Source: Salinirubrum litoreum (GTDB lineage: Archaea; Halobacteriota; Halobacteria; Halobacteriales; Haloferacaceae). From it: a stretch of 64,000 bases of DNA. The notes under the pieces were generated by a model. It made no database searches and was not told the origin of the DNA. It saw only the letters and a program-made list of their open reading frames with translations. Positions 1 through 64,000 of this stretch are shown here, piece by piece. A program made the position numbers and the translations under genes. How positions within the stretch are numbered: position 1 is the first letter of the stretch; each line of letters opens with the position of its first letter. The DNA lies in assembly GCF_020567425.1 (NCBI RefSeq), contig NZ_JAJCVJ010000003.1:372001-436000 (forward strand), written 5' to 3'.

Positions 1-737
1 CCGAGCAGGGTGACCGTCGCGCCGACGCGCCGTTCTTCGGCGAGTATCTCCGTCTTCGGGCTGCCAGACCGGACGTTGACGGCTGTCTCGACGCCCATCC
101 GGACCGAGAGGTCCTCGGCGAGCGACTGGAGGCGATCGTGGGGGGCCGCCGCAGACTCGCCAGTCCGCTCTTCGCTCCCCCGGACGTGGAGGAGGTTCAC
201 CCGTCGCGTCGCCCCGCGCAGACGGGGCAGGAAGTCGTAGGCGCGCTCGGCGTTGTCGGAGAAGTCGGTCACGTACAACACGTCCCGGAAGAGATGTTCG
301 TGTGCGACGCGGTGTGTGCCGTCGGCCGGGTCGATCCGCTCGACGAGCAGTGGGACGACGGCGGTCCGCGCGACGTTCCTGACCGTGTCGCCGATCAGCC
401 GGTTCCGCAACGGGCTCTGCCCGCGCGACCCGACGACGATCATGTCGGCCGGCAGGCGCTCGGCGAGACCGTTGATCCGGCGGAAGGGCGCGCCGCGTGC
501 GACGTGCGTCTCCACGTCGAAGCCGGCCTCCTCGAAGACGGCCCGCTGTCTGCGGAGTGCGGACTCCGCGTCGGCCGCGCTGTCCAGTCCCGGGAGGCCG
601 CTCCCGACGGTGTCGGGAACGACGGTGAACAGGTGGACCTCCCGGACACCGATGGTGGCGAGGCACTCCAGACACGTCCGCGACTCGACGGCAGCCTCGC
701 TCGCGGCGGAGAGGTCCGTCGCGAAGACGATGCGCAT
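1..737 (-). CDS. Tandem universal stress protein (UspA x2), 3' end outside window
   Basis: Translating the minus strand from the ATG at 737 gives an open frame that leaves the window at base 1, so about 245 residues are visible. Two UspA folds follow one another. The first has the nucleotide-binding signature GSRGQSPLRNRLIGDT near residue 125. The second starts near residue 165 (DVLYVTDFSDNAERAY) and is cut before its own signature. Usp proteins are cytoplasmic ATP-binding or dimerisation modules linked to stress and transport. A TATA-like stretch (CGATTTACC, about 785-795) suits a short-leader transcript. The C-terminus cannot be judged. The family is certain; the ligand and role are not. 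Confidence 0.9.
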   Translation of the reverse strand, partial: MRIVFATDLSAASEAAVESRTCLECLATIGVREVHLFTVVPDTVGSGLPGLDSAADAESALRRQRAVFEEAGFDVETHVARGAPFRRINGLAERLPADMIVVGSRGQSPLRNRLIGDTVRNVARTAVVPLLVERIDPADGTHRVAHEHLFRDVLYVTDFSDNAERAYDFLPRLRGATRRVNLLHVRGSEERTGESAAAPHDRLQSLAEDLSVRMGVETAVNVRSGSPKTEILAEERRVGATVTLL

Positions 738-877
738 AGCAACAGCAGGCACTGGAGACACATATACTGTCGCGGCGTCCTGCGTGGTAAATCGCCTCGG
801 GGTCAAGCACCGGGGCATCCGCCTTGTTTATCTGTGAAAACGAGTGAGCCCGCTCGCCGACGATCGCGACGGCTCCG

Positions 878-1912
878 TCAGTCAGCAGTCGCCGTGTCTG
901 CACCCGGCGTCTCGGCGCGGAGTTCACGAACGCTCGTGACGATGACGGCCCCGCTCACGAGGAGCGCGGCCCCGAGGATGATCACGAGGCTGACGACGTC
1001 GAACACCTCGATGCCGAGGTAGCCGCCGACCTGGCGGACGGCGACCGCGATGGCACCGAGCAGCAGCATGGCGCCGAAGTACACCTTGATGTCGTCCTCG
1101 TTCACGAGGCTGGTCGCCCCGGCACCGATCCGGGCACCGAGTGCGCTCCCGGCGAGCAACGGCGCGACGATCGAGAGGTCGACCGCGCCGGACTGTGCGT
1201 AGAGGAACGACCCGATTCCGCCCGAGAAGACGATCTCGAACAGGTCGGTCCCCACGGCGACCGGGACCGGGACGCCGACGAGGTAGAACAGCGCCGGCAT
1301 CCGGATGAAGCCGCCACCGACCCCGAGGAACCCGGACAGGAGACCGGTCGCGAACGCGACGCCCAGCACCATCCACAGCGAGACGGTGAACCCGCCCCGG
1401 ACGGAGATCATCGGGGGGACGTCGTACGACTGGATCTTCTGTGCGATCGCCGGGATGTCGTCGCCGTCGTCCTCGTCGGCCTCGTCGACGTCGTGTGACA
1501 GCCCGCCACCGCCGCCCTTGAGGGCAGTGTAGGTGACGAACGCCCCGATCGACCCGAGCAGGAGCACGTACGCGATACTCACCACGCTCCCCGCGAGCCC
1601 GAGGTGTTGGAGGTACTCCAACCCGATCTTGCCGACCTCGATCCCGGCGGTCGTCCCGGCGATCATCAGGACGCCGAGTTTGTAGTCGACCTGCCCGAGG
1701 TCGCGGTGTTTCAGCGTCGCGATGACCGAGGTCCCGAACACGAACGCGAGGCCGGACCCGACCGCGACGTTCGCGTCGTAGCCCATCACGAGCAGTGCGG
1801 GCGTGACGAGGAACGACCCGCCCATCCCGAAGAAGCCGAACAGGATGCCGATGAGCAGGCCGAACCCGGTGAACATCGCCAGTAACTCGACGGCGATACC
1901 GAACACCTCCAT
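878..1912 (-). CDS. TauE/SafE (TSUP) family membrane exporter
   Basis: This is a 344-residue polytopic membrane protein with two homologous halves. The first begins LIGILFGFFGMGGSFLVTPA and the second has LLSGFLGVGGGFIRMPALF, the paired glycine-rich signature of the TSUP/TauE-SafE family, which exports sulfite, sulfoacetate or related small anions. An acidic cytoplasmic loop (DVDEADEDDGDD, about residues 145-156) separates the halves. A GTG six bases upstream (1918) overlaps the stop of the small gene before it by 4 nt; I chose the ATG at 1912. It is the second gene of a two-gene operon with the 49-residue membrane protein. Its position near an HTH regulator often seen with sulfur genes suggests sulfur-compound export, which is inference. 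Confidence 0.9.
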   Translation of the reverse strand: MEVFGIAVELLAMFTGFGLLIGILFGFFGMGGSFLVTPALLVMGYDANVAVGSGLAFVFGTSVIATLKHRDLGQVDYKLGVLMIAGTTAGIEVGKIGLEYLQHLGLAGSVVSIAYVLLLGSIGAFVTYTALKGGGGGLSHDVDEADEDDGDDIPAIAQKIQSYDVPPMISVRGGFTVSLWMVLGVAFATGLLSGFLGVGGGFIRMPALFYLVGVPVPVAVGTDLFEIVFSGGIGSFLYAQSGAVDLSIVAPLLAGSALGARIGAGATSLVNEDDIKVYFGAMLLLGAIAVAVRQVGGYLGIEVFDVVSLVIILGAALLVSGAVIVTSVRELRAETPGADTATAD

Positions 1913-1914
1913 GC

Positions 1915-2064
1915 TCACAGCCCCCTGATCAGATCAGTCACCCGCTTTGCGAGTGCAGACTCCAACAGTCCGTAGCCGACGTACAGTACGATCGCTTCGA
2001 GTAACACGAGTCCGATCAACACGGCGGCCTGCGTGTTGCCGCCGAGCGTCTCGATCCCGAACAT
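1915..2064 (-). CDS. Small membrane protein (DUF7512-like) paired with TSUP exporter
   Basis: This 49-residue protein starts MFGIETLGG and carries a single hydrophobic segment (about residues 13-32) followed by a short basic-amphipathic tail (KRVTDLIRGL). Longer upstream starts in frame give an implausible N-terminus, so the ATG at 2064 is preferred. Its stop overlaps or abuts the start of the TSUP exporter gene, so the two are translationally coupled. Similar tiny one-helix proteins sit next to TSUP exporters in other haloarchaea (DUF7512 from memory; not searched). It may be an accessory subunit. The operator-like palindrome at 2152-2164 lies about 90 bases upstream. Confidence 0.72.
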   Translation of the reverse strand: MFGIETLGGNTQAAVLIGLVLLEAIVLYVGYGLLESALAKRVTDLIRGL

Positions 2065-2151
2065 CACTGGACCCTCACCCGCTGAGATTGCTGCATTGGT
2101 GGATTTCCTCTCGACTCCCCCTAACCGGTGGGTAGCTATAATAGTTTTGCA

Positions 2152-2164
2152 ATTGTGCCACAAT
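2152..2164. promoter_or_regulatory. Operator-like palindrome upstream of the exporter operon
   Basis: ATTGTG-C-CACAAT is a perfect 6-bp inverted repeat with a one-base centre. On the minus strand an AT-rich TATA-like stretch (CTATTATAG, about 2137-2145) lies just downstream of it, then the start of the small membrane gene at 2064. Placement directly upstream of TATA is typical of a transcription-factor site. The HTH protein encoded at 2684 is a candidate ligand but this is not shown. Confidence 0.5.
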
Positions 2165-2683
2165 ACTATATTCCCGCAACGCACGGGTGGTGACTCGTAA
2201 CGTACCGATAACTACGAGATGTCGCTATTCACCGTGCAGAAACGCTAAAGTTGCAGTCGAGCAAACAGCAAATCGCGCGGGGTGGGCTGTCAGGAGATAA
2301 CCGGAGATTTGGTTGTGCGTGTAATGAACAACTTCCGGGCGCGTCGCGTGATCGAGAGTTCGGCCCACCGTTCACTCCCAAAGTACGTCGGCGTGGTCGG
2401 CGACACCGAGGCGGGTGGCGAGTGGCGACCGAACAGGTACGGAGTTCCCGTCACTGGCTGTGGACCTGCTCGGATCCGGACTCGAGCGACGTCGTGACCG
2501 CGCGGATCGGACTCTTGTTCGTGCCCGACAGCCGTGCTTCTGGCCGGAATCGGCCTCACCGGGAGCACCGGCCGCCGTGACGCCGAGAGGTCGGGCCCTC
2601 GGTAACCGTGGCCGTGCCACCGTAGAATTGTAAATACTACACACAACTCTTTTGTCGGAGCGCGCCCAAGCGTACGTACACAC
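2165..2683. other. Intergenic region between exporter operon and HTH gene
   Basis: There are 519 bases without a convincing gene. The open frames on both strands have compositions unlike neighbouring proteins (Arg/Ser/Pro-rich, few acidic residues). A TATA-like element TTGTAAATA (2628-2636) probably serves the HTH gene that starts at 2684. Confidence 0.6.
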
Positions 2684-3082
2684 ATGCCGGACTCGATGTC
2701 TGAACAACTCCAGCAGGACATGGTCTGTGAGAGCCTGCTTGAGTGTTTCCACGGACTGAAGCAACTCGACAGGGAGTGTTACAGCGCGCTGGTCGACGCG
2801 ACGGAACCGCTCACCGTCGACGATCTCGCCGACGCGGTCGACCGCGAACGCTCGACCGCGTATCGGTCGGTCCAGCGGTTGGTCTCGGCGGGATTCATCC
2901 AGAAAGAACAGGTCAACTACGAGAACGGCGGCTACTACCACGTCTACCGCCCGACCGACCCGTCACAGATCGCCGACGACATGCAACGCCTGTTGAACGA
3001 CTGGTACGCGAAGATGGGACAGCTCATCGGCGAGTTCGAGCGCAAGTACGAGAACGCCGACCGCGTCCTCTTGGAGAACTGA
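2684..3082 (+). CDS. HTH transcriptional regulator (TrmB/winged-helix type)
   Basis: This is a 132-residue protein, or 128 if the ATG at 2696 is used. A winged helix-turn-helix spans about residues 30-90: LTVDDLADAVDRERSTAYRS is the recognition helix region and a beta wing (YENGGYYHVYRP) follows. A C-terminal helix (residues 98-130) probably mediates dimerisation. No ligand domain is present. A conserved Cys (MVCESLLECFHG, two cysteines early in the protein) could be redox sensitive. Relatives are often near sulfur-transfer and TSUP genes in haloarchaea, so control of the neighbouring exporter operon is plausible. The DNA-binding role is sound; the regulon is inferred. Confidence 0.8.
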   Translation: MPDSMSEQLQQDMVCESLLECFHGLKQLDRECYSALVDATEPLTVDDLADAVDRERSTAYRSVQRLVSAGFIQKEQVNYENGGYYHVYRPTDPSQIADDMQRLLNDWYAKMGQLIGEFERKYENADRVLLEN

Positions 3083-3096
3083 CTCCGACTCGTCCG

Positions 3097-3699
3097 ATGG
3101 CTGCAGACGGCTCGCTCGACGTCGACACGTTCACGCCGGTGTGGACCGCAGGCTGGCAGTGGCCGTGGGCCGTGGTGCTCGCACTGATGCTCGGAGGGAA
3201 CTTCCTCCTCGCAGCGGACAGACCCCTGCTCGGCACCGCAGTCCTGTTCGGTGGTCCCGCACTCGCGGTCGCCGGCGTCCGTGCGGTCAGCGCCGAGAGT
3301 GCGGCCGTCCGTCGAGCCGCGGTCGAGAAGATCCGCGCGACTGCCGCCGAGACGGTCGGCGTCGACCCCGACGACCCGTCGGTGTACACGCTGTCCGGTG
3401 GGCGCGGATCCGTCGTCGGTCTGGACGCCGCGAAGCGGTACGAGACGACCGTGCTGTTCGTCGGGGAGTCGTCGGTGTCGGTCCACGACGGGGAGGTGAA
3501 CCTCCTCGCGACGTCGTGGCGACTGGCCGACGACGCGGAGACGCTCGCGTGCGATCGGATCGACGAGGTCACGTACAGTGACGGGGCAGTCGTGGTCTCG
3601 CTCGACGACGGAACGCGTCGGACGTACCCGAGTGACTCCCGGCCGACCGACGCGCTGGCCGCACTCGCGGCGGCCTCCCCGAGCGCGGCCGTCGTCTGA
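3097..3699 (+). CDS. Hypothetical membrane-anchored protein
   Basis: This 200-residue protein starts at the ATG 15 bases after the HTH gene stop, so it may be co-transcribed. Two hydrophobic segments lie near residues 20-36 and 43-62. A soluble, beta-rich C-terminal region (residues 80-195) resembles PH-like domains: it alternates short strands (TTVLFVGESSVSVHDGEVNL, then EVTYSDGAVVVSLDDG). I do not recognise a family with certainty. Codon use and acidic composition match neighbouring real genes, and the antisense frames look like shadows. Confidence 0.75.
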   Translation: MAADGSLDVDTFTPVWTAGWQWPWAVVLALMLGGNFLLAADRPLLGTAVLFGGPALAVAGVRAVSAESAAVRRAAVEKIRATAAETVGVDPDDPSVYTLSGGRGSVVGLDAAKRYETTVLFVGESSVSVHDGEVNLLATSWRLADDAETLACDRIDEVTYSDGAVVVSLDDGTRRTYPSDSRPTDALAALAAASPSAAVV

Positions 3700-4023
3700 G
3701 TTTTCGCCGCCACCACCGCAGGGGGTACTCTCGCGGTGGCGAGGGAGACGGTGACTACACTCACGACCGGGAAGGTGATGTGGCCGATTGTCGTGACGGC
3801 GACCTGCAGGTAACTCGGCCCGCACGACGGAGCGAGTGACACCACGCGGAGCGGACCGGTCACACTGGACACAGTGTGAAATTTTCAGAATGTCCACAAT
3901 GTTCAGAGAGTTCGGCAGAGCCCAGTCGAGCGTCCGAGGGACCGAACCCGCGTGGTCGTGAGCGCCGATCGCGGTGCGGCGTCGCGGTAGTCGAGTCCGG
4001 CCCGTCGGGACCCAGTGACTCGG
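3700..4023. other. Intergenic region between two convergent genes, with hairpin
   Basis: This 324-base gap lies between a plus-strand gene end and a minus-strand gene end. It has no convincing coding frame. The notable element is the perfect 8-bp inverted repeat at 3860-3879, followed by an A/T-rich run (AATTTTCAGAATG), which could be a transcription stop or a protein site. Confidence 0.55.
3860..3879. repeat. Perfect inverted repeat TCACACTG-GACA-CAGTGTGA
   Basis: Both 8-base arms pair perfectly around a 4-base loop, and AATTTT follows on the plus strand. Since it sits between two gene ends (3699 and 4024), a terminator-like hairpin or a bidirectional transcription end is the simplest reading. 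An operator for an unrecognised small transcript is the alternative. Confidence 0.6.
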
Positions 4024-4827
4024 CTACGCTGTCGTCGTGTGGTCGTCCGGTTCGGGGAGTCCGTGGGCGGCCTCTAAGAGTGCCCCGAACCGGCTGGTGA
4101 ACCGCGTCGCGGGCGCGCCGTCCACGACGTCGTGATCGACCGTCACCGTCAGGTGGAGGAACTCGCGGGTCGTCAGTTCACCGTCGACGAGCCGTGGCCG
4201 CTCGCCGATCCCGCCGACGGTCACCTGCACCGTGTAGTTCGTCGGAGTGATCGCCCACCCACCGCCCGCACCGAACATCCCGACCGAGGTGACGGCGACG
4301 GTGCCTGCCACGGCTTTCCACCGCCGGGGGAACCACTGCGGGAGTCGCCAGACGAGTCGCCGGAGGAACCCGGGGAGTCGCAGTGCGGCGTGCTCGACGG
4401 CCGAGAGATCGGTCGGATCGCGTGATCGCTGGGCGGCCCGAATCTCGTCGTGGAGCGAGCGGACCGAGCGACCGCCGGCGGCTCTGAGGACGTGCGGGAC
4501 GCCGAGTCGGTCGCCGTCGACGGTCGTCTCGACGAGGACGTTCACGTCGACGTCGTCGAAAACGTGGACCCGGCCGCGCCAGTCGCGGTAGGCGTTCATC
4601 CTGGGGTGGTCCGCGAGAGCGCGTGCGAGACAGCAGACGACGAACGCGGTGAAGGAGAGTCGCTCTCCCGTCTCGGCCTCGATGGCGTCGATGCGGGCTC
4701 TCGCCTCGGTCACGTCGACCGTGACGAGGCCGTGGACGTTGCTCCGCCGGCCCGCCGCTCGCATGTAGTCGACCGTCCCCCGGCGGCGCGGCGAGAACGG
4801 CTCGAGACGATCGCCTCGGTCGCGCAT
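4024..4827 (-). CDS. Stand-alone 2-oxoacid dehydrogenase acyltransferase (E2) catalytic-domain protein
   Basis: This 267-residue protein matches the E2 catalytic core (chloramphenicol-acetyltransferase fold). The C-terminal active-site motif is DHDVVDGAPATRF (about residues 228-240), the DHRxxDG signature with Asp in place of Arg. There is no lipoyl domain or E1/E3-binding domain, and no dehydrogenase genes are nearby. An internal stretch (LPGFLRRLVWRLPQWFPRRW) is unusually hydrophobic and basic, as seen in stand-alone archaeal members of this family. The natural acyl acceptor is unknown. The gene is probably monocistronic, facing the plus-strand membrane-protein gene end. Confidence 0.8.
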   Translation of the reverse strand: MRDRGDRLEPFSPRRRGTVDYMRAAGRRSNVHGLVTVDVTEARARIDAIEAETGERLSFTAFVVCCLARALADHPRMNAYRDWRGRVHVFDDVDVNVLVETTVDGDRLGVPHVLRAAGGRSVRSLHDEIRAAQRSRDPTDLSAVEHAALRLPGFLRRLVWRLPQWFPRRWKAVAGTVAVTSVGMFGAGGGWAITPTNYTVQVTVGGIGERPRLVDGELTTREFLHLTVTVDHDVVDGAPATRFTSRFGALLEAAHGLPEPDDHTTTA

Positions 4828-5040
4828 ACCTCACGTCGGTCGGGAGCCACCTTACGTGTTGACCCGGTGTGACGAGTCGACACGCTCTCGTGGGAGCCGA
4901 GCGGTGGGTTCCGAGAGTCGAATAGCACGGCGGAGCCGTGAGCCTGCCGCCGCCGGGGAACGAACGCTGAAGACGCTGAGAGTACAGTGACTGTTTGAGT
5001 TACCCGAAGGCACTTTCCTGTACGGGCGTGTGCTTCGAAC

Positions 5041-6348
5041 GTGAAACGACGAGACGTGCTCTCGACGTGCGGGTTCGGCGTCGGGACGCTCATCTCGGCG
5101 ACGGCTGGCTGTCTCGCCAGCGACGGCCGGCCACTGTCTGACGACGGCGCAGGTGACCCCGCCGGATCTGCAGGCGAGCGGCGACTCGAGGTCGTCCGTG
5201 TCGAGACGCCGACCGACGTCGTCCGACTCAACGACCTGGGCACCTCACCGAGCGTCGACGTCCCGGATGTAAGGTCACTGTCGGACCGCGAACGCACCGT
5301 CGCGACTGCGGCGCTGGACGACGAGTACGAGACCGACGACCTCCCCGACTGGCTCGTCTCGTTCGTCGCCGAGACGCCCTATCTCCGCCGTGACGGGCCG
5401 TACTACGAACTGATCCACGACTTCCCCCGGTACACCATCACGGCCGCAGAGACGACCGCGGACGCGGTGGGCGGACCGATCGCGGACGAAGCGGCCTACC
5501 GGGAGGCGGTGACACACGACGGCGTCGTGACCTCGGGACTACTCCGGATCGCCAGCGAGGACGGCTACAGGACGCTCCGACTCTGGCCGTCGCTACGGGA
5601 GTTTCTCGACAGCCACGAGGGCGTCCGGTACCGCGGCACCGTCTACTCGCTGTCGCTGTCGGTCGAGGACGACGGGCAACCGTACACGGTGACCGCCTCA
5701 CGTGTCTCCCCGACAGACCTCACAGACGAGTCGGTGTACGACGCGACCGAGGCGACCGAGACGGTTCGGGAGGCGGTCCGGGCGGCCGGCGAGACGCAGG
5801 GTGTCTACGCCGGCGACCTACCGGAGCAACTGCTCGAGGCCGTCGCCGCCCACCAGTACGTCTACCTCGACGGCACCTTCTACTGGGCCGGCCTGGAGAA
5901 CCGTGAGGACCTCCCGGTCGACCTCGAGGGGACGGTCACGCAGTCGCAGTTCTCGGAGACGGTGCCGAGAATACGTCTCGTACTCGGCAACCACGGCGAT
6001 CGGGACGTCTCCGTCTTCAGTGGTGCGCCCGCACCGTTCGGTGTCATCGAGATGGAGGCGGTCGACGGCGACGGCGGGTCACTGCTGTGGACCGACGCCT
6101 ACCGGGAGAGTTCCCACGTCAGGACCGACGAGCAGTCCGTCACGTTCGTCAACGCCATCGGACTCACGACGCCGCTCCCGGCGGGCGAGCGTCTCGACCG
6201 GACGTTCGAGGTGGTCGACGCTGTCGCGCCCGGCGAGTACGTCGTGCAGGACGACGTGGGTATCGAGTCTCCCGGGAGCGACGAGGGCGGGACACTCGCC
6301 TATCGGGTGTTCCTGCGGGTGACAGATGGAGCGGCGACCGACGGCTGA
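5041..6348 (+). CDS. Secreted lipoprotein of unknown function
   Basis: This 435-residue protein starts with GTG. The N-terminus KRRDVLSTCGFGVGTLISAT followed by AGC gives a Tat-like twin-arginine and a lipobox with the cysteine at about residue 24, so the protein is exported and lipid-anchored. A C-terminal region (residues 300-430) is beta-rich, with segments such as RIRLVLGNHGDRDVSVFSG and LAYRVFLRV that resemble an Ig-like fold. The middle is unassigned. It converges on the PQQ-propeller gene 23 bases away. No enzyme motif is visible. Confidence 0.82.
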   Translation: MKRRDVLSTCGFGVGTLISATAGCLASDGRPLSDDGAGDPAGSAGERRLEVVRVETPTDVVRLNDLGTSPSVDVPDVRSLSDRERTVATAALDDEYETDDLPDWLVSFVAETPYLRRDGPYYELIHDFPRYTITAAETTADAVGGPIADEAAYREAVTHDGVVTSGLLRIASEDGYRTLRLWPSLREFLDSHEGVRYRGTVYSLSLSVEDDGQPYTVTASRVSPTDLTDESVYDATEATETVREAVRAAGETQGVYAGDLPEQLLEAVAAHQYVYLDGTFYWAGLENREDLPVDLEGTVTQSQFSETVPRIRLVLGNHGDRDVSVFSGAPAPFGVIEMEAVDGDGGSLLWTDAYRESSHVRTDEQSVTFVNAIGLTTPLPAGERLDRTFEVVDAVAPGEYVVQDDVGIESPGSDEGGTLAYRVFLRVTDGAATDG

Positions 6349-6370
6349 TCGGCGGCGAACGACGGACGAC

Positions 6371-7600
6371 TCACGGGACCGGCAGTCGCGCGATGCCCGC
6401 GTCGTCGCGGTAGGCGACGTACAGCGCGTCGTCGGCCGCGTGGACGTGCATCCGACTCCCGTCGGGGTCGTACTGCCACAGCGGCGACCCGTCTCCGGTC
6501 GCGAACGCCCTGATCCGCCGGTCGCTCCCGACGACGAGGGTGCCGTCGACGAGTGTACACGTCTCGACGACCCCCCCGATGGCGATGTCTGTCGTCCGCT
6601 GCCAGCGGCGGGTCCCGTCCCGGTCGAAGCCGTCGATCCGGATCAGGATGCCGCCGTCGGGGTCGTCGACCGAACTCACCGCGAGCACCGTCTCGTCGGT
6701 CGAGACGATCCGTTCGATCTCGTAGCCGCCGGTCCGCCGCCAGCGCTCCTCGCCGGTCTCTCCGTCCAGTGCGACGACGACGCCCGGGCCGTCGCGTGGG
6801 CGGAGTTTGACGTACGCATCGCCGTCGAGGTGGACTGCCCCGCCGAACAGCGTGTCGACCGCCGCGTCGAACTCGGTGCGCCACTGGAGGCTCCCGTCGG
6901 CGAGTGAGCGGAGTTCGACTCCCTCCTCGCTGACCGTCGCGAGTCGGTCGGCGTCGACCGTCAGGCCCCGGTAGCCACCGGGGTCACTCCGCCAGCGGAC
7001 CGCGCCGTCGGCCGGCGAGAGGGCCGCGAGGCGTCGCTCCGACCGCTCGGCCGGGTCCAGCAGGACGAACACGTCCCTCGTGAGACCGGGGAACCGGTAG
7101 GCGCTCGTCACGCGCTCGAAGCGTCGGGTCCCGGTCGCCGCGTCGTAGCCGGTGACGGTGTCGGAACGCGGGTCGAACTGTACGAGCAGCGACCCGGCCC
7201 GCGCCAGGACCGCGCGACTGTGGACACCCTCCTCGTGCCACGCGACCGTCCCGTCCTCGTCGATCGCGTAGAGGTCGCCGTCGGTGCTGTGGGCGTGGAC
7301 GAACCCGTCTGTCGGCGAGACCGTCGGTGCCGTCTCGACCGGGCCGCCGGTCTCCACTGCGAACTCCCGGGTCCCGTCGTCCGCGCCGAACGCGTACACC
7401 CGCTTGTCCTGTGTCCCGAGGACGACACGGTCGGCGGTCGCGACCGGCGGTCCCGCGTTCAGGCGGGCCGCGATGGACTGCCGCCAGAGCGGGCGGACCC
7501 CACGGAGGTCTGTGAGTGTGCTACACCCGGCGAGGCCGCCGACGGCCGCCACACCGAGCGCCGCGAGTGTCTGCCGGCGGGAGTACGTCTGGTCAGTCAC
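6371..7600 (-). CDS. PQQ-binding-like beta-propeller lipoprotein
   Basis: This 409-residue protein has a Tat signal and lipobox (SRRQTLAALGVAAVGGLAGC, Cys at about 26). Repeated PQQ/WD40-like blades follow, each with a G-W/YxF/Y pattern ending in DGxxRWR-type strands (for example DGAVRWRSDPGGYRG and ADGSLQWRTEFDA). The fold is a secreted seven- or eight-blade propeller like BamB, usually involved in protein-protein contact rather than true PQQ catalysis. Its start overlaps the stop of the upstream paralogous gene by 8 nt, so the two form one operon on the minus strand. Confidence 0.88.
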   Translation of the reverse strand: MTDQTYSRRQTLAALGVAAVGGLAGCSTLTDLRGVRPLWRQSIAARLNAGPPVATADRVVLGTQDKRVYAFGADDGTREFAVETGGPVETAPTVSPTDGFVHAHSTDGDLYAIDEDGTVAWHEEGVHSRAVLARAGSLLVQFDPRSDTVTGYDAATGTRRFERVTSAYRFPGLTRDVFVLLDPAERSERRLAALSPADGAVRWRSDPGGYRGLTVDADRLATVSEEGVELRSLADGSLQWRTEFDAAVDTLFGGAVHLDGDAYVKLRPRDGPGVVVALDGETGEERWRRTGGYEIERIVSTDETVLAVSSVDDPDGGILIRIDGFDRDGTRRWQRTTDIAIGGVVETCTLVDGTLVVGSDRRIRAFATGDGSPLWQYDPDGSRMHVHAADDALYVAYRDDAGIARLPVP

Positions 7601-8768
7601 GCCGGGTCACCCCCGAGGCGAGTTTCGTCAATCCGTAGGCCTGTCCGAGGTACACGTCGCCGTCGACGACCGAGAGCCAGTGTACCTCGCCTCCGTCGAG
7701 TCGTCCGTCGAACCGGACCGAGCGGACACGCGTCCCGTCGCGCTCGTGGACGTACAGCACGGTCGGGCCGAAGGGGAGGTCACCCGCCGTGCCGCGAACC
7801 CGATGAGAGCCGCAGACGAGCGTCACGAGTCGGTCACCGACGGGATACGGCCCGTGCGTGATCGGACTCACGAGGTCGTCCTGCCACAGCGGTTCGCCCG
7901 ACTCGCGGTCGAACGCCCGGAGGACGTAGTCGGCACCGCCGACGTAGACGCGGTCGGCGGTGACGAGCGGCCGGGCGAACACCGTGTTCCGGAGGCGACC
8001 CCGCCACGTGACCTCGCCGGTCTCGGCGTCGAGTGCGAGGAGTCGTTCGGCGGGGGTACCGACGACGACCGTCCGGCCGTCCGGGGCGACACCGACGCTC
8101 GAGGCCGCACCCGTGATCGAGCGTTCCCACCTCCGGTCACCGTCGGCCGTGAGGGCGACCAGTCGGCCGGTGACGGTCGGGAAGACGATACCGCCGCCGG
8201 CGACGCCTGGCGCACCGGCGAGCGACGAGGGTATCTCGTGGACGAACCGCTCCTCGCCGGTGTCGGCGTCGAGACCGTGGAGTCGATCCGTGACGTCCTC
8301 CTCCGTGCCGGAGACGGGAACGACGACGCGGTCGCCGAGGTCGACGGGGGCAAACTCCGTCACACCGGGGTCTGCGTCCGCGACGCGACCGATACTGTGT
8401 CGCCACACCTCGTCGCCACTGGCGGCGTCCACGGCGACCGCGAACCCCGAGTCGGCGAACGCGTACGCCCGGCCACCCGAGACGCAGACGGGCGACTTGT
8501 CGCCCTTCGACACAGACACGGCCCACTCGCTCTCGCCGGTATTGGCGTCGACGCCGGCGATCAGTGGGTCGTCGTCGAAGGGGCTGTACGATCCCGTGAG
8601 AAGCGTGCCGTCGACCGTTCCGGCGGCCGGCGACGGCTCACGGGGGCGACCGTGCCAGGCCCGTGTGACCGGGAACTCCTCGCGGCCGCCGGTACAACCG
8701 GCGATGCCGACGCCGAGTGCGAGCGAGGAGACGCCTCGCAGGGCGTCTCTGCGTGTGAAGGAGGGCAT
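7593..8768 (-). CDS. PQQ-binding-like beta-propeller lipoprotein (paralog)
   Basis: This 391-residue protein starts at the ATG at 8768; a longer frame to 9059 exists but lacks a signal there. The N-terminus TRRDALRGVSSLALGVGIAGC is a Tat signal with lipobox. The rest shows at least six PQQ-type blades (for example TGEVTWRGRLRN and SGEPLWQDDLVS). It is the first gene of the pair with the following propeller lipoprotein, and the two probably arose by duplication. Substrate and partner are unknown. Confidence 0.87.
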   Translation of the reverse strand: MPSFTRRDALRGVSSLALGVGIAGCTGGREEFPVTRAWHGRPREPSPAAGTVDGTLLTGSYSPFDDDPLIAGVDANTGESEWAVSVSKGDKSPVCVSGGRAYAFADSGFAVAVDAASGDEVWRHSIGRVADADPGVTEFAPVDLGDRVVVPVSGTEEDVTDRLHGLDADTGEERFVHEIPSSLAGAPGVAGGGIVFPTVTGRLVALTADGDRRWERSITGAASSVGVAPDGRTVVVGTPAERLLALDAETGEVTWRGRLRNTVFARPLVTADRVYVGGADYVLRAFDRESGEPLWQDDLVSPITHGPYPVGDRLVTLVCGSHRVRGTAGDLPFGPTVLYVHERDGTRVRSVRFDGRLDGGEVHWLSVVDGDVYLGQAYGLTKLASGVTRRD

Positions 8769-8946
8769 ACACGAACCACGCCGTCCGGGCAGTGTATCAG
8801 TCTTGTCGTCTCTCCCGTGTCGACAGGGTCGCCCTCGGTCGTCGAAGCCGACACTGCTCTGTCGACCCGTTCGAGCAGGCTCGGCCGTGATCTGCCGGGT
8901 ACGGAACGTCGAGGAGAACGCTCCGCCGTTCAGCGCGGGGAGGCGG

Positions 8947-9276
8947 TCACTTCTGCATCTTCGGTCCGGGCTTCCACGTGTTACCCTCCAGTTCGACCAA
9001 CTCGTACGTCTCCAGTACGTGTAACAACTCGACGACCCGTTCTGAGTCGTACTCGACACTCATCTCTGCTGGGAGGCTGTCGGCGATCCTGCTCCGGGTT
9101 CCGCCATCGATTCGTGCGACCGTCTCGATCACCCGGTGAACGTCTCCGAGGACGGAGTCCGGAACGCGGGTCGCCGATCCGTCTGCCGAGAGTTTGTCGA
9201 TGACGCTGTCGTACGATCCCGACAGTTCGACCGAGACACGGACGTCTTCTCCGGATTCGTGATCGTTTTCGACCAT
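8947..9276 (-). CDS. Small winged-helix-like hypothetical protein
   Basis: This 109-residue acidic protein has a C-terminal part (residues 45-105: DVHRVIETVARIDGGTRSRI, then a helix and strands ending ELEGNTWKPG) with the order helix-helix-strand-wing expected for a winged helix. That makes a DNA-binding or DNA-mimic role plausible. No close family is recognised. A TATA-like AACTAAGTG (about 9304-9312 on the minus strand) suits the ATG at 9276, with a leader of under 10 bases. The tandem repeat at 9427-9482 lies about 150 bases upstream. Confidence 0.65.
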   Translation of the reverse strand: MVENDHESGEDVRVSVELSGSYDSVIDKLSADGSATRVPDSVLGDVHRVIETVARIDGGTRSRIADSLPAEMSVEYDSERVVELLHVLETYELVELEGNTWKPGPKMQK

Positions 9277-9623
9277 TCTACGACCGTATTCTGTCTCGTA
9301 GCACTTAGTTTGCTCGAATGCAGCTACCGGTTCGGTAGACTCTGCTCAAGGTCGCCTTCACGGCCGGACGTATGGACGTTCCAGCCAGATTTGGCGCTGA
9401 ACTCCGGACGATTCAAACTCGAAGCCGGTACCGATGATCGACTACGGTATCGACGATCGACTACGGTACCGACGATCGACTATCGTGAAGGCGTGCGTTC
9501 GAGTCCGGCACGCTGCGCTCGTCTGCGTCTCTCTCGAGCGCCGACCGACACTGCCGAGTCCCGACGTGATCGCCCGGAGTAACGAGGCGTGTTCGCCCTC
9601 GAGTCACTTCTGACGATGCCACC
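9277..9623. other. Intergenic region with tandem 19-bp repeats
   Basis: This 347-base gap lies between the RdfA-like gene end and the small winged-helix gene start. Apart from the repeat cluster at 9427-9482 and a probable promoter near 9305, nothing convincing is seen. The 148-residue plus-strand frame across it is Arg/Ser-rich and judged non-coding. Confidence 0.6.
9427..9482. repeat. Three tandem 19-bp repeats (GGTAyCGAyGATCGACTAC)
   Basis: Three direct units run 9427-9445, 9446-9464 and 9465-9482, differing at two or three positions, and the last is one base short. Each contains the self-complementary core CGATCG flanked by GTA...TAC, so each unit is also partly palindromic. This could be a cooperative regulator site for the gene that starts at 9276, or simply a slippage-generated repeat. 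Confidence 0.75.
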
Positions 9624-10256
9624 TCACTCGCCACCCGTACAGTCACAGCCGCCAGCAGCCAGCACCGCCGAGAGGTCGTACTGACGCTCGCAGTCCTCAC
9701 AGTACACGGTCACGGCTGTCTGGACGTGGAACGACCCGAGCGTGAGTCGACCGGCCCCGACGAACTGTTCGAGTTTCTGCTCGACGACGGCGGTCGTTCT
9801 GCCGATCAGCCGCTCCAATTGTCGTTGTCCCTGTTCGTACGTATCGCTCGGACTCGTCTCGTAGGTCGCACCACGAACGTCTTTGAGATACGACCGGATC
9901 GCCTGGTACGTCACGAACTCCGAGTCGAGTGTCTCGACGTCGACGCCCCGGTGTGCCAGCCTCGTCTCGACTTCCGTCTGCACGCCCCGACTCACCTCGT
10001 CGCTCGTCAGTTGTCGGTAGAGGTTCTCGACCTCTCCTGCGAGCGGATTGAGTTGTGCGTCGCGCATCGCCGCTTCCAGGAGCCGCCTGTTGAATGCGGT
10101 AGCGAGGGTGCGGAGGCTCTCTCGCTCGCCAGGGGGGCCCGTCCAGCGTGCCTCGAGTTCCGCCCCGAGTCCGTCGAGTTCGTACTTGGCGAGCAGTCGT
10201 TCGACTTTCGTCTCCCCGACAGTCCTCGACTCGTCGGTCTCGGTCGGATCGGTCAT
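9624..10256 (-). CDS. RdfA-like (rod-determining factor) family protein
   Basis: This 210-residue protein has helices such as RESLRTLATAFNRRLLEAAM and EVENLYRQLTSDEVSRG, then a C-terminal half zinc-ribbon (YCEDCERQYDL, then CDC). This order matches the haloarchaeal rod-determining factor RdfA family as I remember it; a search would settle the match. RdfA affects cell shape in Haloferax. The C-terminal cysteines (C-x2-C and C-x-C) probably bind zinc. A TATA-like GTTTGAATACGAC (about 10280-10290) gives a start with almost no leader. Confidence 0.72.
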   Translation of the reverse strand: MTDPTETDESRTVGETKVERLLAKYELDGLGAELEARWTGPPGERESLRTLATAFNRRLLEAAMRDAQLNPLAGEVENLYRQLTSDEVSRGVQTEVETRLAHRGVDVETLDSEFVTYQAIRSYLKDVRGATYETSPSDTYEQGQRQLERLIGRTTAVVEQKLEQFVGAGRLTLGSFHVQTAVTVYCEDCERQYDLSAVLAAGGCDCTGGE

Positions 10257-10740
10257 CGACTCCTGCGTGTCGACGTGTCGTATTCAAACTCCCGGTGAGT
10301 CTCCGCGTCGGGCGGCCTACGCGACGCGGGCAGTGAGATGTGGATCGTCCTCTCGGAGAGGAGTCCGTCGTTCTGTCGTGGTCGAATGACGTGCGCGAGG
10401 TTCGAATAACAGCGTTAGTTTTGTTATTCTAAGAGAGATCGGTGACCTCTCGGACAACAGGTGGGATCGGTCTCCCACTACCGGGGACGCCGACAGTGTG
10501 ACCCAGGATGGCCGTGAGCGTGCTCTACGAACAGATTCGAGGATACGTCGAACCAGGTGTCTCCATCGGTCGCTCGAACCCGGGCGGGCCGATCCTCCCG
10601 CGCTGTTCGATATCGTCGAACGTTCGGCTACCGACGCGGGTCGTCGTCGACAGACTACCGTCCGAGCACCGTGTCGGGCCACGCTGACAGGGTGTCGGAG
10701 CGGTGAGGGAGACGGGGTGCGAACGTGGCCGCCCGGTGCG
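10257..10740. other. Intergenic region upstream of RdfA-like gene
   Basis: There are 484 bases between the RdfA-like start and the IclR stop, with no convincing gene; frames on both strands have atypical composition. Visible structures are the promoter near 10285, the inverted repeat at 10404-10429, and a 6-bp hairpin GTGGGA...TCCCAC (10461-10478). Confidence 0.55.
10404..10429. repeat. Inverted repeat GAATAACA-N10-TGTTATTC
   Basis: Two perfect 8-base arms are separated by GCGTTAGTTT in a locally AT-rich stretch. It lies about 150 bases upstream of the RdfA-like start. An operator, or a short transcription-stop hairpin for the iclR transcript arriving on the minus strand, are both possible. 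Confidence 0.55.
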
Positions 10741-11505
10741 TCACTGAAACGCCAGCTTCAGCTCGATCTCGTTCGCGACACCGAGAATGAGGTCGGGGAT
10801 CTCCTCGTGGAGCACGTCTCCCTTGATGCGATGTGTCGGGCCCGCGATACTGATGGCTCCGAGGATCTCGTCGTCGCTGTCGATGATCGGGACGCCCACG
10901 GCCCGGAGGCCGCGCGTGCTCTCCTGCCGATTGATCGCGTACTCGTTTGTCCGGATCTCTTCGAGTTCGGCTCTGATCTCCGCGGTGTCGGTGATCGTGT
11001 GTTCGGTGAACGCGACGTGCTCGCCCTGGAGAATGGATTCACGCCGTTCTTCGGGAAGGTACGCGAGGATCGCCTTGCCGGCGGCCGAGATGTGGAGCGG
11101 GAAGTGGCGTCCGATCCAGACGTTCGTCTGAACCGCGTTCTGGCCGTACGAACAGTAGAGGTGAACGCCGACCCCGTCCTGTTCGACCACGAACTGCGCC
11201 CGCTCTTCGGTCTCGATAGCCAGTGTGTCCACCTTCTGGCGGATCAACTCGGGGAGGTACCGGTCCTGGACGGTCCCGCCCAGATCCAGCATCCGTAACC
11301 CCAGTTCGAAGCCGTTCTCGGTCTCGATCAGGTACCCCTCCTCCGCCAGCGTGTGCACGTGCGCGTGTACCGTACTCTTGGCGAGCGAGAGTTCGTCCGC
11401 GAGTTCGGTGATCGTCTGACCGCCCGACCGCTGGAGCGACTGCAGTATCCGCAGTAGCGTGACGTCGGATTTGATCCGTCGTGGTGCCCCGTTTTCGCTT
11501 CCCAT
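10741..11505 (-). CDS. IclR-family transcriptional regulator
   Basis: This 254-residue protein starts at the ATG at 11505. Its N-terminal winged HTH (ITELADELSLAKSTVHAHVH, about residues 30-55) is followed by the IclR effector-binding domain (residues 80-250). The end of that domain carries the usual cluster of ligand-contacting segments (EYAINRQESTRGLRAVGVPI; GAISIAGPTHRI). IclR proteins typically control catabolic operons and sense a pathway intermediate. It lies next to the alcohol-dehydrogenase-like gene and the peptide/racemase cluster, so it is the natural candidate regulator for them. Confidence 0.92.
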   Translation of the reverse strand: MGSENGAPRRIKSDVTLLRILQSLQRSGGQTITELADELSLAKSTVHAHVHTLAEEGYLIETENGFELGLRMLDLGGTVQDRYLPELIRQKVDTLAIETEERAQFVVEQDGVGVHLYCSYGQNAVQTNVWIGRHFPLHISAAGKAILAYLPEERRESILQGEHVAFTEHTITDTAEIRAELEEIRTNEYAINRQESTRGLRAVGVPIIDSDDEILGAISIAGPTHRIKGDVLHEEIPDLILGVANEIELKLAFQ

Positions 11506-11636
11506 GTGAGTACGATGACGGGACGTGCACAAGTGTTTTACCCTGTCGAACGCCGTATCACCTCCAAATATGGCTTACACCGCACTCTCGAGGGCGATAT
11601 TCGGTACACAAGGCAGATCAAACCTAATTCGGTCTC

Positions 11637-11663
11637 GACGAACAGGATTTCGATCTGTTCGTC
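11637..11663. promoter_or_regulatory. Inverted repeat GACGAACAG-N9-CTGTTCGTC
   Basis: Nine-base arms pair perfectly around a 9-base spacer (GATTTCGAT) upstream of iclR. Such spacing fits a dimeric regulator with half-sites one helical turn and a half apart. Confidence 0.6.
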
Positions 11664-11669
11664 CTGGTC

Positions 11670-11702
11670 GAATATCGTGTGGTACCGCGTGTCACAATAT
11701 TC
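11670..11702. promoter_or_regulatory. Inverted repeat GAATATcGTG-N13-CACaATATTC with GTGTGGTA and TCACAAT half-sites
   Basis: The outer 10-base arms match with one mismatch, and the interior contains GGTACC. The same two words, GTGTGGTA and TCACAAT, recur with a 10-base gap instead of 7 just upstream of the dppB start (15103-15127). This suggests a common regulator, perhaps the adjacent IclR protein. Confidence 0.5.
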
Positions 11703-11908
11703 CGTCCGGGCGAGTGTGAGAACTACCACGTCTCGCCGCCGAGCCAGTCCGAGCCCCGAGGTGGGACCGGCAGGCAACGTGCTCGTAGTGGTCGGCACAC
11801 GCGTTCCTGGCTGTCGGACCAGCGAGAGACGATCTCCGGTGGACTACCGCCCGAGATCGGATGCAGACGCCGACGGCCGGGCTCTTCGGATGTCGAGCCG
11901 AGGTCGGC

Positions 11909-12943
11909 TCACTGACCCGGCCGGATCACGACCTTCCCGACGACGTCGCGGGTCTCAAGGACACGGTGTCCCTCGAAGACTCGTTCCAGCGGCAGCACGC
12001 GATCGACGCACGGTTCCAGGTCGCCAGCACCGACCAGTCGGCCGACCGTCCGGAACTCCGTGCGGTTGCCCATCGGTGCGCCGAGAATCTGCCGGTGGTG
12101 TTGGTACACCGACCGGATGTCGAGATCGGGGGTCGCGCCGGACGTCGCGCCGCAGATCACCATCCGACCCCCGGTGGCGAGACTGTCGATACTCGTCTGC
12201 CAGGTCTCTTGCCCGACGTGGTCGGCGACCAGATCGACGCCACGGGCGTCCGTCAGGTCGGCGACGGCCTCGTCGAACGGGACGGCCGTGTAGTCGATCA
12301 CCTCGTCTGCGATCTCCGAGAGCGCCTCGGCCTTCTCGGCGGTGGAGGTCGTCGCGTAGACGGTCGCACCGAGGAACGCGGCGATTCGAGCGGCGGCGTT
12401 TCCGACGCCGCCGGAGGCCCCGAGAACGAGTGCCGACTCGGCCGGCCGGAGCCCACCCGCCGTGACGATCATCCGCCACGCCGTGGTGAAGGCCACGGGG
12501 TATGCGGCGGCCGTCACGAAGTCGAGATCTCCGGGAAGCGGGTCGAGCGTCTCGGCGGGGACGACGACGAACTCGGCGAGTCCGCCGGGGCGGTCTTCAC
12601 CGATGATCTCGTAGCTCGCACACATCGTCTGCTCGCCCGACAGACAGTACTCGCAGTCGCCACAGGAGACGATCGGATAGACCACGGCGCTCTCGCCGGG
12701 GGCCCAGTCTGTCACGTCGTCGCCGACGGCGTCCACGGTGCCAGCGACGTCACCGCCGGTTCGCTTTGGGAAGATGTCGGCCTCGTCGGGGTGACCGAGT
12801 CGAGCGAACACGTCCAACCGGTTCAGGGCACAGGCCTCGACGCGAAGTCTGACCTCTCCCGGTCCTGGCTCCGGCGTCTCCACGTCCACCACCGAGATCG
12901 CCTCCTCCGGGCTCCCGAGCTGAGTTACCTGCGCGGCACGCAT
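11909..12943 (-). CDS. Zinc-type alcohol dehydrogenase/quinone reductase (MDR superfamily)
   Basis: This 344-residue medium-chain dehydrogenase/reductase has its N-terminal GroES-like domain opening RAAQVTQLGSPEEAISV. The structural-zinc loop is SCGDCEYCLSGEQTMC (three CxxC-spaced cysteines plus one). The Rossmann GxGGxG is ALVLGASGGVGNAAARIA (about residues 165-182). The enzyme uses NAD(P)H to interconvert alcohols and carbonyls or reduce quinones; the substrate is not readable. I chose the ATG at 12943 because the longer in-frame start at 13063 yields an implausible Arg-rich extension. It is the first gene upstream of iclR on the same strand. Confidence 0.9.
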   Translation of the reverse strand: MRAAQVTQLGSPEEAISVVDVETPEPGPGEVRLRVEACALNRLDVFARLGHPDEADIFPKRTGGDVAGTVDAVGDDVTDWAPGESAVVYPIVSCGDCEYCLSGEQTMCASYEIIGEDRPGGLAEFVVVPAETLDPLPGDLDFVTAAAYPVAFTTAWRMIVTAGGLRPAESALVLGASGGVGNAAARIAAFLGATVYATTSTAEKAEALSEIADEVIDYTAVPFDEAVADLTDARGVDLVADHVGQETWQTSIDSLATGGRMVICGATSGATPDLDIRSVYQHHRQILGAPMGNRTEFRTVGRLVGAGDLEPCVDRVLPLERVFEGHRVLETRDVVGKVVIRPGQ

Positions 12944-13159
12944 ACCCCGGCCTCCCCGGAAGCGAGCATAGTCTCGCGGGGGGCGGCAACATTCACCGGG
13001 TTCGCGGCGACAGCGGCAGACCGAACTCACAGCTCGTCGATATCCGGCGGGCCCAGCAGTCACCTGCGTACATACGCTTTAGTCGTTCGCCGGTGGAGAG
13101 GAGGTCATGGAGTCCGTACATCGGCGGCGAGGACCCACTGGAATCGCGGAGGGAACACG

Positions 13160-14245
13160 ATGGAGATAACAGACGTGGCCGTCGTCGGTCGCGACATTCC
13201 CCTCGCGGACGACTTCCCGGTGAGTTACGAGGACCACCGCACGACCGACCACGTGTTCGTCCGTCTTCACACGGACGACGGGACCACGGGGGACGGGGAG
13301 GGAACGGCGCTCCCGTGGTTCACCGGCGAGACGACACGGAGCATGGTCGCGTTTCTCGACGACTGGCTCGTCCCACGCATCGAGGGGTCGACTGTCGAGG
13401 ACGCCACTCGGGAACTCGCTACCTTCGGGAGCGACTTCCCCCACAACGCCGGCGGGAAGGCCGCAGTCGAACTCGCGCTCCTCGATCTACAGAGCAAGCG
13501 CGCCGGCGTGCCCCTCTGGGAACTCCTCGGTGTCAGACACCGGGAGACGGTTCCCTGCGTGTACCCGGTTCCAGGGCTCTCGCCGGAGCGCGCTCGTGAG
13601 GTGGCCGAGTCCGGCGTCGACGCGGGCTACCGTCGATTCAAGATCAAGGCGACGGGCGATATCCCGCCGGACGTCGCCCGCATCGACGCGGTGCTCGATC
13701 AGCTCCCGGCGGACGCGACCGCTCGCGTCGACGCGAACACCGGGTGGGAGACGTACCCCAGGGCGAAACGGGCGATCACGGCCATCGCCGACACCGCGAA
13801 GATCGAGTACTTCGAACAGCCCGTCGCGCCCGACCGCCCCGAGGACCTCCAGAAGCTCTGGGAGGACACCGGCATCCCGGTCTACGCCGACGAGTTCGTT
13901 CACGCGCCCGGCGACGTCGAACGGATCGGACGCGAGGGACTCGCACGGGGGTGTCACCTCAAACTCGCCAAGACGGGGTCGCTCCGCACGATGGCGGACA
14001 TGGCGCGCATCGCCGACCGGTACCGGCTGAACGCGACCGCCGTCAGCGCCTTCGGAACCTCCCTGGAGGCGACTGCGATCCTCCACCTCGCCGCCGTGAT
14101 CCCCGCGATCCCCGCGGCGTGTGAACTCGACCCGACATTGCTCGCCGACGATCCGACGGACGACCCGCTCGTGGTCGGCCCGGAGACGCCCGTCCCCGAC
14201 GGTCCCGGGATCGGCGTGTCGCTCGACGACAGCCTGTTCGAGTGA
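13160..14245 (+). CDS. Enolase-superfamily epimerase (mandelate racemase/muconate lactonising type)
   Basis: This 361-residue enzyme has an N-terminal capping domain (to about residue 125), then a modified TIM barrel. Visible catalytic features are the K-x-K pair in YRRFKIKATGD (about residues 165-170), metal ligands in RVDANTGWE, EYFEQP and YADEF, and a C-terminal Lys in LKLAKTGS. This layout matches dipeptide epimerases or MLE-type enzymes that abstract an alpha proton. Neighbouring racemase, peptidase and dipeptide transporter genes favour a dipeptide or amino-acid-derivative epimerase. Substrate specificity cannot be fixed from sequence. It is probably the first gene of the plus-strand unit. 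Confidence 0.87.
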   Translation: MEITDVAVVGRDIPLADDFPVSYEDHRTTDHVFVRLHTDDGTTGDGEGTALPWFTGETTRSMVAFLDDWLVPRIEGSTVEDATRELATFGSDFPHNAGGKAAVELALLDLQSKRAGVPLWELLGVRHRETVPCVYPVPGLSPERAREVAESGVDAGYRRFKIKATGDIPPDVARIDAVLDQLPADATARVDANTGWETYPRAKRAITAIADTAKIEYFEQPVAPDRPEDLQKLWEDTGIPVYADEFVHAPGDVERIGREGLARGCHLKLAKTGSLRTMADMARIADRYRLNATAVSAFGTSLEATAILHLAAVIPAIPAACELDPTLLADDPTDDPLVVGPETPVPDGPGIGVSLDDSLFE

Positions 14246-14290
14246 CGCGCGCTGGCGTAGATATTTATAATCGAGTTGCTCACTCTACGC

Positions 14291-15022
14291 ATGGCAGAGA
14301 TCGCGTACCTGCTTTCCAGTGTCGGACATCCCGACGAGGAGATCGAACGACGGGAACGTGTCGCGAACGAACTCGTTCCGGACGGAGATACCGTCCGGCT
14401 GGTCAGGCCGAGCGCCGCACCCCAGTCGGTCGAATCCACGGTCGAAGAACAGTGGGCGGCGGCCGAACTCGTGCGGTCGGTCGAGGCGCACGAAGACGAG
14501 TTCGACGCGTTCTTCGTCGGCTGCTTCGGCGAACCGGGACTCCCTGCGGTCCGGGAGATGACGCGGAAACCGGTTGTCGGGTCGGCGACGGCGACGTTCC
14601 ACACCGCCGCGCAGGTGGCCGATCGGTTCAGCGTGTTGACGATCCTCGACTCGACCGAACCGATGGTCCACCGGCAGGTCCACGAGGCGCACCTCGACGA
14701 CCGCCTCGCGTCCGTCAGGGTGGTGGAAGCGCCGGTTCTCGACATCGATCACTCCTCGGACTCACTGGTCCAGGACATGATCACGACGGGGCGGGAGGCG
14801 GTCGCGGAAGACGGGGCGGAAGCGCTGATTCCCGGCTGTATGAGCCTCTCGTTCATGCAGGTTCACGACGAGATCGCCGCAGCACTCGGCGTGCCGTTTC
14901 TCGATCCCGTCCGGATCGGCCTCGGGACGGCGTCGATGTGGGCACACTGGAACGTCACACAGAGTCTCGCCACGTACCCGACCCCGGACCGCTCGAAGCT
15001 CGACGCGCTCTTCTCCGGGTGA
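14291..15022 (+). CDS. Asp/Glu/hydantoin racemase-family protein (copy 1)
   Basis: This 243-residue protein contains the family's two cysteines: GCFGEPG (about residue 80) and PGCMSLSF (about residue 187). These act as the acid/base pair in cofactor-independent racemases. A TATA-like GATATTTATAATC (about 14257-14270) gives a leader of only a few bases. It follows the epimerase by 45 bases and precedes the Dpp transporter. A paralog about 60% identical lies at 20440-21189. Substrate may be Asp, Glu or a hydantoin-type compound; it is not resolved here. Confidence 0.85.
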   Translation: MAEIAYLLSSVGHPDEEIERRERVANELVPDGDTVRLVRPSAAPQSVESTVEEQWAAAELVRSVEAHEDEFDAFFVGCFGEPGLPAVREMTRKPVVGSATATFHTAAQVADRFSVLTILDSTEPMVHRQVHEAHLDDRLASVRVVEAPVLDIDHSSDSLVQDMITTGREAVAEDGAEALIPGCMSLSFMQVHDEIAAALGVPFLDPVRIGLGTASMWAHWNVTQSLATYPTPDRSKLDALFSG

Positions 15023-15102
15023 TACAGAGCTGTTCGGAGACGCGACGGTCCCCGGGTACAGGGTGACGCCGATCGAGACGGAGCTGTCTCGACAGTACAC
15101 GG

Positions 15103-15127
15103 GTGTGGTAATCGATAGCATCACAAT
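15103..15127 (+). promoter_or_regulatory. Half-sites GTGTGGTA-N10-TCACAAT upstream of dppB
   Basis: These words duplicate those at 11677-11698 upstream of iclR. A TATA-like TGCTTAAGCAC follows at about 15127-15137, which places the words immediately upstream of a promoter; the dppB start is 15159. This position suits activation or repression of the transporter operon by a shared factor. Confidence 0.45.
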
Positions 15128-15158
15128 GCTTAAGCACGAATCCCTGTAGGGAGCTAAC

Positions 15159-16115
15159 ATGGAATGGTACGAATACGTCCTCAAGCGCCTCTTGCTGTTC
15201 GTCCCCACGCTGTTCGGCGTGTCGATCTTCGTGTTCTATCTCGTCCACCTCGTCCCGGGGAGTCCGGCGGTCGCGATGCTCGGTGTCCGGGCGACCGAGG
15301 AACGAGTACAGGAGATCGAACGTGAGTTGGGGTTACACGAGCCGCTCCCGGTCCAGTACGTCGACTGGTTCACCGGCGTCCTCGTCGGCGATCTGGGACA
15401 GTCCTACTCGTTCAACGGGGCCGTGGCACCGATACTGGCCGAGCGCTTCTTCGTGAGTCTCGAACTGGTGCTGCTCACGCTGGTGGCCTCGCTGTGTCTG
15501 AGCATCCCGCTCGGCATCGTCGCCGCACTGAACAAGAACAGTGCGGTCGACTACTTCAGCATGGGCGTCGGGATCACGGGCGTGAGCGTGCCGACGTTCT
15601 TCTCCGGGGTCGTGTTCATCGCCGTCTTCGCGGTCGGCCTGAGTTGGTTCCCGGTCAGCGGCTACGTCGCGCCGACGGAAGACCTCGTGGAGAACCTCCG
15701 GCACATGGCGCTCCCGACGCTGACGATGACGCTGGTGGCGGTCGCGGTGGCGATGCGGATGATGCGGTCGTCGATGATCGAGACGATGGGCGAAGAGTAC
15801 ATCCGGTTCCTGAAGGCGAAGGGACTCCGGTCCCGGTCGATCCTGTTCGGTCACGCGCTGAAGAACAGCTTCATCCCCGTGATCACGGTCATCGGCCTGC
15901 AGTTCGGCTACATGCTGTCGGGTGCAGTCGTCGTCGAACAGATCTTCGCGATCCCCGGACTCGGGCGGACGGTGCTGCAGGCGGTCCTCCAGCGGGACTA
16001 CCCGCTCGTCCAGGGCTCGGTGCTCCTGCTCGCACTGTGGTTCTCGGCGGTCAACCTCGGCACCGATCTAATAATCTCGTATCTCGACCCGCGCATCATG
16101 GAGGAGGAGGCCTGA
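15159..16115 (+). CDS. dppB: Dipeptide/oligopeptide ABC transporter permease (DppB type)
   Basis: This 318-residue integral-membrane protein has the N-terminal TM segment and the B-type permease hallmark. The EAA-like loop is VAVAMRMMRSSMIETMGEEY, then RSRSILFGHALKNSFIPVI (about residues 190-240) and a Gly-rich end (SGAVVVEQIFAIPGLG). It is one half of the membrane channel, working with DppC, the ATPases DppD/F and the binding protein encoded at 21381. It is the first gene of dppB-C-D-F, with 2 bases or overlaps between genes. Confidence 0.92.
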   Translation: MEWYEYVLKRLLLFVPTLFGVSIFVFYLVHLVPGSPAVAMLGVRATEERVQEIERELGLHEPLPVQYVDWFTGVLVGDLGQSYSFNGAVAPILAERFFVSLELVLLTLVASLCLSIPLGIVAALNKNSAVDYFSMGVGITGVSVPTFFSGVVFIAVFAVGLSWFPVSGYVAPTEDLVENLRHMALPTLTMTLVAVAVAMRMMRSSMIETMGEEYIRFLKAKGLRSRSILFGHALKNSFIPVITVIGLQFGYMLSGAVVVEQIFAIPGLGRTVLQAVLQRDYPLVQGSVLLLALWFSAVNLGTDLIISYLDPRIMEEEA

Positions 16116-16117
16116 CG

Positions 16118-17002
16118 ATGGCAACTGAGACCGAAACACAGCAGACGACCGATCGCGGCGAATCACAGCTCCGTCGGTTCACCGAGAGCTTCCTCGAGAA
16201 CAAACTCGCAGTGTTCGGACTGTTCCTCATCCTCTCTGTCGGGGTGATCACCCTGTTCGCACCGCAGATCGCACCGTACGAACCACGGACGCAGAACTAC
16301 GACGCGATCCTGGAAGGGCCGTCTGCGGACCACCTGTTCGGCACCGACGATCTGGGCCGTGACATCTTCTCCCGGGTGCTGTACGGCTACCAGACCGTGA
16401 TGACGATCACGCTCGGCGGGGTGATGATGGCGTTCGTCCTCGGGACGTCGATCGGCCTGACGGCGGGGTACCGTGGCGGCTGGACCGATCAGTCAATCAT
16501 GCGCGCGGTGGACGTGTTGATGGCCTTCCCGTCGCTCATCCTCGCGCTGGCGTTGATCTCGGCGCTCGGCCCGTCGAAGTGGGGCGTGTTACTGGTACTC
16601 GGGGTCGCGTACACGCCGATCTTCGCCCGCGTCGCCAGGAGTGAAGCCGTCTCACTCCGGGAAGAACAGTTCGTCAAGAGCCTGGAAGTTCGCGGCGCGA
16701 GCCAGCCCCGTATCGTCTTCCGGCACATCCTCCCCAACGCCGTCGGGCCGCTCATCGTCACCATCACACTGCAGTTCGCCTTCGGGATCCTGACGACGGC
16801 CACGCTGTCGTTCCTCGGCGTCGGTGTCCAGCCCCCCGATCCGTCGCTCGGCCGGATGCTCACGGAGGGGAAGGACTACCTCGCGACCGCCTGGTGGTAC
16901 AGCATCTTCCCCGGTCTGGCGATCATGCTCCCGGTGATCGGCTTCAACACGATCGGCGACGGACTCCGTGACACCTTCGACCCGAAGCAGGTGAACCGCT
17001 GA
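16118..17002 (+). CDS. dppC: Dipeptide/oligopeptide ABC transporter permease (DppC type)
   Basis: This 294-residue protein has an acidic N-terminal tail followed by a first TM at about residue 30-52. The C-type permease core carries the DLxGRDIFSR motif (DLGRDIFSRVLYGYQ, about residue 80) and the EAA loop VARSEAVSLREEQFVKSLEV (about 165-185). It starts 2 bases after the dppB stop. It provides the second transmembrane half of the importer. Confidence 0.92.
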   Translation: MATETETQQTTDRGESQLRRFTESFLENKLAVFGLFLILSVGVITLFAPQIAPYEPRTQNYDAILEGPSADHLFGTDDLGRDIFSRVLYGYQTVMTITLGGVMMAFVLGTSIGLTAGYRGGWTDQSIMRAVDVLMAFPSLILALALISALGPSKWGVLLVLGVAYTPIFARVARSEAVSLREEQFVKSLEVRGASQPRIVFRHILPNAVGPLIVTITLQFAFGILTTATLSFLGVGVQPPDPSLGRMLTEGKDYLATAWWYSIFPGLAIMLPVIGFNTIGDGLRDTFDPKQVNR

Positions 17003-18066
17003 TGTCGAGCCCACGTCTCAGTGTCCGTGATCTCGAAGTGACGTACACGACGAAACACGACGAGGTGAAGGCCGTGGACCGGGTGTCGTTCGACGTCTAC
17101 GACGACGAGATCTTCGGCGTCGTCGGTGAGTCCGGGTGTGGCAAGAGCACGCTCGCGAGCACGATTCTCCGACTGCTCGACGACAACGGCGAGATCACGG
17201 GCGGCGAAATCTGGTACGGCGATCGGGACCTCGCGGCCATGTCCGAGAGCGAACTCGCCAGAGAGATCCGGGGCAGAGAGATCAGCATGGTGTTCCAGGA
17301 CCCGAACACCAGTCTGGACCCGGTGTACACGATCGGCCGGCAGTTGATAGAGACGATCCGCCAGCACCTCGACGTCTCGAAACGGGAGGCTCGCAGACGG
17401 GCGATCCAGTCGCTCGCAGACGTCGGGATCCCCAGCCCCGAGGACCGACTCGACGACTACCCACACCAGTTCTCGGGCGGGATGCGTCAGCGCGTGGTCA
17501 TCGCGATCGCGCTGTCGTGTGATCCGGGGCTCCTGATCGCCGACGAACCGACCACCGGGCTGGACGTCTCCATCCAGGCGCAGATCCTCGATCTCCTCGA
17601 AGACATCAACGACAACCACGACACCTCGGTCGTCCTGATCACCCACGACCTCGGCGTCGTCGCGGAGGTCTGTGATCGGGTCGGGGTGATGTACGCCGGC
17701 AACCTGGTGGAAGTCAGCCCCGTCGACGTCGTCTACGACGACCCGAAGCACCCGTACACCGAGGATCTACTCCGCTCCATCCCGGAGACCCACGAGATGA
17801 AAGCGGAGTTGACCGTCATAAAGGGAACGCCCCCGGACCTCCGGGAGCCGCCGTCCGGCTGTCGCTACCACCCGCGGTGTACGAAGGTGTGTAGCGACGC
17901 CTGCGAGACCGGTGACATCCCCCGAGTGTACCAGGAGGACGGCTCGGCGGTCCGCTGTTACCTGTACGATCCGGCCGAGAACCCCGAGTACGAGGGCTCG
18001 GCGGCGGGTGACGACGAGCACCCGGACGGCCGGCTGGAGCGCCCCGAAGGGAGTGATCGGCTGTGA
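17002..18066 (+). CDS. dppD: Dipeptide ABC transporter ATP-binding protein (DppD type)
   Basis: This 354-residue ATPase starts on the A of the dppC stop codon (TGATG). Motifs are Walker [10 protein letters not shown] (about residue 40), signature FSGGMRQR, and Walker [13 protein letters not shown]. The C-terminal oligopeptide-transporter extension contains [15 protein letters not shown] (about residues 290-305), the cysteine cluster common to Opp/Dpp ATPases that can hold an iron-sulfur centre. It energises peptide import with DppF. Confidence 0.94.
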
Positions 18067-19103
18067 CCGACCCGATACTGGCGGTCGACGGACTCACGAA
18101 ACAGTTCACGATGAACAGCGGCGTGGTCTCGCGCCTGCTGGGGAACACTCGGACGCTCACTGCGGTCCGTGACGTCTCCTTCGAGGTGGGGCGCGGCGAG
18201 ACGCTCGCACTCGTCGGCGAGAGCGGTGCCGGGAAGTCGACGGTCGGGAACGTCGTCACCCGCATCCACCGGCCCACGGCCGGATCGGTTCGGTATCGCG
18301 GCGACGACGTCCACGAGTTGTCCGACGAGCGCCTGCGAGCGTACCGGCAGTCCGTCCAGATGGTGTTCCAGGACCCGTACTCCAGTCTGGATCCGCGCTA
18401 CCGGGTCGGGTCGACCATCGCCGAACCGCTGAAGATACACACGGATCTCTCGAAAGCCCAACGCCGTGACCGGGTTGCCGACCTGCTGGAGACCGTCAAC
18501 CTCGATCCTGACTTCGCCGACCGGTATCCACACGAACTGAGCGGCGGCCAGTTACAGCGTGTCTCGATCGCGACCGCGCTGTCTGTCGATCCCGAGTTCA
18601 TCATCCTCGACGAACCCGTCTCCGCGCTGGACGTGTCCGTTCAGGCCCGGATTCTGAACCTGCTCATGCGACTCCAGCGCGAACGAGAGCTGTCGTACCT
18701 GTTCATCTCACACGACCTCGGCGTGGTCAAACACCTCAGCGACCGGGTCGCCGTGATGTACCTCGGAGAGATCGTCGAACAGGGCGAGACCGCCGCCCTG
18801 TTCGAGGGGCCGGCACACCCGTACACGGAGGGACTGCTGGCCTCCGTCCCGCAGGCGAATCCACACGTCCGCCGGCGCGGCCAGCGACTGACGGGGGAGA
18901 TCCCGTCGCCGATCGACCCGCCGAGCGGGTGTCCCTTCCACCCGCGCTGTGAGTATGCCACCGAGGAGTGTCAGACCGACGACCCGCCGCTAGAACCGGT
19001 GTTCGAGGGGCGGGAGGCGGCCTGCCATCACTGGGAGGACGTGAGCGCGTTCGACGGCGACGGGAAAGTACCGGCAGAAGAGCGGGGCAACGCGGACGAC
19101 TGA
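18063..19103 (+). CDS. dppF: Dipeptide ABC transporter ATP-binding protein (DppF type)
   Basis: This 346-residue ATPase uses a GTG start overlapping the dppD stop by 4 nt. Motifs are Walker A GESGAGKSTVGN, signature LSGGQLQR and Walker B FIILDEPVSALDV. A C-terminal CPFHPRCEYATEEC cluster resembles that of DppD. It closes the plus-strand transporter operon, and the convergent amidohydrolase gene ends 7 bases away. Confidence 0.94.
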   Translation: MTDPILAVDGLTKQFTMNSGVVSRLLGNTRTLTAVRDVSFEVGRGETLALVGESGAGKSTVGNVVTRIHRPTAGSVRYRGDDVHELSDERLRAYRQSVQMVFQDPYSSLDPRYRVGSTIAEPLKIHTDLSKAQRRDRVADLLETVNLDPDFADRYPHELSGGQLQRVSIATALSVDPEFIILDEPVSALDVSVQARILNLLMRLQRERELSYLFISHDLGVVKHLSDRVAVMYLGEIVEQGETAALFEGPAHPYTEGLLASVPQANPHVRRRGQRLTGEIPSPIDPPSGCPFHPRCEYATEECQTDDPPLEPVFEGREAACHHWEDVSAFDGDGKVPAEERGNADD

Positions 19104-19110
19104 GCGACGA

Positions 19111-20292
19111 TCAGGCGACCCGCACGCCGTCTTTGAACACCCCGACTGGAGCTTCGAGCACACCGATGTCGGCGGTCGGATCGCCGTCGAGCAACACGAG
19201 GTCCCCGCGCTTGCCTGGGGCGACACTCCCGACCTCGTCCTCGCGATCTATCGCGCGCGCCGCGTCGAGCGTCGCGGCGTTCAAGGCCCGCTGGGGCGTC
19301 GCGCCGAGTTCGACGATCTTGCCGGCCTCGTAGTACATGTACCCGTGCATGCTGTCGGTGCCGATTGCGATGTTCACGTCGGTCGCCAGGATCTGCTTCC
19401 AGGCCGCCGCGCTCTTCGTTCTCGACTCCCGGAGCTTCGCCATGATCGCGGGGTTGTCGGCGTCACCCGCTTCGATGCCACGGGGGTGCGACCCGATCGC
19501 GAAGTTGCCCACGACGTACTGGTCTGACCCGTCGAGCATGTCGATCTCCTCGTCACCGAAGAGGTTCGCGTGCTCGATCGTGTCGACGCCCTCCTCGATA
19601 GCCATCCGTGCCCCGGCCCCCCCGTGGGCGTGGGTCGCGACGTGTTTCTCGTGTCGGTGTGTCTCGTCGACGATCGTCTGTACCTCCTCGCGGGAGTACT
19701 GGGACTGTCCCGGCGATCCCGTATCGGAGGAGATCCCGCCCGTGGCGAAGTACTTGGTGTGCGTCGCTCCTTCCCGCATGTTCTCCCGGATGCGCCGTCG
19801 GATCTCCTCGACGCCGTCGGTCGCGCTGTGGACCATCCCGTGTCCGTCGGTCGGCGTGAGGTGGATCCCGCTCGGGAGGAGCCGAGGGCTCTCGATCTCG
19901 CCGGCCCGTTCGGCCTCGGCGAGTCTGACGTCGAGGTAGCCTTCCTCGGCCATCAGTCGCATCGTCGTCGTTCCCGCCTCGAGATCGGTGCGGAGGTTGT
20001 TCACGGCCTTGACCGTCGCCGTGGTTCGGTGGGCGCCGAGTTGGCCGATCTGATCGCCCTCCCACGGGCGGATCGTGGCGTGGGAGTGTGCGTCGACGAG
20101 GCCGGGGATCGCCACGCCGTCGTGGTCGGCGACGAGGGGGACGTCGTTCGGGACGTCGTCTCGAAGCTCACGCACGCGACTCCCCTCGAACACGACCACG
20201 GTCTTGCCGTAGTCGCGGGTCTCGGGGTCGTAGATGCCCGTCGTTCGTACCGCTCGCAGTTCAGGTGCCGTCTCGGTGTCTGTGTCGTTCAT
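19111..20292 (-). CDS. Metal-dependent amidohydrolase (prolidase/imidazolonepropionase-like)
   Basis: This 393-residue amidohydrolase-superfamily protein has an N-terminal composite sheet and then a TIM barrel. Metal ligands include DAHSHATIRP (near residue 60), an ATHAHGGAGA histidine pair (about 215), IEHAN (about 240) and the late AIGTDSMHG aspartate (about 325). The sequence fits prolidase or Xaa-Pro-like hydrolases of this superfamily more than urease types. Its location among peptide transport and peptidase genes suggests cleavage of a peptide or N-acyl amino acid. Specificity is inferred. Confidence 0.82.
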   Translation of the reverse strand: MNDTDTETAPELRAVRTTGIYDPETRDYGKTVVVFEGSRVRELRDDVPNDVPLVADHDGVAIPGLVDAHSHATIRPWEGDQIGQLGAHRTTATVKAVNNLRTDLEAGTTTMRLMAEEGYLDVRLAEAERAGEIESPRLLPSGIHLTPTDGHGMVHSATDGVEEIRRRIRENMREGATHTKYFATGGISSDTGSPGQSQYSREEVQTIVDETHRHEKHVATHAHGGAGARMAIEEGVDTIEHANLFGDEEIDMLDGSDQYVVGNFAIGSHPRGIEAGDADNPAIMAKLRESRTKSAAAWKQILATDVNIAIGTDSMHGYMYYEAGKIVELGATPQRALNAATLDAARAIDREDEVGSVAPGKRGDLVLLDGDPTADIGVLEAPVGVFKDGVRVA

Positions 20293-20439
20293 GTCGGTGG
20301 TGGGTGGTCCGTCCGTTGGTGGTCCCTCCGTCCGTCGAGGTCGCAGGCAGGCGACCCGGACGGACCGGCCGGAGGACGCCTGTGTTCGACGAGATGCTCG
20401 TCTCGGCTGTGGTCTGGACGCCGTCGCGTCGGCTGCCCA

Positions 20440-21189
20440 TCAGTCGTCGTCGGCCGTGAGGGGGTTCGATCCCAGTAGTCCGTCGAGTTTGCTCCGGTCG
20501 GCACTCGGGTACGCCTCCCGACTGTGGGTCATCCCGTGTCGGGCCCACGTGCTCGCGGTCTCGAGGCTGGCGGTCACCGGGTCGACGAACGGCACGCCCA
20601 CGGCGTCCGCGATCTCGTCGTGTACCTGCATGAACGAGAGGCTCATACAGCCGGGAACGAGTGCCTCCGCTCCGTCGTCCGTCACCGCGTCTCGCCCTGC
20701 GTCGATCATGTCCGTGACGATCGCGTCCGAGGAGTGGTCGATGTCCAGGACCGGCGCCTCCACGACCGGGACGCTCGCCAGTCGGTCGCCCAGTCCGTAC
20801 TCGTGGACGAGCCGCCGTGTGAACGGTTTCGTCGACTCGAGGATGGTGAGACAGGAGAAGCGATCGGCGAGTTGGACCGCCGTGTAGAACGACGCCGCGG
20901 CGGGCCCGACGACGGGCGTGTCTGTCAGCTCACGGGCCGCAGCCAGTCCGGGGTCGCCGAAACAGCCGATGACGAACGCGTCGACCTCGTCTTCGTACTC
21001 GGCGACACTCTTCATCACGCCGATAGTGCTCCACTCCTCTTCGACCGTACTCTCGATCGAGAGCGGTCCCTCGCCGGCCTCGACGACGCGGACGTCGTCC
21101 GTCACGAGTTCGTTGGCGATCGCCTCTCTGCGGTCGAGTTCGTCGTCGTCCAAGCCGACGCCCGGCACAAGGTATGCTATCGAAGGCAT
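20440..21189 (-). CDS. Asp/Glu/hydantoin racemase-family protein (copy 2)
   Basis: This 249-residue protein is roughly 60% identical by eye to the product of 14291-15022, and both catalytic cysteines are kept (GCFGDPG and PGCMSLSF). The C-terminal region that contacts ligand differs (for example GVGLDDDELDRREAI versus SVGHPDEEIERRERV at the N-terminus), so the two may have different substrates. It lies on the opposite strand from copy 1, 147 bases upstream of the amidohydrolase start, and probably shares its transcript. Confidence 0.85.
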   Translation of the reverse strand: MPSIAYLVPGVGLDDDELDRREAIANELVTDDVRVVEAGEGPLSIESTVEEEWSTIGVMKSVAEYEDEVDAFVIGCFGDPGLAAARELTDTPVVGPAAASFYTAVQLADRFSCLTILESTKPFTRRLVHEYGLGDRLASVPVVEAPVLDIDHSSDAIVTDMIDAGRDAVTDDGAEALVPGCMSLSFMQVHDEIADAVGVPFVDPVTASLETASTWARHGMTHSREAYPSADRSKLDGLLGSNPLTADDD

Positions 21190-21380
21190 ACGTGTGACAA
21201 CCTCACACACCAGCATAAACCCACGGATGGCGGGTCCAGCAGGGGGCGCGTCGACGCCCGGACCGGCCGGACCGCGAGCGACGCGGGACGACGACAGAGC
21301 CGACTGCAGAACGGAGTGGACGCGAGCGAGACGTCGGCGGCGCGAGGACGACAGAAACGGAAGCAGGGGGTCGGCCGGGA

Positions 21381-23051
21381 CTACATACTCTGGTCGAGCC
21401 AGACCTGCTCGAACCACCACTCCTGGTCGAGGAGGGGCTGGTAGTTCCTGACGCGCGGGTGCATCGCCTGGACGGCGTGATCCCAGTACGGGTAGTACTT
21501 CCCGGCGTCCGCGATGTACTGCTCTGCGATCTGGCGGTACAGTTCTTCCCGCTGGGCTCTGTCGGTCGTCTGGCGGGCCTGCGGGATCAGCGTCTGGATC
21601 TCGTCGTTGACGTAGCCGCCGTAGTTGAAGAACGCCCCGTCGATCAGGTTCACGCTGAACATCTGATCGGGGTCGAACATCCCGTTGAACCCGGAGACGG
21701 TGAAGCCGAAGTTGTTGTTGCTCTGCTCTTCGAAGACGACGCTCCCGTCGGCGATCTGGATGTTGAAGTTCATCCCCAGGTTCTGGTTGAGCATCTCCTG
21801 GAGCAGTTCCTGCATCGTGATCCGAATGTTGTCACCCCGGGTGACGAAGTTGGTGAACTCGACGGTGTGGTCGACCTCGGCTTCGGCGAGCAGTTCCTCG
21901 GCCCGGTCCAGATCCTGGCCCTGATACGGATCTTCGATGTCCGGGTCCCACCCGGTCTGTGGCGGGATCGGGAAGTTGTCGGCCCGACTCGCGACCCCGT
22001 GGAACGCGACGTCCAGCACCGTGTCCCAGTCCATCGCGTGGAGCACGGCCTTCCGGACGTTCGGGTCGCTGAACGGCGGTGCGGTCGTGTTGAACTGGAT
22101 GATCCCCATGAACGCGCCCTGGCCGCTGTCCTGCGTGACGAGCGTCTCGTGGTTGCGGATGCGCTCGACCTCCCGGCGGGGGACGAGGTCGATCCAGTCC
22201 AGTTGGTCCTGTTCCAGCGTGGTGAGTTTCGTGTTGACGTCCGGGTAGATCGTGAACTCGATCCGGTCCAGATACGGAAGCTGAGTGCCCTCCTCGTCTT
22301 CCTTCCAGTAGTCCTCGAACTTGTTCACGTAGACGTGGTCGCCGTCGACCCACTCCTCGAACACGAACGGCCCGGAGCCGACCGGGTTCTGCGACATGTC
22401 GCCGTTCATGTCGGCTTCCTCGTTGATGATCCCGACGATGAACCCGAGTGTCGACTCCAACGAGGCGAACGGTTGGTCGCCGGTGTCGAACTCCACGGTG
22501 TATTCGTCGCGGGCGGACACCGTGACGTCCTGAGCGAACAGCAAGGAGGCGGTGTACTGCGGCTGATCGTACAGCGTGTCGAACGTGTACGCGACGTCGC
22601 TCGCGGTCACCGGTTCCCCGTTGTGGAACACGGCGTCCTCGTTCAGCGAGACGACGAGCGTCGTGTCGTCTTCCCACTCCCACTCCGTCGCCAGATCACC
22701 CACCAGGACGAGTTCGTCGCCGTCGCGCCGCCAGCGCATCAACTTCGAGTAGATGTTGTAGAAGACCTGGAACGACTGCAGGCCGGTCACGGAGCGGCCG
22801 TCCATCGTCTCGATGCCCACCTTCATCCCGGCGTTCAACGTGCCGCCGCTCTGGATCTGTGAGGACTGCGTCGTCGTCGAGGTGGTGTCACCGTCGCCGT
22901 CGCCGTCGGTTTCACCGTCGCCGTCGCCGTTCCCCCCGAGGCACCCTGCCAACCCCATCGCGGCCGCCGCGGGGCCGAGTGTCTTGACCAGATCCCGGCG
23001 TGACACGTCTGAGAGGTTTACCATTGTCTTCTCCATCGGCTTATCGGACAT
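21381..23051 (-). CDS. dppA: Dipeptide/oligopeptide ABC transporter substrate-binding lipoprotein
   Basis: This 556-residue family-5 solute-binding protein has a Tat signal SRRDLVKTLGPAAAAMGLAG and lipobox cysteine (about residue 32), an acidic Gly/Asp linker of about 25 residues, and then the ligand lobes. Typical signatures are DGRSVTGLQSFQVFYNIYS and FNTTAPPFSDPNVRKAVLHA. The chosen ATG at 23051 gives the cleanest signal; a GTG at 23060 is in frame. The promoter shows GATTTATATC (about 23082-23092, minus strand). It feeds the dppB-F channel encoded about 2 kb away on the other strand. Confidence 0.92.
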   Translation of the reverse strand: MSDKPMEKTMVNLSDVSRRDLVKTLGPAAAAMGLAGCLGGNGDGDGETDGDGDGDTTSTTTQSSQIQSGGTLNAGMKVGIETMDGRSVTGLQSFQVFYNIYSKLMRWRRDGDELVLVGDLATEWEWEDDTTLVVSLNEDAVFHNGEPVTASDVAYTFDTLYDQPQYTASLLFAQDVTVSARDEYTVEFDTGDQPFASLESTLGFIVGIINEEADMNGDMSQNPVGSGPFVFEEWVDGDHVYVNKFEDYWKEDEEGTQLPYLDRIEFTIYPDVNTKLTTLEQDQLDWIDLVPRREVERIRNHETLVTQDSGQGAFMGIIQFNTTAPPFSDPNVRKAVLHAMDWDTVLDVAFHGVASRADNFPIPPQTGWDPDIEDPYQGQDLDRAEELLAEAEVDHTVEFTNFVTRGDNIRITMQELLQEMLNQNLGMNFNIQIADGSVVFEEQSNNNFGFTVSGFNGMFDPDQMFSVNLIDGAFFNYGGYVNDEIQTLIPQARQTTDRAQREELYRQIAEQYIADAGKYYPYWDHAVQAMHPRVRNYQPLLDQEWWFEQVWLDQSM

Positions 23052-23124
23052 GACTACCACGACGGGGGTAACGGGGAGATATAAATCCTGTGGTGAGATA
23101 CCATACCAAGGTGTCTTGTTCTCT

Positions 23125-23174
23125 GTCAGTTACCCACGACTGAAGTCGTGGGCTTCCTCCTTGCATCTCTGTGA
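23125..23174. mobile_element. Solo ~50-bp IS1341-end hairpin element (copy A)
   Basis: The hairpin CCCACGAC-TGAA-GTCGTGGG (23133-23152) is followed by the tail CTTCCTCCTTGCATCTCTG and ends in TGTGA. Read on the minus strand it runs TCAC, then AGAGATGC..., then the hairpin, then GGGTAACTGAC. Copy B (41917-41966) differs at one base of 50. The hairpin matches the right end and the tail matches the left end of the complete TnpB element at 35636-37029, so it looks like an internal-deletion derivative. It sits between dppA and the M28 gene without disrupting either. Confidence 0.8.
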
Positions 23175-23260
23175 TGAAGCCCCGGTCAGTCCCCTTCCGG
23201 AGTGTACCGTCTCCTGCCGGTTACACAACGGTCTTATAGTCAATTCGGGTCCAGTACGGC

Positions 23261-25051
23261 ATGACTCACCGGATTGCCAACGAGTCCGCACTGTCGGAAC
23301 TGGAACGGCGTGTCGTCGAGGCGGTCGACGACGAGGAGCCGTGGGCGCTCTTAGAGCGGTTCGCCGACCTCGAGCGCGTCTCCGGAAGCGACGACGAGGT
23401 GGTCGCCGCCGAGTACATCGTCGACCGGTTGGAGGCATTCGGCGTCGAGTACGACCGATACGATCCCGAACTGTACATCAGCCAGCCACACGCCGCGTCG
23501 GTCAGCGGCGTGGACCGCGACTTCGAGGCGAGTTTCGTCAAGACCGTCTCGTTCGCGGCCGACGCGACCGTCACCGGACCGGTGGAGTACGTCGGCTCGG
23601 CCGGCCCGAGTTTCCTCGACGATCCCGATCCCGACGAGACGCAGTCGGAACCGTACGCCGACGTCGGTGACCTCGCCGGCACGGTCGCGCTGACGGCGGC
23701 CGGGAGCCTGTCGATCCGGGCGACCCGGACGCTCGAAGACAAAGGTGCCGAGGCAGTCGTCGCCATCCACCAGCACGAACGGGAACCGCACAACGGCATC
23801 GCGACCCCGATCTGGGGCGGGGTCCCGGAACTCGGCGAACAGCACCTCATCCCGGACATCCCCATCGTCCACGTCACAAAGCCGGACGGGGCCCAGTTGC
23901 GCGAGTGGGCCGAGTCGGACGACGGGGTGACGGTCGAGGTCTCGACGGACCTGACGACCGACTGGTTCGCGTGTCCGCTGGTCGTCGCCGAGATCGAACC
24001 GCCGGACGCAGACACCGACGAGTTCGTTCTCCTCCACGCCCACTACGACTCCTGGGACGTGGGGATCACCGACAACGCGACCGGAGACGCAGGGCTGCTC
24101 GAACTGGCGCGGGTACTCGACGGCCACGCCGACGAGTTACGGCGGGGGCTCCGGATCGCCTGGTGGCCCGGTCACTCGACGGGCCGGTACGCGGGCTCGA
24201 CGTGGTACGCCGACACGTTCGGGCTCGATCTGGCCCGCAACTGTGTGGCTCACGTGAACATGGACAGTCCGGGAACGAAGGACGCGACGGAGTACACGGA
24301 CATGTCCTGCTGGACGCCGGAGGCGCACGACCTCGTGACGGACGCCATCGACGACGTGACCGGCGCTCCCGCACAGGAGCGGTTCCCGTTTCGGGCGGGC
24401 GACTACTCGTTCGACAACCTGGGGATCACGGGCTTCTTCATGCTGTCCTCGAACATCCCCGCGGCAGTTCGCGACCAGCGAGGCTACCACACGGTCGGCG
24501 GGTGCGGGGGCAACTCCGACGCGTGGCACCTCTCGACGGACACCCTCGACAAGGCGGGCCGCGAGGAACTCGTCCGCGACATCTGCGTGTACGCCGTGAG
24601 TCTCCTGCGGGTCCTCACCGCCGACGTCCTCCCGTTCGATCACGCACGCAACGCCGCGAAGATTCACTCGACAGTACGGCGGTACGACGACGCCGCCGGA
24701 GAACACGTGGACTTCTCGCCGACGCTGCAGGCGCTCGATCGCCTCGGGACGAAGATCGACGAGTTCGAGACCGCCGTGTCCGCCGGCGACGTCCCGCCCA
24801 CCGTCGCCAATCGGACCATCACGGACCTCTCGCGGGTGCTCACCCGGTTGAACCTCGTCAGAGCGGGGCGGTTCGAGCAGGACCCCGCAGTGTCCAGACA
24901 GCCCGTGCCACGCTACGCGCCGGCCGAACAGTTCGACACCGGAGCGCTCGACGCGGACGAACGTCGCTTCTTGACGCGTCAGTTACAGCGCGAACAGAAC
25001 AGCGTCGTCTACGAACTCGAACGAGCGCTCGAAAGTCTCCCGACGGCCTGA
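23261..25051 (+). CDS. M28-family metallopeptidase
   Basis: This 596-residue protein has an N-terminal helical segment, a PA-like insertion in the middle (about residues 115-220), and an M28 catalytic core. Zinc ligands are visible in LLHAHYDSWDVGITDNATGD (His and Asp, about residue 255), the WWPGHSTGRY glutamate-region equivalent, HVNMDSPG (about residue 330) and a later His-rich loop (RGYHTVGGCGGN). No signal peptide is present, so it acts in the cytoplasm on imported peptides. A TATA-like GTCTTATAG (about 23231-23239) precedes the ATG. It is the likely hydrolytic partner of the dipeptide importer. Confidence 0.85.
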   Translation: MTHRIANESALSELERRVVEAVDDEEPWALLERFADLERVSGSDDEVVAAEYIVDRLEAFGVEYDRYDPELYISQPHAASVSGVDRDFEASFVKTVSFAADATVTGPVEYVGSAGPSFLDDPDPDETQSEPYADVGDLAGTVALTAAGSLSIRATRTLEDKGAEAVVAIHQHEREPHNGIATPIWGGVPELGEQHLIPDIPIVHVTKPDGAQLREWAESDDGVTVEVSTDLTTDWFACPLVVAEIEPPDADTDEFVLLHAHYDSWDVGITDNATGDAGLLELARVLDGHADELRRGLRIAWWPGHSTGRYAGSTWYADTFGLDLARNCVAHVNMDSPGTKDATEYTDMSCWTPEAHDLVTDAIDDVTGAPAQERFPFRAGDYSFDNLGITGFFMLSSNIPAAVRDQRGYHTVGGCGGNSDAWHLSTDTLDKAGREELVRDICVYAVSLLRVLTADVLPFDHARNAAKIHSTVRRYDDAAGEHVDFSPTLQALDRLGTKIDEFETAVSAGDVPPTVANRTITDLSRVLTRLNLVRAGRFEQDPAVSRQPVPRYAPAEQFDTGALDADERRFLTRQLQREQNSVVYELERALESLPTA

Positions 25052-25058
25052 CCCCGGT

Positions 25059-26234
25059 CTACCAGACTTCGTCGAGGACGCGGAGGACGTTGCCGCCGAG
25101 CACCTTGCTGATCTCCTCGTCGGAGTAGCCGTTCTGCACCAACCAGCGAGGGATGTTGTTCCACGCCTCCGTCGGGTTCTCGAGTCCCTTCACGTAGGGG
25201 TTCTGCATCGTGCTCTCCGGCAGTTCGACGCCGTGGAACTCCGCCAGCACCTCCAGCAGCGACGTGTGGTCGCCGTAGAGCACGTCCGGCCCGAACGCGA
25301 CGTGATCGATGCCCACGAGGTCGACGACGTACTCGAAGTGCTCCATGTAGGTCTCGATGTCCGGTAAGTGGGTCGACGAGAGGATTCCGATGACGCCGCC
25401 GGTGTCCGCGATGGCACGGAGCTCCTCGTCCGAGGACCCGCGTTGGCCCATCCCGCCGGTCTGGGCGAGTGCGTGGGTGTCGAAGATCGGCCGTTCGGTG
25501 ACGTCACACACGTCGAGGGTCGTCTGCGGACTGGAGTGGCTGGTCGAGACGGCCATGCCGACCGCGTTCATCCGGTGGACCGCGTCGACGCCGAAGGCGG
25601 TGAGGCCGCCGTCGCGTTCGTAGATGTCGCCCTGTCCCGTCCCGAGTGAGTTGGACGCGTTGTACGTGATCCCCATACAGCGGACACCCATTCCGTAGAG
25701 GAGTTCGATCCGGTCGAGTTCGTTCTCGATCATCGCCGCCGACTCCAGTGCCGGAACGATCGCGATCTTCCCCTCGTCGTGTGCGCGGTGGATGTCGTCG
25801 ACGTCGCGACACCGCATCGCGTAGTCGGAGTGGGCGATGTCGCACGCGCGCATCGAGACGTCGTGGACGATGTCGTCCCACTTCCAGCCGTGTTTCGAGT
25901 GGATCCCCGACAGTCCGTCGAGATGCATATCGAACGCCGCATCGAGTGGGGTCTGTGCGAGGAACTCGTAGGCGGTGTGGACTCGCCCTTCGCGGACGTA
26001 CGTCCAGAGGTCTTCGTGAACGTCTTCGGGGAAGTAGAACGGGTGATCGTGGAGGGAGATCACGACGTCGTCTGCAACGAGCGACTCGAGCCGTGCCTCC
26101 TCGTCGTCCGAGAGCGCTATCTCGTGGGCGTCGTACCCGGAGAACATGTCCGCCAGTTCGACGCTGACGTAGTCTTCGTCCGCTGTGAGGTACTCGTACG
26201 ACTGGTAGCCGTCATACTGCTTGTCCGAACCCAT
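25059..26234 (-). CDS. M19-family dipeptidase (renal/membrane dipeptidase type)
   Basis: This 391-residue amidohydrolase-fold dipeptidase starts at the ATG at 26234; longer in-frame starts give implausible N-termini. Metal ligands are seen in ISLHDHPFYFP (HxD/H-type, about residue 55), the VPALESAAMI glutamate (bridging), and STSHSSPQTT plus DTHALAQ later. M19 enzymes cleave L-L or L-D dipeptides, so this one could act on products of the neighbouring racemase and epimerase. It converges on the M28 gene with 7 bases between. The promoter has AAAGTATATTACG (about 26255-26267). Confidence 0.86.
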   Translation of the reverse strand: MGSDKQYDGYQSYEYLTADEDYVSVELADMFSGYDAHEIALSDDEEARLESLVADDVVISLHDHPFYFPEDVHEDLWTYVREGRVHTAYEFLAQTPLDAAFDMHLDGLSGIHSKHGWKWDDIVHDVSMRACDIAHSDYAMRCRDVDDIHRAHDEGKIAIVPALESAAMIENELDRIELLYGMGVRCMGITYNASNSLGTGQGDIYERDGGLTAFGVDAVHRMNAVGMAVSTSHSSPQTTLDVCDVTERPIFDTHALAQTGGMGQRGSSDEELRAIADTGGVIGILSSTHLPDIETYMEHFEYVVDLVGIDHVAFGPDVLYGDHTSLLEVLAEFHGVELPESTMQNPYVKGLENPTEAWNNIPRWLVQNGYSDEEISKVLGGNVLRVLDEVW

Positions 26235-26600
26235 GTGCCAACAGGGAACACGTGACGTAATATACTTTGACCTTGGTCCTGCACTCTTTTCAGCGTAGAC
26301 ACGCTCTCGGAGGCACTCGATCGCGGGTCGGCTCACACGCGAGAGAGTGGTCGTGAATCGAGGATCGTGGTCAGGGGCCGGGGACCCGCTCTGTGACGAC
26401 GACGGCCCGGGACGAGTCCCTCCTGCGTGTACCCGCATTGATGTTCAGTAGCTGTGTTCATTGTTTGTGTTCACTACGTACGTTCGTTTGTGAACACACT
26501 GAACACACCTAACGAACACACGTAATCGTGAGATGCAGAGAGTGGTGTTCGTGGCAGTGTCTGACGAAGCTTCAATACGCTGGTCCCACACGGTTCGGCT
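26235..26600. other. Intergenic region upstream of the ParA gene
   Basis: This 366-base gap has no convincing gene. Its right half contains the GTGTTC/GAACAC repeat cluster (26454-26551) and its left edge the M19 promoter. Confidence 0.6.
26454..26551. repeat. Six-copy GTGTTC/GAACAC repeat cluster (putative partition site/ParA operator)
   Basis: Copies are GTGTTCA at 26454 and 26467, TGAACAC at 26491 and 26500, CGAACAC at 26513, and GTGTTCG at 26545. Two are direct, three are reverse complement, and the last is direct. Several centre-to-centre distances are 13 bases. The cluster lies directly upstream of the ParA gene (start 26601), the usual place for a ParA-family partition or autoregulation site. 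Partition genes with iteron-like sites mark many plasmids. Confidence 0.7.
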
Positions 26601-27476
26601 ATGTTGGCGTACTCGACCTACAGCGAGGCCGGCGGTGTGGGGAAGACCACGACCGCGGCGAATCTGGCGGTGGCCCACGCCCGAGCGGGGTTGAAACCGC
26701 TCGTCGTTCCACTCGACCCGCAGGACGGCGACCTCTCTCGACTGTTCGGCGTCGACGAGGACCGGACGGAACCGGTCGACAACCTCGTCCGGCACATGAT
26801 CCGACGACCGAAAGGCGACTTCGGGGACCTCGTCCGGACCGTCGAAGGCGTCGACGTCGTGCCGGAACACAACATGCTCTCGGACGTGGGCGAGTACCTC
26901 CAGCGGGAGAAAGACCAGGCAGAAGCGATGGGCGAGGCGTTCGGCGTGCACGCGCAGTTACTGCGTGTCCTCCGTGAAGCGGGCGTGCCGGACGAGTACG
27001 ACGTGTTGATCTGTGACCCGCCCGCGACGGAGGGACCGCACCTCTACAACGCCATCCACGCGACGCGCTCGCTCGTGATCCCGGTCGAACCGAGCGCGAA
27101 GGGTCGGGCGGCGGTCGAAGGGTTAGAAGCGCTCGTCGCCGGGTTAGAAGAGCAACTGGAGGTAGACGTCGGTGTGCTCGCAGCGGTCCCGATCGGATTC
27201 AAGAACACGCGCGACCAGCAGACGATCCTCGGCGAGATCGAGTACGACATTCCTGAGGTGATCGGCGAGCGAGCATCGCTGATGGAAGGCTGCTGGATGC
27301 AGCAGTGTTCGGCGTTCCGATACGTGCGGGAGTTCCGTGATCGGACACGCGACTACGAGGTCGAGACGCTCGCACAGTTCGATCGGATCGCCCGGCATCT
27401 CGAAGCCGCAGTCGGGATAGAGGCACCGAACCCACCGGAACCGGGTGATCTCGACCACGGGGTGCTCTCGGCATGA
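26601..27476 (+). CDS. ParA-family partition ATPase
   Basis: This 291-residue ATPase has the deviant Walker A SEAGGVGKTTTAAN (residues 8-21), Walker A' PLDPQDGDLS and Walker B DVLICDPPAT. The usual signature lysine (KGGxGKT) is alanine here (AGGVGKT). I recall this variation in a haloarchaeal subgroup, but it may alter dimer-dependent ATPase behaviour. The protein should bind non-specific DNA with ATP and segregate its replicon with a partner encoded next to it. Its stop overlaps the partner start by 4 nt. Confidence 0.92.
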   Translation: MLAYSTYSEAGGVGKTTTAANLAVAHARAGLKPLVVPLDPQDGDLSRLFGVDEDRTEPVDNLVRHMIRRPKGDFGDLVRTVEGVDVVPEHNMLSDVGEYLQREKDQAEAMGEAFGVHAQLLRVLREAGVPDEYDVLICDPPATEGPHLYNAIHATRSLVIPVEPSAKGRAAVEGLEALVAGLEEQLEVDVGVLAAVPIGFKNTRDQQTILGEIEYDIPEVIGERASLMEGCWMQQCSAFRYVREFRDRTRDYEVETLAQFDRIARHLEAAVGIEAPNPPEPGDLDHGVLSA

Positions 27477-27871
27477 CGGGCATGAAACAGGGCGCAGGCG
27501 AGAACCCCTTCGCCGACGACGACTCGGCAGAGAGCGCGAGCGAGGCCGAGGAGCAAGAAGAACAGACAGCGTCGGAATCCGAGACCGAGGCGGCGACGAG
27601 TGAACAGGATTCGGATCGTCAGCAGCTACGGATTCCGTACAAGTTCCGCCGTGACGGGGTCCAGGACGGGCGCAGTCGGGTGCCGCTGTTCCTGCAAGAG
27701 GAGACCAAGCGAGGGGAACGAGACGCACAGCGGGAACTCGAAGCGCGGGTCGACGACGACGTCTCGCTCACCGATCTGCGGGAAGCGGTCGTGTTGGTCG
27801 GGCTACAACACCTAGACGAGGTCGAGAGTCAGTTAGAAGAGTGGGGCTACGGGATGACGTTCGACGACTGA
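27473..27871 (+). CDS. Small acidic ParA-partner protein (unrecognised)
   Basis: This 132-residue protein overlaps the parA stop by 4 nt. Residues 1-45 are a low-complexity acidic tail rich in Glu, Ser, Thr and Ala. The C-terminal part (45-132) is ordered and helical (DDDVSLTDLREAVVLVGLQH; LDEVESQLEEWGYGMTFDD). This pattern, an acidic disordered tail followed by a compact domain adjacent to ParA, suits the centromere-binding partner role (ParB/Arc-like), but no ParB or ribbon-helix-helix motif is recognisable. Confidence 0.72.
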   Translation: MTGMKQGAGENPFADDDSAESASEAEEQEEQTASESETEAATSEQDSDRQQLRIPYKFRRDGVQDGRSRVPLFLQEETKRGERDAQRELEARVDDDVSLTDLREAVVLVGLQHLDEVESQLEEWGYGMTFDD

Positions 27872-27976
27872 GCGAGGCGCTGTTTTCTCACGAACCGGCG
27901 GCCGAACGGAGACACGAACCGGCCCGGTCGGGTGCTGTCTCGGTCTCGTCGTCTCTCCGTGTCGACGTGGCCGCAC

Positions 27977-29209
27977 TCAGTCGTCGAAGACGTGCGTGTC
28001 GTACGCGTCGTTCGACTCCCGGACCAGTCGCCCGGTCCCCTCGTGGGCGGCGAGGTCGCCCTCGTCGAGGCCGGCGTTGACGCGTTCGATCTCCGCGGCG
28101 GTCACCTTCTCCGTGACCTCGAAGTCCGTGACGGGGCTGACGACCCCCCACGCCGCGCCGGCGGCGTGCAGAACCACTGCGAGTGGCGTCAGGACGAGGA
28201 ACACCGGCCAGAGGAGCGGGTGCTTCCGGTAGGCGACGACGCCGAAGAGCATGAAGACGAACAGCATCGCCAGCAGCCCCGTCGAGAGCAGGCCGTACAG
28301 TTCGATACCCGGTGCCGTGCCGGGCAGGAGGTACGAGACGAGCACGAGTACCGGGACGAACGGCGAGAAGGCCCACGCGACGACCCGCGTGAGGTACAGT
28401 GGGCGGTACCGCACCGGGAGGAGGTCGTCGTCCGCGATGGTGCCGGACATCCAGCGCCGGCGCTGTTTCAGCATCGACTTCAGCGACGGCGGGGCCTGGT
28501 TTCGGAACCGGCTGTCGACGAGTTGGTACTCCAGGTCGAAGGCGTCCGCGGCCCGCCAGATCAGGTTCGTGTCCTCGGTGATCGTCGCCACGTTCCAGCC
28601 GAGTTCCTGTTCGATCGACCGGCGGATGGCGAACCCACCGCCCCAGGCGTACAGGGGGTAGCGCAGGCGGTGGAAGCCGAGTTGCTCGAACTGGTAGCCG
28701 GTCCGGAACACCTCACAGAGGTAGGTGAGCCGCGACCCGGTGTAGATGGGTTTCTCGGTGAACTGGACGAAGTCGGCGTCCGGCAGCCCCGTGAGGTCGG
28801 TGACGATGGTGTCCTCGTCGAGATACAGGACGTACTCCCGGTCACAGGGGACGTGCCGGCGTGCCCACTCGACCGCCCGGCCCTTGTTCGTCGCTTCACA
28901 CTCGAACTCCGCGGGGACGACGTGGACCTCGGCGTCCGCGACGTCGATGTCGCGTTCGGCGATCACCCGCACGTCCGCGATACCGTCGGGGAGTGCGTTC
29001 ACCGTCTGCTGGACGACCGCCTCGGCGTCGACCGTGAGGACTCGCACCTGTATCGCGTCGAGTCCCCACGCCTCGGTGTCGTCGGGCCTCCAGTCGTACG
29101 AGAACAGGAACGTCTCGGCGAGCCACCACAGCGACGAGAAGCCGTAGACGGCCAGCGCGACCCACAGCAGTACGGCGACGAGCGTCTGCCCTCCGGAACC
29201 GTCGAACAC
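27977..29209 (-). CDS. Family 2 glycosyltransferase, membrane-bound
   Basis: This protein is about 410 residues long, using the GTG at 29209, which lies about 24 nt after a TATA-like CTTATTTACG; an upstream in-frame start at 29308 is possible. An N-terminal TM (about 10-30) precedes a GT-A domain with the DxD-like YLDEDTIVTD (about residue 130), the catalytic-loop TEDTNLIWRA (about 225) and QRRRWMSG (about 265). Four or more TMs follow (about 285-385). It transfers sugars to a lipid or polymer at the membrane. It converges with the ParA unit. Confidence 0.85.
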   Translation of the reverse strand: MFDGSGGQTLVAVLLWVALAVYGFSSLWWLAETFLFSYDWRPDDTEAWGLDAIQVRVLTVDAEAVVQQTVNALPDGIADVRVIAERDIDVADAEVHVVPAEFECEATNKGRAVEWARRHVPCDREYVLYLDEDTIVTDLTGLPDADFVQFTEKPIYTGSRLTYLCEVFRTGYQFEQLGFHRLRYPLYAWGGGFAIRRSIEQELGWNVATITEDTNLIWRAADAFDLEYQLVDSRFRNQAPPSLKSMLKQRRRWMSGTIADDDLLPVRYRPLYLTRVVAWAFSPFVPVLVLVSYLLPGTAPGIELYGLLSTGLLAMLFVFMLFGVVAYRKHPLLWPVFLVLTPLAVVLHAAGAAWGVVSPVTDFEVTEKVTAAEIERVNAGLDEGDLAAHEGTGRLVRESNDAYDTHVFDD

Positions 29210-29360
29210 GTCTACAGTCGTGGGACTGACGTAAATAAGCGTAGCTACTTGGGACGTAACTGTATGTTTAGTTCGCACGCCGGCGAACCGTGGTGGAGTA
29301 GTCCTCACCCGGGCACTCGACCGAGTCGCAGGCTGTGATCCGGGGAACGCAGACCGACGC

Positions 29361-31604
29361 TCACCCGAACAGCCGTTCTCGGATCGACCGGGTGTGCGGC
29401 CGTTCGGCCAACAGCACCGTCGTATCCAACTCCTCCAGTACCGACAGCGTCAGCGACCGGCCGACGATCCGAGAGAGCAGGCCGCGCTCGGTCGCACCGA
29501 CGATGACCAGCGTCCGGCCGGTCGCCGCCTCGCCGATGGCCGTCTCCACGTCGCCGGTCTCGACCAGCAGGTCGGCGTCGGCCAGGCCGTGCTCGTCGGC
29601 CCACTCGTCGACGAACGCCCGGCCCGTGGCCTCGTCGGCGGCGACGTGCAGGACCGCGACCTGCGCGTCGAGGGTGTCCCGGAGTGCGACCGCGACCTCC
29701 GCCGAGAGATCCGACGAGTAGCCCCCGGCTGTCGGGAGCAGGATCGAACTCGGGTCGAAGCCGCGTTCGTCCAGGACGAGCACGTCACACGGCAGATCGC
29801 GGGTCAGTTCGTCGAGTGCGCCCTCGACTCTCCCGCCGGCGAGGCGCGTCCCCCTGTGGCCCATGATCAGTCGGTCGACCCCCGCAGCGCGGGCGATGTC
29901 GAACACTTCGTGGAGTCCCTGGTGTGAGAGGACCGTCCGCGTCTCGACGGGGACGTCGAACGCCTCGGCGTCGGCCCGTGCGTCGGCCATCAGTTGTTCG
30001 GAGGTCGCGGAGATGCGGTCGCGTTGCTCTGAGGCGGCGAGCAGCGAGGTCTGATCGGGCACCTGGATCACGTGTGTCGCGAGCAGTCGCCCGTCGTCGT
30101 GCTGGGCCAGCGCTCCGGCGAGCGTGACCAGCGAGTGTTCCGTCCGTGGGTTCGAGACCGCGACCATCGTGGTCGGGCGGTCGGCGGGCCTACCGGAGCC
30201 GTTCGGTGCGACCGTCGCGGCCGCGTCGACGACCGGCGAGGGGAGCGTCTCGCCACGGTCCAGGATGAACCGGCCGAGCAGCCCCTGTTCTTCGGTCCGG
30301 GAGCGGGCGTACAGGAAGTACCACACCACGGCCACGACGATGAACACGGCCGACAGCGCGAGTTCCCGCCCACCGACGAACCCGAGCAAGCCGAGCGAGA
30401 GCACGAAGCCGAGCGCGGGGGTGATCGGGTACAGCGGCACGCGGAACGCCGGGTCGTAGTCGGGGTCGGTCTCCCGGAAGACCACCAGCGCGACGTTCAT
30501 CAGCGCGTAGACCACGAGGTGGAGCACGCTCGCCGCCTTCGCCAGCACCTCGATGTCCTGGCCCAGGAGGGCGATGAACACGACGATCATCGCGCCGGTG
30601 AGGACGATCGATCGGTACGGCGTCGCGTGGTCGGGGTGGATCTCGTTGAGCCAGTTGGTGACGATCTTGTCACGGCCCATCGCGAAGTTGATCCGCGCCG
30701 ACGCGAGGATCGAGGCGTTCGCACTGGAGGCCGTCGCCAGCAGTGCGCCGAGCGTGACGACCGTGACGGCGATCGCACCCAGCCCGCCGCCGAAGGCGAT
30801 CTCGGTCGCCTGCGTCAGCGGGGCGGTCTGGCTGAGATCTGGCCACGGGACGACGCCGAGCATGATGCTGACGAGGATGCCGTACACCACGGTGACGATG
30901 GCGACACTGCCGATGATCGCCAGCGGGAGGTTCCGACCGGGGTTCTTCAGTTCCTCGGCGACCGTGGCGATCTTCGCGTAGCCGAGGAAGGAGACGAAGA
31001 TCAGCGCCGTCCCCGGCAGGACCGCCCCGTAGCCGAACGGGGCGACACCGCCCTCACTCAGGAGGGTGGCGAGGTCGAACGAGAGCCACCCCTGCACGGC
31101 GAAGAGCGCGAGGATGGCGAGCAGGATCGTCACGATCACCGTCTGGACGCCGCCGGTCTCCTTCGCACCGACGTAGTTGACGCCGACGAAGACGGCCCCG
31201 GCGACCAGCGCACCGACCTGGATCTCCGAGAGGAACAGCACGCTCGGGACGGGCAGCAGCGTCGTGAGGTACTGACCGAAGCCGATGCTGTAGAACGCGG
31301 AGGCGAACGCCAGTCCCATCCAGTCGCCGAGACCGGCGATGGAGCCGAACAACGGCCCGAGCGCCCGGTTGACGTAGTAGTAGCCGCCGCCGGCTTTCGG
31401 CATCGCCGTCCCGAGTTCGGAGACCGACAGCGCGTTCACCATGGCGATCAGTCCGCCGACGACGAACGACACGACGACGATTGGGCCGGCCGTGCTGGCC
31501 GCGACGCCCGGCAGGACGAAGATACCCGCACCGATCATCGTCCCGATGCCGATGGTGAGCGCCGAGAGGAGTCCGAGGTCCTTGGCGAGTTCCTCGTCGC
31601 TCAT
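29361..31604 (-). CDS. APC-superfamily amino acid permease fused to two Usp domains
   Basis: This 747-residue protein has an N-terminal APC transporter (about residues 1-430) with the GTMIGAGIFVLPG signature (residues 22-34) and twelve predicted TMs. A linker with a charged stretch and two UspA domains (about 455-600 and 605-747) follow; the nucleotide motifs include GHRGTRLAGGRVEGALD and GATERGLLSRIVGRS. Usp fusions probably tune transport to cellular nucleotide state. Its start overlaps the stop of the upstream Usp gene by 4 nt, so both are expressed together. Confidence 0.92.
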   Translation of the reverse strand: MSDEELAKDLGLLSALTIGIGTMIGAGIFVLPGVAASTAGPIVVVSFVVGGLIAMVNALSVSELGTAMPKAGGGYYYVNRALGPLFGSIAGLGDWMGLAFASAFYSIGFGQYLTTLLPVPSVLFLSEIQVGALVAGAVFVGVNYVGAKETGGVQTVIVTILLAILALFAVQGWLSFDLATLLSEGGVAPFGYGAVLPGTALIFVSFLGYAKIATVAEELKNPGRNLPLAIIGSVAIVTVVYGILVSIMLGVVPWPDLSQTAPLTQATEIAFGGGLGAIAVTVVTLGALLATASSANASILASARINFAMGRDKIVTNWLNEIHPDHATPYRSIVLTGAMIVVFIALLGQDIEVLAKAASVLHLVVYALMNVALVVFRETDPDYDPAFRVPLYPITPALGFVLSLGLLGFVGGRELALSAVFIVVAVVWYFLYARSRTEEQGLLGRFILDRGETLPSPVVDAAATVAPNGSGRPADRPTTMVAVSNPRTEHSLVTLAGALAQHDDGRLLATHVIQVPDQTSLLAASEQRDRISATSEQLMADARADAEAFDVPVETRTVLSHQGLHEVFDIARAAGVDRLIMGHRGTRLAGGRVEGALDELTRDLPCDVLVLDERGFDPSSILLPTAGGYSSDLSAEVAVALRDTLDAQVAVLHVAADEATGRAFVDEWADEHGLADADLLVETGDVETAIGEAATGRTLVIVGATERGLLSRIVGRSLTLSVLEELDTTVLLAERPHTRSIRERLFG

Positions 31605-32131
31605 CGGCGGCCCCCGCTGTCCGCCCGCTCCGTGTCACTCGCGGCGGACTCCTCGGATGTCGTGGTGTCTCTCACGGACGATCCGGGCGTCTCCGGGCCG
31701 TGATCGACACTCCCGGTGTGGTCCGCCAGGGAGACGACCGGGACGGTCGGATTCTTCACCAGGCCCGTGGCCGTCTCACCCGAGAGGAGTCGGACGAGTC
31801 GACCGCGCTCGCGTGAGCGGAAGACGATGGCAGTCGCGCCCACGTCGACTGCCGTGTCGAGGATGCGCTGGGCGACGTCGTCGCCGAAGACGATCCGGGT
31901 CTCGACCGTCACCCGGTCGTCGATGTCCGCCGCCAGTGCGGCGAGAAATCGCTCGGCGTCGGCGCGCAGTTTGTCGGTCGGTGCCTTGTTGATCGCGCCG
32001 GGCCGCGTCTCGATCACGTGCCCCAGCGTCACCCGTTCGATCTGATCGAGGTGTGGCGCGAGGGCGAGAGCCGTCTCCGTCGCGTCACGCTCGTTCGCCA
32101 CGGGGACGAAGCTGTGCCGGAGCAACACCAT
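31601..32131 (-). CDS. Universal stress protein (UspA) cistron in APC-Usp operon
   Basis: This 176-residue protein starts at the ATG at 32131, preceded by GGAGGTG at a good spacing (9 nt). A GTG at 32143 is an alternative start. It has the Usp Rossmann-like fold, with hydrophobic strands (TLGHVIETRPGA; AIVFRSRERGRLVRLLSG, an imperfect nucleotide motif), and an acidic C-terminal extension. It is translated between the upstream 59-residue ORF and the downstream permease. Confidence 0.85.
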   Translation of the reverse strand: MVLLRHSFVPVANERDATETALALAPHLDQIERVTLGHVIETRPGAINKAPTDKLRADAERFLAALAADIDDRVTVETRIVFGDDVAQRILDTAVDVGATAIVFRSRERGRLVRLLSGETATGLVKNPTVPVVSLADHTGSVDHGPETPGSSVRDTTTSEESAASDTERADSGGRR

Positions 32132-32135
32132 CTGA

Positions 32136-32315
32136 TCAGCCACCTCCGGCGAGTGTCGACGCGGTCGCCTCGGGCGTCGCCAGTCGAGTACCGACTGGCT
32201 GGCGCTTCAGAGGACCGTCGCCGTCTTCGATTCCGTCGAGACCGTCTCTGCTGTCGGCGAGACCGGTCGTTCCACCGGTCTCGGTCGGCCGTTCGCGGTC
32301 TTCGGGAGTGACCAT
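32136..32315 (-). CDS. Candidate 59-residue leader cistron of the Usp/permease operon
   Basis: An ATG at 32315 opens a frame of 59 residues (MVTPEDRERPTETGGTTG..., mostly acidic and polar). It stops 4 bases before the Usp ATG and contains the Usp Shine-Dalgarno-like sequence near its end. A TATA-like TTATA (about 32341-32346) lies about 26 nt upstream of this ATG, which would make it leaderless and first in the operon. Its reality is uncertain, and conservation across relatives would decide. Confidence 0.5.
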   Translation of the reverse strand: MVTPEDRERPTETGGTTGLADSRDGLDGIEDGDGPLKRQPVGTRLATPEATASTLAGGG

Positions 32316-32452
32316 GTCGACCGCCTTTGTTTCGAGAAGCTATAACTACTCCGCTTTGATTTGGGATACCGAGAAAATTAGCCCTTATTATTTGTGAAGA
32401 CGAAATACTGTGTCGGGCCACGGACTCGTCCACGGGTCGCCCCCGGTTCTCG
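32316..32452. promoter_or_regulatory. Promoter region of the Usp/APC-Usp operon
   Basis: The AT-rich stretch (32335-32400) contains the TATA-like TTATA at 32341-32346 oriented on the minus strand. It separates the operon from the end of the Lrp/TrkA-C gene, which begins at 33226 on the same strand. Confidence 0.55.
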
Positions 32453-33226
32453 TCACTGACCCTCCAGTTCAGACGGTGGTCTGAAGGCCTCGAAGGCGCG
32501 TGCGTCGGACTCGTGACGCGAGAGGAGCGTCACGATGTCGTCGGGGCGGACGACGGTGTCGCCGTGTGGGAGCAGTTCGTCGTCGTCGCGTTCGATCGAG
32601 ATGACGAGGGTGTCCTCGTCGAGGATGCCGGTGCGGTTCGCGTCTTCGAGCGACCGACCCGCGATCGGGGCGTCTGCGGCGACGTTGACCGTGAGTATCT
32701 TCGCGTTACCCGTGAGGTCGATGAAGTCGTTCAGCGCGGGGGCGCGCGGACTGTCGTCGGGGTCGAACGGCGCGTAGGGGTCGAACAGTTCGTCCTCGAG
32801 GAGATCCTCGTCTTCGATCTCGATGCCGAGTTTCGAGAGGCTCCGGGAGACCCGCTGGAGGTCCTTCGTGTTCTCCCCGACGGCGAGGATGTGCAGGTTC
32901 CGCCGGCCGGTCATCAGCGACCGCACGTTGATGACGCCCGGAATCGCGCGGGCCTCGTGAGCGAGCGCCTCGCGTTCGGGAACCGGGACGTTACAGAGGT
33001 AGAGGTTCCGCAGTTTGCCGCCGGCGATCTCGAAGTCCACGTGCGCGCGGTAGCCGGTGATGATCCCGCGGGCTTCGAGTTTCTCGATCCGGTTGCGGAC
33101 CGTCGCCCCCGAGACGCTGGCGTCGGCGGCGATGGACGCCGCCGTCGCCCGTGCGTCGTCCATGAGCGCGTAGATGATCCGCCGGTCGAGGTCGTCGAGT
33201 CGGTAGCCGTCGTCGGTCGGCGTCAT
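32453..33226 (-). CDS. Lrp/AsnC-type regulator with C-terminal TrkA-C (RCK_C) domain
   Basis: This 257-residue protein has an N-terminal winged HTH (RIIYALMDDARATAASIAAD...VSGATVRNRIEKLEARGI), then a RAM-like Lrp middle (residues 60-140). A C-terminal TrkA-C domain (about 175-250) has FIDLTGNAKILTVNVAAD and PHGDTVVRPDDIVTLLSR. TrkA-C domains bind small ligands and regulate K+ channels, so this protein couples transcription to ion status. The TrkH gene is divergent and adjacent. The ATG at 33226 was preferred over the GTG at 33232. Confidence 0.88.
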   Translation of the reverse strand: MTPTDDGYRLDDLDRRIIYALMDDARATAASIAADASVSGATVRNRIEKLEARGIITGYRAHVDFEIAGGKLRNLYLCNVPVPEREALAHEARAIPGVINVRSLMTGRRNLHILAVGENTKDLQRVSRSLSKLGIEIEDEDLLEDELFDPYAPFDPDDSPRAPALNDFIDLTGNAKILTVNVAADAPIAGRSLEDANRTGILDEDTLVISIERDDDELLPHGDTVVRPDDIVTLLSRHESDARAFEAFRPPSELEGQ

Positions 33227-33232
33227 CGCCAC

Positions 33233-33564
33233 CCGCCCCGCCGGCGGGGTCGCCGCCAGTCTGCTCGGTCAGGTCGTCCAGGCATATCCGACCGGACGGT
33301 GTCGACGGCCAAATAAGTGCTGAGCGTCGAGGACGGGCGACGAGGACCGCCCTCCCGCACTCGATCACAGCTTCGCCAGCGCTGAACCGCTCGGCGGAAC
33401 TCGCCTGGACCTCTCGCCAGCCGTGCCGAAGTATCGGGTCGCCGACGCGGGTCGGCCGGGTGCGGCCGCCTCTCGACGCTGGCTCCTCGTTTCGGTCGGC
33501 GTGGAACGTGTGTCGAAACGGCCATGTGTCGGTGTTCGGTTATCGTACCTATGAGCTGGTACGG
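33233..33564. other. Divergent promoter region between Lrp/TrkA-C gene and TrkH
   Basis: This 332-base divergent region has TATA-like ACTTATTTGG (about 33310-33319, minus orientation) and GGTTATCG (about 33540, plus orientation). No gene is seen; a long open frame on the minus strand (33223-34749) is a shadow of the trkH reading frame. Confidence 0.55.
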
Positions 33565-35103
33565 ATGGTGAACATACGTGTCGACTACCGGGTGAGTCTC
33601 GCTTACGTCGGTGCCGTGCTGGAGTATCTCGGGGTCACACCCGCGTTTCCCTTCGTTCTCGCCCTCTACTACGGCGAAGACCCGCTCCCGTTCGTCGTGA
33701 CGAGTTTCGTCATGATCGGGAGCGGGGCGCTGTTGAAGCGCGTCGACAGCGGCGGCAACCTCGGCAACCGCGAGGCGTTCCTCCTCGTGAGTCTGGCGTG
33801 GCTCGTCGTCCCCCTCGCCGGGACGCTCCCGTATCTCGTCGCCGGCACCGGCACCGTCGCACAGCCGGTCAACGCGCTGTTCGAGAGCATGAGCGGGTTC
33901 ACGACGACCGGCGCGACCGTGCTCGGCGAGATCTCGATCGAGCGACACGGCCACGCGATGCTGCTGTGGCGACAGTTGACACAGTGGCTCGGCGGGATGG
34001 GGATCCTCGTGTTGATGGTCGCCATCCTCCCGGAACTCTCCGTGGGGGGCGCACAGGTGATGAACCAGGAGGCACCCGGTCCGTCGCTGGAGAAACTCAC
34101 ACCCCGGATTCAGGAGACCGCACGCGCGCTCTGGCTGATCTACGCGGCGTTCACCGGACTCGCGGCGGCGGTCTACTACGGCCTCCACCTGCTCGGTGTC
34201 GCGCCGAACATGGGACTGTACAACGCGGTCGCACACGCGCTGACGACGCTCCCGACGGGTGGCTTCTCGCCGGAGGCGCGCAGTGCAGAGGCGTTCTCGC
34301 CGGCGCTCCAGTGGGCGATGATGGCGTTCATGATCGTCGCGGGGACGAACTTCGCGCTGTTCTGGTACGTGTCGAAGGGCGAACCGCGACGGCTGGTCGA
34401 GAACACGGAGTTTCGCTCGTACCTGCTCACGATCGCCGGGATCGGCGCGCTCGTCACCGCCACGCTGTTCGCGGGCATCGGTCTCGCGGGGACGCCCGCG
34501 AACGTCGGCACGATTCCGGGCAACCTGGAGCCGGCGCTGCGGCAGGGGCTCTTCCAGGTCATCGCGATCGTGACGACGACCGGGTACGCGAGCATGGACT
34601 TCAACAAGTGGCACCCCGCCGCACAGACGATCCTGCTGTTCGCCTTCTTCCTCGGCGGTTCTGCTGGCTCTGCGGCGGGGTCGATCAAGATCGTTCGGTG
34701 GGTCGTCGTCAAGAAGGCCGTCGACCGGTCGCTGTACACCTCCGCCCACCCCGACGCGGTTGTCCCGATCCGATTCGACGGGACGGCCGTCGACGAGACG
34801 GCGGTTCGAGACGTGTTCGTGTTCGTCCTGCTGTTTCTCGGGCTGTTCGCCGTCTCCACGATCCTGCTCTACCTCGACAGCTTCCGCACCCCGGACCTGT
34901 CACTGACCGGCCTGGAGGCGATGAGCGTCGCCATCGCCACGCTCGGGAACGTCGGTCCCGGCTTCGGCCCCGTCGGGCCGATGAACAGCTTCCTCGGCTT
35001 CACGCCCGCGGCGAAACTGTACATGATCTTCCTGATGTGGATCGGTCGGCTCGAAGTGCTGTCGGTACTCGTGATCCTCACCCCGTCGTTCTGGCGGCGG
35101 TGA
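33565..35103 (+). CDS. TrkH-family K+ transporter subunit
   Basis: This 512-residue membrane protein has four pore-lining P-loops: SMSGFTTTGATV (about residue 115), ALTTLPTGGFSPE (about 228), TTTGYASMDF (about 340) and GNVGPGFGPVG (about 460). Each has the conserved filter glycine. The ATG at 33565 was chosen because the upstream in-frame residues are non-homologous. It conducts K+ with a TrkA-type RCK subunit, and the neighbouring Lrp/TrkA-C regulator may sense the same signal. K+ uptake is central to the salt-in strategy of haloarchaea. Confidence 0.92.
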   Translation: MVNIRVDYRVSLAYVGAVLEYLGVTPAFPFVLALYYGEDPLPFVVTSFVMIGSGALLKRVDSGGNLGNREAFLLVSLAWLVVPLAGTLPYLVAGTGTVAQPVNALFESMSGFTTTGATVLGEISIERHGHAMLLWRQLTQWLGGMGILVLMVAILPELSVGGAQVMNQEAPGPSLEKLTPRIQETARALWLIYAAFTGLAAAVYYGLHLLGVAPNMGLYNAVAHALTTLPTGGFSPEARSAEAFSPALQWAMMAFMIVAGTNFALFWYVSKGEPRRLVENTEFRSYLLTIAGIGALVTATLFAGIGLAGTPANVGTIPGNLEPALRQGLFQVIAIVTTTGYASMDFNKWHPAAQTILLFAFFLGGSAGSAAGSIKIVRWVVVKKAVDRSLYTSAHPDAVVPIRFDGTAVDETAVRDVFVFVLLFLGLFAVSTILLYLDSFRTPDLSLTGLEAMSVAIATLGNVGPGFGPVGPMNSFLGFTPAAKLYMIFLMWIGRLEVLSVLVILTPSFWRR

Positions 35104-35635
35104 CGGGGCCGCTCGTTCCTCACAAGCGGACGGCACCGGGGAATCATACAAGCCGACGGCTGTCGATACATCGGAGACGGGATGCTGCTCGAGGGCCTCG
35201 GCTTCCTGATCGGGCTCGGACTCCTCCTGGTCGGTGCCGACAGAACTGTCGACGCTGCCGCCGAGTTGGCACTCTACTACGGGATCTCGGCGTTCTTCAT
35301 CGGCGTGACCGTCGTGTCGATCGGCACGTCAATCCCCGAGATGACGACGTCGGTCTACGCGGCACTCTACGACGCCGGCGACCTGCTGGTGGGGAACATC
35401 GTCGGCTCGGAGACGGCACAGATCACCCTGGCCATCGGCGTCGTCGCACTGCTCTCACAGATCGAGGCCGAGCGACGGAACGTCCTCGTCTACGGCGGCG
35501 CGATGGTTCTGGCGATGGTGATCATGCTCCTCGTGCTCGAAGACGGCGTCCTCATCCGGTCCGAGGGCTTCCTGATGATGCTCGCGTACGTCGCCTTCGT
35601 CCACGACCTCTACTCCCACGAGGGCGGCGAGGAGG

Positions 35636-36889
<1,254 letters not shown>

Positions 36890-37274
36890 CTGTGACTTTA
36901 CGTGCGGAGCGTTGCTTTATAAATCTACGACTGACGTAGGGGAGTCGGACTGCCATCGCTCGTGGTTTGATTCGAGGCTTGTCAGATTCCTCTCACGGCT
37001 AAAGCCGTGGGCTTCCTCCTTGCATCTGTGTGAAGAACTCGGTATCGTCACCGAAGTCGACCCCGAGTCCGAGGACTGACACCGACCGGCCGGCCAGGGC
37101 GATGCTCGACCGTGCTCGTTCGCGCGGCGTCGAGGCGACCGGGTGACCGGGGTCGGGGACCAGGGGGACCGTGTCCGGAGCGTCCCCAGCAACGTCCGAG
37201 GCCGGCGACAGGTACAGGCGACTCCGAGGGATGGACATCGTTTTAGGGCCGACCCGACACGCTTGTCGTGTCAC

Positions 37275-38525
37275 ATGGTGAGTCTGCTCGCCGTCGTCGG
37301 CATCCTCGTCGCGGCGTTCGTCGGGTTCAACATCGGTGGGTCCTCGACGGGCGTCGCGTTCGGTCCCTCGGTCGGGAGTCGTCTCGTGCGGAAGGCGACC
37401 GCTGCGGCGCTGTTCACCGGCTTCGCCCTCCTCGGTGCGTGGACGGTCGGCCGGAACGTCATCGCCACGATGAGCAGTAGCATCGTCCCCGCGACCCAGT
37501 TCTCGCCGGTCGCCAGCGTCGGCGTCCTCTTCTTCACGGGGGCGTCACTGCTGGTCTCGAACATCTACGGCGTCCCGGCGTCGACCTCGATGACTGCCGT
37601 CGGGTCCATCGTCGGGTTGGGGCTGGCGACCGGATCGCTCAACGAGGCGCTGATGTTCACCATCGTCTCGGCGTGGATCGTCGCGCCGCTGGTGGGGTTC
37701 GCCTGTGGGGCGCTCATCGGCCGGTACGTCTACCCCTATCTCGACCGACGGCTGGCGTTCACGACCTTCGAGACGCACCTGTTCCGCCTCGACAACTCGG
37801 GGAGCGTCCCGCGTCCACGATTCAACGACGACGCGTCCCCCCGCGACCTCGTCGGGTCGCTGGCGGTGATCGTCATCGCCTGTTACATGGCCTTCTCGGC
37901 GGGCGCGTCGAACGCCGCCAACGCGGTCGCCCCCCTCGTCGGTGCGCAGGGGCCGCTGACCGTCGATCAGGGGGTCCTGCTCGCGGTGTTCGCCTTCGGC
38001 CTCGGTGGGTTCACCATCGCCAGACGGACCCTCGACACGGTGGGCGACGACATCACCGAACTGCCGATTCTCGCGGCGCTGATCGTCTCCGTCGTCGGCG
38101 GGACGATCATCACGGTGCTGTCTGCACTCGGCATCCCGGCGAGTCTCGCGGTGAGTACCACCTGCTGTATCATCGGCCTCGGCTGGGGGCGCGCCAGTCG
38201 GGCGGCGACGGTCGCCGAACTCGCCGCGCCGACCCCCGAGGGCGAACCGGAACTCGAGGTCGGCACCGGCGCACTCGTCACCTCCCGCGACGAGGACGTG
38301 CCCACGGGACCCACGGTCGGCGACATCGCCCGGGGCGAGGCCCCGCCGGAGAAGCCGGACGACGAACCGCCAGCGGTGCCGGAGATCGGTGAGAAAGCGC
38401 CGGCCGAGGTCGACAGACAGAGTCTGTTCGATCCGAGTGCGGTCAAGCGCATCGCGCTGCTGTGGGTGCTCACGCCGACGCTCGCGGTGGTCGGGTCGTA
38501 CCCGCTGTTCCTGCTCGTGCTGTGA
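37275..38525 (+). CDS. PiT-family inorganic phosphate transporter
   Basis: This 416-residue membrane protein has two PiT-type repeats: FNIGGSSTGVAFGPSVG (N-terminal) and FSAGASNAANAVAPLVG (C-terminal). These are variants of the NGxNDxANA-type signatures, with no Asp in the first. The middle is an acidic cytoplasmic loop (residues 320-370). The canonical ion-binding motif is modified, so substrate (phosphate versus sulfate or another anion) needs testing. A TATA-like element is not obvious upstream. The start at the ATG at 37275 gives a good first TM. Confidence 0.87.
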   Translation: MVSLLAVVGILVAAFVGFNIGGSSTGVAFGPSVGSRLVRKATAAALFTGFALLGAWTVGRNVIATMSSSIVPATQFSPVASVGVLFFTGASLLVSNIYGVPASTSMTAVGSIVGLGLATGSLNEALMFTIVSAWIVAPLVGFACGALIGRYVYPYLDRRLAFTTFETHLFRLDNSGSVPRPRFNDDASPRDLVGSLAVIVIACYMAFSAGASNAANAVAPLVGAQGPLTVDQGVLLAVFAFGLGGFTIARRTLDTVGDDITELPILAALIVSVVGGTIITVLSALGIPASLAVSTTCCIIGLGWGRASRAATVAELAAPTPEGEPELEVGTGALVTSRDEDVPTGPTVGDIARGEAPPEKPDDEPPAVPEIGEKAPAEVDRQSLFDPSAVKRIALLWVLTPTLAVVGSYPLFLLVL

Positions 38526-38574
38526 GTCGTGTGCGTCGGGTGAGGACCGACCGCGTCACTCGACCGAGCCCCGC

Positions 38575-38994
38575 TCACCGAACGACCGTCACGGGGACCG
38601 GCGAGCGGCGGACGACCTTCTCGGCGACGTTCCCGACGAACAGCCGGTCCGTCAGAGAGCCACCGTGACTGCCGACGACGACCGTGTCGTAGTCGTCTGC
38701 GACGTCGAGGATCACCCGTGCCGGATGTCCGCTACCGATCTGCAGGTCGATCTCTGCGTCGTGGTCGGCCGCGATCTCCCGTGCGCGCTCTACGACCGGC
38801 GCGGCGTACTCGGCCATCGACTCCTCCGGATGCTCGGAGAGCGCGATGGCCGTCGCCTCCCCGAACATCGCCGACGGTTCACCGACGACCGTCAAGACCG
38901 TGATCGACGCCGCCGGAAAGGCGTCCAGCGCGTATTCGAGTGCGGTTTCTGCGACCTCCGAGCCGTCCATCGCGACGAGCACCCGTGAGACCAT
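38575..38994 (-). CDS. Universal stress protein (single UspA domain)
   Basis: This 139-residue UspA protein is full-length for a single domain. The nucleotide-binding motif GSHGGSLTDRLFVGNVAEKV lies at about residue 106-125, and strand 1 is SRVLVAMDGSE. It converges on the PiT gene, 50 bases away. It is likely cytoplasmic and ATP-binding. Confidence 0.93.
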   Translation of the reverse strand: MVSRVLVAMDGSEVAETALEYALDAFPAASITVLTVVGEPSAMFGEATAIALSEHPEESMAEYAAPVVERAREIAADHDAEIDLQIGSGHPARVILDVADDYDTVVVGSHGGSLTDRLFVGNVAEKVVRRSPVPVTVVR

Positions 38995-39260
38995 GCGGGA
39001 AGTCGATCCCTCTCTGTGATAAGCGTTCGCACGATCTCTGGCGACCGGTACGCTCGGACCGACCGACCGGAATCGAGTCGACGACTCCGACCTTCGATCG
39101 GCCGGTCTCGGTCGATGAACTGGTTGCCCGGATACCAGTAATTATGCCTGCTCGGGTAGTAGAGTACTGTTACGCGTCGTGTCACTGATTCACACGTTCG
39201 AGTCGGGCCGACGCGCACGACCGACCAGTCACTCGTGACCCAGCGACGGACCTACCGACC

Positions 39261-40244
39261 ATGTCACCAGACTCCAACACAGACGACAGCATCGCCGTCG
39301 ACCGACGTACACTCCTGAAGACGCTCCCCCTCGCCGGACTCGTGGGCCTCGGCAGCACACCGGTCTCGGCACGAGGCGGGAGTGCCCGGTTCCCCGACCT
39401 CATCCCCCTGCCGACCGGGTTCCAACCGGAGGGGATCGTCTCCGGGAGAGGCACCGAGTTCTTCGTCGGATCGCTCGCGAATGGCGACATCTTCCGCGGC
39501 GACTACCGCACGGGCGAGGGCGACGTGCTCTCGACCGAGGGCTCGACCGCAGTCGGTCTCTCGTACGACCGCCGCAGTGACCGCCTGTTCGTCGCCGGCG
39601 ACGGCACGGGGCGGGCGTTCGTCTACGACGCCCGGACCGGCGAGACCGCCGCGACGTACCAACTCACCGACCCCGGTACCTTCGTCAACGACGTCGTCGT
39701 CACGCGCGAGGCGGCGTACTTCACCGACTCGTTCCGACTCTCAGAGGACGGTCGACCGTTCTTCTACCGGGTTCCGCTCGGTCCCGGTGGCCGACTGCCC
39801 GACCAGAGCGGTGTCACCGAAGTCGAGATCGGCGAGGACTTCCAGGTCGTCCAGGGGTTCAACTCCAACGGGATCGACGCCCCGCCGAACGGCGAGTTCC
39901 TCGTCATCGTCAACTCCTCGACCGGCCTGCTCTACCGCGTCGATCCGGCGACCGGCGAAGCGACCGAGATCGACCTCGGCGGCGATCTCGTCACCGCCGG
40001 GGACGGCATCCTGCTCGACGGGAAGACGCTGTACGTCGTCCGGAATCAACTGAACCAGATCGCGGTCGTCGACCTCGCGCCCGACGCGTCGTCGGGTGAG
40101 ATCGTCGACACGATCACCGATCCGGACTTCGACGTGCCGACGACGGTCGCGGAGTTCGGCAACTCGCTGTACGCGGTGAACGCCCGATTCGGCATCCCGA
40201 ATCCGGGTGACGCCGAGTACGACGTGGTCGGCGTCTCGAAGTAG
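39261..40244 (+). CDS. Secreted SMP-30/gluconolactonase-like beta-propeller protein
   Basis: This 327-residue protein has a Tat signal VDRRTLLKTLPLAGLVGLG (residues 13-31) without an obvious lipobox cysteine, so it is likely released. Six or seven blades of a six-bladed propeller follow, with typical segments such as EGIVSGRGTEFFVGSL and FVNDVVVTREAAYFTDSF. The family includes lactonases and ligand-binding proteins; the metal-binding residues cannot be assigned confidently. A TATA-like GTAATTATGC (about 39137) is about 120 bases upstream. Confidence 0.85.
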   Translation: MSPDSNTDDSIAVDRRTLLKTLPLAGLVGLGSTPVSARGGSARFPDLIPLPTGFQPEGIVSGRGTEFFVGSLANGDIFRGDYRTGEGDVLSTEGSTAVGLSYDRRSDRLFVAGDGTGRAFVYDARTGETAATYQLTDPGTFVNDVVVTREAAYFTDSFRLSEDGRPFFYRVPLGPGGRLPDQSGVTEVEIGEDFQVVQGFNSNGIDAPPNGEFLVIVNSSTGLLYRVDPATGEATEIDLGGDLVTAGDGILLDGKTLYVVRNQLNQIAVVDLAPDASSGEIVDTITDPDFDVPTTVAEFGNSLYAVNARFGIPNPGDAEYDVVGVSK

Positions 40245-40420
40245 ATGGCCGACCGCACCGACTGGATCCGGGCAAGCAGCGCTCGGCGCTCCGTTCGGGA
40301 GTGGCCGTTCGGGCCGCGATCGCGGTGAGAGCGGCGGGACACCTGCCGAAACCGGCCGTAGGGTGGGACCTTGCGAGGGCAACCACAACGACTTCGCCGC
40401 CGAGGAGCCTTCATCTGACG

Positions 40421-40771
40421 ATGTCACGGACGTCGAGAGTGTTCGACAGCCTGTACAGCCGCGAATCGTCGTCGAACCCCACGGAGGAGTCGGTCGAAAC
40501 GACCGCGGTCGACGACGACACGATCACAGAGACGGTGCGCGAGGCGGTCGCAGAACACGAGCGCACCTTCCACGACGCCGAGGATCCGAGCGTCGACGAC
40601 CCCGACGGAGCGGAGAGGTCGGTCGACTCGGGCCGGTCGCCCGTGCGAGTGCTGGGCGTCGCGGCGGTACTCGCGCTGCTGGGCTACCTCGCGCGGAAGC
40701 GTCGTCGAGGTCCGGACGGCGATCGCGACGCGACCGACGGCGGCGAGTCGGTCGGGTCCGACGACCGGTAG
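40421..40771 (+). CDS. Hypothetical single-pass acidic membrane protein
   Basis: This 116-residue protein starts at the ATG at 40421. It is strongly acidic (residues 20-65), with a TM at about residues 75-93 (VRVLGVAAVLALLGYLA) and a basic segment (RKRRRG) after it, which sets topology N-out or with a short cytoplasmic tail. No motif is recognised. It may be co-transcribed with the following YihY gene. Confidence 0.7.
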   Translation: MSRTSRVFDSLYSRESSSNPTEESVETTAVDDDTITETVREAVAEHERTFHDAEDPSVDDPDGAERSVDSGRSPVRVLGVAAVLALLGYLARKRRRGPDGDRDATDGGESVGSDDR

Positions 40772-40843
40772 AGCGTCCCGCTGGCGGCTCCGACCCGCGA
40801 CGGTAGACGCGTTCTCTCCCTTCGCTGCCACGTCTGATCCGAC

Positions 40844-41656
40844 ATGCGTCGACCGAACCCGATCCGCCTGAGCAAGTCTGTGCTCGCGGTGGCCAACGAG
40901 CGAAACATCAAGATGACGGCCGCCAGCGTCGCGTTCTACACGTTCAACACCGCGATCCCGCTCGCACTGCTCGTCTTCGTCGGCCTGTCGTACTTCGGAG
41001 GCGTCGGACTCCTCGATCGGGCCGTCGAGATCGTCATCGGGGGGAGCGCGAGTCGGTTCCAGGCGGTCGCCGATCGTATCAGCGACGATCCGCCGGGTCG
41101 GTGGCGTGCCGCCGCGATCGCGGCCGGGATCCTGCTGTGGAGCGCCTTCCGCATGTTTCGCGCGGTCGACAGCTCCTTCGCCGAGGTGTACGACGAGCGC
41201 AAGGCGGCGTCGCTGACAGAGACACTGATCGACACGGTGATCGTCCTCGTCGCGGTGATCGTCGGCGTCCTGGTGGTCGGGGTCGCGGGCGCGCTCCTCT
41301 CCTTCCGTGCCGAGGGGGCAGTCTGGGTGCCGTACACCACCGGACTGCTGTTCGTCGTCCTGCTGGTCGCCTTTCTCCCGATGTACTACATCTTCCCGCG
41401 CGTCGAGACCTCCGTGTGGGAAGCTCTCCCCGGAGCAGTCCTCGCGGCGACGGGCTGGGCGGTCTCGGCGGTGTTCTTCCGGCTCTACCTGAGCCTCTCG
41501 CCGAACCCGTACGGGTTCGCCGGTGCCGTCCTCCTGCTGCTCACCTGGCTGTACGTCGGCGGACTCGTCCTCCTGTTGGGTGTCGTCCTGAACGCGGTGC
41601 TCGGGGGACACGTCGAAGTGGACTACGAGTGGCTCCCGGGCACCGACGAAGCGTGA
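40844..41656 (+). CDS. YihY/UPF0761-family membrane protein
   Basis: This 270-residue protein of the YihY family (historically misannotated RNase BN) has about six TMs and the signature ASVAFYTFNTAIPLALL (residues 24-40). A Gly-rich late TM, SPNPYGFAGAVLLLLTWLYV (about residues 220-240), is conserved. Its function in archaea is unknown. It is probably translated with the small membrane protein before it, and the convergent HtpX gene ends 325 bases away. Confidence 0.88.
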   Translation: MRRPNPIRLSKSVLAVANERNIKMTAASVAFYTFNTAIPLALLVFVGLSYFGGVGLLDRAVEIVIGGSASRFQAVADRISDDPPGRWRAAAIAAGILLWSAFRMFRAVDSSFAEVYDERKAASLTETLIDTVIVLVAVIVGVLVVGVAGALLSFRAEGAVWVPYTTGLLFVVLLVAFLPMYYIFPRVETSVWEALPGAVLAATGWAVSAVFFRLYLSLSPNPYGFAGAVLLLLTWLYVGGLVLLLGVVLNAVLGGHVEVDYEWLPGTDEA

Positions 41657-41715
41657 GTCGGGTGCGGACACGCTCGGACGGACACTGCACCGAGCACCCC
41701 GACCGGTCGCCGGTC

Positions 41716-41850
41716 TCAGACTGTGCGACCGCGGAGGAAACGGAGCAGCTTTCTGAGGAGATGCACTGCGGTGATCACACTCGAGTCGTAGTACGCGAGT
41801 TTGCGGAGTCGTTTGAGCATTCCTCCGGAAGGGAGGCGCCACATCCCCAT
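41716..41850 (-). CDS. Candidate 44-residue cationic peptide ORF
   Basis: The ATG at 41850 (or the second Met at residue 3) gives a short frame ending at 41716. Composition is unlike surrounding proteins: many Arg/Lys and Leu, for example MLKRLRKLAYYDSSVI and HLLRKLLRFLRGRT, so the C-terminal part could form an amphipathic cationic helix. It lies 66 bases downstream, on the minus strand, of the RE-side end of solo element B. No family is known to me. It may be a fragment of a lost gene rather than a functional peptide. Confidence 0.3.
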   Translation of the reverse strand: MGMWRLPSGGMLKRLRKLAYYDSSVITAVHLLRKLLRFLRGRTV

Positions 41851-41916
41851 GGGCGAGGTGCTTTCAGTGGCAAGCCGGCTTCTCTCGGGGGGCAGTGTCA
41901 GTGGACACCTCGAGAC

Positions 41917-41966
41917 GTCAGTTACCCACGACTGAAGTCGTGGGCTTCATCCTTGCATCTCTGTGA
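41917..41966. mobile_element. Solo ~50-bp IS1341-end hairpin element (copy B)
   Basis: This copy differs from copy A (23125-23174) by a single base: 49 of 50 match. The hairpin CCCACGAC-TGAA-GTCGTGGG is at 41925-41944. The minus-strand reading has TTCAC before AGAGATGC, the same site pattern as the full element. It sits downstream of YihY and 16 bases from the HtpX stop, so it could also end transcription there. Confidence 0.8.
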
Positions 41967-41981
41967 ACGACGGCTGTCTCG

Positions 41982-42824
41982 CTACTGCGACTGCAGGCGC
42001 TCAATCCGCTTTTCCATCGGTGGGTGCGTCGCGAACACGCGGTCCAGCAGGCCGCGCTTCCCGCCGAAGATACACATCGCGGCGGTGCTGGCGTCCACGT
42101 CTGCGGCCTGTTCGCTCTCGCCGACCTGCTTGATCGTGGCGAGTGCCCGCGCCAGCGCGTCGGGGTTCCCGGTGTACTCGGCGGCGTCGGCGTCGGCGAC
42201 GTACTCGCGGTACCGCGAGATTGCCAGCACGAACACCATCACGAGCAGTTGGGCGACGATACTCAGCACGTAGCTGATCACGAAGCCGAGAATCGGAATC
42301 TCGTCGGTGACGAGTTCGACCAGGAAGAAGACGCTCAGGCCGACGATGGAGGCGATCGACTGGCCCAGCAAGAGCATCACCACGTCGCGGTTCTTCACGT
42401 GGGCGAGTTCGTGAGCCAGCACGCCCTCGATCTCGTCTGCGGTCATGTGACCGTCCTCGTACAGCGCCAGCATGACCTCGCTGACGACGACGACACCCGA
42501 TCCCTTCCGACCGACTGCGAAGGCGTTCGGCGTCCCCATCCGCCCACGCTTGAACGCCGGGGTCTCGATCTCCATCGCGTCGCTCAGGGCCTCGAACCGT
42601 TCGACGAGTTCGGGGTACTCGTTCGCGTCGATGTCCTCGGCGTCCACGCTCCGGAGGGCGAGCCACTTCCCGAGTTTGTACTGGACGCCGACGAACAGCA
42701 CCGATCCGGCGAGCACGACCGGAATCCCGACGATCGGGGCGGCGAAGACGCCGACCAGTGCGTAGAAGCCGAACAGGATCGTCCCGGCGACGACCATCCG
42801 GACCTGCAAGCCACGGTGAGTCAT
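41982..42824 (-). CDS. htpX: HtpX-like zinc metalloprotease (M48 family)
   Basis: This 280-residue membrane protease has HELAH at residues 138-142 (VLAHELAHVKNRD) and the third zinc ligand probably in the REYVADADAAEYTG segment (about 215). Four TMs flank the catalytic domain (about 10-28, 31-48, 155-180, 185-207). It degrades damaged membrane proteins. The promoter has ATACTTATTTTC (about 42850-42861). Its stop sits 16 bases from solo element B. Confidence 0.94.
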   Translation of the reverse strand: MTHRGLQVRMVVAGTILFGFYALVGVFAAPIVGIPVVLAGSVLFVGVQYKLGKWLALRSVDAEDIDANEYPELVERFEALSDAMEIETPAFKRGRMGTPNAFAVGRKGSGVVVVSEVMLALYEDGHMTADEIEGVLAHELAHVKNRDVVMLLLGQSIASIVGLSVFFLVELVTDEIPILGFVISYVLSIVAQLLVMVFVLAISRYREYVADADAAEYTGNPDALARALATIKQVGESEQAADVDASTAAMCIFGGKRGLLDRVFATHPPMEKRIERLQSQ

Positions 42825-43000
42825 ACACGAGCGACTCGATCAGACAGAAAATAAGTATTTGGTTGGTTTCTGGTGATCAGCCGACAGACTGGATCACAGC
42901 CCTGCGCGCCGGCCCGGCCGTCTGGAGCGACGCAGACGACACCGATCACCGGTGGTTCGTCTTGCCGGTGAGACACGTTCTCAGTCGGTGAAGTCCGTCT

Positions 43001-43076
43001 CAGCGGTGCCTATACATCAACAATTTGTGTAGTCAGATCTGATGTACTCGAACGAGACCTCTGGAGTGAATTCCCA
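43001..43076 (+). repeat. 76-nt leader copy 1 (duplicated with the tail-collar gene)
   Basis: The 76 bases before the GTG start at 43077 align base for base in length with 44160-44235 before the second gene. Shared words include CAGCGGTG, GTGTAGTC, GATGTAC and CTGGAGT. The equal length and matching position strongly suggest the duplication included promoter and leader. Confidence 0.8.
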
Positions 43077-44006
43077 GTGACCGACAGTATCGCCGCACCC
43101 TCGCTCGCCACGCTGACCGACTACGAGGGGGTGACGTTCGACGTGGACGGGGCGGACGGGGTCGGCCTCCGACTGGACGAGGTGGAGCGCCGCGCGGTGG
43201 ACGACGACTGGGAACGGTTCTCGCTGTGGTTCAGTTCCGACGACGAGGTGTCACAGGATCTGTACCGACTGACCGACCCGCAGGGCGAGGCGTTCGACGT
43301 GACCATCGCACCGACGAGACGGTTCGACGGGAGTCCCGACACGCACACGTACGAGGCCATCTTCAGCCGTCCAGCGTCGGACGCCGAGATCACGGGGCCC
43401 AAAGCCGCACTCGACGCCGGGATGCACCTGCCGAACGCGACGAGTGAGAGTCAGAACGTCCCTCGCCGGGCCGAGTTCATCACGGGACAGGTCGTGCTGT
43501 TCGGTGGACCCTTCGCGGTCGCGGGGTTCTACGAGTGTTCGGGCCTCCCGCTCCAAATCAGCCAGCACTCGGTTCTCTACTCCGTCATCGGGACGACCTA
43601 CGGCGGTAACGGAAGAGTGACCTACCGACTTCCGGACTTGAAGGGGCGGGTGCCGCTCCACAACGACCGCCACCATCAGGTGGGGAGCGCGGGCGGCACG
43701 GAGACTGTCACGCTGACGAAGAACCAGTTGGCGAGGCACCACCATTACGCGACGGACATCGATCTCCCGGTGAGTGAGGCCGAGGGAACCGAACAGGACC
43801 CGAGCGGCAACCTGCTGACGACGGACCCGCACGGCGGGGGACGTGGCGCGAAGACGATCTACGCCGATGGGAACGAGAGTGCCGGCGCGATGCAGGTGGA
43901 GGGCACCACCGACGACACCGGACGCGGAGACGAACACACGAACATGCAACCGTACCTCTCGGTGAGCTACCAGATCTGTATGGACGGGATATTCCCCACG
44001 CGGTGA
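43077..44006 (+). CDS. DUF6916-like plus phage tail-collar protein (copy 1)
   Basis: This 309-residue protein starts at GTG (43077), supported by alignment with the ATG of copy 2. The N-terminal ~100 residues (LTDYEGVTFDVDGADGVGLR...RFSLWFSSDDEV) resemble DUF6916. The C-terminal half has the tail-collar/microcystin-dependent motif: GQVVLFGGPFAVAGFYECSG, then SVLYSVIGTTYGGNGRVTYR and LPDLKGRVPLH. The fusion appears with its duplicate at 44236. No other phage gene is nearby, and no signal peptide is present. Its function is unknown. Confidence 0.8.
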   Translation: MTDSIAAPSLATLTDYEGVTFDVDGADGVGLRLDEVERRAVDDDWERFSLWFSSDDEVSQDLYRLTDPQGEAFDVTIAPTRRFDGSPDTHTYEAIFSRPASDAEITGPKAALDAGMHLPNATSESQNVPRRAEFITGQVVLFGGPFAVAGFYECSGLPLQISQHSVLYSVIGTTYGGNGRVTYRLPDLKGRVPLHNDRHHQVGSAGGTETVTLTKNQLARHHHYATDIDLPVSEAEGTEQDPSGNLLTTDPHGGGRGAKTIYADGNESAGAMQVEGTTDDTGRGDEHTNMQPYLSVSYQICMDGIFPTR

Positions 44007-44159
44007 CACTGGAGCCCTCTCACCCGGCGGGTCGCAGCAACGGGAGCGAACGACGGGGTCCTTCGCGACGCGACCGTCCCTCCCGCGTCCGTCGTGGTGG
44101 TGAAAGTGCCACCGTCGATGTTCAGTTAATTCTACAGTTTCGCAGGTGAGACAATATCT

Positions 44160-44235
44160 CAGCGGTGACTACATATCAGCCATCGGTGTAGTCGAAGACG
44201 ATGTACGCGACAGCACACGCTGGAGTCGATGTCCG
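44160..44235 (+). repeat. 76-nt leader copy 2 (duplicated with the tail-collar gene)
   Basis: This matches the first leader in length and in CAGCGGTG, GTGTAGTC, GATGTAC and CTGGAGT; it has diverged elsewhere. It ends at the ATG of the second gene, in the same position as the GTG of the first. Confidence 0.8.
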
Positions 44236-45174
44236 ATGACCGACATCGTCGACGCACCGTCACTGAGCACACTGACGGAGTACGAGGGTGAGACCTTCGA
44301 CGTCGAGAGCGACGCGGGGGTCGGTCTCCGACTGGACGAGGTCGACCGCCGGCGGGTCGGCGACGACTGGGAGGCGTTCTCGCTGTGGTTCTCCTCGGAC
44401 GACGAGTCGGTTCTGCCGCAGGGCCACTACCGGTTCGCCGCGCCGGACGGAGAGGAGTTCGACGTGACCGTCGCGCCGACCCACTCGGCGACGGCGGCCC
44501 CCGAGACACACACATACGAGGCCGTCTTCGACCGCCCGGCACCGGACGGCGAGACGCCCGACGTGAGCGCGGCGCTCGCGGCGGGACACCACCTCCCGGC
44601 GGCGGGTGTCGAACCGCAGAGTGCCACCGTCGCGGGTGACGAGTACGTCGGCCAGGTGATCCTGTTCGGCGGAGCGCGGACGATCCAGGGGTTCTACGAG
44701 TGTGACGGCGCGCTGGTCTCGATCCAACAGCTCTCGGCACTGTACAGTCTCATCGGGACGAAGTACGGCGGCGACGGGACGTCGACCTTCGGGCTTCCGA
44801 ACCTCTCCGGGCGCGTCCCGATGCACCGGAGCAGCCAGCACGGCATCGGAAGCGCGGTCGGGTCCGCAGAGACTCGACTCGCCATCGACAACGTGCCGGT
44901 CCACAGTCACGGGGCGACGAATCTCAGCGTTCCGGTGAGTGACGTGTCCGGTTCGGAACCGGACCCGGACGGGAACGTCCTGACGACGGACCCACACGGC
45001 GGCGGTCGCGGAGCGAAGACCATCTACACCCCCGAAAACGAGATGAGCGGGTCGATGGTGGTCGCGGGCGAGACCGATCAGGTCGGCATGGGTGCGGCGT
45101 TCAACAACGTGCAACCCTCGCTGGCGATGAACTACGAGATGTGCGTCACCGGTATCTACCCCGGGACAAACTGA
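44236..45174 (+). CDS. DUF6916-like plus phage tail-collar protein (copy 2)
   Basis: This 312-residue paralog (by eye, about half identical) has the same two-part architecture: N-terminal DUF6916-like region (LTEYEGETFDVESDAGVGLR) and collar half (GQVILFGGARTIQGFYECDG; ALYSLIGTKYGGDGTSTFG; LPNLSGRVPMH). The central loop differs strongly, suggesting changed ligand contacts. The start is the ATG at 44236. The two genes form a tandem pair with no promoter-free linker between them, so each may have its own transcript. Confidence 0.8.
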   Translation: MTDIVDAPSLSTLTEYEGETFDVESDAGVGLRLDEVDRRRVGDDWEAFSLWFSSDDESVLPQGHYRFAAPDGEEFDVTVAPTHSATAAPETHTYEAVFDRPAPDGETPDVSAALAAGHHLPAAGVEPQSATVAGDEYVGQVILFGGARTIQGFYECDGALVSIQQLSALYSLIGTKYGGDGTSTFGLPNLSGRVPMHRSSQHGIGSAVGSAETRLAIDNVPVHSHGATNLSVPVSDVSGSEPDPDGNVLTTDPHGGGRGAKTIYTPENEMSGSMVVAGETDQVGMGAAFNNVQPSLAMNYEMCVTGIYPGTN

Positions 45175-45226
45175 CGCCCCACCGTCGAGACGGTGTCACT
45201 CGGCTGGCCGACCCAGTTCCCGGACG

Positions 45227-45278
45227 GTGAAATCGACCCACTCCCGAAGTCGCGGGCTTCCTCATTGCATCTGTGTGA
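45227..45278. mobile_element. Solo ~50-bp IS1341-end hairpin element (copy C, degenerate)
   Basis: The hairpin CCCACTCC-CGAA-GTCGCGGG is imperfect (five of eight pairs). The left flank GAAATCGACCCAC resembles the right end of the full element (GTCATCGACCCAC), and the tail CTTCCTCATTGCATCTGTG resembles its left end. This hybrid character supports the idea that solo copies are internal deletions that joined the two ends. It lies between the tail-collar gene and the MATE gene end. Confidence 0.72.
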
Positions 45279-45333
45279 GTGAAACTGAAACCGAAGCCGA
45301 AATCGAGTCGTCGGACCGTGAGTCCGGTCGCGG

Positions 45334-46800
45334 TCAGTCGTCGGCCGCCGAGGCGTCGACCGTCTCGTCGTCGGCGACGTCCGGAGTGCCGGTCCCGCGC
45401 ACGTCACCCTCGCGCCACGTCCCCCGGCGGAACCAGAGCCACGCGATGGTCGCACCCACGGCGTTCGAGACGAAGAAGGCGATCCAGATGCCCCGTGGGT
45501 CCGGACTGCCGAAGAACCACCAGTCGGTCGGCAGGATGCCCTGCGAGGCGACGTAAGCGACTGGAAGCCGGATCCCGGCGAGCGTGACGATGGAGATCGC
45601 GGCGGCGACGAGTGTCTCGCCGGCCCCACGGAACCCGCCCGTGAAGGCGCGCATGATCCCGATGAAGCCAAAGGAGAGCGCGACGTACCGGAGGAACTGC
45701 GCACCCACCGCGAGGACGCCGGCGTCGGTGGTGAACACCGAGACGATCGGTTCGGGAACGAGGAAGATACCGACCCCGACGAGCCCCAACACCGCGAACA
45801 GGCCCTTCGCCGCGAGGTAGTTCGCCTGCTCCGCCCGGTCGTACTTCCCCGCGCCGATGTTCTGCCCGCTCATCGTCTCGACCCCGCGAGCGACCGCGAT
45901 CGCCGGGAGGAAGATCACCGAGAAGACGCGCGTCCCGATGCCGAAGCCGGCGACGACCGACGTGGAGAACAGGCCGACGACGATCAGCAGGGCGTTGATC
46001 GACAGCGCCCGGCCGGTCCCCTCGATGGACGCCGGGACCCCGATCTTCAGCAGTTTCCGGAGGAACTGGAGGTCGGGCGTCATCTGCGAGAGGTGGATCT
46101 GGATGCCGCGACTGCCGGACAGCATGATGTAGAGGCCGACGGCCATCGCCAGACTCCGGGAGAAGACGGTGGCGACCGCCGCACCCTCGATGCCCATCTC
46201 CGGGAAGGCGACGGGCCCGATCGCCCACCCGTTGATGAGGAACGGGTCGAGCACGACGTTCACGACGACGGTCCCGAACATCACGAGCATCGGCGTGATG
46301 GTGTCGCCCGCCCCGCGCATCAGCGAGATGAACACGAAGAAGCCGAACATGAACGGGAGGCCGAGCGCGATGACCTGCATGTACGCTGTCGCCCCCGGCA
46401 GGACCTCGGGTGACGCGCCGAGAAAGGCGAGAAACGGCCGGACGAAGGGGTAGCCGAGGGTGCCGAGCAGGAGCGACCCGACCGTCGCGTACAGCACGGT
46501 CTGGGAGGCGGCGTACTCCGCCTCGCCCGTCTCCTCTGCACCGGTGTACTGTGCGACGAGGACACTCCCCGCGACCGACAGCCCCATCCCGAGCGAGATG
46601 AGCAGGAACACCATCGGGAACGCGAAGGAGATGCCGGCCAGCGCCTCCTTCGAGTACTGGCCGAGCCAGAAGGTGTCCGCGAGGTTGTACGCGGTCTGCA
46701 TCAGGTTCGTCACGACGATCGGCAAGGAGAGGTACAGCAGTGGCTTCAGGATGCCACCCTCGGTGAGGTCGAGTTCTTCTTGCCCCTTGAACAGGCTCAC
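45334..46800 (-). CDS. MATE-family multidrug/metabolite efflux transporter
   Basis: This 488-residue protein has about twelve TMs in two homologous halves (PIVVTNLMQTAYNLADTFWL in the first; an IGVPASIEGTGRALSINALL-type repeat in the second). It exports organic compounds in exchange for H+ or Na+. It overlaps the preceding TetR gene by 4 nt (ATGA), so the regulator and pump form one operon. Its C-terminus is acidic (DEETVDASAADD). Confidence 0.92.
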   Translation of the reverse strand: MSLFKGQEELDLTEGGILKPLLYLSLPIVVTNLMQTAYNLADTFWLGQYSKEALAGISFAFPMVFLLISLGMGLSVAGSVLVAQYTGAEETGEAEYAASQTVLYATVGSLLLGTLGYPFVRPFLAFLGASPEVLPGATAYMQVIALGLPFMFGFFVFISLMRGAGDTITPMLVMFGTVVVNVVLDPFLINGWAIGPVAFPEMGIEGAAVATVFSRSLAMAVGLYIMLSGSRGIQIHLSQMTPDLQFLRKLLKIGVPASIEGTGRALSINALLIVVGLFSTSVVAGFGIGTRVFSVIFLPAIAVARGVETMSGQNIGAGKYDRAEQANYLAAKGLFAVLGLVGVGIFLVPEPIVSVFTTDAGVLAVGAQFLRYVALSFGFIGIMRAFTGGFRGAGETLVAAAISIVTLAGIRLPVAYVASQGILPTDWWFFGSPDPRGIWIAFFVSNAVGATIAWLWFRRGTWREGDVRGTGTPDVADDETVDASAADD

Positions 46801-47495
46801 GGGGACACCTCCGCGTCCCGTGTCTCGTCCTCGTCGTCGGGGTCCGACCCCGACCCGTCGGCGACGGCCGACCGCTCACCCGCCGACGGCGTCCACCCGA
46901 GTCGCCGGTCGAGCACGCTCTCGACGACCGCTCGGGTCGCAGACGGGTCCTCGCCGAGTGCGACGGTCCGGACGTGCGCGCCGTTGATGACGGTGACGAC
47001 CAACCGGGCGACCGCCTCCGGGTCGGCGTCGGCGAAGTGGCCCGCCTCGACACCGTCGTCGACCGCCTCGCGGACGACCGCTCGCATCACCTCGTCCAGC
47101 GCCCGGAACCGCTCGCGGAACCGGTCGTGGTACGGTGCCTGCCCCTTCAGTTCCATCAGCGCGACCGGGAACTCGTCGGCCCCGTCGTCTCCGGAGGCGT
47201 CGGCGTCTGCACCGTTCTCGGCGGCCGACGAGGGGGTGAACACCGCGTCGAGGAACGTGGCGAGACGCTCCCGTGGGTCGACCGCCTCACAGGCCAGTCG
47301 CGCCTCGAACCGGTCCAGCAGGTCGTCGAGAAAGGCGTCCAGCAGATCGTCTTTGGTGTCGAAGTGGTAGTGGATCGCCGCCGTGGTCAGCGACGAGCGC
47401 TCGGCGATTCGTTGCATCGTCAGGTCGGCGTAGCCGTGCGCACACAGCGCCCGACCCGTGGCGTCGATGATCTCGCGTTTCGTGTCCGAGTCCAT
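46797..47495 (-). CDS. TetR/AcrR-family transcriptional regulator
   Basis: This 232-residue protein has an N-terminal HTH (ERSSLTTAAIHYHFDTKDDLL, about residues 30-52) and a C-terminal ligand-binding half with an acidic tail (residues 200-232). TetR regulators usually repress a neighbouring efflux gene, and the MATE gene overlaps here. It probably autoregulates through the palindrome at 47511-47531, located right at its start. Confidence 0.93.
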   Translation of the reverse strand: MDSDTKREIIDATGRALCAHGYADLTMQRIAERSSLTTAAIHYHFDTKDDLLDAFLDDLLDRFEARLACEAVDPRERLATFLDAVFTPSSAAENGADADASGDDGADEFPVALMELKGQAPYHDRFRERFRALDEVMRAVVREAVDDGVEAGHFADADPEAVARLVVTVINGAHVRTVALGEDPSATRAVVESVLDRRLGWTPSAGERSAVADGSGSDPDDEDETRDAEVSP

Positions 47496-47510
47496 CCGTA
47501 GTTACTCGAA

Positions 47511-47531
47511 CTTACTAACTAGTCAGTCAAG
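47511..47531. promoter_or_regulatory. TetR-type operator upstream of the TetR-MATE operon
   Basis: CTTACTA-ACTAGT-CAGTCAAG is a pseudo-palindrome centred on ACTAGT with about four matching pairs per arm, the common form of TetR-family operators in haloarchaea. It lies 16 bases upstream of the regulator's start at 47495. Confidence 0.55.
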
Positions 47532-47682
47532 AGGGTTGGGATCGATCGACGGCGAGTGAATCCGTCGCGTGGATCGCGGTGGCACGCACCGAGAGACGAC
47601 TCGGGAGCACACACCGAGAGACGACTGGCGGTGACTCGCGCCGGGGACCGTGATTCATACCGTGTGCGTCCATAGGACCGGT

Positions 47683-48360
47683 ATGGAACTCGCCAGTGGC
47701 GTGTACGGACTCACGGTGGAGTCGGACTTCGACGGCCGAACACTGGAGATTCACCCGGTCGCCGTCGAGACACCTCGGGGCCTGCTCCTCCTCGACGTGG
47801 GCCTCCCCGAGTGCGTACCGGACCTCCGTGCCGCACTCGACGAGGAGGGCCTCTCGCTAGACGACGTGTGGGCCGTCGTCGTCACGCACCAGGACCTCGA
47901 TCACGCTGGCTGTCTGGCCGAGGTGATCGAGGCAGTCGGCGTCGTCGTCGTCACCCACGAGGACGAAGCGCCGTATCTGGAAGGCGACAGAGCGTTGGTG
48001 AAGTCCACCGACGACCGACCGATGAAGCTGGCTCCCGTGATCGTCGACCTGCAGGTCGTCGGCGGGGAGACGTTCGCAACCTCGGCTGGACCGATGCGGG
48101 TCGTCGAGACCCCCGGTCACGCGCCGGGACACACCTCGTATCACTTCCCGGACGCAGAACTGCTCGTCAGTGCCGACGCGCTGAACGTCGTCGACGGCGA
48201 GTTGGTCGGGCCGCGCGAGGACGCGACGCCCGACCTCGACACCGCGTGGGGGAGTGTCGGACGACTGGCGGATCTCGACTTCGACGAGACGTTCTGTTTC
48301 CACGGTGGGTACGTGGACGCCGGGAGTGAGCGAGTAGCCGAGTTGCTGGCCGAGCGGTAG
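47683..48360 (+). CDS. MBL-fold metallo-hydrolase
   Basis: This 225-residue protein has the MBL metal motif THQDLDHAGC (HxxxDH; the first His is replaced within VVVTHQDLDHAG so HxDxDH holds), then ETPGHAPGHTSYH (the third ligand) and SADALN. Start ATG at 47683. MBL enzymes hydrolyse thioesters, lactones or phosphodiesters; the substrate is unknown. A TATA-like GTGATTCATACC lies about 30 bases upstream. Confidence 0.9.
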   Translation: MELASGVYGLTVESDFDGRTLEIHPVAVETPRGLLLLDVGLPECVPDLRAALDEEGLSLDDVWAVVVTHQDLDHAGCLAEVIEAVGVVVVTHEDEAPYLEGDRALVKSTDDRPMKLAPVIVDLQVVGGETFATSAGPMRVVETPGHAPGHTSYHFPDAELLVSADALNVVDGELVGPREDATPDLDTAWGSVGRLADLDFDETFCFHGGYVDAGSERVAELLAER

Positions 48361-48471
48361 CCCCGGAACCTGTCGGCATGATGGAGTGCACCGCTTCTCG
48401 GCCGAGAAGCCGGTTCTCACCCGGTGGCAATCGCGGTCTCGGTTGATGCTCACCGCCAGCGTAGAGATCGT

Positions 48472-49095
48472 ATGAGCACTCACACCGACTCCTCGACGCG
48501 CACCGACCGCAGGCGGAAGAGCCAGCAACAGCACGACCGCCAGTCACAGCACGACCGCCGGCCACGACGCGACCGCCGACCGCACCTCCCGGCGTACGGG
48601 CCGATCGACGCCGTCCTCAGCTTCGCCGTCTTCTACGTCTTCGTCGAACGCGCGACCTCGACCGTCGTCGACGTGCTCACCACGGCAGTTCCGGACTTCT
48701 CGGCGTCCACCGTCGGCTTCGGCCTGGCGGCACTCCTCTGGTTCGTCCTCGCCGTGACACTGCTCGATCAACTCCAGCGCCAACTCGCGGCCGTGGGTGT
48801 GGGCACTCAGTCGGCGGTCGCACGGGCCGACCGTGAAGCCGGGACGCCCGGCGAGACCCGACTGTTCGCGTACCTCGCCGGCCTGACGATCGGTGGGGTG
48901 ATCGCGGTGTGGACCTTCGAGCCCGCCGTCCAGACGGGGATCACGATGATCCAAATCGTCGGGACGCTCGACGCCACCGCGTTCGCATTCGTCGACTTTC
49001 TCACGATGATCGTCTTCTTCGTGGGGTTCGCCGTCACGACCCACTCGCTGGATCGACTCGTGATCGGGACCGTCCGGCGCGTGATCGGCGAGTGA
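48472..49095 (+). CDS. Hypothetical four-TM membrane protein
   Basis: This 207-residue protein starts at the ATG at 48472. Residues 1-45 are a polar Arg/Gln/Asp-rich tail (TRTDRRRKSQQQHDRQSQHD). TMs lie at about 50-65, 85-105, 130-150 and 170-190. No family is recognised. It has no clear operon partner; the nearest upstream gene ends 111 bases away. Confidence 0.72.
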   Translation: MSTHTDSSTRTDRRRKSQQQHDRQSQHDRRPRRDRRPHLPAYGPIDAVLSFAVFYVFVERATSTVVDVLTTAVPDFSASTVGFGLAALLWFVLAVTLLDQLQRQLAAVGVGTQSAVARADREAGTPGETRLFAYLAGLTIGGVIAVWTFEPAVQTGITMIQIVGTLDATAFAFVDFLTMIVFFVGFAVTTHSLDRLVIGTVRRVIGE

Positions 49096-49237
49096 CCCGC
49101 GCGAGTCACGACAGCCGGTCGACGGGGAGTTCCACCCGCCGGGTGAGCCGAGAGAAGACAGACCCCGGATGCTGGTAGCGGACGGTTCCGCTCGGGATTC
49201 GGGGAGCGATCGCTCCTGACTGCGAGTCGGAGAGCAG

Positions 49238-51184
49238 TCAGTCCTGAGAGACGGGGTCGACGCCCGGCGATTCGGGAGTCGGGGCGTTCGAGAGCTCTCC
49301 GGAGAGTGCTCTGAGACACGCGAACGGCGTCCCCGCCGCCCATGCCTGCGGTTCACAGGCCTCGCCGTAGGTGACGGGCACCGCCGAGTCGTCACGGGCG
49401 TACCCGGCGAACAGTTCCGGCAGGCGGTCGTTCCCGCGTGCGAGCGCCGCGTCTCTGAGCCCCTCTGTCACCTGCCGGACCGCGTCGTCCCGGCCGTATC
49501 GGGCCATCCCGAGCACCGAAAGCGAGGTGTCGTGCGGCCAGACCGAGCCGAGGTGGTAGCTCTGGGGGTTGTACGCGTCGTGTGTCGACGAGAACGTTCG
49601 GATTCCCCACCCCGAGAACAGGTCGTCTGCGAGCAACCGATCCACGACGGCGTCCGCCCGCGAGTCGGCGACGATACCGCTCCAGAGACAGTGGCCGGGG
49701 TTCGAGGTGATCGACCGCACCGGATCACCGTGTCCGTCGAGTGCCACGGCGTAGAAGGACTCCTCGGGGAGCCAGAACGCGTCCTCGAACCGCTCACGGA
49801 GCGACGCGGCCGCCCGATCGTACGTCGCTGCCGTCGCGTCGTCGCCGAAGACAGAGAGGAGATCGGCCCCTCTGCGGAGTGCGTCGTAGTAGTAGCCCTG
49901 CACCTCGACGACAGCCAGCGGTCCCTCCGGGTGACGACCGTCCGGGTGGACGATGCCGTCGGCACTGTCCTTCCAGGCCTGGTGGATCAGTCCATCGGTC
50001 GTCGTCGGGTCGGCGGGGTAGTCGACGAAGCCATCGCCGTCGTGGTCGCCGTACTCACGGAGCCACGTGATCGCCCGCTCGACCGCCGGCAGGAGATCCC
50101 TGGCGAAGGCGTCGTCACCCGTCTCCTGCCACGTTCGGTGGACGAGGCCGACGAACAGCGCCGTGGCGTCGACGGTCCCGTAGTACGGACTGTGTGGCAC
50201 CTCCCCGCGAGCGGCCGCCTCGCCGTGTCTGATCTCGTGGAGGATCTTCCCCGGTTCGGCCGCCCGGAAGTCGTCGAATGCGTCGGCCTGGTGCGCCGCG
50301 AGATACCGACAGGTCGCCTTCGCCACCGCCGGTGCGAACTCGAGGGTCTGTGCGGCCGCCAGAATGGAGTCCCGGCCGAACACCGTGGCGAACCACGGGA
50401 CTCCGGCCGCGAAGACCGGGCCGTACTCCGTCTCCAGTGTCAGTTCGAGGAGGTTCTCCCGTGCTTCCGTCAGGACGGTGTCCCAGCGTCCGTCCGCCAC
50501 CGGGAGCGGTCGGTCGGCCCAGTCGTGGTATCGCTCCCGAATCGTGGTCCGTGCACGGTCGGCTACGGCGGTCGGCTTCGAGACCCCCTCCGGCGAGACG
50601 ACCACCGACAGTTCGGTCTGTCCGTGTGGTTCGAGTTCGACCGGTACCCGAATCGTCCCGTCGGCCCGACCCTCACTCCCTGTCGTCGTCACGGTCGCCG
50701 GACGATCCACGGTGACCGTCGTCGTCCGTTCGAAGTCGTGGTCGGCCGGGTCGTAGCCGAAGACGACCCCGTCCTCGCTCGCGTTCACCGTGATGGAACG
50801 GTCCCGTCTGGGGTGGTGGCCTCGTACCTCGAAGAGGTCGTCGAACCGGGTCCCGACCGCGAGTTCGAGCGTCTCCGTCGTCGACTGGCCGGTGAGGTTC
50901 TCGATCGTGAGAGACTCGATCAGGCAGTCGGTGACGAACTGCCGACGGCGGACACGGAGCGACCGGGCACCGGTGTCGAGTGGATCGGCCGTCTCGACGA
51001 CCCGTTCGCCGGGCAGGATGTCCGTCAGTTCGAGCGTCTCCAGCGGTCGGTCGGTCGTCAGTTCGTACCGGTCGAGGTGGCGAACGTCCCGGTGATACAC
51101 CCCGTCGTGGGCACGCGTCGGACGACCGCTGTCGTCCGTCACCAGAAACGTCGTCCCGTTGACGACGGCGTTATCCGACTTCAT
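49238..51184 (-). CDS. Glycogen-debranching-type amylo-alpha-1,6-glucosidase
   Basis: This 648-residue protein has an N-terminal glycogen-debranching domain (GDE_N_bis, NGTTFLVTDDSGRPTRAHDG, residues 1-200) and a C-terminal (alpha/alpha)6 GH domain. Typical segments are GVPWFATVFGRDSILAAAQT (about 275), YHLGSVWPHDTSLS (about 565) and a Trp/Asp/Glu-rich active-site area. It removes alpha-1,6-linked branches of glycogen or imported maltodextrins. The start ATG at 51184 was chosen; the palindrome and promoter (TTTTAAG) upstream serve both this gene and the binding-protein operon. Confidence 0.88.
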   Translation of the reverse strand: MKSDNAVVNGTTFLVTDDSGRPTRAHDGVYHRDVRHLDRYELTTDRPLETLELTDILPGERVVETADPLDTGARSLRVRRRQFVTDCLIESLTIENLTGQSTTETLELAVGTRFDDLFEVRGHHPRRDRSITVNASEDGVVFGYDPADHDFERTTTVTVDRPATVTTTGSEGRADGTIRVPVELEPHGQTELSVVVSPEGVSKPTAVADRARTTIRERYHDWADRPLPVADGRWDTVLTEARENLLELTLETEYGPVFAAGVPWFATVFGRDSILAAAQTLEFAPAVAKATCRYLAAHQADAFDDFRAAEPGKILHEIRHGEAAARGEVPHSPYYGTVDATALFVGLVHRTWQETGDDAFARDLLPAVERAITWLREYGDHDGDGFVDYPADPTTTDGLIHQAWKDSADGIVHPDGRHPEGPLAVVEVQGYYYDALRRGADLLSVFGDDATAATYDRAAASLRERFEDAFWLPEESFYAVALDGHGDPVRSITSNPGHCLWSGIVADSRADAVVDRLLADDLFSGWGIRTFSSTHDAYNPQSYHLGSVWPHDTSLSVLGMARYGRDDAVRQVTEGLRDAALARGNDRLPELFAGYARDDSAVPVTYGEACEPQAWAAGTPFACLRALSGELSNAPTPESPGVDPVSQD

Positions 51185-51227
51185 ACTCACCCCGAACGGC
51201 GGACCCCACTTAAAACCGGCGGGTGCA

Positions 51228-51243
51228 CACTACTCTAGTAGTG
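51228..51243. promoter_or_regulatory. TrmB-type operator (CACTACT-CT-AGTAGTG), divergent
   Basis: Two 7-base arms pair perfectly around CT. The site lies between the debranching gene (start 51184, minus) and the binding-protein gene (start 51293, plus), about 20 bases upstream of each gene's TATA-like element (TTTTAAG and GCTTATG). The position suits one factor controlling both directions. Similar elements occur at 56809-56824 and 58021-58036. Confidence 0.65.
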
Positions 51244-51292
51244 GGAGAACCCAAACGCTTATGTGGAGCCATTCACACGGTCTTTGATGTAT

Positions 51293-52633
51293 ATGACAGG
51301 AGATGCCACGCAGACCGGACAGATCACACGACGGCGGCTCGTCGAGGGCGTCGGCGCGAGCGCACTGACCGCCGCGCTCGCCGGCTGTCTCGGCGGCGGT
51401 GGCGGCGGGAGCGACCCGACAGCGACAGACGGCGGCGGTGGCTCGACAGACGCGACCACGACGCAGGTCCCCCAGCGACAGATTCAGCTCTCGGGGTGGA
51501 CCTCGAACCAGGAGGAGAAACAGCTCCTCTCCGACCTCGTCGGAACCTTCGAGGAGAGCCACGACAACGTCGACGTAGACTACAGCCCCGTCGAGTCGAA
51601 GTACAAACAGAAGCTGAAGACGCAACTCGGTGCCGGCAACGCGCCGGACGTGTTCTACGTCGACGCGAAGTACTTCGGCTCCTTCGCCAGTCAGGGCGCG
51701 CTGTTGAGTCTCGACTCCATGGTCGAGTCGGGACAGATCGACACCGACGCCTTCTTCCAGCCGCTACTCGACGCGTTCCGGTTCGACGGGACGCTGTACG
51801 GCGTGCCGAAGGACTTCTCGACGCTCGGCCTGTACTCGAACACCGCACTGTTCGAGGAGGCCGGGGCGAACCCCGAACCCGCGACGTGGAGTGAACTCCG
51901 CACCTCGCTCCAGACGGTCGTCGACGAGACGGACGTGAAGTCCGGGATGATCGAGTACGCCAACGCGCGGTGGTGGAAAGCGCTGATCTACCAGAACGGC
52001 GGACAGATCATGTCCGACGACGGCTCGGAGGCGGTGTTCGCGAGCGACGCCGGTGTCGAGGCGCTCCAGTACATGGTCGATCTGAAGAAGGACGGCCTGC
52101 TGTCGGTGCCGAGCGAACTCGGCGCGGATTGGCACGGCCAGGCGCTCGGCAACGGCGAGGTGGCCTCGGCGGTCATCGGTCCGTGGGCCATTCCGTACCT
52201 CCGAGGGAACCACTCCGAGGTGAACGAGGCGACAGACGTGTTCCACCTGCCGATCCCGGAGGGTGGCGAGAAGGGCACGGCCGCCTACACCGTCTCCTAC
52301 AGCGTCTCTGCGAACACGAGCGCACCGGGGGCCGCCCAGACGCTCGTCTCCGCGCTCACGGACTCCGAGGGGATGGCTCGCTGGGCGGAGAAGGGGGTCG
52401 CCCTCTCTGCCCGTCCGGCCCACGCCGAACTCGAGTTCTACCAGAACAACCCCCGGTACCGCACCCACCTGGAGGCCGGCGAGTGGTCACACCCGGTCGC
52501 CTACGGGGCACAGAGCGAGGCGGTCATCAACCGTCTGCACCCGCAGTTGGAGGGTGCGATGCTCGAGGAGAAGTCCCCCCGCGAGGCGCTCGAGACCGCA
52601 CAGTCCACGATCAACGACGAGGTCCTCAACTGA
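51293..52633 (+). CDS. Sugar ABC transporter substrate-binding lipoprotein (MalE type)
   Basis: This 446-residue protein has a Tat signal TRRRLVEGVGASALTAALAGC with lipobox and a Gly/Thr/Asp linker, then an extracellular sugar-binding protein (family 1). Start ATG at 51293; an in-frame ATG at 51287 is possible. Signature segments are SGWTSNQEEKQLLSDLV and NGEVASAVIGPWAIPYLRG. It captures maltodextrin-like oligosaccharides for the permeases that follow after 9 bases. Confidence 0.9.
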   Translation: MTGDATQTGQITRRRLVEGVGASALTAALAGCLGGGGGGSDPTATDGGGGSTDATTTQVPQRQIQLSGWTSNQEEKQLLSDLVGTFEESHDNVDVDYSPVESKYKQKLKTQLGAGNAPDVFYVDAKYFGSFASQGALLSLDSMVESGQIDTDAFFQPLLDAFRFDGTLYGVPKDFSTLGLYSNTALFEEAGANPEPATWSELRTSLQTVVDETDVKSGMIEYANARWWKALIYQNGGQIMSDDGSEAVFASDAGVEALQYMVDLKKDGLLSVPSELGADWHGQALGNGEVASAVIGPWAIPYLRGNHSEVNEATDVFHLPIPEGGEKGTAAYTVSYSVSANTSAPGAAQTLVSALTDSEGMARWAEKGVALSARPAHAELEFYQNNPRYRTHLEAGEWSHPVAYGAQSEAVINRLHPQLEGAMLEEKSPREALETAQSTINDEVLN

Positions 52634-52642
52634 GGGTGTGGG

Positions 52643-53638
52643 ATGGCCTTCGAAGGAGGTGAACGCGGCACGACGGACGAACGACTCACGGCCCGACTCC
52701 GCACGGGCGTCGGCGAGCGACTCGGCACCAGTGACGAACACGACACCCTCGTCGGTGTCCTGTTCTGTCTGCCGAACCTCGTCGCCTTCTCTATCTTCCT
52801 GCTCGGGCCGGTCCTGTACGCTTTCTACATCTCGTTTCACGAGTGGAACATCCTCGCCAACGAGGGGACGTGGATCGGCATCCAGAACTACGTGGCGGTA
52901 CTCCAGCCCGCTCCGTGGGCGAACGACTGGGCACCGCTGACCGATCCGACCGCCAACACGTTCTGGTACTCGCTGAAGACGACCGTCGTCTACGCCATCG
53001 GGACCGTCCCGCTCCAGATCTACGGCGGACTGGCGGTCGCACTGATGCTCGACAAGCGCGTTCGGGGCAAGAAGGTGTACCGCGCCGCCTTCTTCATGCC
53101 GATGATGCTCTCGGGGGCCGCCAGCGCAGTCATGTGGCGGTGGTTCCTCGCGGCCGACGGTATCATCAACAGCCTGCTCCCGTCGTTCCTCGAACACAAC
53201 TGGGCGGGCGACCCCGGCACCGCCCTGATGGGTGTGATGCTGATGGCCGTCTGGGGCGGCATCGGCGGGAACATGATCTTCTTCCTCGCCGGCCTCCAGA
53301 ACATCCCCGAGGAACTGTACGAGGCGGCCCGCATCGACGGTGCCACCGGCTGGCACCGGTTCAGACACGTCACGTGGCCGAACCTCGGCAACACCAACTT
53401 CTTCGTCATCGTGATGGCGATCATCTCGGCGTTCCAGGTGTTCGGCATCGCCCTCGTCTTCTCGCAGGGCGGTCCGTACTACGCCACGACGACGACGGTC
53501 CTGCTCGTCTACCAGCGCGCCTTTGAGGAGGGTGCGATGGGCTACGGGGCCGCGATGGCGTTCCTGTTGTTCTGTCTCATCTTCGCGTTCTCGTACTACC
53601 AGTACAAGAACCGTGACCAGGCGGAGGTGGGCTACTGA
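52643..53638 (+). CDS. Sugar ABC transporter permease (MalF type)
   Basis: This 331-residue inner-membrane permease has the EAA loop PEELYEAARIDGATGWHRFR (about residues 218-237) and MMLSGAASAVMWRWF-like segments. About six TMs are visible. It pairs with the following permease to form the channel. Its end overlaps the next start (TGATG). Confidence 0.9.
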   Translation: MAFEGGERGTTDERLTARLRTGVGERLGTSDEHDTLVGVLFCLPNLVAFSIFLLGPVLYAFYISFHEWNILANEGTWIGIQNYVAVLQPAPWANDWAPLTDPTANTFWYSLKTTVVYAIGTVPLQIYGGLAVALMLDKRVRGKKVYRAAFFMPMMLSGAASAVMWRWFLAADGIINSLLPSFLEHNWAGDPGTALMGVMLMAVWGGIGGNMIFFLAGLQNIPEELYEAARIDGATGWHRFRHVTWPNLGNTNFFVIVMAIISAFQVFGIALVFSQGGPYYATTTTVLLVYQRAFEEGAMGYGAAMAFLLFCLIFAFSYYQYKNRDQAEVGY

Positions 53639-54504
53639 TGGCCCGGTCCAGCTACGACTACCCCGGCTACGAGCGTGCCGGCGCACGGTACTGGACGAAG
53701 ACGACGCTGCTGTACGCCGGTCTCGGACTCGGCGCGCTGTGGATGACACTCCCGTTCTGGTGGACGTTCACCACCTCGCTGTCGGCGAATCCGACCGCCG
53801 GTGCCGTCTCGTTCCTGCCGGCGGAGGTGACACTCCAGAACTTCACGACGCTGTGGGAGCGTGACGACATCATGCTCGTCCGCTGGTTCGCCAACTCCGT
53901 GGTGGTCGCGGTGGCGGTCACGGCGTTCAACGTCACCTTCGACAGTCTCGCGGGCTACGCGCTGGCGAAGGTGGACTTCTGGGGCCGCGAGAAGCTGTTT
54001 CTCGTCTTCATGTCGACGATGATGATCCCCGCGATGGTGACGCTCATCCCGGTGTACATCATCCTCGTCGAACTCGGCTGGACGAACACCTATCAGGGGT
54101 TGATCGTCCCGCTGATCGCCAACCCCTTCGGCATCTTCCTCCTGCGACAGCACTTCCGGAGTCTGCCGTCCGCGCTCGGTGACGCGGCCAAGATCGACGG
54201 CTGCAACGAGTTCCAGACGTTCTACAAGGTGTACCTTCCGCTGGCGAAACCGGCACTCGCCACGCTCGCCATCTTCACGTTCATGGGTGCGTGGAAGAAC
54301 TTCCAGTGGCCGCTGATCATCGCCAGCAACCAGGACATGTACACCCTCCCGGTCGCGCTGTTCGCGGTCCGCAACCAGTACTTCGCGGAGTGGGGGCTGA
54401 TGATGGCCGCCGCACTCATCATCGTCGCGCCGGTCGTGATCGCCTTCCTCGCCGCGCAGAACTACTTCATCCGCGGGATGAGTCTCAGCGGGATGAAGGG
54501 CTGA
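53638..54504 (+). CDS. Sugar ABC transporter permease (MalG type)
   Basis: This 288-residue permease has the EAA motif region LPSALGDAAKIDGCNEFQTF (about residues 180-200) and KVYLPLAKPALATLA. It is the second permease subunit of the oligosaccharide importer; ATP hydrolysis is supplied by the MalK protein encoded at 55619. It converges with the TrmB gene, separated by one base. Confidence 0.9.
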   Translation: MARSSYDYPGYERAGARYWTKTTLLYAGLGLGALWMTLPFWWTFTTSLSANPTAGAVSFLPAEVTLQNFTTLWERDDIMLVRWFANSVVVAVAVTAFNVTFDSLAGYALAKVDFWGREKLFLVFMSTMMIPAMVTLIPVYIILVELGWTNTYQGLIVPLIANPFGIFLLRQHFRSLPSALGDAAKIDGCNEFQTFYKVYLPLAKPALATLAIFTFMGAWKNFQWPLIIASNQDMYTLPVALFAVRNQYFAEWGLMMAAALIIVAPVVIAFLAAQNYFIRGMSLSGMKG

Positions 54505-54505
54505 C

Positions 54506-55594
54506 TCACCCGCGACTCACCGTCTCGACGACGATCCGTCTGGCCTCGACGGTCTCGAACATCGCCCCCCAGCCGCCGACCTCGACGGTCCCGTCGGCGG
54601 AGGCCACTTCGAGCGTCGCCTCCTCCAGATACGTCGCCAGCAGCGGACTGCCGTCCGCCTGCCCCGTGAACGTCACGTCGGTCACCCGGCCCGTCAACTG
54701 ACAGTCCTCGCCGGACTCCCGCCACTGCCCGTACACCGTGACGATCACCTCGCGGCCCTCTTCGAGTGCCGGGGCGATGTCGCGGATACACTCTCTGATC
54801 TCGGTGTACGTCGCCGGCAGGGAGTCGTCCCGCTCCGAGTGGATCACCTGCCACAGTTCCCAGAAGGCCGTGCCGAACGTCCAGTCGAACATCCGCGACA
54901 GCGAGTAGTCGTTGACGTGGACGCCGTACTCGTGGGCCGGGTGGAGACTCTCCTCGGGGGCGAACGACACCTCCTGTCGGTCGGCGATCACCAGAAACGG
55001 CGTCGGGAGTCGTCGGTACCGGACCTCGGTAGCGACGCCCGCGAAGTCGAGGTCGTGCTCCTCGGTGAACGTCTCGTAATCGGTCCGCGTGTGCGGGGAG
55101 ATGGTCAGCAGAACTACGACGTTTCGCTCCCGAGCGTCCGTGAGTGCGTCCCGGAACCGGTCGAACAGATCCGGCGTGAGTGCGATCTGGAGTTCGTTCT
55201 CGGCGTCGGCGATGGCCTGAAGCGCCCGTTCGTAGACTGCATCCAGGGGTTTCACGACGCTCACCCGGTGGTTCTCGATCTTCGGCTGCTGGTAGCGCTC
55301 CTCGATCTCTGCGGCCGCGTTCGTGATCGTGTCGGCGTACGACGAGAGGTGCTCGAGCACTTCGTCCGGGTTGCGGACGCGGGCGTGGAGACTTCCCTCG
55401 TGGAACGTCTCCACGTAGCCGTCGCTCTCCAGTTTCCGGAGTACGTCGTAGATTCGCGCCTGCGGTACGTCACTGGCGTCCGCGACCTCGGTCGCGGAGG
55501 CACTGCCGAGGTCGAGGACGGTCACGTAGGCGTCGGCCTCGTACTGCGTGAGTCCGGTGTCCTCCAGACTCGCACGCAACTGCTCGGTGTCCAT
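54506..55594 (-). CDS. TrmB-family sugar-sensing transcriptional regulator
   Basis: This 362-residue protein has an N-terminal winged HTH (residues 10-75; DASDVPQARIYDVLRKLESD) and a C-terminal sugar-binding domain. Haloarchaeal TrmB proteins act as activator or repressor of carbohydrate genes and bind sugars at the C-terminus. The gene sits inside the sugar transport cluster, and the palindromes at 51228, 56809 and 58021 are its likely targets. It is 24 bases from the MalK gene on the same strand. Confidence 0.9.
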   Translation of the reverse strand: MDTEQLRASLEDTGLTQYEADAYVTVLDLGSASATEVADASDVPQARIYDVLRKLESDGYVETFHEGSLHARVRNPDEVLEHLSSYADTITNAAAEIEERYQQPKIENHRVSVVKPLDAVYERALQAIADAENELQIALTPDLFDRFRDALTDARERNVVVLLTISPHTRTDYETFTEEHDLDFAGVATEVRYRRLPTPFLVIADRQEVSFAPEESLHPAHEYGVHVNDYSLSRMFDWTFGTAFWELWQVIHSERDDSLPATYTEIRECIRDIAPALEEGREVIVTVYGQWRESGEDCQLTGRVTDVTFTGQADGSPLLATYLEEATLEVASADGTVEVGGWGAMFETVEARRIVVETVSRG

Positions 55595-55618
55595 ACGCTC
55601 GCAACGAGGTGCGGCCGT

Positions 55619-56770
55619 TTAATCTTGTCCAGCGAGACGCACGCCGTCGGGCAGTGACTCGCTCTCCTTTGCGCGGTTGAAGATCGCCCCACCGCCGTCG
55701 GCGTCGAACGCGTGGACGCGGTCGCGGGGGAACCGGAGCCGGATGCGGTCCCCGGACGTCACCGCCAGATCGCCCGACACCGACGCGGTCATCGTCGTCC
55801 CCGCGACGTCGAGGTGGAGCACACTCTCACTGCCCATCGGTTCCACGACAGAGACGGTCGCCGTCACCGTGTCCGGTCCCGATTCGGCCGCGAGTTCGAC
55901 CGCTTCGGGACGGATGCCGAGGGTGATCGCTCGCGGTCCCGGTCCGAGCACGTCGGCCTGTGTCTCGGTGAATCGATACTCCACACCGTCCGTGACACCG
56001 AGACGGTCGGTCGGGTCGTACTCCAGATCGAGGAAGTTCATCGACGGCGACCCGATGAACCCGGCGACGAACCGGTTCGTCGGTTCGTGGTAACACTCCA
56101 GCGGGGTGCCGAGTTGCTGGAGTTCGCCGCCGTCCAGCACCGCGATCCGGTCGCCCATCGTCATCGCCTCGGTCTGGTCGTGGGTGACGTACACCGTCGC
56201 GACACCCAGTCGGTCGTGCAGTTGCTGGAGTTCGGTCCGCATCTGCGTCCGGAGTTTGGCGTCCAGATTGGAGAGCGGTTCGTCCATCAGGAACACCGCC
56301 GGTTCGCGGACGATGGCCCGACCGAGCGCGACCCGCTGTTGCTGGCCGCCGGAGAGTGCGCCGGGTTTCCGCTCCAGCAGGTCGGAGATTCCGAGCATCT
56401 CGGCGGCCTCGGTGACGCGGTCGGCGATCTCGTCGGTCGAGAGATCGGTCGTCATCTCCAACCCGAACGACATGTTCTCACGAACCGTCTTGTGGGGGTA
56501 CAACGCGTAGTTCTGGAACACCATCGCGATGTCCCTGTCTTTCGGCTTCTCGTCGTTGACCACCTCGCCGGCGATGCGAACCTCGCCGTCGGTGACGGTC
56601 TCCAGCCCCGCCAAGAGGCGGAGCGTCGTGGACTTCCCACACCCGGACGGACCGACGAGGACGAGGAACTCACCCTCCTCGATGGAGATGTCGAGCCCCT
56701 CGACCGCGACCACGTCCTCGTTGCCCGAGTCGAACACCTTGCTCACGTCGTCGTACTCGGCAGTCGCCAT
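55619..56770 (-). CDS. Sugar ABC transporter ATP-binding protein (MalK/UgpC type)
   Basis: This 383-residue protein has Walker A VGPSGCGKST (about residue 40), the signature LSGGQQQR, Walker B VFLMDEPLSNLDA, and a C-terminal TOBE regulatory domain (about 240-380) that contacts regulators in MalK proteins. It starts at the ATG at 56770 right behind AGTTAACTA (TATA-like), with the palindrome 56809-56824 upstream. It powers the MalF/G permease pair. Confidence 0.93.
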   Translation of the reverse strand: MATAEYDDVSKVFDSGNEDVVAVEGLDISIEEGEFLVLVGPSGCGKSTTLRLLAGLETVTDGEVRIAGEVVNDEKPKDRDIAMVFQNYALYPHKTVRENMSFGLEMTTDLSTDEIADRVTEAAEMLGISDLLERKPGALSGGQQQRVALGRAIVREPAVFLMDEPLSNLDAKLRTQMRTELQQLHDRLGVATVYVTHDQTEAMTMGDRIAVLDGGELQQLGTPLECYHEPTNRFVAGFIGSPSMNFLDLEYDPTDRLGVTDGVEYRFTETQADVLGPGPRAITLGIRPEAVELAAESGPDTVTATVSVVEPMGSESVLHLDVAGTTMTASVSGDLAVTSGDRIRLRFPRDRVHAFDADGGGAIFNRAKESESLPDGVRLAGQD

Positions 56771-56808
56771 TGCTATGCGATGACGTGTGTAGGCAGGTAG
56801 TTAACTGT

Positions 56809-56824
56809 TACTACTAGAGTAGTG
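56809..56824. promoter_or_regulatory. TrmB-type operator upstream of MalK gene
   Basis: The core TACTACT-AG-AGTAGTG differs from the 51228 site only at the outermost base. It lies directly upstream of AGTTAACTA, the probable TATA element for the MalK/TrmB transcript (start 56770). Confidence 0.62.
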
Positions 56825-56867
56825 TGAGTGGCACCTGCGATCGTGAAGGCTCCGGGACCGACAGCCG

Positions 56868-57317
56868 TCAGACGCCGGCGACCCACGGGAAGAAGGCCGG
56901 GACGAGGTAGAGGAACCACTGGAACGCCCACGCCGCACCGAGCCACAGCAGGCCCCAGTGGGAGGCTGGCACCGCCGGTCGCACCGGCCACGATGTCCCG
57001 TCGTGGGTTCGCCGTCGTGGGTAGCCGAAGTCGAGCGCGAGGTGGACCGCGACGCCGAGAGTCACGAAGTGGATCGCGGTCGTCAGTTCCGGGACGCGCG
57101 TGAACAGACCGAGTCGGTCCCCGGCCACGTACGCGACGGCCGGGAGGAGGAACGTGTGACACGCCCACGACCGGTGTGTTCGCTCCGAGAGCGCGTCGAC
57201 GTCGGGCAGGAACACCCCACCGAGCAGTGGGAGGGCGACGATCGGGTGGTGCCCGACTGCGACCGCGAGAAACGCGACCGGGACGACACCGGCCACGGCG
57301 TACCTCGCCTCGGTCAC
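56868..57317 (-). CDS. Predicted membrane-bound metal-dependent hydrolase-like protein
   Basis: This 149-residue membrane protein uses a GTG start (57317) overlapping the stop of the YesL-like gene by 4 nt. His/Asp-bearing loops (GHHPIVALPLLGGVFLPDVD, then RTHRSWACHTFLLP) fit the YdjM/DUF457-type membrane-bound metal-dependent hydrolase family. It has four TMs. It is downstream partner of the YesL-like protein; no substrate is known. Confidence 0.78.
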   Translation of the reverse strand: MTEARYAVAGVVPVAFLAVAVGHHPIVALPLLGGVFLPDVDALSERTHRSWACHTFLLPAVAYVAGDRLGLFTRVPELTTAIHFVTLGVAVHLALDFGYPRRRTHDGTSWPVRPAVPASHWGLLWLGAAWAFQWFLYLVPAFFPWVAGV

Positions 57318-57991
57318 GGCGTCCCACCCTGATACGCGCGGACGACTGCACCGGCACCGACGCCGCTCCGCTCCTCGTAGCCGACGACCTCCAGCACCGC
57401 GAGCAGTCCAGGACAGAGGAGGGGGAGCGCGACCCCGACCACCCCACAGAGGACGACGACGACCCCGACGAGCAGAGCGGTGAGTGCCGTGAACGAAGGT
57501 GCCTCCAGCAGGTGGTCGCCGGCGTCCCGGTACGCTCTGAGTAGCGAGGGGGCACCCCGCGCCCGGAGTGACCCTGCCCGGAGCGTCCAGACGACGCCGA
57601 AGCAGAGCGCGTAGACGCCGACCGCCGCCCCCACGAGCGCGACACCGCTGCCGGTCGAGAGCGCCCACGAGAGGTACAGCGTCTCCGCGAGAAGCGCCCC
57701 GACGGCGACGAGACCGAGGGGCAGTCCCTCGCGGAGTTCGGCTCGGAACGTCCGCCAGAACAGGCGAAGTCGCGCGCGTTCGGTCGTCTTCTCGCCGCTC
57801 GTCTCGTCACCGACCGCCCGTGTGACGACGGCGACGAGCGCGACCCCCGCCGGGACGACGGTGACGACCGGCAGGACCGCGAGCGTGAAACAGAGACTCA
57901 GCGTGACGACCGACACCGCCTCGCCGTAGGCGGTCCGACCGAACGCGGAGAAGGCCGCCACCGGGTCGTACCGTTCCGTCTCGTGGCTCAT
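57314..57991 (-). CDS. YesL/DUF624-like membrane protein
   Basis: This 225-residue protein has about five TMs, an N-terminal soluble Asp/Tyr-rich region, and the family's characteristic AFGRTAYGEAVSVVTL start. YesL-type proteins accompany sugar ABC transporters in bacteria and are of unknown role. A TATA-like TTTTAATATC (about 58012-58022) and the palindrome 58021-58036 precede it. Its GTGA overlap with the next gene shows one transcript. Confidence 0.75.
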   Translation of the reverse strand: MSHETERYDPVAAFSAFGRTAYGEAVSVVTLSLCFTLAVLPVVTVVPAGVALVAVVTRAVGDETSGEKTTERARLRLFWRTFRAELREGLPLGLVAVGALLAETLYLSWALSTGSGVALVGAAVGVYALCFGVVWTLRAGSLRARGAPSLLRAYRDAGDHLLEAPSFTALTALLVGVVVVLCGVVGVALPLLCPGLLAVLEVVGYEERSGVGAGAVVRAYQGGTP

Positions 57992-58020
57992 CGGCGGAGG
58001 ATTCGGATCACCGATATTAA

Positions 58021-58036
58021 AACTACGGGAGTAGTG
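58021..58036. promoter_or_regulatory. TrmB-type operator (AACTAC-GGG-AGTAGTG), degenerate
   Basis: It keeps both arms (ACTAC and AGTAGTG) but has GGG at the centre. It lies between the YesL-like gene (minus, start 57991) and the isomerase-like gene (plus, start 58136), immediately next to the TATA-like TTTTAATATC of the former. Confidence 0.5.
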
Positions 58037-58135
58037 TACGTCTCACCTGCGGTCGCGCGCTCGGGATACGCTCAAATGGCTGGCTCACCACGTGAGACGT
58101 ATGAGCGTGCCGACAGCCCCGAGTGGAGACCAGAG

Positions 58136-58909
58136 ATGACCCGCCTCGGCGCGGCGATGGACCTGCGGTTCACCGAGACGGTGCCGGAGTTCGTCGCGTT
58201 TCTCCGGACGCTCGGTCTCGACCACGTCGAGATCAGACAGGGCTATCTCGACTGTCACCCCGACGCGCCGACGCCCCGCGAACTGCGGGCCATCGCCGCG
58301 GAGACTGGCGTGAGCTACACGTTCCACGCGCCGTTCCGGGACGCCAACCCCGGCAACTTCAACGAGTCCCTCCGGCAGGCGACCGCCGACGCGGTGAAAC
58401 GATCCCTCGACACCGCCGCTGCGGCGGGTGCCGAGGCGGTCGTCGTCCACGGCGGGTCGGTCCCCAGACGGTACCCCGACCGGGTGAAGGCCGTCTCGCG
58501 TGAGCACGCCGTGCGGTCGCTCCGGGAGTGTGCCCGCCACGCCGACGATCTCGGCGTCCACCTGTGCGTCGAGAACCAGCGGTGGAAGTCCGCCCGCGAG
58601 CGCAACACCGAGACGCCGGAGCGACTTGCCGCGTTGCTGGACGACGTCGGCGTCGACTCGGAGTACCTCGGCGTCACGGTCGACGTGGGCCACGCGAAGG
58701 TGACCGGCGTCGAAGTCGAGTCGTTCGTCGACGAGTTCGGCGACCGGATCAGAGTCGCCCACCTCCACGACAACGACGGGACCGCCGACCAGCACGACCC
58801 GTTGCGAGAGTACGAGGCGCTCGTCGAGGTGATCGACGCCGACTACAACGTCTTCGAGATGAAGTCGCTCGCCGACATCGAGCGGTGTGTCGCTGGAGGC
58901 GGGTCGTGA
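58136..58909 (+). CDS. Sugar-phosphate isomerase/epimerase-like (AP-endonuclease-2 TIM-barrel) protein
   Basis: This 257-residue TIM barrel has the conserved segments TFHAPFRDANPGN, VVVHGG, CVENQRW (metal-region Glu), VDVGHAKV and RVAHLHDNDG, each matching the xylose-isomerase-like family. Start ATG at 58136. It overlaps the next gene by 4 nt (GTGA), so the two proteins are co-translated. It likely isomerises a sugar or inositol derivative released by the imported oligosaccharides. Confidence 0.85.
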   Translation: MTRLGAAMDLRFTETVPEFVAFLRTLGLDHVEIRQGYLDCHPDAPTPRELRAIAAETGVSYTFHAPFRDANPGNFNESLRQATADAVKRSLDTAAAAGAEAVVVHGGSVPRRYPDRVKAVSREHAVRSLRECARHADDLGVHLCVENQRWKSARERNTETPERLAALLDDVGVDSEYLGVTVDVGHAKVTGVEVESFVDEFGDRIRVAHLHDNDGTADQHDPLREYEALVEVIDADYNVFEMKSLADIERCVAGGGS

Positions 58910-59649
58910 CCACCGAGACACCGGGAGACGGCGGTGCGACCATCGGGATCACGGTCCAACCGGACCACCCGGTGTTCGGCGTCGTCTGCGACCGACTCAC
59001 TGCGCGGGGCCACGACGTGCGGTTCTTCGACTCGAACGCCCCCATCCCGGCCGACGACCTGCGGGACCTCTCGCTGTTCGTCGTCAAACACACGCGCCCC
59101 GAGTCCATCCGCGCACTGCTCGCGGCGGAACGACTCGGCGTGCCGACCTGGAACAGCGCGACCGGCGTGCAGGCCTGTGCGACCCGCTTTTCACAGCTCT
59201 GTTCGCTGTCCGGTGTCGGGTTCACGGTCCCGTCCGCATCGCGGGAGAAACCGGCCGGGGACTACGTCTCGAAGCGCCTCTACCACTGGGAGTCGGCACC
59301 CGAGGTGAACGGCGAGGGCGACTGCTACGAGGAACTGCTCGACGCGGAACCCGTGGACTACAAGTACTACGTCGTGGACGACGGCGAGACGCACCACCCG
59401 GTCGTCCTGCGTGCGACCTCGAAGCTGTGGGGAGAAAAGCAGGTGCTCGGTGAGACGACGCCCCACTCCGAGCACGTCGAGCGAATCGTCTCGTTGATGG
59501 ACGCACTCGGGATGCGCGGCCTCGGTGTCGACCTGGTTCGCGTGGACGACGACTGGTACGCCGTCGATCTCAACCCGTGTCCGGGGTTCGCGGAGACCGG
59601 ACTGGAGGACGCGCTGGTCGCGTCTATCGAATCGGCACTGGACCGGTGA
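58906..59649 (+). CDS. ATP-grasp (RimK-like) ligase
   Basis: This 247-residue protein starts at GTG (58906) overlapping the previous stop. ATP-grasp signatures are YVSKRLYHWES (small lysine region), VDYKYYVVDDGE, and the metal-binding DLNPCPGFAETG near the end. ATP-grasp enzymes activate a carboxylate and join it to an amine or thiol. The short N-terminal domain shows it is a compact RimK-like variant. Substrate is unknown, but coupling to the isomerase is conserved within this transcript. Confidence 0.8.
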   Translation: MTTETPGDGGATIGITVQPDHPVFGVVCDRLTARGHDVRFFDSNAPIPADDLRDLSLFVVKHTRPESIRALLAAERLGVPTWNSATGVQACATRFSQLCSLSGVGFTVPSASREKPAGDYVSKRLYHWESAPEVNGEGDCYEELLDAEPVDYKYYVVDDGETHHPVVLRATSKLWGEKQVLGETTPHSEHVERIVSLMDALGMRGLGVDLVRVDDDWYAVDLNPCPGFAETGLEDALVASIESALDR

Positions 59650-59721
59650 GTCCGCAGTCAGCACTGGACCGTCGAGTCGGAAGTTGGCGTCGACGGGCGG
59701 TCACGTCGCCGTCTGCGACAG

Positions 59722-59886
59722 TCACTCGTCGCCGGCCAGTTCCTCGTCGTCGGTCTCCGCCTCGTGTTCCTCGCGCCGGCGCTCCGCGTCTTCCTCGCGT
59801 TCCAGTTCTTCCTCCACCGCTCGCTCGCGCTGTCGTTCGTCCTCGTCGCGGTTCTGTTTCTCTCTGCCACGTTTCGTGTCTGCCAT
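59722..59886 (-). CDS. Small highly charged protein
   Basis: This 54-residue protein begins MADTKRGREKQNRDEDERQ and is about three-fifths charged residues with long Glu/Arg runs, so a helix or coiled coil is likely (residues 5-45). An in-frame upstream start (59928) adds hydrophobic residues that look non-native. Similar short charged proteins occur widely in haloarchaea, but no function is known to me. Confidence 0.65.
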   Translation of the reverse strand: MADTKRGREKQNRDEDERQRERAVEEELEREEDAERRREEHEAETDDEELAGDE

Positions 59887-59994
59887 ACCGAGAGAGACGC
59901 GCCCGACGAGGATCAACGCTGTTGCCACGTTGTCACGGAGAGGTATCCAATCCCGTCTCCGGCGGGGCTGGTCCGCCCGGTCGTTCGCGACCGA

Positions 59995-61899
59995 TCACCG
60001 TTCCTCGTCGTCGCCGAGAATCACCGACTGTCGCTCCAGTGCGCGTTCGAGAAACTCCCGTGGCAGTGCGGCCACGTCGCCGGTCTGGACGCGCCAGAAG
60101 TTCGCGTACAGGCCGTCCTCGCGGAGCAGTGCTTCGTGGGTGCCGTCCTCGACGAGACGGCCGTCGTCGACGACGAGGATGCGGTCGGCTCGCCTGACCG
60201 TCGAGAGGCGATGCGCGATGACGAACGTGGTCCGGTCGGCCGCGAACTCCGCGAGACTCGACTGGATGAGCGCCTCGGTCTCGGTGTCGACTGCAGAGGT
60301 CGCCTCGTCCAGCACGATGATGGCCGGGTCTTTCAGGATCGTCCGTGCCAGCGCGAGGCGCTGGCGCTGGCCGCCGGAGAGTCGCACCCCGCGTTCCCCG
60401 ACCAGCGTGTCGTAGCCGTCGGGCAGGTTCTCGACGAACTCGTGTGCCTGTGCGCGTCGGACCGCCTCCTCGACCGCCGCGTCGCTCGCGTCGAAGGTGC
60501 CGTATCTGACGTTCTCCCGGACAGTCCCGTAGAAGAGAAACGGGTCCTGGCCCACGTAGCCGATGGCCCGCCGGAGACTCCGGAGCGTCACGTCGCGCAC
60601 GTCCTGTCCGTCGATACGGACGGCTCCCGCGTCCGCGTCGTACAGCCGCGGCAGGAGTTTCAACAGCGTCGACTTCCCCGCCCCGGTCGGGCCGACGACG
60701 CCGATCGTCTGGCCGCCGGTGATCGAGAAATCGACGTCGTGCAGGACGCTCCGGTCGTCGTACGCGAAGTCCACGTGGTCGTACGTGACCGCCCCGCTGT
60801 CGACGGACAGCGGGCTGGCATCGTCGCCGTCACGGATCGTCGGGGACCGCGAGAGGACGCGCTCGACGCGACCGCCGGCCGCCTTCGCGCGTTCGTAGTC
60901 GTCGACCACGTCGCCGAGGCGGACGATGGGCCAGATGAACTGCTGGGCGTAGATGACGAAGGTGACGAAGCCGCCGGGCGTGAGTCCGCCGGGCAGACCG
61001 AGGGGCGGGCGGCCGAGCACCCAGAGGCCGCCGACGAGGAAGGTTATCGCGAACCCGACGCCCGAGATGACGTTCAGGCCGGGGAAGTAGGTGATCCGAA
61101 CCCTGATCGCACGGAGGTTCGCACGCAGGTACTCGTTCGCCGCCTCGGCCACCCGGCCGGACTCGTGGCGCTCTGCCCCCTCGGTCTTGATCACCTCGAT
61201 CCCGCTGACGTTGTTCTCCAGTCTGGCGTTCAGGTCGCCGATCTCCTCGCGGATCGTCAGGTAGCGCGGTTCGACGATCCGGGTGAACGCGAGCGTGAAC
61301 GCCGCCAGTACGGGGATCGGGAGCAGTGTCACGAACGTCAGCGGGACGTTCAGGCCGACGAGGATCGCGCCGATCCCGAGGACGGTCGCCGCGATCCACA
61401 GGGTCGCGCTCAGGCCGTCTTCCAGAAACGTCTCCAGTGCGTTCACGTCGTTGTTGAGGACGCTCATCAGGTCGCCCGTCCGCTGGCGTGTGAAGTACGC
61501 CAGTTCGAGGTCCTGCATGCGTTCGTACGCCTCGATCCGGAGTGTACGCTGGATGCGTTGCGCGAAGACGCTCCACCCCCAGTCTTCGATCCACGAGGCG
61601 ACCGCCCCGAGGAGCGTCGCGGTCAGGAGAATCCCGATAGAGAGCCACAGCTGTCCCACGTCGGTCGCGGGGATCAGACGGTCGGGAACCAGCGGGAGCG
61701 CGTAGGGCCGTTCGGCGAGAAAGACGGCGTCGACTGCCAGGCCGACGATAAATGCGGGAACGAGACCGAACAGCCGACCGACGACCGTCCCGACCGCACC
61801 GAGGAGAGCGTACCCTCTGGCTTCACCATAGTCGGTGTAGAGCCGCCAGACCGGGTTTCGCTCCGGCCCGTCTCCCGTCTCGTGAGCGTCCGTGGCCAT
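59995..61899 (-). CDS. ABC exporter (fused permease-ATPase)
   Basis: This 634-residue half-transporter has six TMs (about residues 35-340) and a C-terminal ATPase with Walker A VGPTGAGKST (about 405), the signature LSGGQRQR, Walker B IIVLDEATSAVD and the switch H in IAHRLST. It exports lipids, drugs or peptides as a dimer. The ATG at 61899 is preferred since earlier codons look non-homologous. It converges with no gene on its left apart from the small charged protein. Confidence 0.93.
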   Translation of the reverse strand: MATDAHETGDGPERNPVWRLYTDYGEARGYALLGAVGTVVGRLFGLVPAFIVGLAVDAVFLAERPYALPLVPDRLIPATDVGQLWLSIGILLTATLLGAVASWIEDWGWSVFAQRIQRTLRIEAYERMQDLELAYFTRQRTGDLMSVLNNDVNALETFLEDGLSATLWIAATVLGIGAILVGLNVPLTFVTLLPIPVLAAFTLAFTRIVEPRYLTIREEIGDLNARLENNVSGIEVIKTEGAERHESGRVAEAANEYLRANLRAIRVRITYFPGLNVISGVGFAITFLVGGLWVLGRPPLGLPGGLTPGGFVTFVIYAQQFIWPIVRLGDVVDDYERAKAAGGRVERVLSRSPTIRDGDDASPLSVDSGAVTYDHVDFAYDDRSVLHDVDFSITGGQTIGVVGPTGAGKSTLLKLLPRLYDADAGAVRIDGQDVRDVTLRSLRRAIGYVGQDPFLFYGTVRENVRYGTFDASDAAVEEAVRRAQAHEFVENLPDGYDTLVGERGVRLSGGQRQRLALARTILKDPAIIVLDEATSAVDTETEALIQSSLAEFAADRTTFVIAHRLSTVRRADRILVVDDGRLVEDGTHEALLREDGLYANFWRVQTGDVAALPREFLERALERQSVILGDDEER

Positions 61900-62042
61900 G
61901 CCACAGTGGTCGACTGGACGAGCCAAGAGCCTGCGGGGTGGAGAATCGGGGCTTGTCTCGAAGCGTAGTCGAACAGTAAGTAACTAATAACTATTTGAAT
62001 CAGACACGACGACCATTCATCAACACAGGAGATGCGTTTCGT

Positions 62043-64000
62043 ATGCGAGACAGAGGTTCCGACGAGGTGGGGGAGCGACGCGCCAGCCAGCAGTTCGACC
62101 GGCTGTCCAGTGTCGGCGATCTGACGGCAGTTCTCTGTGCCGTGCTGGTTCTCACGGGGACGCTCGTCCCGTTCGTCACGCCCGCAATCGCGGCAGGCGA
62201 CCCGCCCGAGCCACGACTCACCGACGTCGACGTGCCCGACAGCGTGACGCTCGGCGAGTCGTTCGAGGTCACGGTCGAGGGGCGGAACGACGGCGGGCGC
62301 GGCGGCCACTACTCGACCATCTCGGTCTCCTCGCCGACGTTCGACGACCCCGGTGACGGCGACCGCGTCCGGGTGACAGACGGATCGGATCACGCCTACG
62401 ACACGGTCGTCTCGGCCGGCGAGACGGTCTACACGAAGTCCGGAGACGCGGTCACGGCCGACTACGCCGTCGCCGAGGCCGGCAGTACCGGGAACAGCTA
62501 CTGGCAGGGTGGCGACGCCCGCGACCTCTCGGTCGAGTTCACGCCCGAGCAGGCGGGCACCGTGGTCGTCTACGTCCGGGTGACGATGCCCGACGACGAC
62601 GACCAGGAGGCGAAGTACACCGCCCCCGAGTACGGCGACGACACCGACCAGCAGGGGTTCGAGGTGCGCCGGTACGAAGTCGAGGTACGCGAGGAGGCGG
62701 ACCCCACCGCGACTATCGAGGACGTGAGGTACCCCTCCGGTGAGTTCTCGGTCGGCGACGAGGTCCGCACCGAAGTCGAGGTGAGGAATACTGGAGCCAG
62801 CGACCACGAGTTCCACGTCGGCTACGCGGTCCGGGGCGAGGACGGCGAGTGGCGCGACAACGACGCCTCGACCGACGAGTCCATCCCGTTGCGGGCGGGC
62901 GAGACGGACACCGTCACCGTCGAGTGGACCGTCCGCGACGACGCGCCGGTCGGCGAGTACGACGTGCTGACGAAGGTGTACACCGAGAAGTCCGGCGGCG
63001 ACCTCGAGGACTTCCAGGACGAGGACAGCGACCGCGACGCCTTCCGGGTCGTCTCGGCCACCAGTCCGCCCGACCTCGAAATCGACGCCCCGACCGACGA
63101 TCCGACCGTCGGACCCGGCGAGCGCGTCGACTTCTCGGTCGACGCCGAAGATTCCGACGGGGACCTCGACGGCGTGGAGTGGTACGTCGACGGCGACTAC
63201 CGCGACGACAGTTACCTCTCGGGCGCGAGCGACTCGACGTCGTGGGACACGACCTTCGACGACCCAGGCACCTACCGCGTCGAGGCGGTCGCCTACGACG
63301 AGGAGCGCGAGTACAGCGAGGCCGTCTCGTGGACGGTCGAGGTCCGCGCGGCCGACCCCGAGGGCGACATCGAACGCGTCGACTGGCCGGCAGGCGAGTA
63401 CGAACCGGGTGACGTCGTCCGGACCGAGGTCGACGTCGAGAACACCGGGGAGGCCGGCCACGAGTTCGCGGTCGGCTACAGCCTCCGCGGACCCGACGGC
63501 GAGTGGCACGACGACGACGGGACGACCCACGAGACGGTGTACGTCCCGGCGTTCGACGACCGCACGGTCACCGTCTCCTGGCGGGTCCCCGAGGACGCGC
63601 CTGCGGGCGAGTACGACGGCCAGGTCGCGCTGTACGAACGTGTCTCGGGCGACGAACTCGCCGGCTTCCTCGACGACCGCAGTGACCGGAACCTGTTCCG
63701 GGTCGCACCCGAGAACACCGCGCCCGACCTCGGTCGGGAGTCCCCGCGCGACGACGACGTGACCGCCGAAGTCGAGGAGTCGATCGACTTCGCGGTCGAC
63801 GCGGCGGACACGGAACGAAACCTCGACCGCGTGGAGTGGTACGTCGACGGCGACCGGGTCGACACCGAGTACACGAGTGGCGGGTCGGAGACCGCCGAAC
63901 TCGACTGGACCTTCGACGAGTCCGGCGACTACACGGTCAGTGCGGTCGCGGTCGACACGACCGGCGCGGAGAGCGCCTCCCTCTCGTGGGACGTGACCGT
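62043..64000 (+). CDS. Large exported repeat protein (CARDB/PKD-like), 3' end outside window
   Basis: The frame is open from the ATG at 62043 to the window end (at least 652 residues). A hydrophobic segment (about residues 24-43, TAVLCAVLVLTGTLVPFV) follows a charged N-terminus, indicating a Sec-type anchor or signal. The rest is beta-rich. A unit of about 218 residues repeats: the segment starting YPSGEFSVGDEVRTEV (62730) is echoed by WPAGEYEPGDVVRTEV (63384). Each unit contains a CARDB-like part and a WYVDG PKD-like part. It is probably surface-exposed. TATA-like AACTATTTG lies about 50 bases upstream. Confidence 0.82.
   Translation, partial: MRDRGSDEVGERRASQQFDRLSSVGDLTAVLCAVLVLTGTLVPFVTPAIAAGDPPEPRLTDVDVPDSVTLGESFEVTVEGRNDGGRGGHYSTISVSSPTFDDPGDGDRVRVTDGSDHAYDTVVSAGETVYTKSGDAVTADYAVAEAGSTGNSYWQGGDARDLSVEFTPEQAGTVVVYVRVTMPDDDDQEAKYTAPEYGDDTDQQGFEVRRYEVEVREEADPTATIEDVRYPSGEFSVGDEVRTEVEVRNTGASDHEFHVGYAVRGEDGEWRDNDASTDESIPLRAGETDTVTVEWTVRDDAPVGEYDVLTKVYTEKSGGDLEDFQDEDSDRDAFRVVSATSPPDLEIDAPTDDPTVGPGERVDFSVDAEDSDGDLDGVEWYVDGDYRDDSYLSGASDSTSWDTTFDDPGTYRVEAVAYDEEREYSEAVSWTVEVRAADPEGDIERVDWPAGEYEPGDVVRTEVDVENTGEAGHEFAVGYSLRGPDGEWHDDDGTTHETVYVPAFDDRTVTVSWRVPEDAPAGEYDGQVALYERVSGDELAGFLDDRSDRNLFRVAPENTAPDLGRESPRDDDVTAEVEESIDFAVDAADTERNLDRVEWYVDGDRVDTEYTSGGSETAELDWTFDESGDYTVSAVAVDTTGAESASLSWDVT

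Follow-up and report, generated by a model that had tools for sequence, protein, structure and literature searches.

The window analysed here, a 64,000 nucleotide stretch of Salinirubrum litoreum (contig NZ_JAJCVJ010000003.1, positions 372,001 to 436,000), contains three solo copies of a short hairpin unit. These are best explained, with a probability of roughly 80%, as terminal-only IS200/IS605 elements (PATEs) which were formed by deletion between the two hairpins of a parent element and which insert 3' of TCAC. A preliminary description, made from the window alone, had proposed that the solos fuse both ends of an IS1341-type tnpB element through an internal deletion. This proposal is supported by the element ends found in the same genome, by the combination of a left guide with a right tail, and by chimeric hairpins, and the solos almost certainly arose by such an end fusion.

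Read on the minus strand, which is the tnpB direction, the unit is TCAC-AGAGATGCAAGGAG-GAAG-(CCCACGAC TTCA GTCGTGGG)-TAAC-TGAC, with the hairpin in parentheses. Copy A (minus strand) matches the consensus unit at 50/50 positions. Its inserted 46 bp (23125..23170, AGAG...CTGAC), the boundaries of which were assigned as at the empty site known for a sister solo (L067), follow a TCAC target tetranucleotide that is kept at the left (23171..23174). TCAC is present in nearly all solos, the flank beyond it being unrelated, and also in the empty site of L067. The guide GAAG (23153..23156), which is of the left-end type and covaries with TCAC, is located 5' of the hairpin CCCACGAC-TTCA-GTCGTGGG (23133..23152; DNA fold of -9.1 kcal/mol, z -2.7), and this hairpin is the same as that of autonomous TnpA elements. 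The right cleavage site TGAC (23125..23128) bounds nearly all of 45 solos on the right. Copy B (41917..41966, minus strand; 46 bp at 41917-41962 plus TCAC at 41963-41966) matches the consensus at 49/50 positions, shares the hairpin of copy A, and lies 15 bp beyond the stop codon of an M48 peptidase gene. The positions of A and B and the single base of 50 that separates them are as previously described. Chance matches to the unit are not expected (none in 100 shuffles).

Copy C (minus strand, 39/50) was said to share the hairpin and tail of the other two. It is real, but its best register is 45229..45278 rather than 45227-45278, and its hairpin has been lost through decay (folded DNA of -3.1 kcal/mol, compared with -9.1 for A and B). 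Copy C has the end subtype of the window's complete element and does join both of its ends, as had been claimed, with a tail GGGTCGATTTC that resembles the complete element's right end GGGTCGATGAC and a left tip TCACACAG that resembles its left end. The three solos and the complete element share one orientation in the window; this uniformity does not extend to the whole genome, where two further solos (C3:23858 and C3:551571) have the opposite orientation. A reading of the strand bias (four of four in the window) as a replication signal was dropped, orientations being mixed across the genome. The stretch from 43077 to 45174 contains two adjacent paralogues encoding Phage Tail Collar and DUF6916 domains; the two are 71-74% alike over parts of their length.

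The complete IS1341-type element (35635..37029, minus strand) carries tnpB only, as an intact gene of 417 aa (35636..36889, minus strand; PF07282 1.5e-23, PF01385 8.8e-9). Its left end (36992..37033, minus strand) consists of a TCAC target, a GAAG guide, and a hairpin, and its right end (35635..35666, minus strand) consists of a CAAG guide, a hairpin, and a TGAC cleavage site. These ends match the two halves of the solos, and they are the only further matches of at least 30/50 to the unit in the window (37/50 at 36984-37033 and 35/50 at 35635-35684). The right-end hairpin lies within the tnpB reading frame, which ends at a TGA stop codon inside the TGAC cleavage site (35635-35638).

Solos match the left ends of full elements in their own genome over approximately their first 30 bases and the right ends over approximately their last 18, and their single hairpin is preceded by a guide of the left-end type and followed by a right-end tail. 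Solos in other genomes likewise carry the element's ends. One stem pair of the hairpin is informative: it is A..T in all 35 of 35 full right ends and G..C in many full left ends, and 8 of 52 solos have an odd pair at this position, either G..T (seven solos, combining the left arm of a left end with the right arm of a right end) or A..C (one solo, the reverse combination). Neither combination occurs in any full end. Judging from these sequences, the chimeric hairpins mark a junction within the hairpin, at which the unit passes from left end to right end, and they support a hairpin-to-hairpin deletion. On this reading, the parent carried tnpB only and had a near-identical hairpin at either end; repeat-mediated deletion of the stretch between the hairpins would leave the left cleavage site with its guide, a single hairpin, and the right cleavage site. 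A comparison of 47 solo and 35 full left ends revealed no site with a full element in one genome and a solo in another; the only common site is full in both genomes. L197 and L201 are full elements that occupy the same position in two species, with left flanks that are 93% identical, and represent an old shared insertion that has kept its core.

The insertion point is defined by the L067 solo, found in a related genus, which falls within the stop codon of a gene called a histidine kinase on the basis of its sequence. More than 10 congeners carry this gene without the solo, and several of them read TCAC followed directly by the right flank. The insert is exactly 46 bp, located after the retained TCAC, and nothing is duplicated. 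The protein ends in FEFKTS* in the congeners and in FEFKTS-SVTHD* with the solo, whose hairpin supplies the stop codon. This is the only fully clean empty site found; we did not detect clean empty sites for copies A-C or the other resident solos when joined flanks were searched in related genera, where the flanking genes were found but the intergenic DNA was too diverged. In IS608 insertion also occurs 3' of a retained tetranucleotide (PMC5934647), and a 46-bp insertion after a retained TCAC is the chemistry of IS200/IS605. Elements of this family integrate, without target duplication, 3' of TCAC, which is selected by pairing with the guide GAAG. The solos have the features of PATEs: both element ends and a near-terminal palindrome within a non-coding length, no terminal inverted repeats or target duplication, insertion 3' of a specific left tetranucleotide (TCAC, shared by nearly all solos and the L067 empty sites), and derivation from a parent by between-hairpin deletion (left guide with right tail, chimeric hairpins). 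The absence of terminal inverted repeats and target duplication rules out a MITE.

Each IS608 hairpin is preceded on its 5' side by a tetranucleotide that pairs with the cleavage site, A+16 pairing with T-3 and A+17 with T-4 (PMC5934647). We tallied guides against cleavage sites in element ends that were gathered using solo-shaped queries, so that the counts are a biased sample, and they refer to sequences, many of them related, rather than to independent events: left ends comprised GAAG/TCAC (18) and AAAG/TTAC (17), and right ends comprised CAAG/TGAC (27) and AAAG/TTAC (6), the exceptions being mainly GAAG with TGAC (6) or with TTAC (2). Left ends follow the IS608 guide rule, as do most right ends, and the right-end rule is not strict. 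Some of the GAAG exceptions may be solos with an unrecognised left site. Three seemingly full right ends from one genome (L280, L293, and L294 of G009) have GAAG before TTAC or TGAC and break the rule. A matching double change, TCAT with GAAA, is present in two solos from different genera (L086 and L221, the latter inferred from its matched string). One TnpA element of the S. litoreum genome has the exact IS608 pairs TTAC/AAAG and TCAA/GAAT.

Solos have kept the left guide and lost the right one. By guide, left site, and right site, 31 are GAAG/TCAC/TGAC and nine are GAAG/TCAC/TTAC. Loss of the right guide means that the right site faces an unmatched guide, with a G-G mismatch for TGAC and a G-T wobble for TTAC. 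The GAAG-TGAC mismatch carried by most solos would be expected to impede their excision.

Across the 4.06-Mb assembly, a search identified five clear solos in addition to copy C, and five full elements of the group (tnpB loci E1-E5). Copies A and B, C2:702226, and C3:23858 are mutually alike at 49-50 of 50 positions, and C3:551571 is a more diverged solo (45/50). The window's complete element is E2 and has the subtype of copy C (TCACACAG / GGGTCGAT), while the tips of E1 (TCACAGAG / GGGTAACTGAC) have the subtype of the four closely matching solos, although the E1 hairpin loops differ. Over 1.4 kb, E2, E3, and E4 are 94% identical, and E1 and E5 are 81% identical. The four most alike copies in the genome (98-100%) are therefore solos only, while the full copies are 81-94% alike and intact. 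This suggests that the four solos are probably the youngest copies.

Across the family, represented by one genome per species, the unit has a match in 127 of 170 genomes when full ends and solos are pooled. Solos, collected by alignment, occur with the same boundaries in many species. We examined 45 loci, picked mostly because the whole unit was covered; these are 48-51 bp long, nearly all start with TCAC and end with TGAC, and their flanks are unrelated. A pattern scan that allowed two mismatches found matches in 82 of the 170 genomes, and among the approximately 146 matches listed, the guide is CAAG in about 68 (full right ends) and GAAG in about 60 (mostly solos). An exact-pattern scan over named genome contigs returned three stretches only. 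A further subtype with the right site TTAC is represented by about eight solos in one genome. A copy identical to the unit (50/50) is present at an unrelated site in another genus.

The solos could have spread in two ways. They could be scars that never move, in which case a full IS1341-type element would have inserted at each site and its core would later have been lost by recombination or replication slippage between the hairpins; alternatively, the remnants could move, in which case a Y1 transposase acting in trans would spread the 46-bp units to new sites. Immobile scars have a precedent in Haloquadratum, where an element is complete in one strain and core-deleted in the other (PMC3119063), and a unit that has kept the left guide and lacks the right one fits a scar better than a unit selected for movement. 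These core deletions and the guide mismatch speak against mobility, as does the absence of a matching TnpA from the S. litoreum genome. Scars fit less well with three findings: the most alike copies in this genome are all solos, the intact full copies being more diverged; a 99%-complete genome holds six solos but, at up to two mismatches, lacks full elements of their left-end subtype; and none of the more than 10 congeners has a full element at the L067 site. The most alike copies, the six-solo genome, and the 50/50 copy in another genus favour mobility. We regard immobile scars as a serious possibility but the less probable of the two; the findings tip slightly, short of proof, towards remnants that are themselves mobile. 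The fuller claim, that the 46-bp single-hairpin unit is a transposon moved in trans, among the smallest such elements, which uses one guide for two different cleavage sites and outnumbers full tnpB parents of the same subtype in some genomes, stands at about even odds.

Candidate mobilisers are the TnpA elements of related genomes that have the same left-end hairpin, matched by the hairpin only. These TnpA+TnpB elements (TnpA 83-100% identical) have left ends of the form TTAC...AAAG-[hairpin], and most carry exactly the hairpin of the solos. We did not detect a TnpA of this group in the S. litoreum genome (best 43% identity), so a mobiliser would have been lost or transient. A mobile remnant would need tolerance of one mismatch between guide and right site, or a borrowed right end. 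The genome has three resident Y1 genes, of which two are cut by contig ends; the third (L016), the only one readable in full, is part of a TnpA+TnpB element. The genome's own TnpA was rejected as a direct mobiliser on the basis of the element that is readable in full, which differs in its hairpin and right tip. A similar TnpA sequence is present at the end of contig C1 (1707883-1708140, with an internal TGA) and at the start of contig C2 (1-345), and the assembly probably breaks at IS copies.

It is very improbable that the solos are REP-like palindromes which were spread by a domesticated TnpA (TnpA_REP/RAYT) and which do not derive from tnpB elements. They do resemble REP sequences in having a single hairpin with a 5' tetranucleotide and in their dispersed copies, and TnpA_REP acts on REP hairpins (PMC8266576), but the tetranucleotide is GAAG instead of GTAG, copy numbers are low, the solo is composed of both ends of a tnpB element resident in the genome, and insertion follows the rule of IS200/IS605. 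Membership of the REP/REPIN class, which is defined by GTAG and a TnpA_REP gene, was rejected, given the GAAG motif and the location of the L016 Y1 gene within a TnpA+TnpB element. Still less probable is a conserved regulatory structure (terminator, attenuator, or RNA element), for although the copies are intergenic and A and B form a stable hairpin, the regions beside the orthologous A, B, and C genes in related genera lack the solo (best 23-26 of 50, which is the background level), an Rfam scan of the window gave no match, the L067 copy sits in a stop codon, and copy C has lost its hairpin.

Models of IS200/IS605 transposition require two hairpins, so that each transposase monomer has a hairpin with a separate guide. 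Should 46-bp fusions move with a single hairpin and a single guide, these models would need a second mode, based on two paired copies or on a borrowed right end, which would be close to how REP sequences may spread. The sites and the guide code make mobility of the short form testable with one transposase and short oligonucleotides. The most alike copies also lack TnpB, which would be odd if the element needed its own TnpB to persist in the genome.

The solos are of the same kind as the terminal-only forms of Haloquadratum, and such forms are common in haloarchaea and already described; the preliminary description was correct that the type is known there. Dyall-Smith et al. (2011, PMC3119063) reported 52-bp terminal-only forms of HqIRS46 and ISHwa23 derived from repeat-mediated deletion, observed the terminal-only form in all six strain-specific insertions of ISHwa23, and proposed that short forms may be mobile. 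We did not find a later treatment of haloarchaeal short forms in a literature search. Like the present solos, the Haloquadratum PATEs are about 50 bp long, have both outer tips, no gene, and no target duplication, arose by deletion between the hairpins of palindrome-ended IS605-type or IS1341-type elements, and occupy several new sites in the short form only; they differ in element subtype and host, the 2011 forms being compared by their description rather than by the supplementary sequences. New relative to that study (PMC3119063) are the definition of where the elements insert, their guide code, the loss of the right guide, the chimeric hairpins, and the distribution across the family. IS608 (ISHp608, IS200/IS605) shares with the solos the guide-to-cleavage-site rule, insertion 3' of a retained tetranucleotide, and subterminal hairpins, but is a full-length element with two hairpins and two guides, and in the family of the solos the pairs are TCAC with GAAG at the left and TGAC with CAAG at the right. 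REP sequences and REPtrons are similar in that they are small single hairpins with a guide-like tetranucleotide on which a relative of Y1 transposases acts; they differ in having GTAG, hundreds of copies, and a domesticated TnpA, and are not fused ends of a tnpB element.
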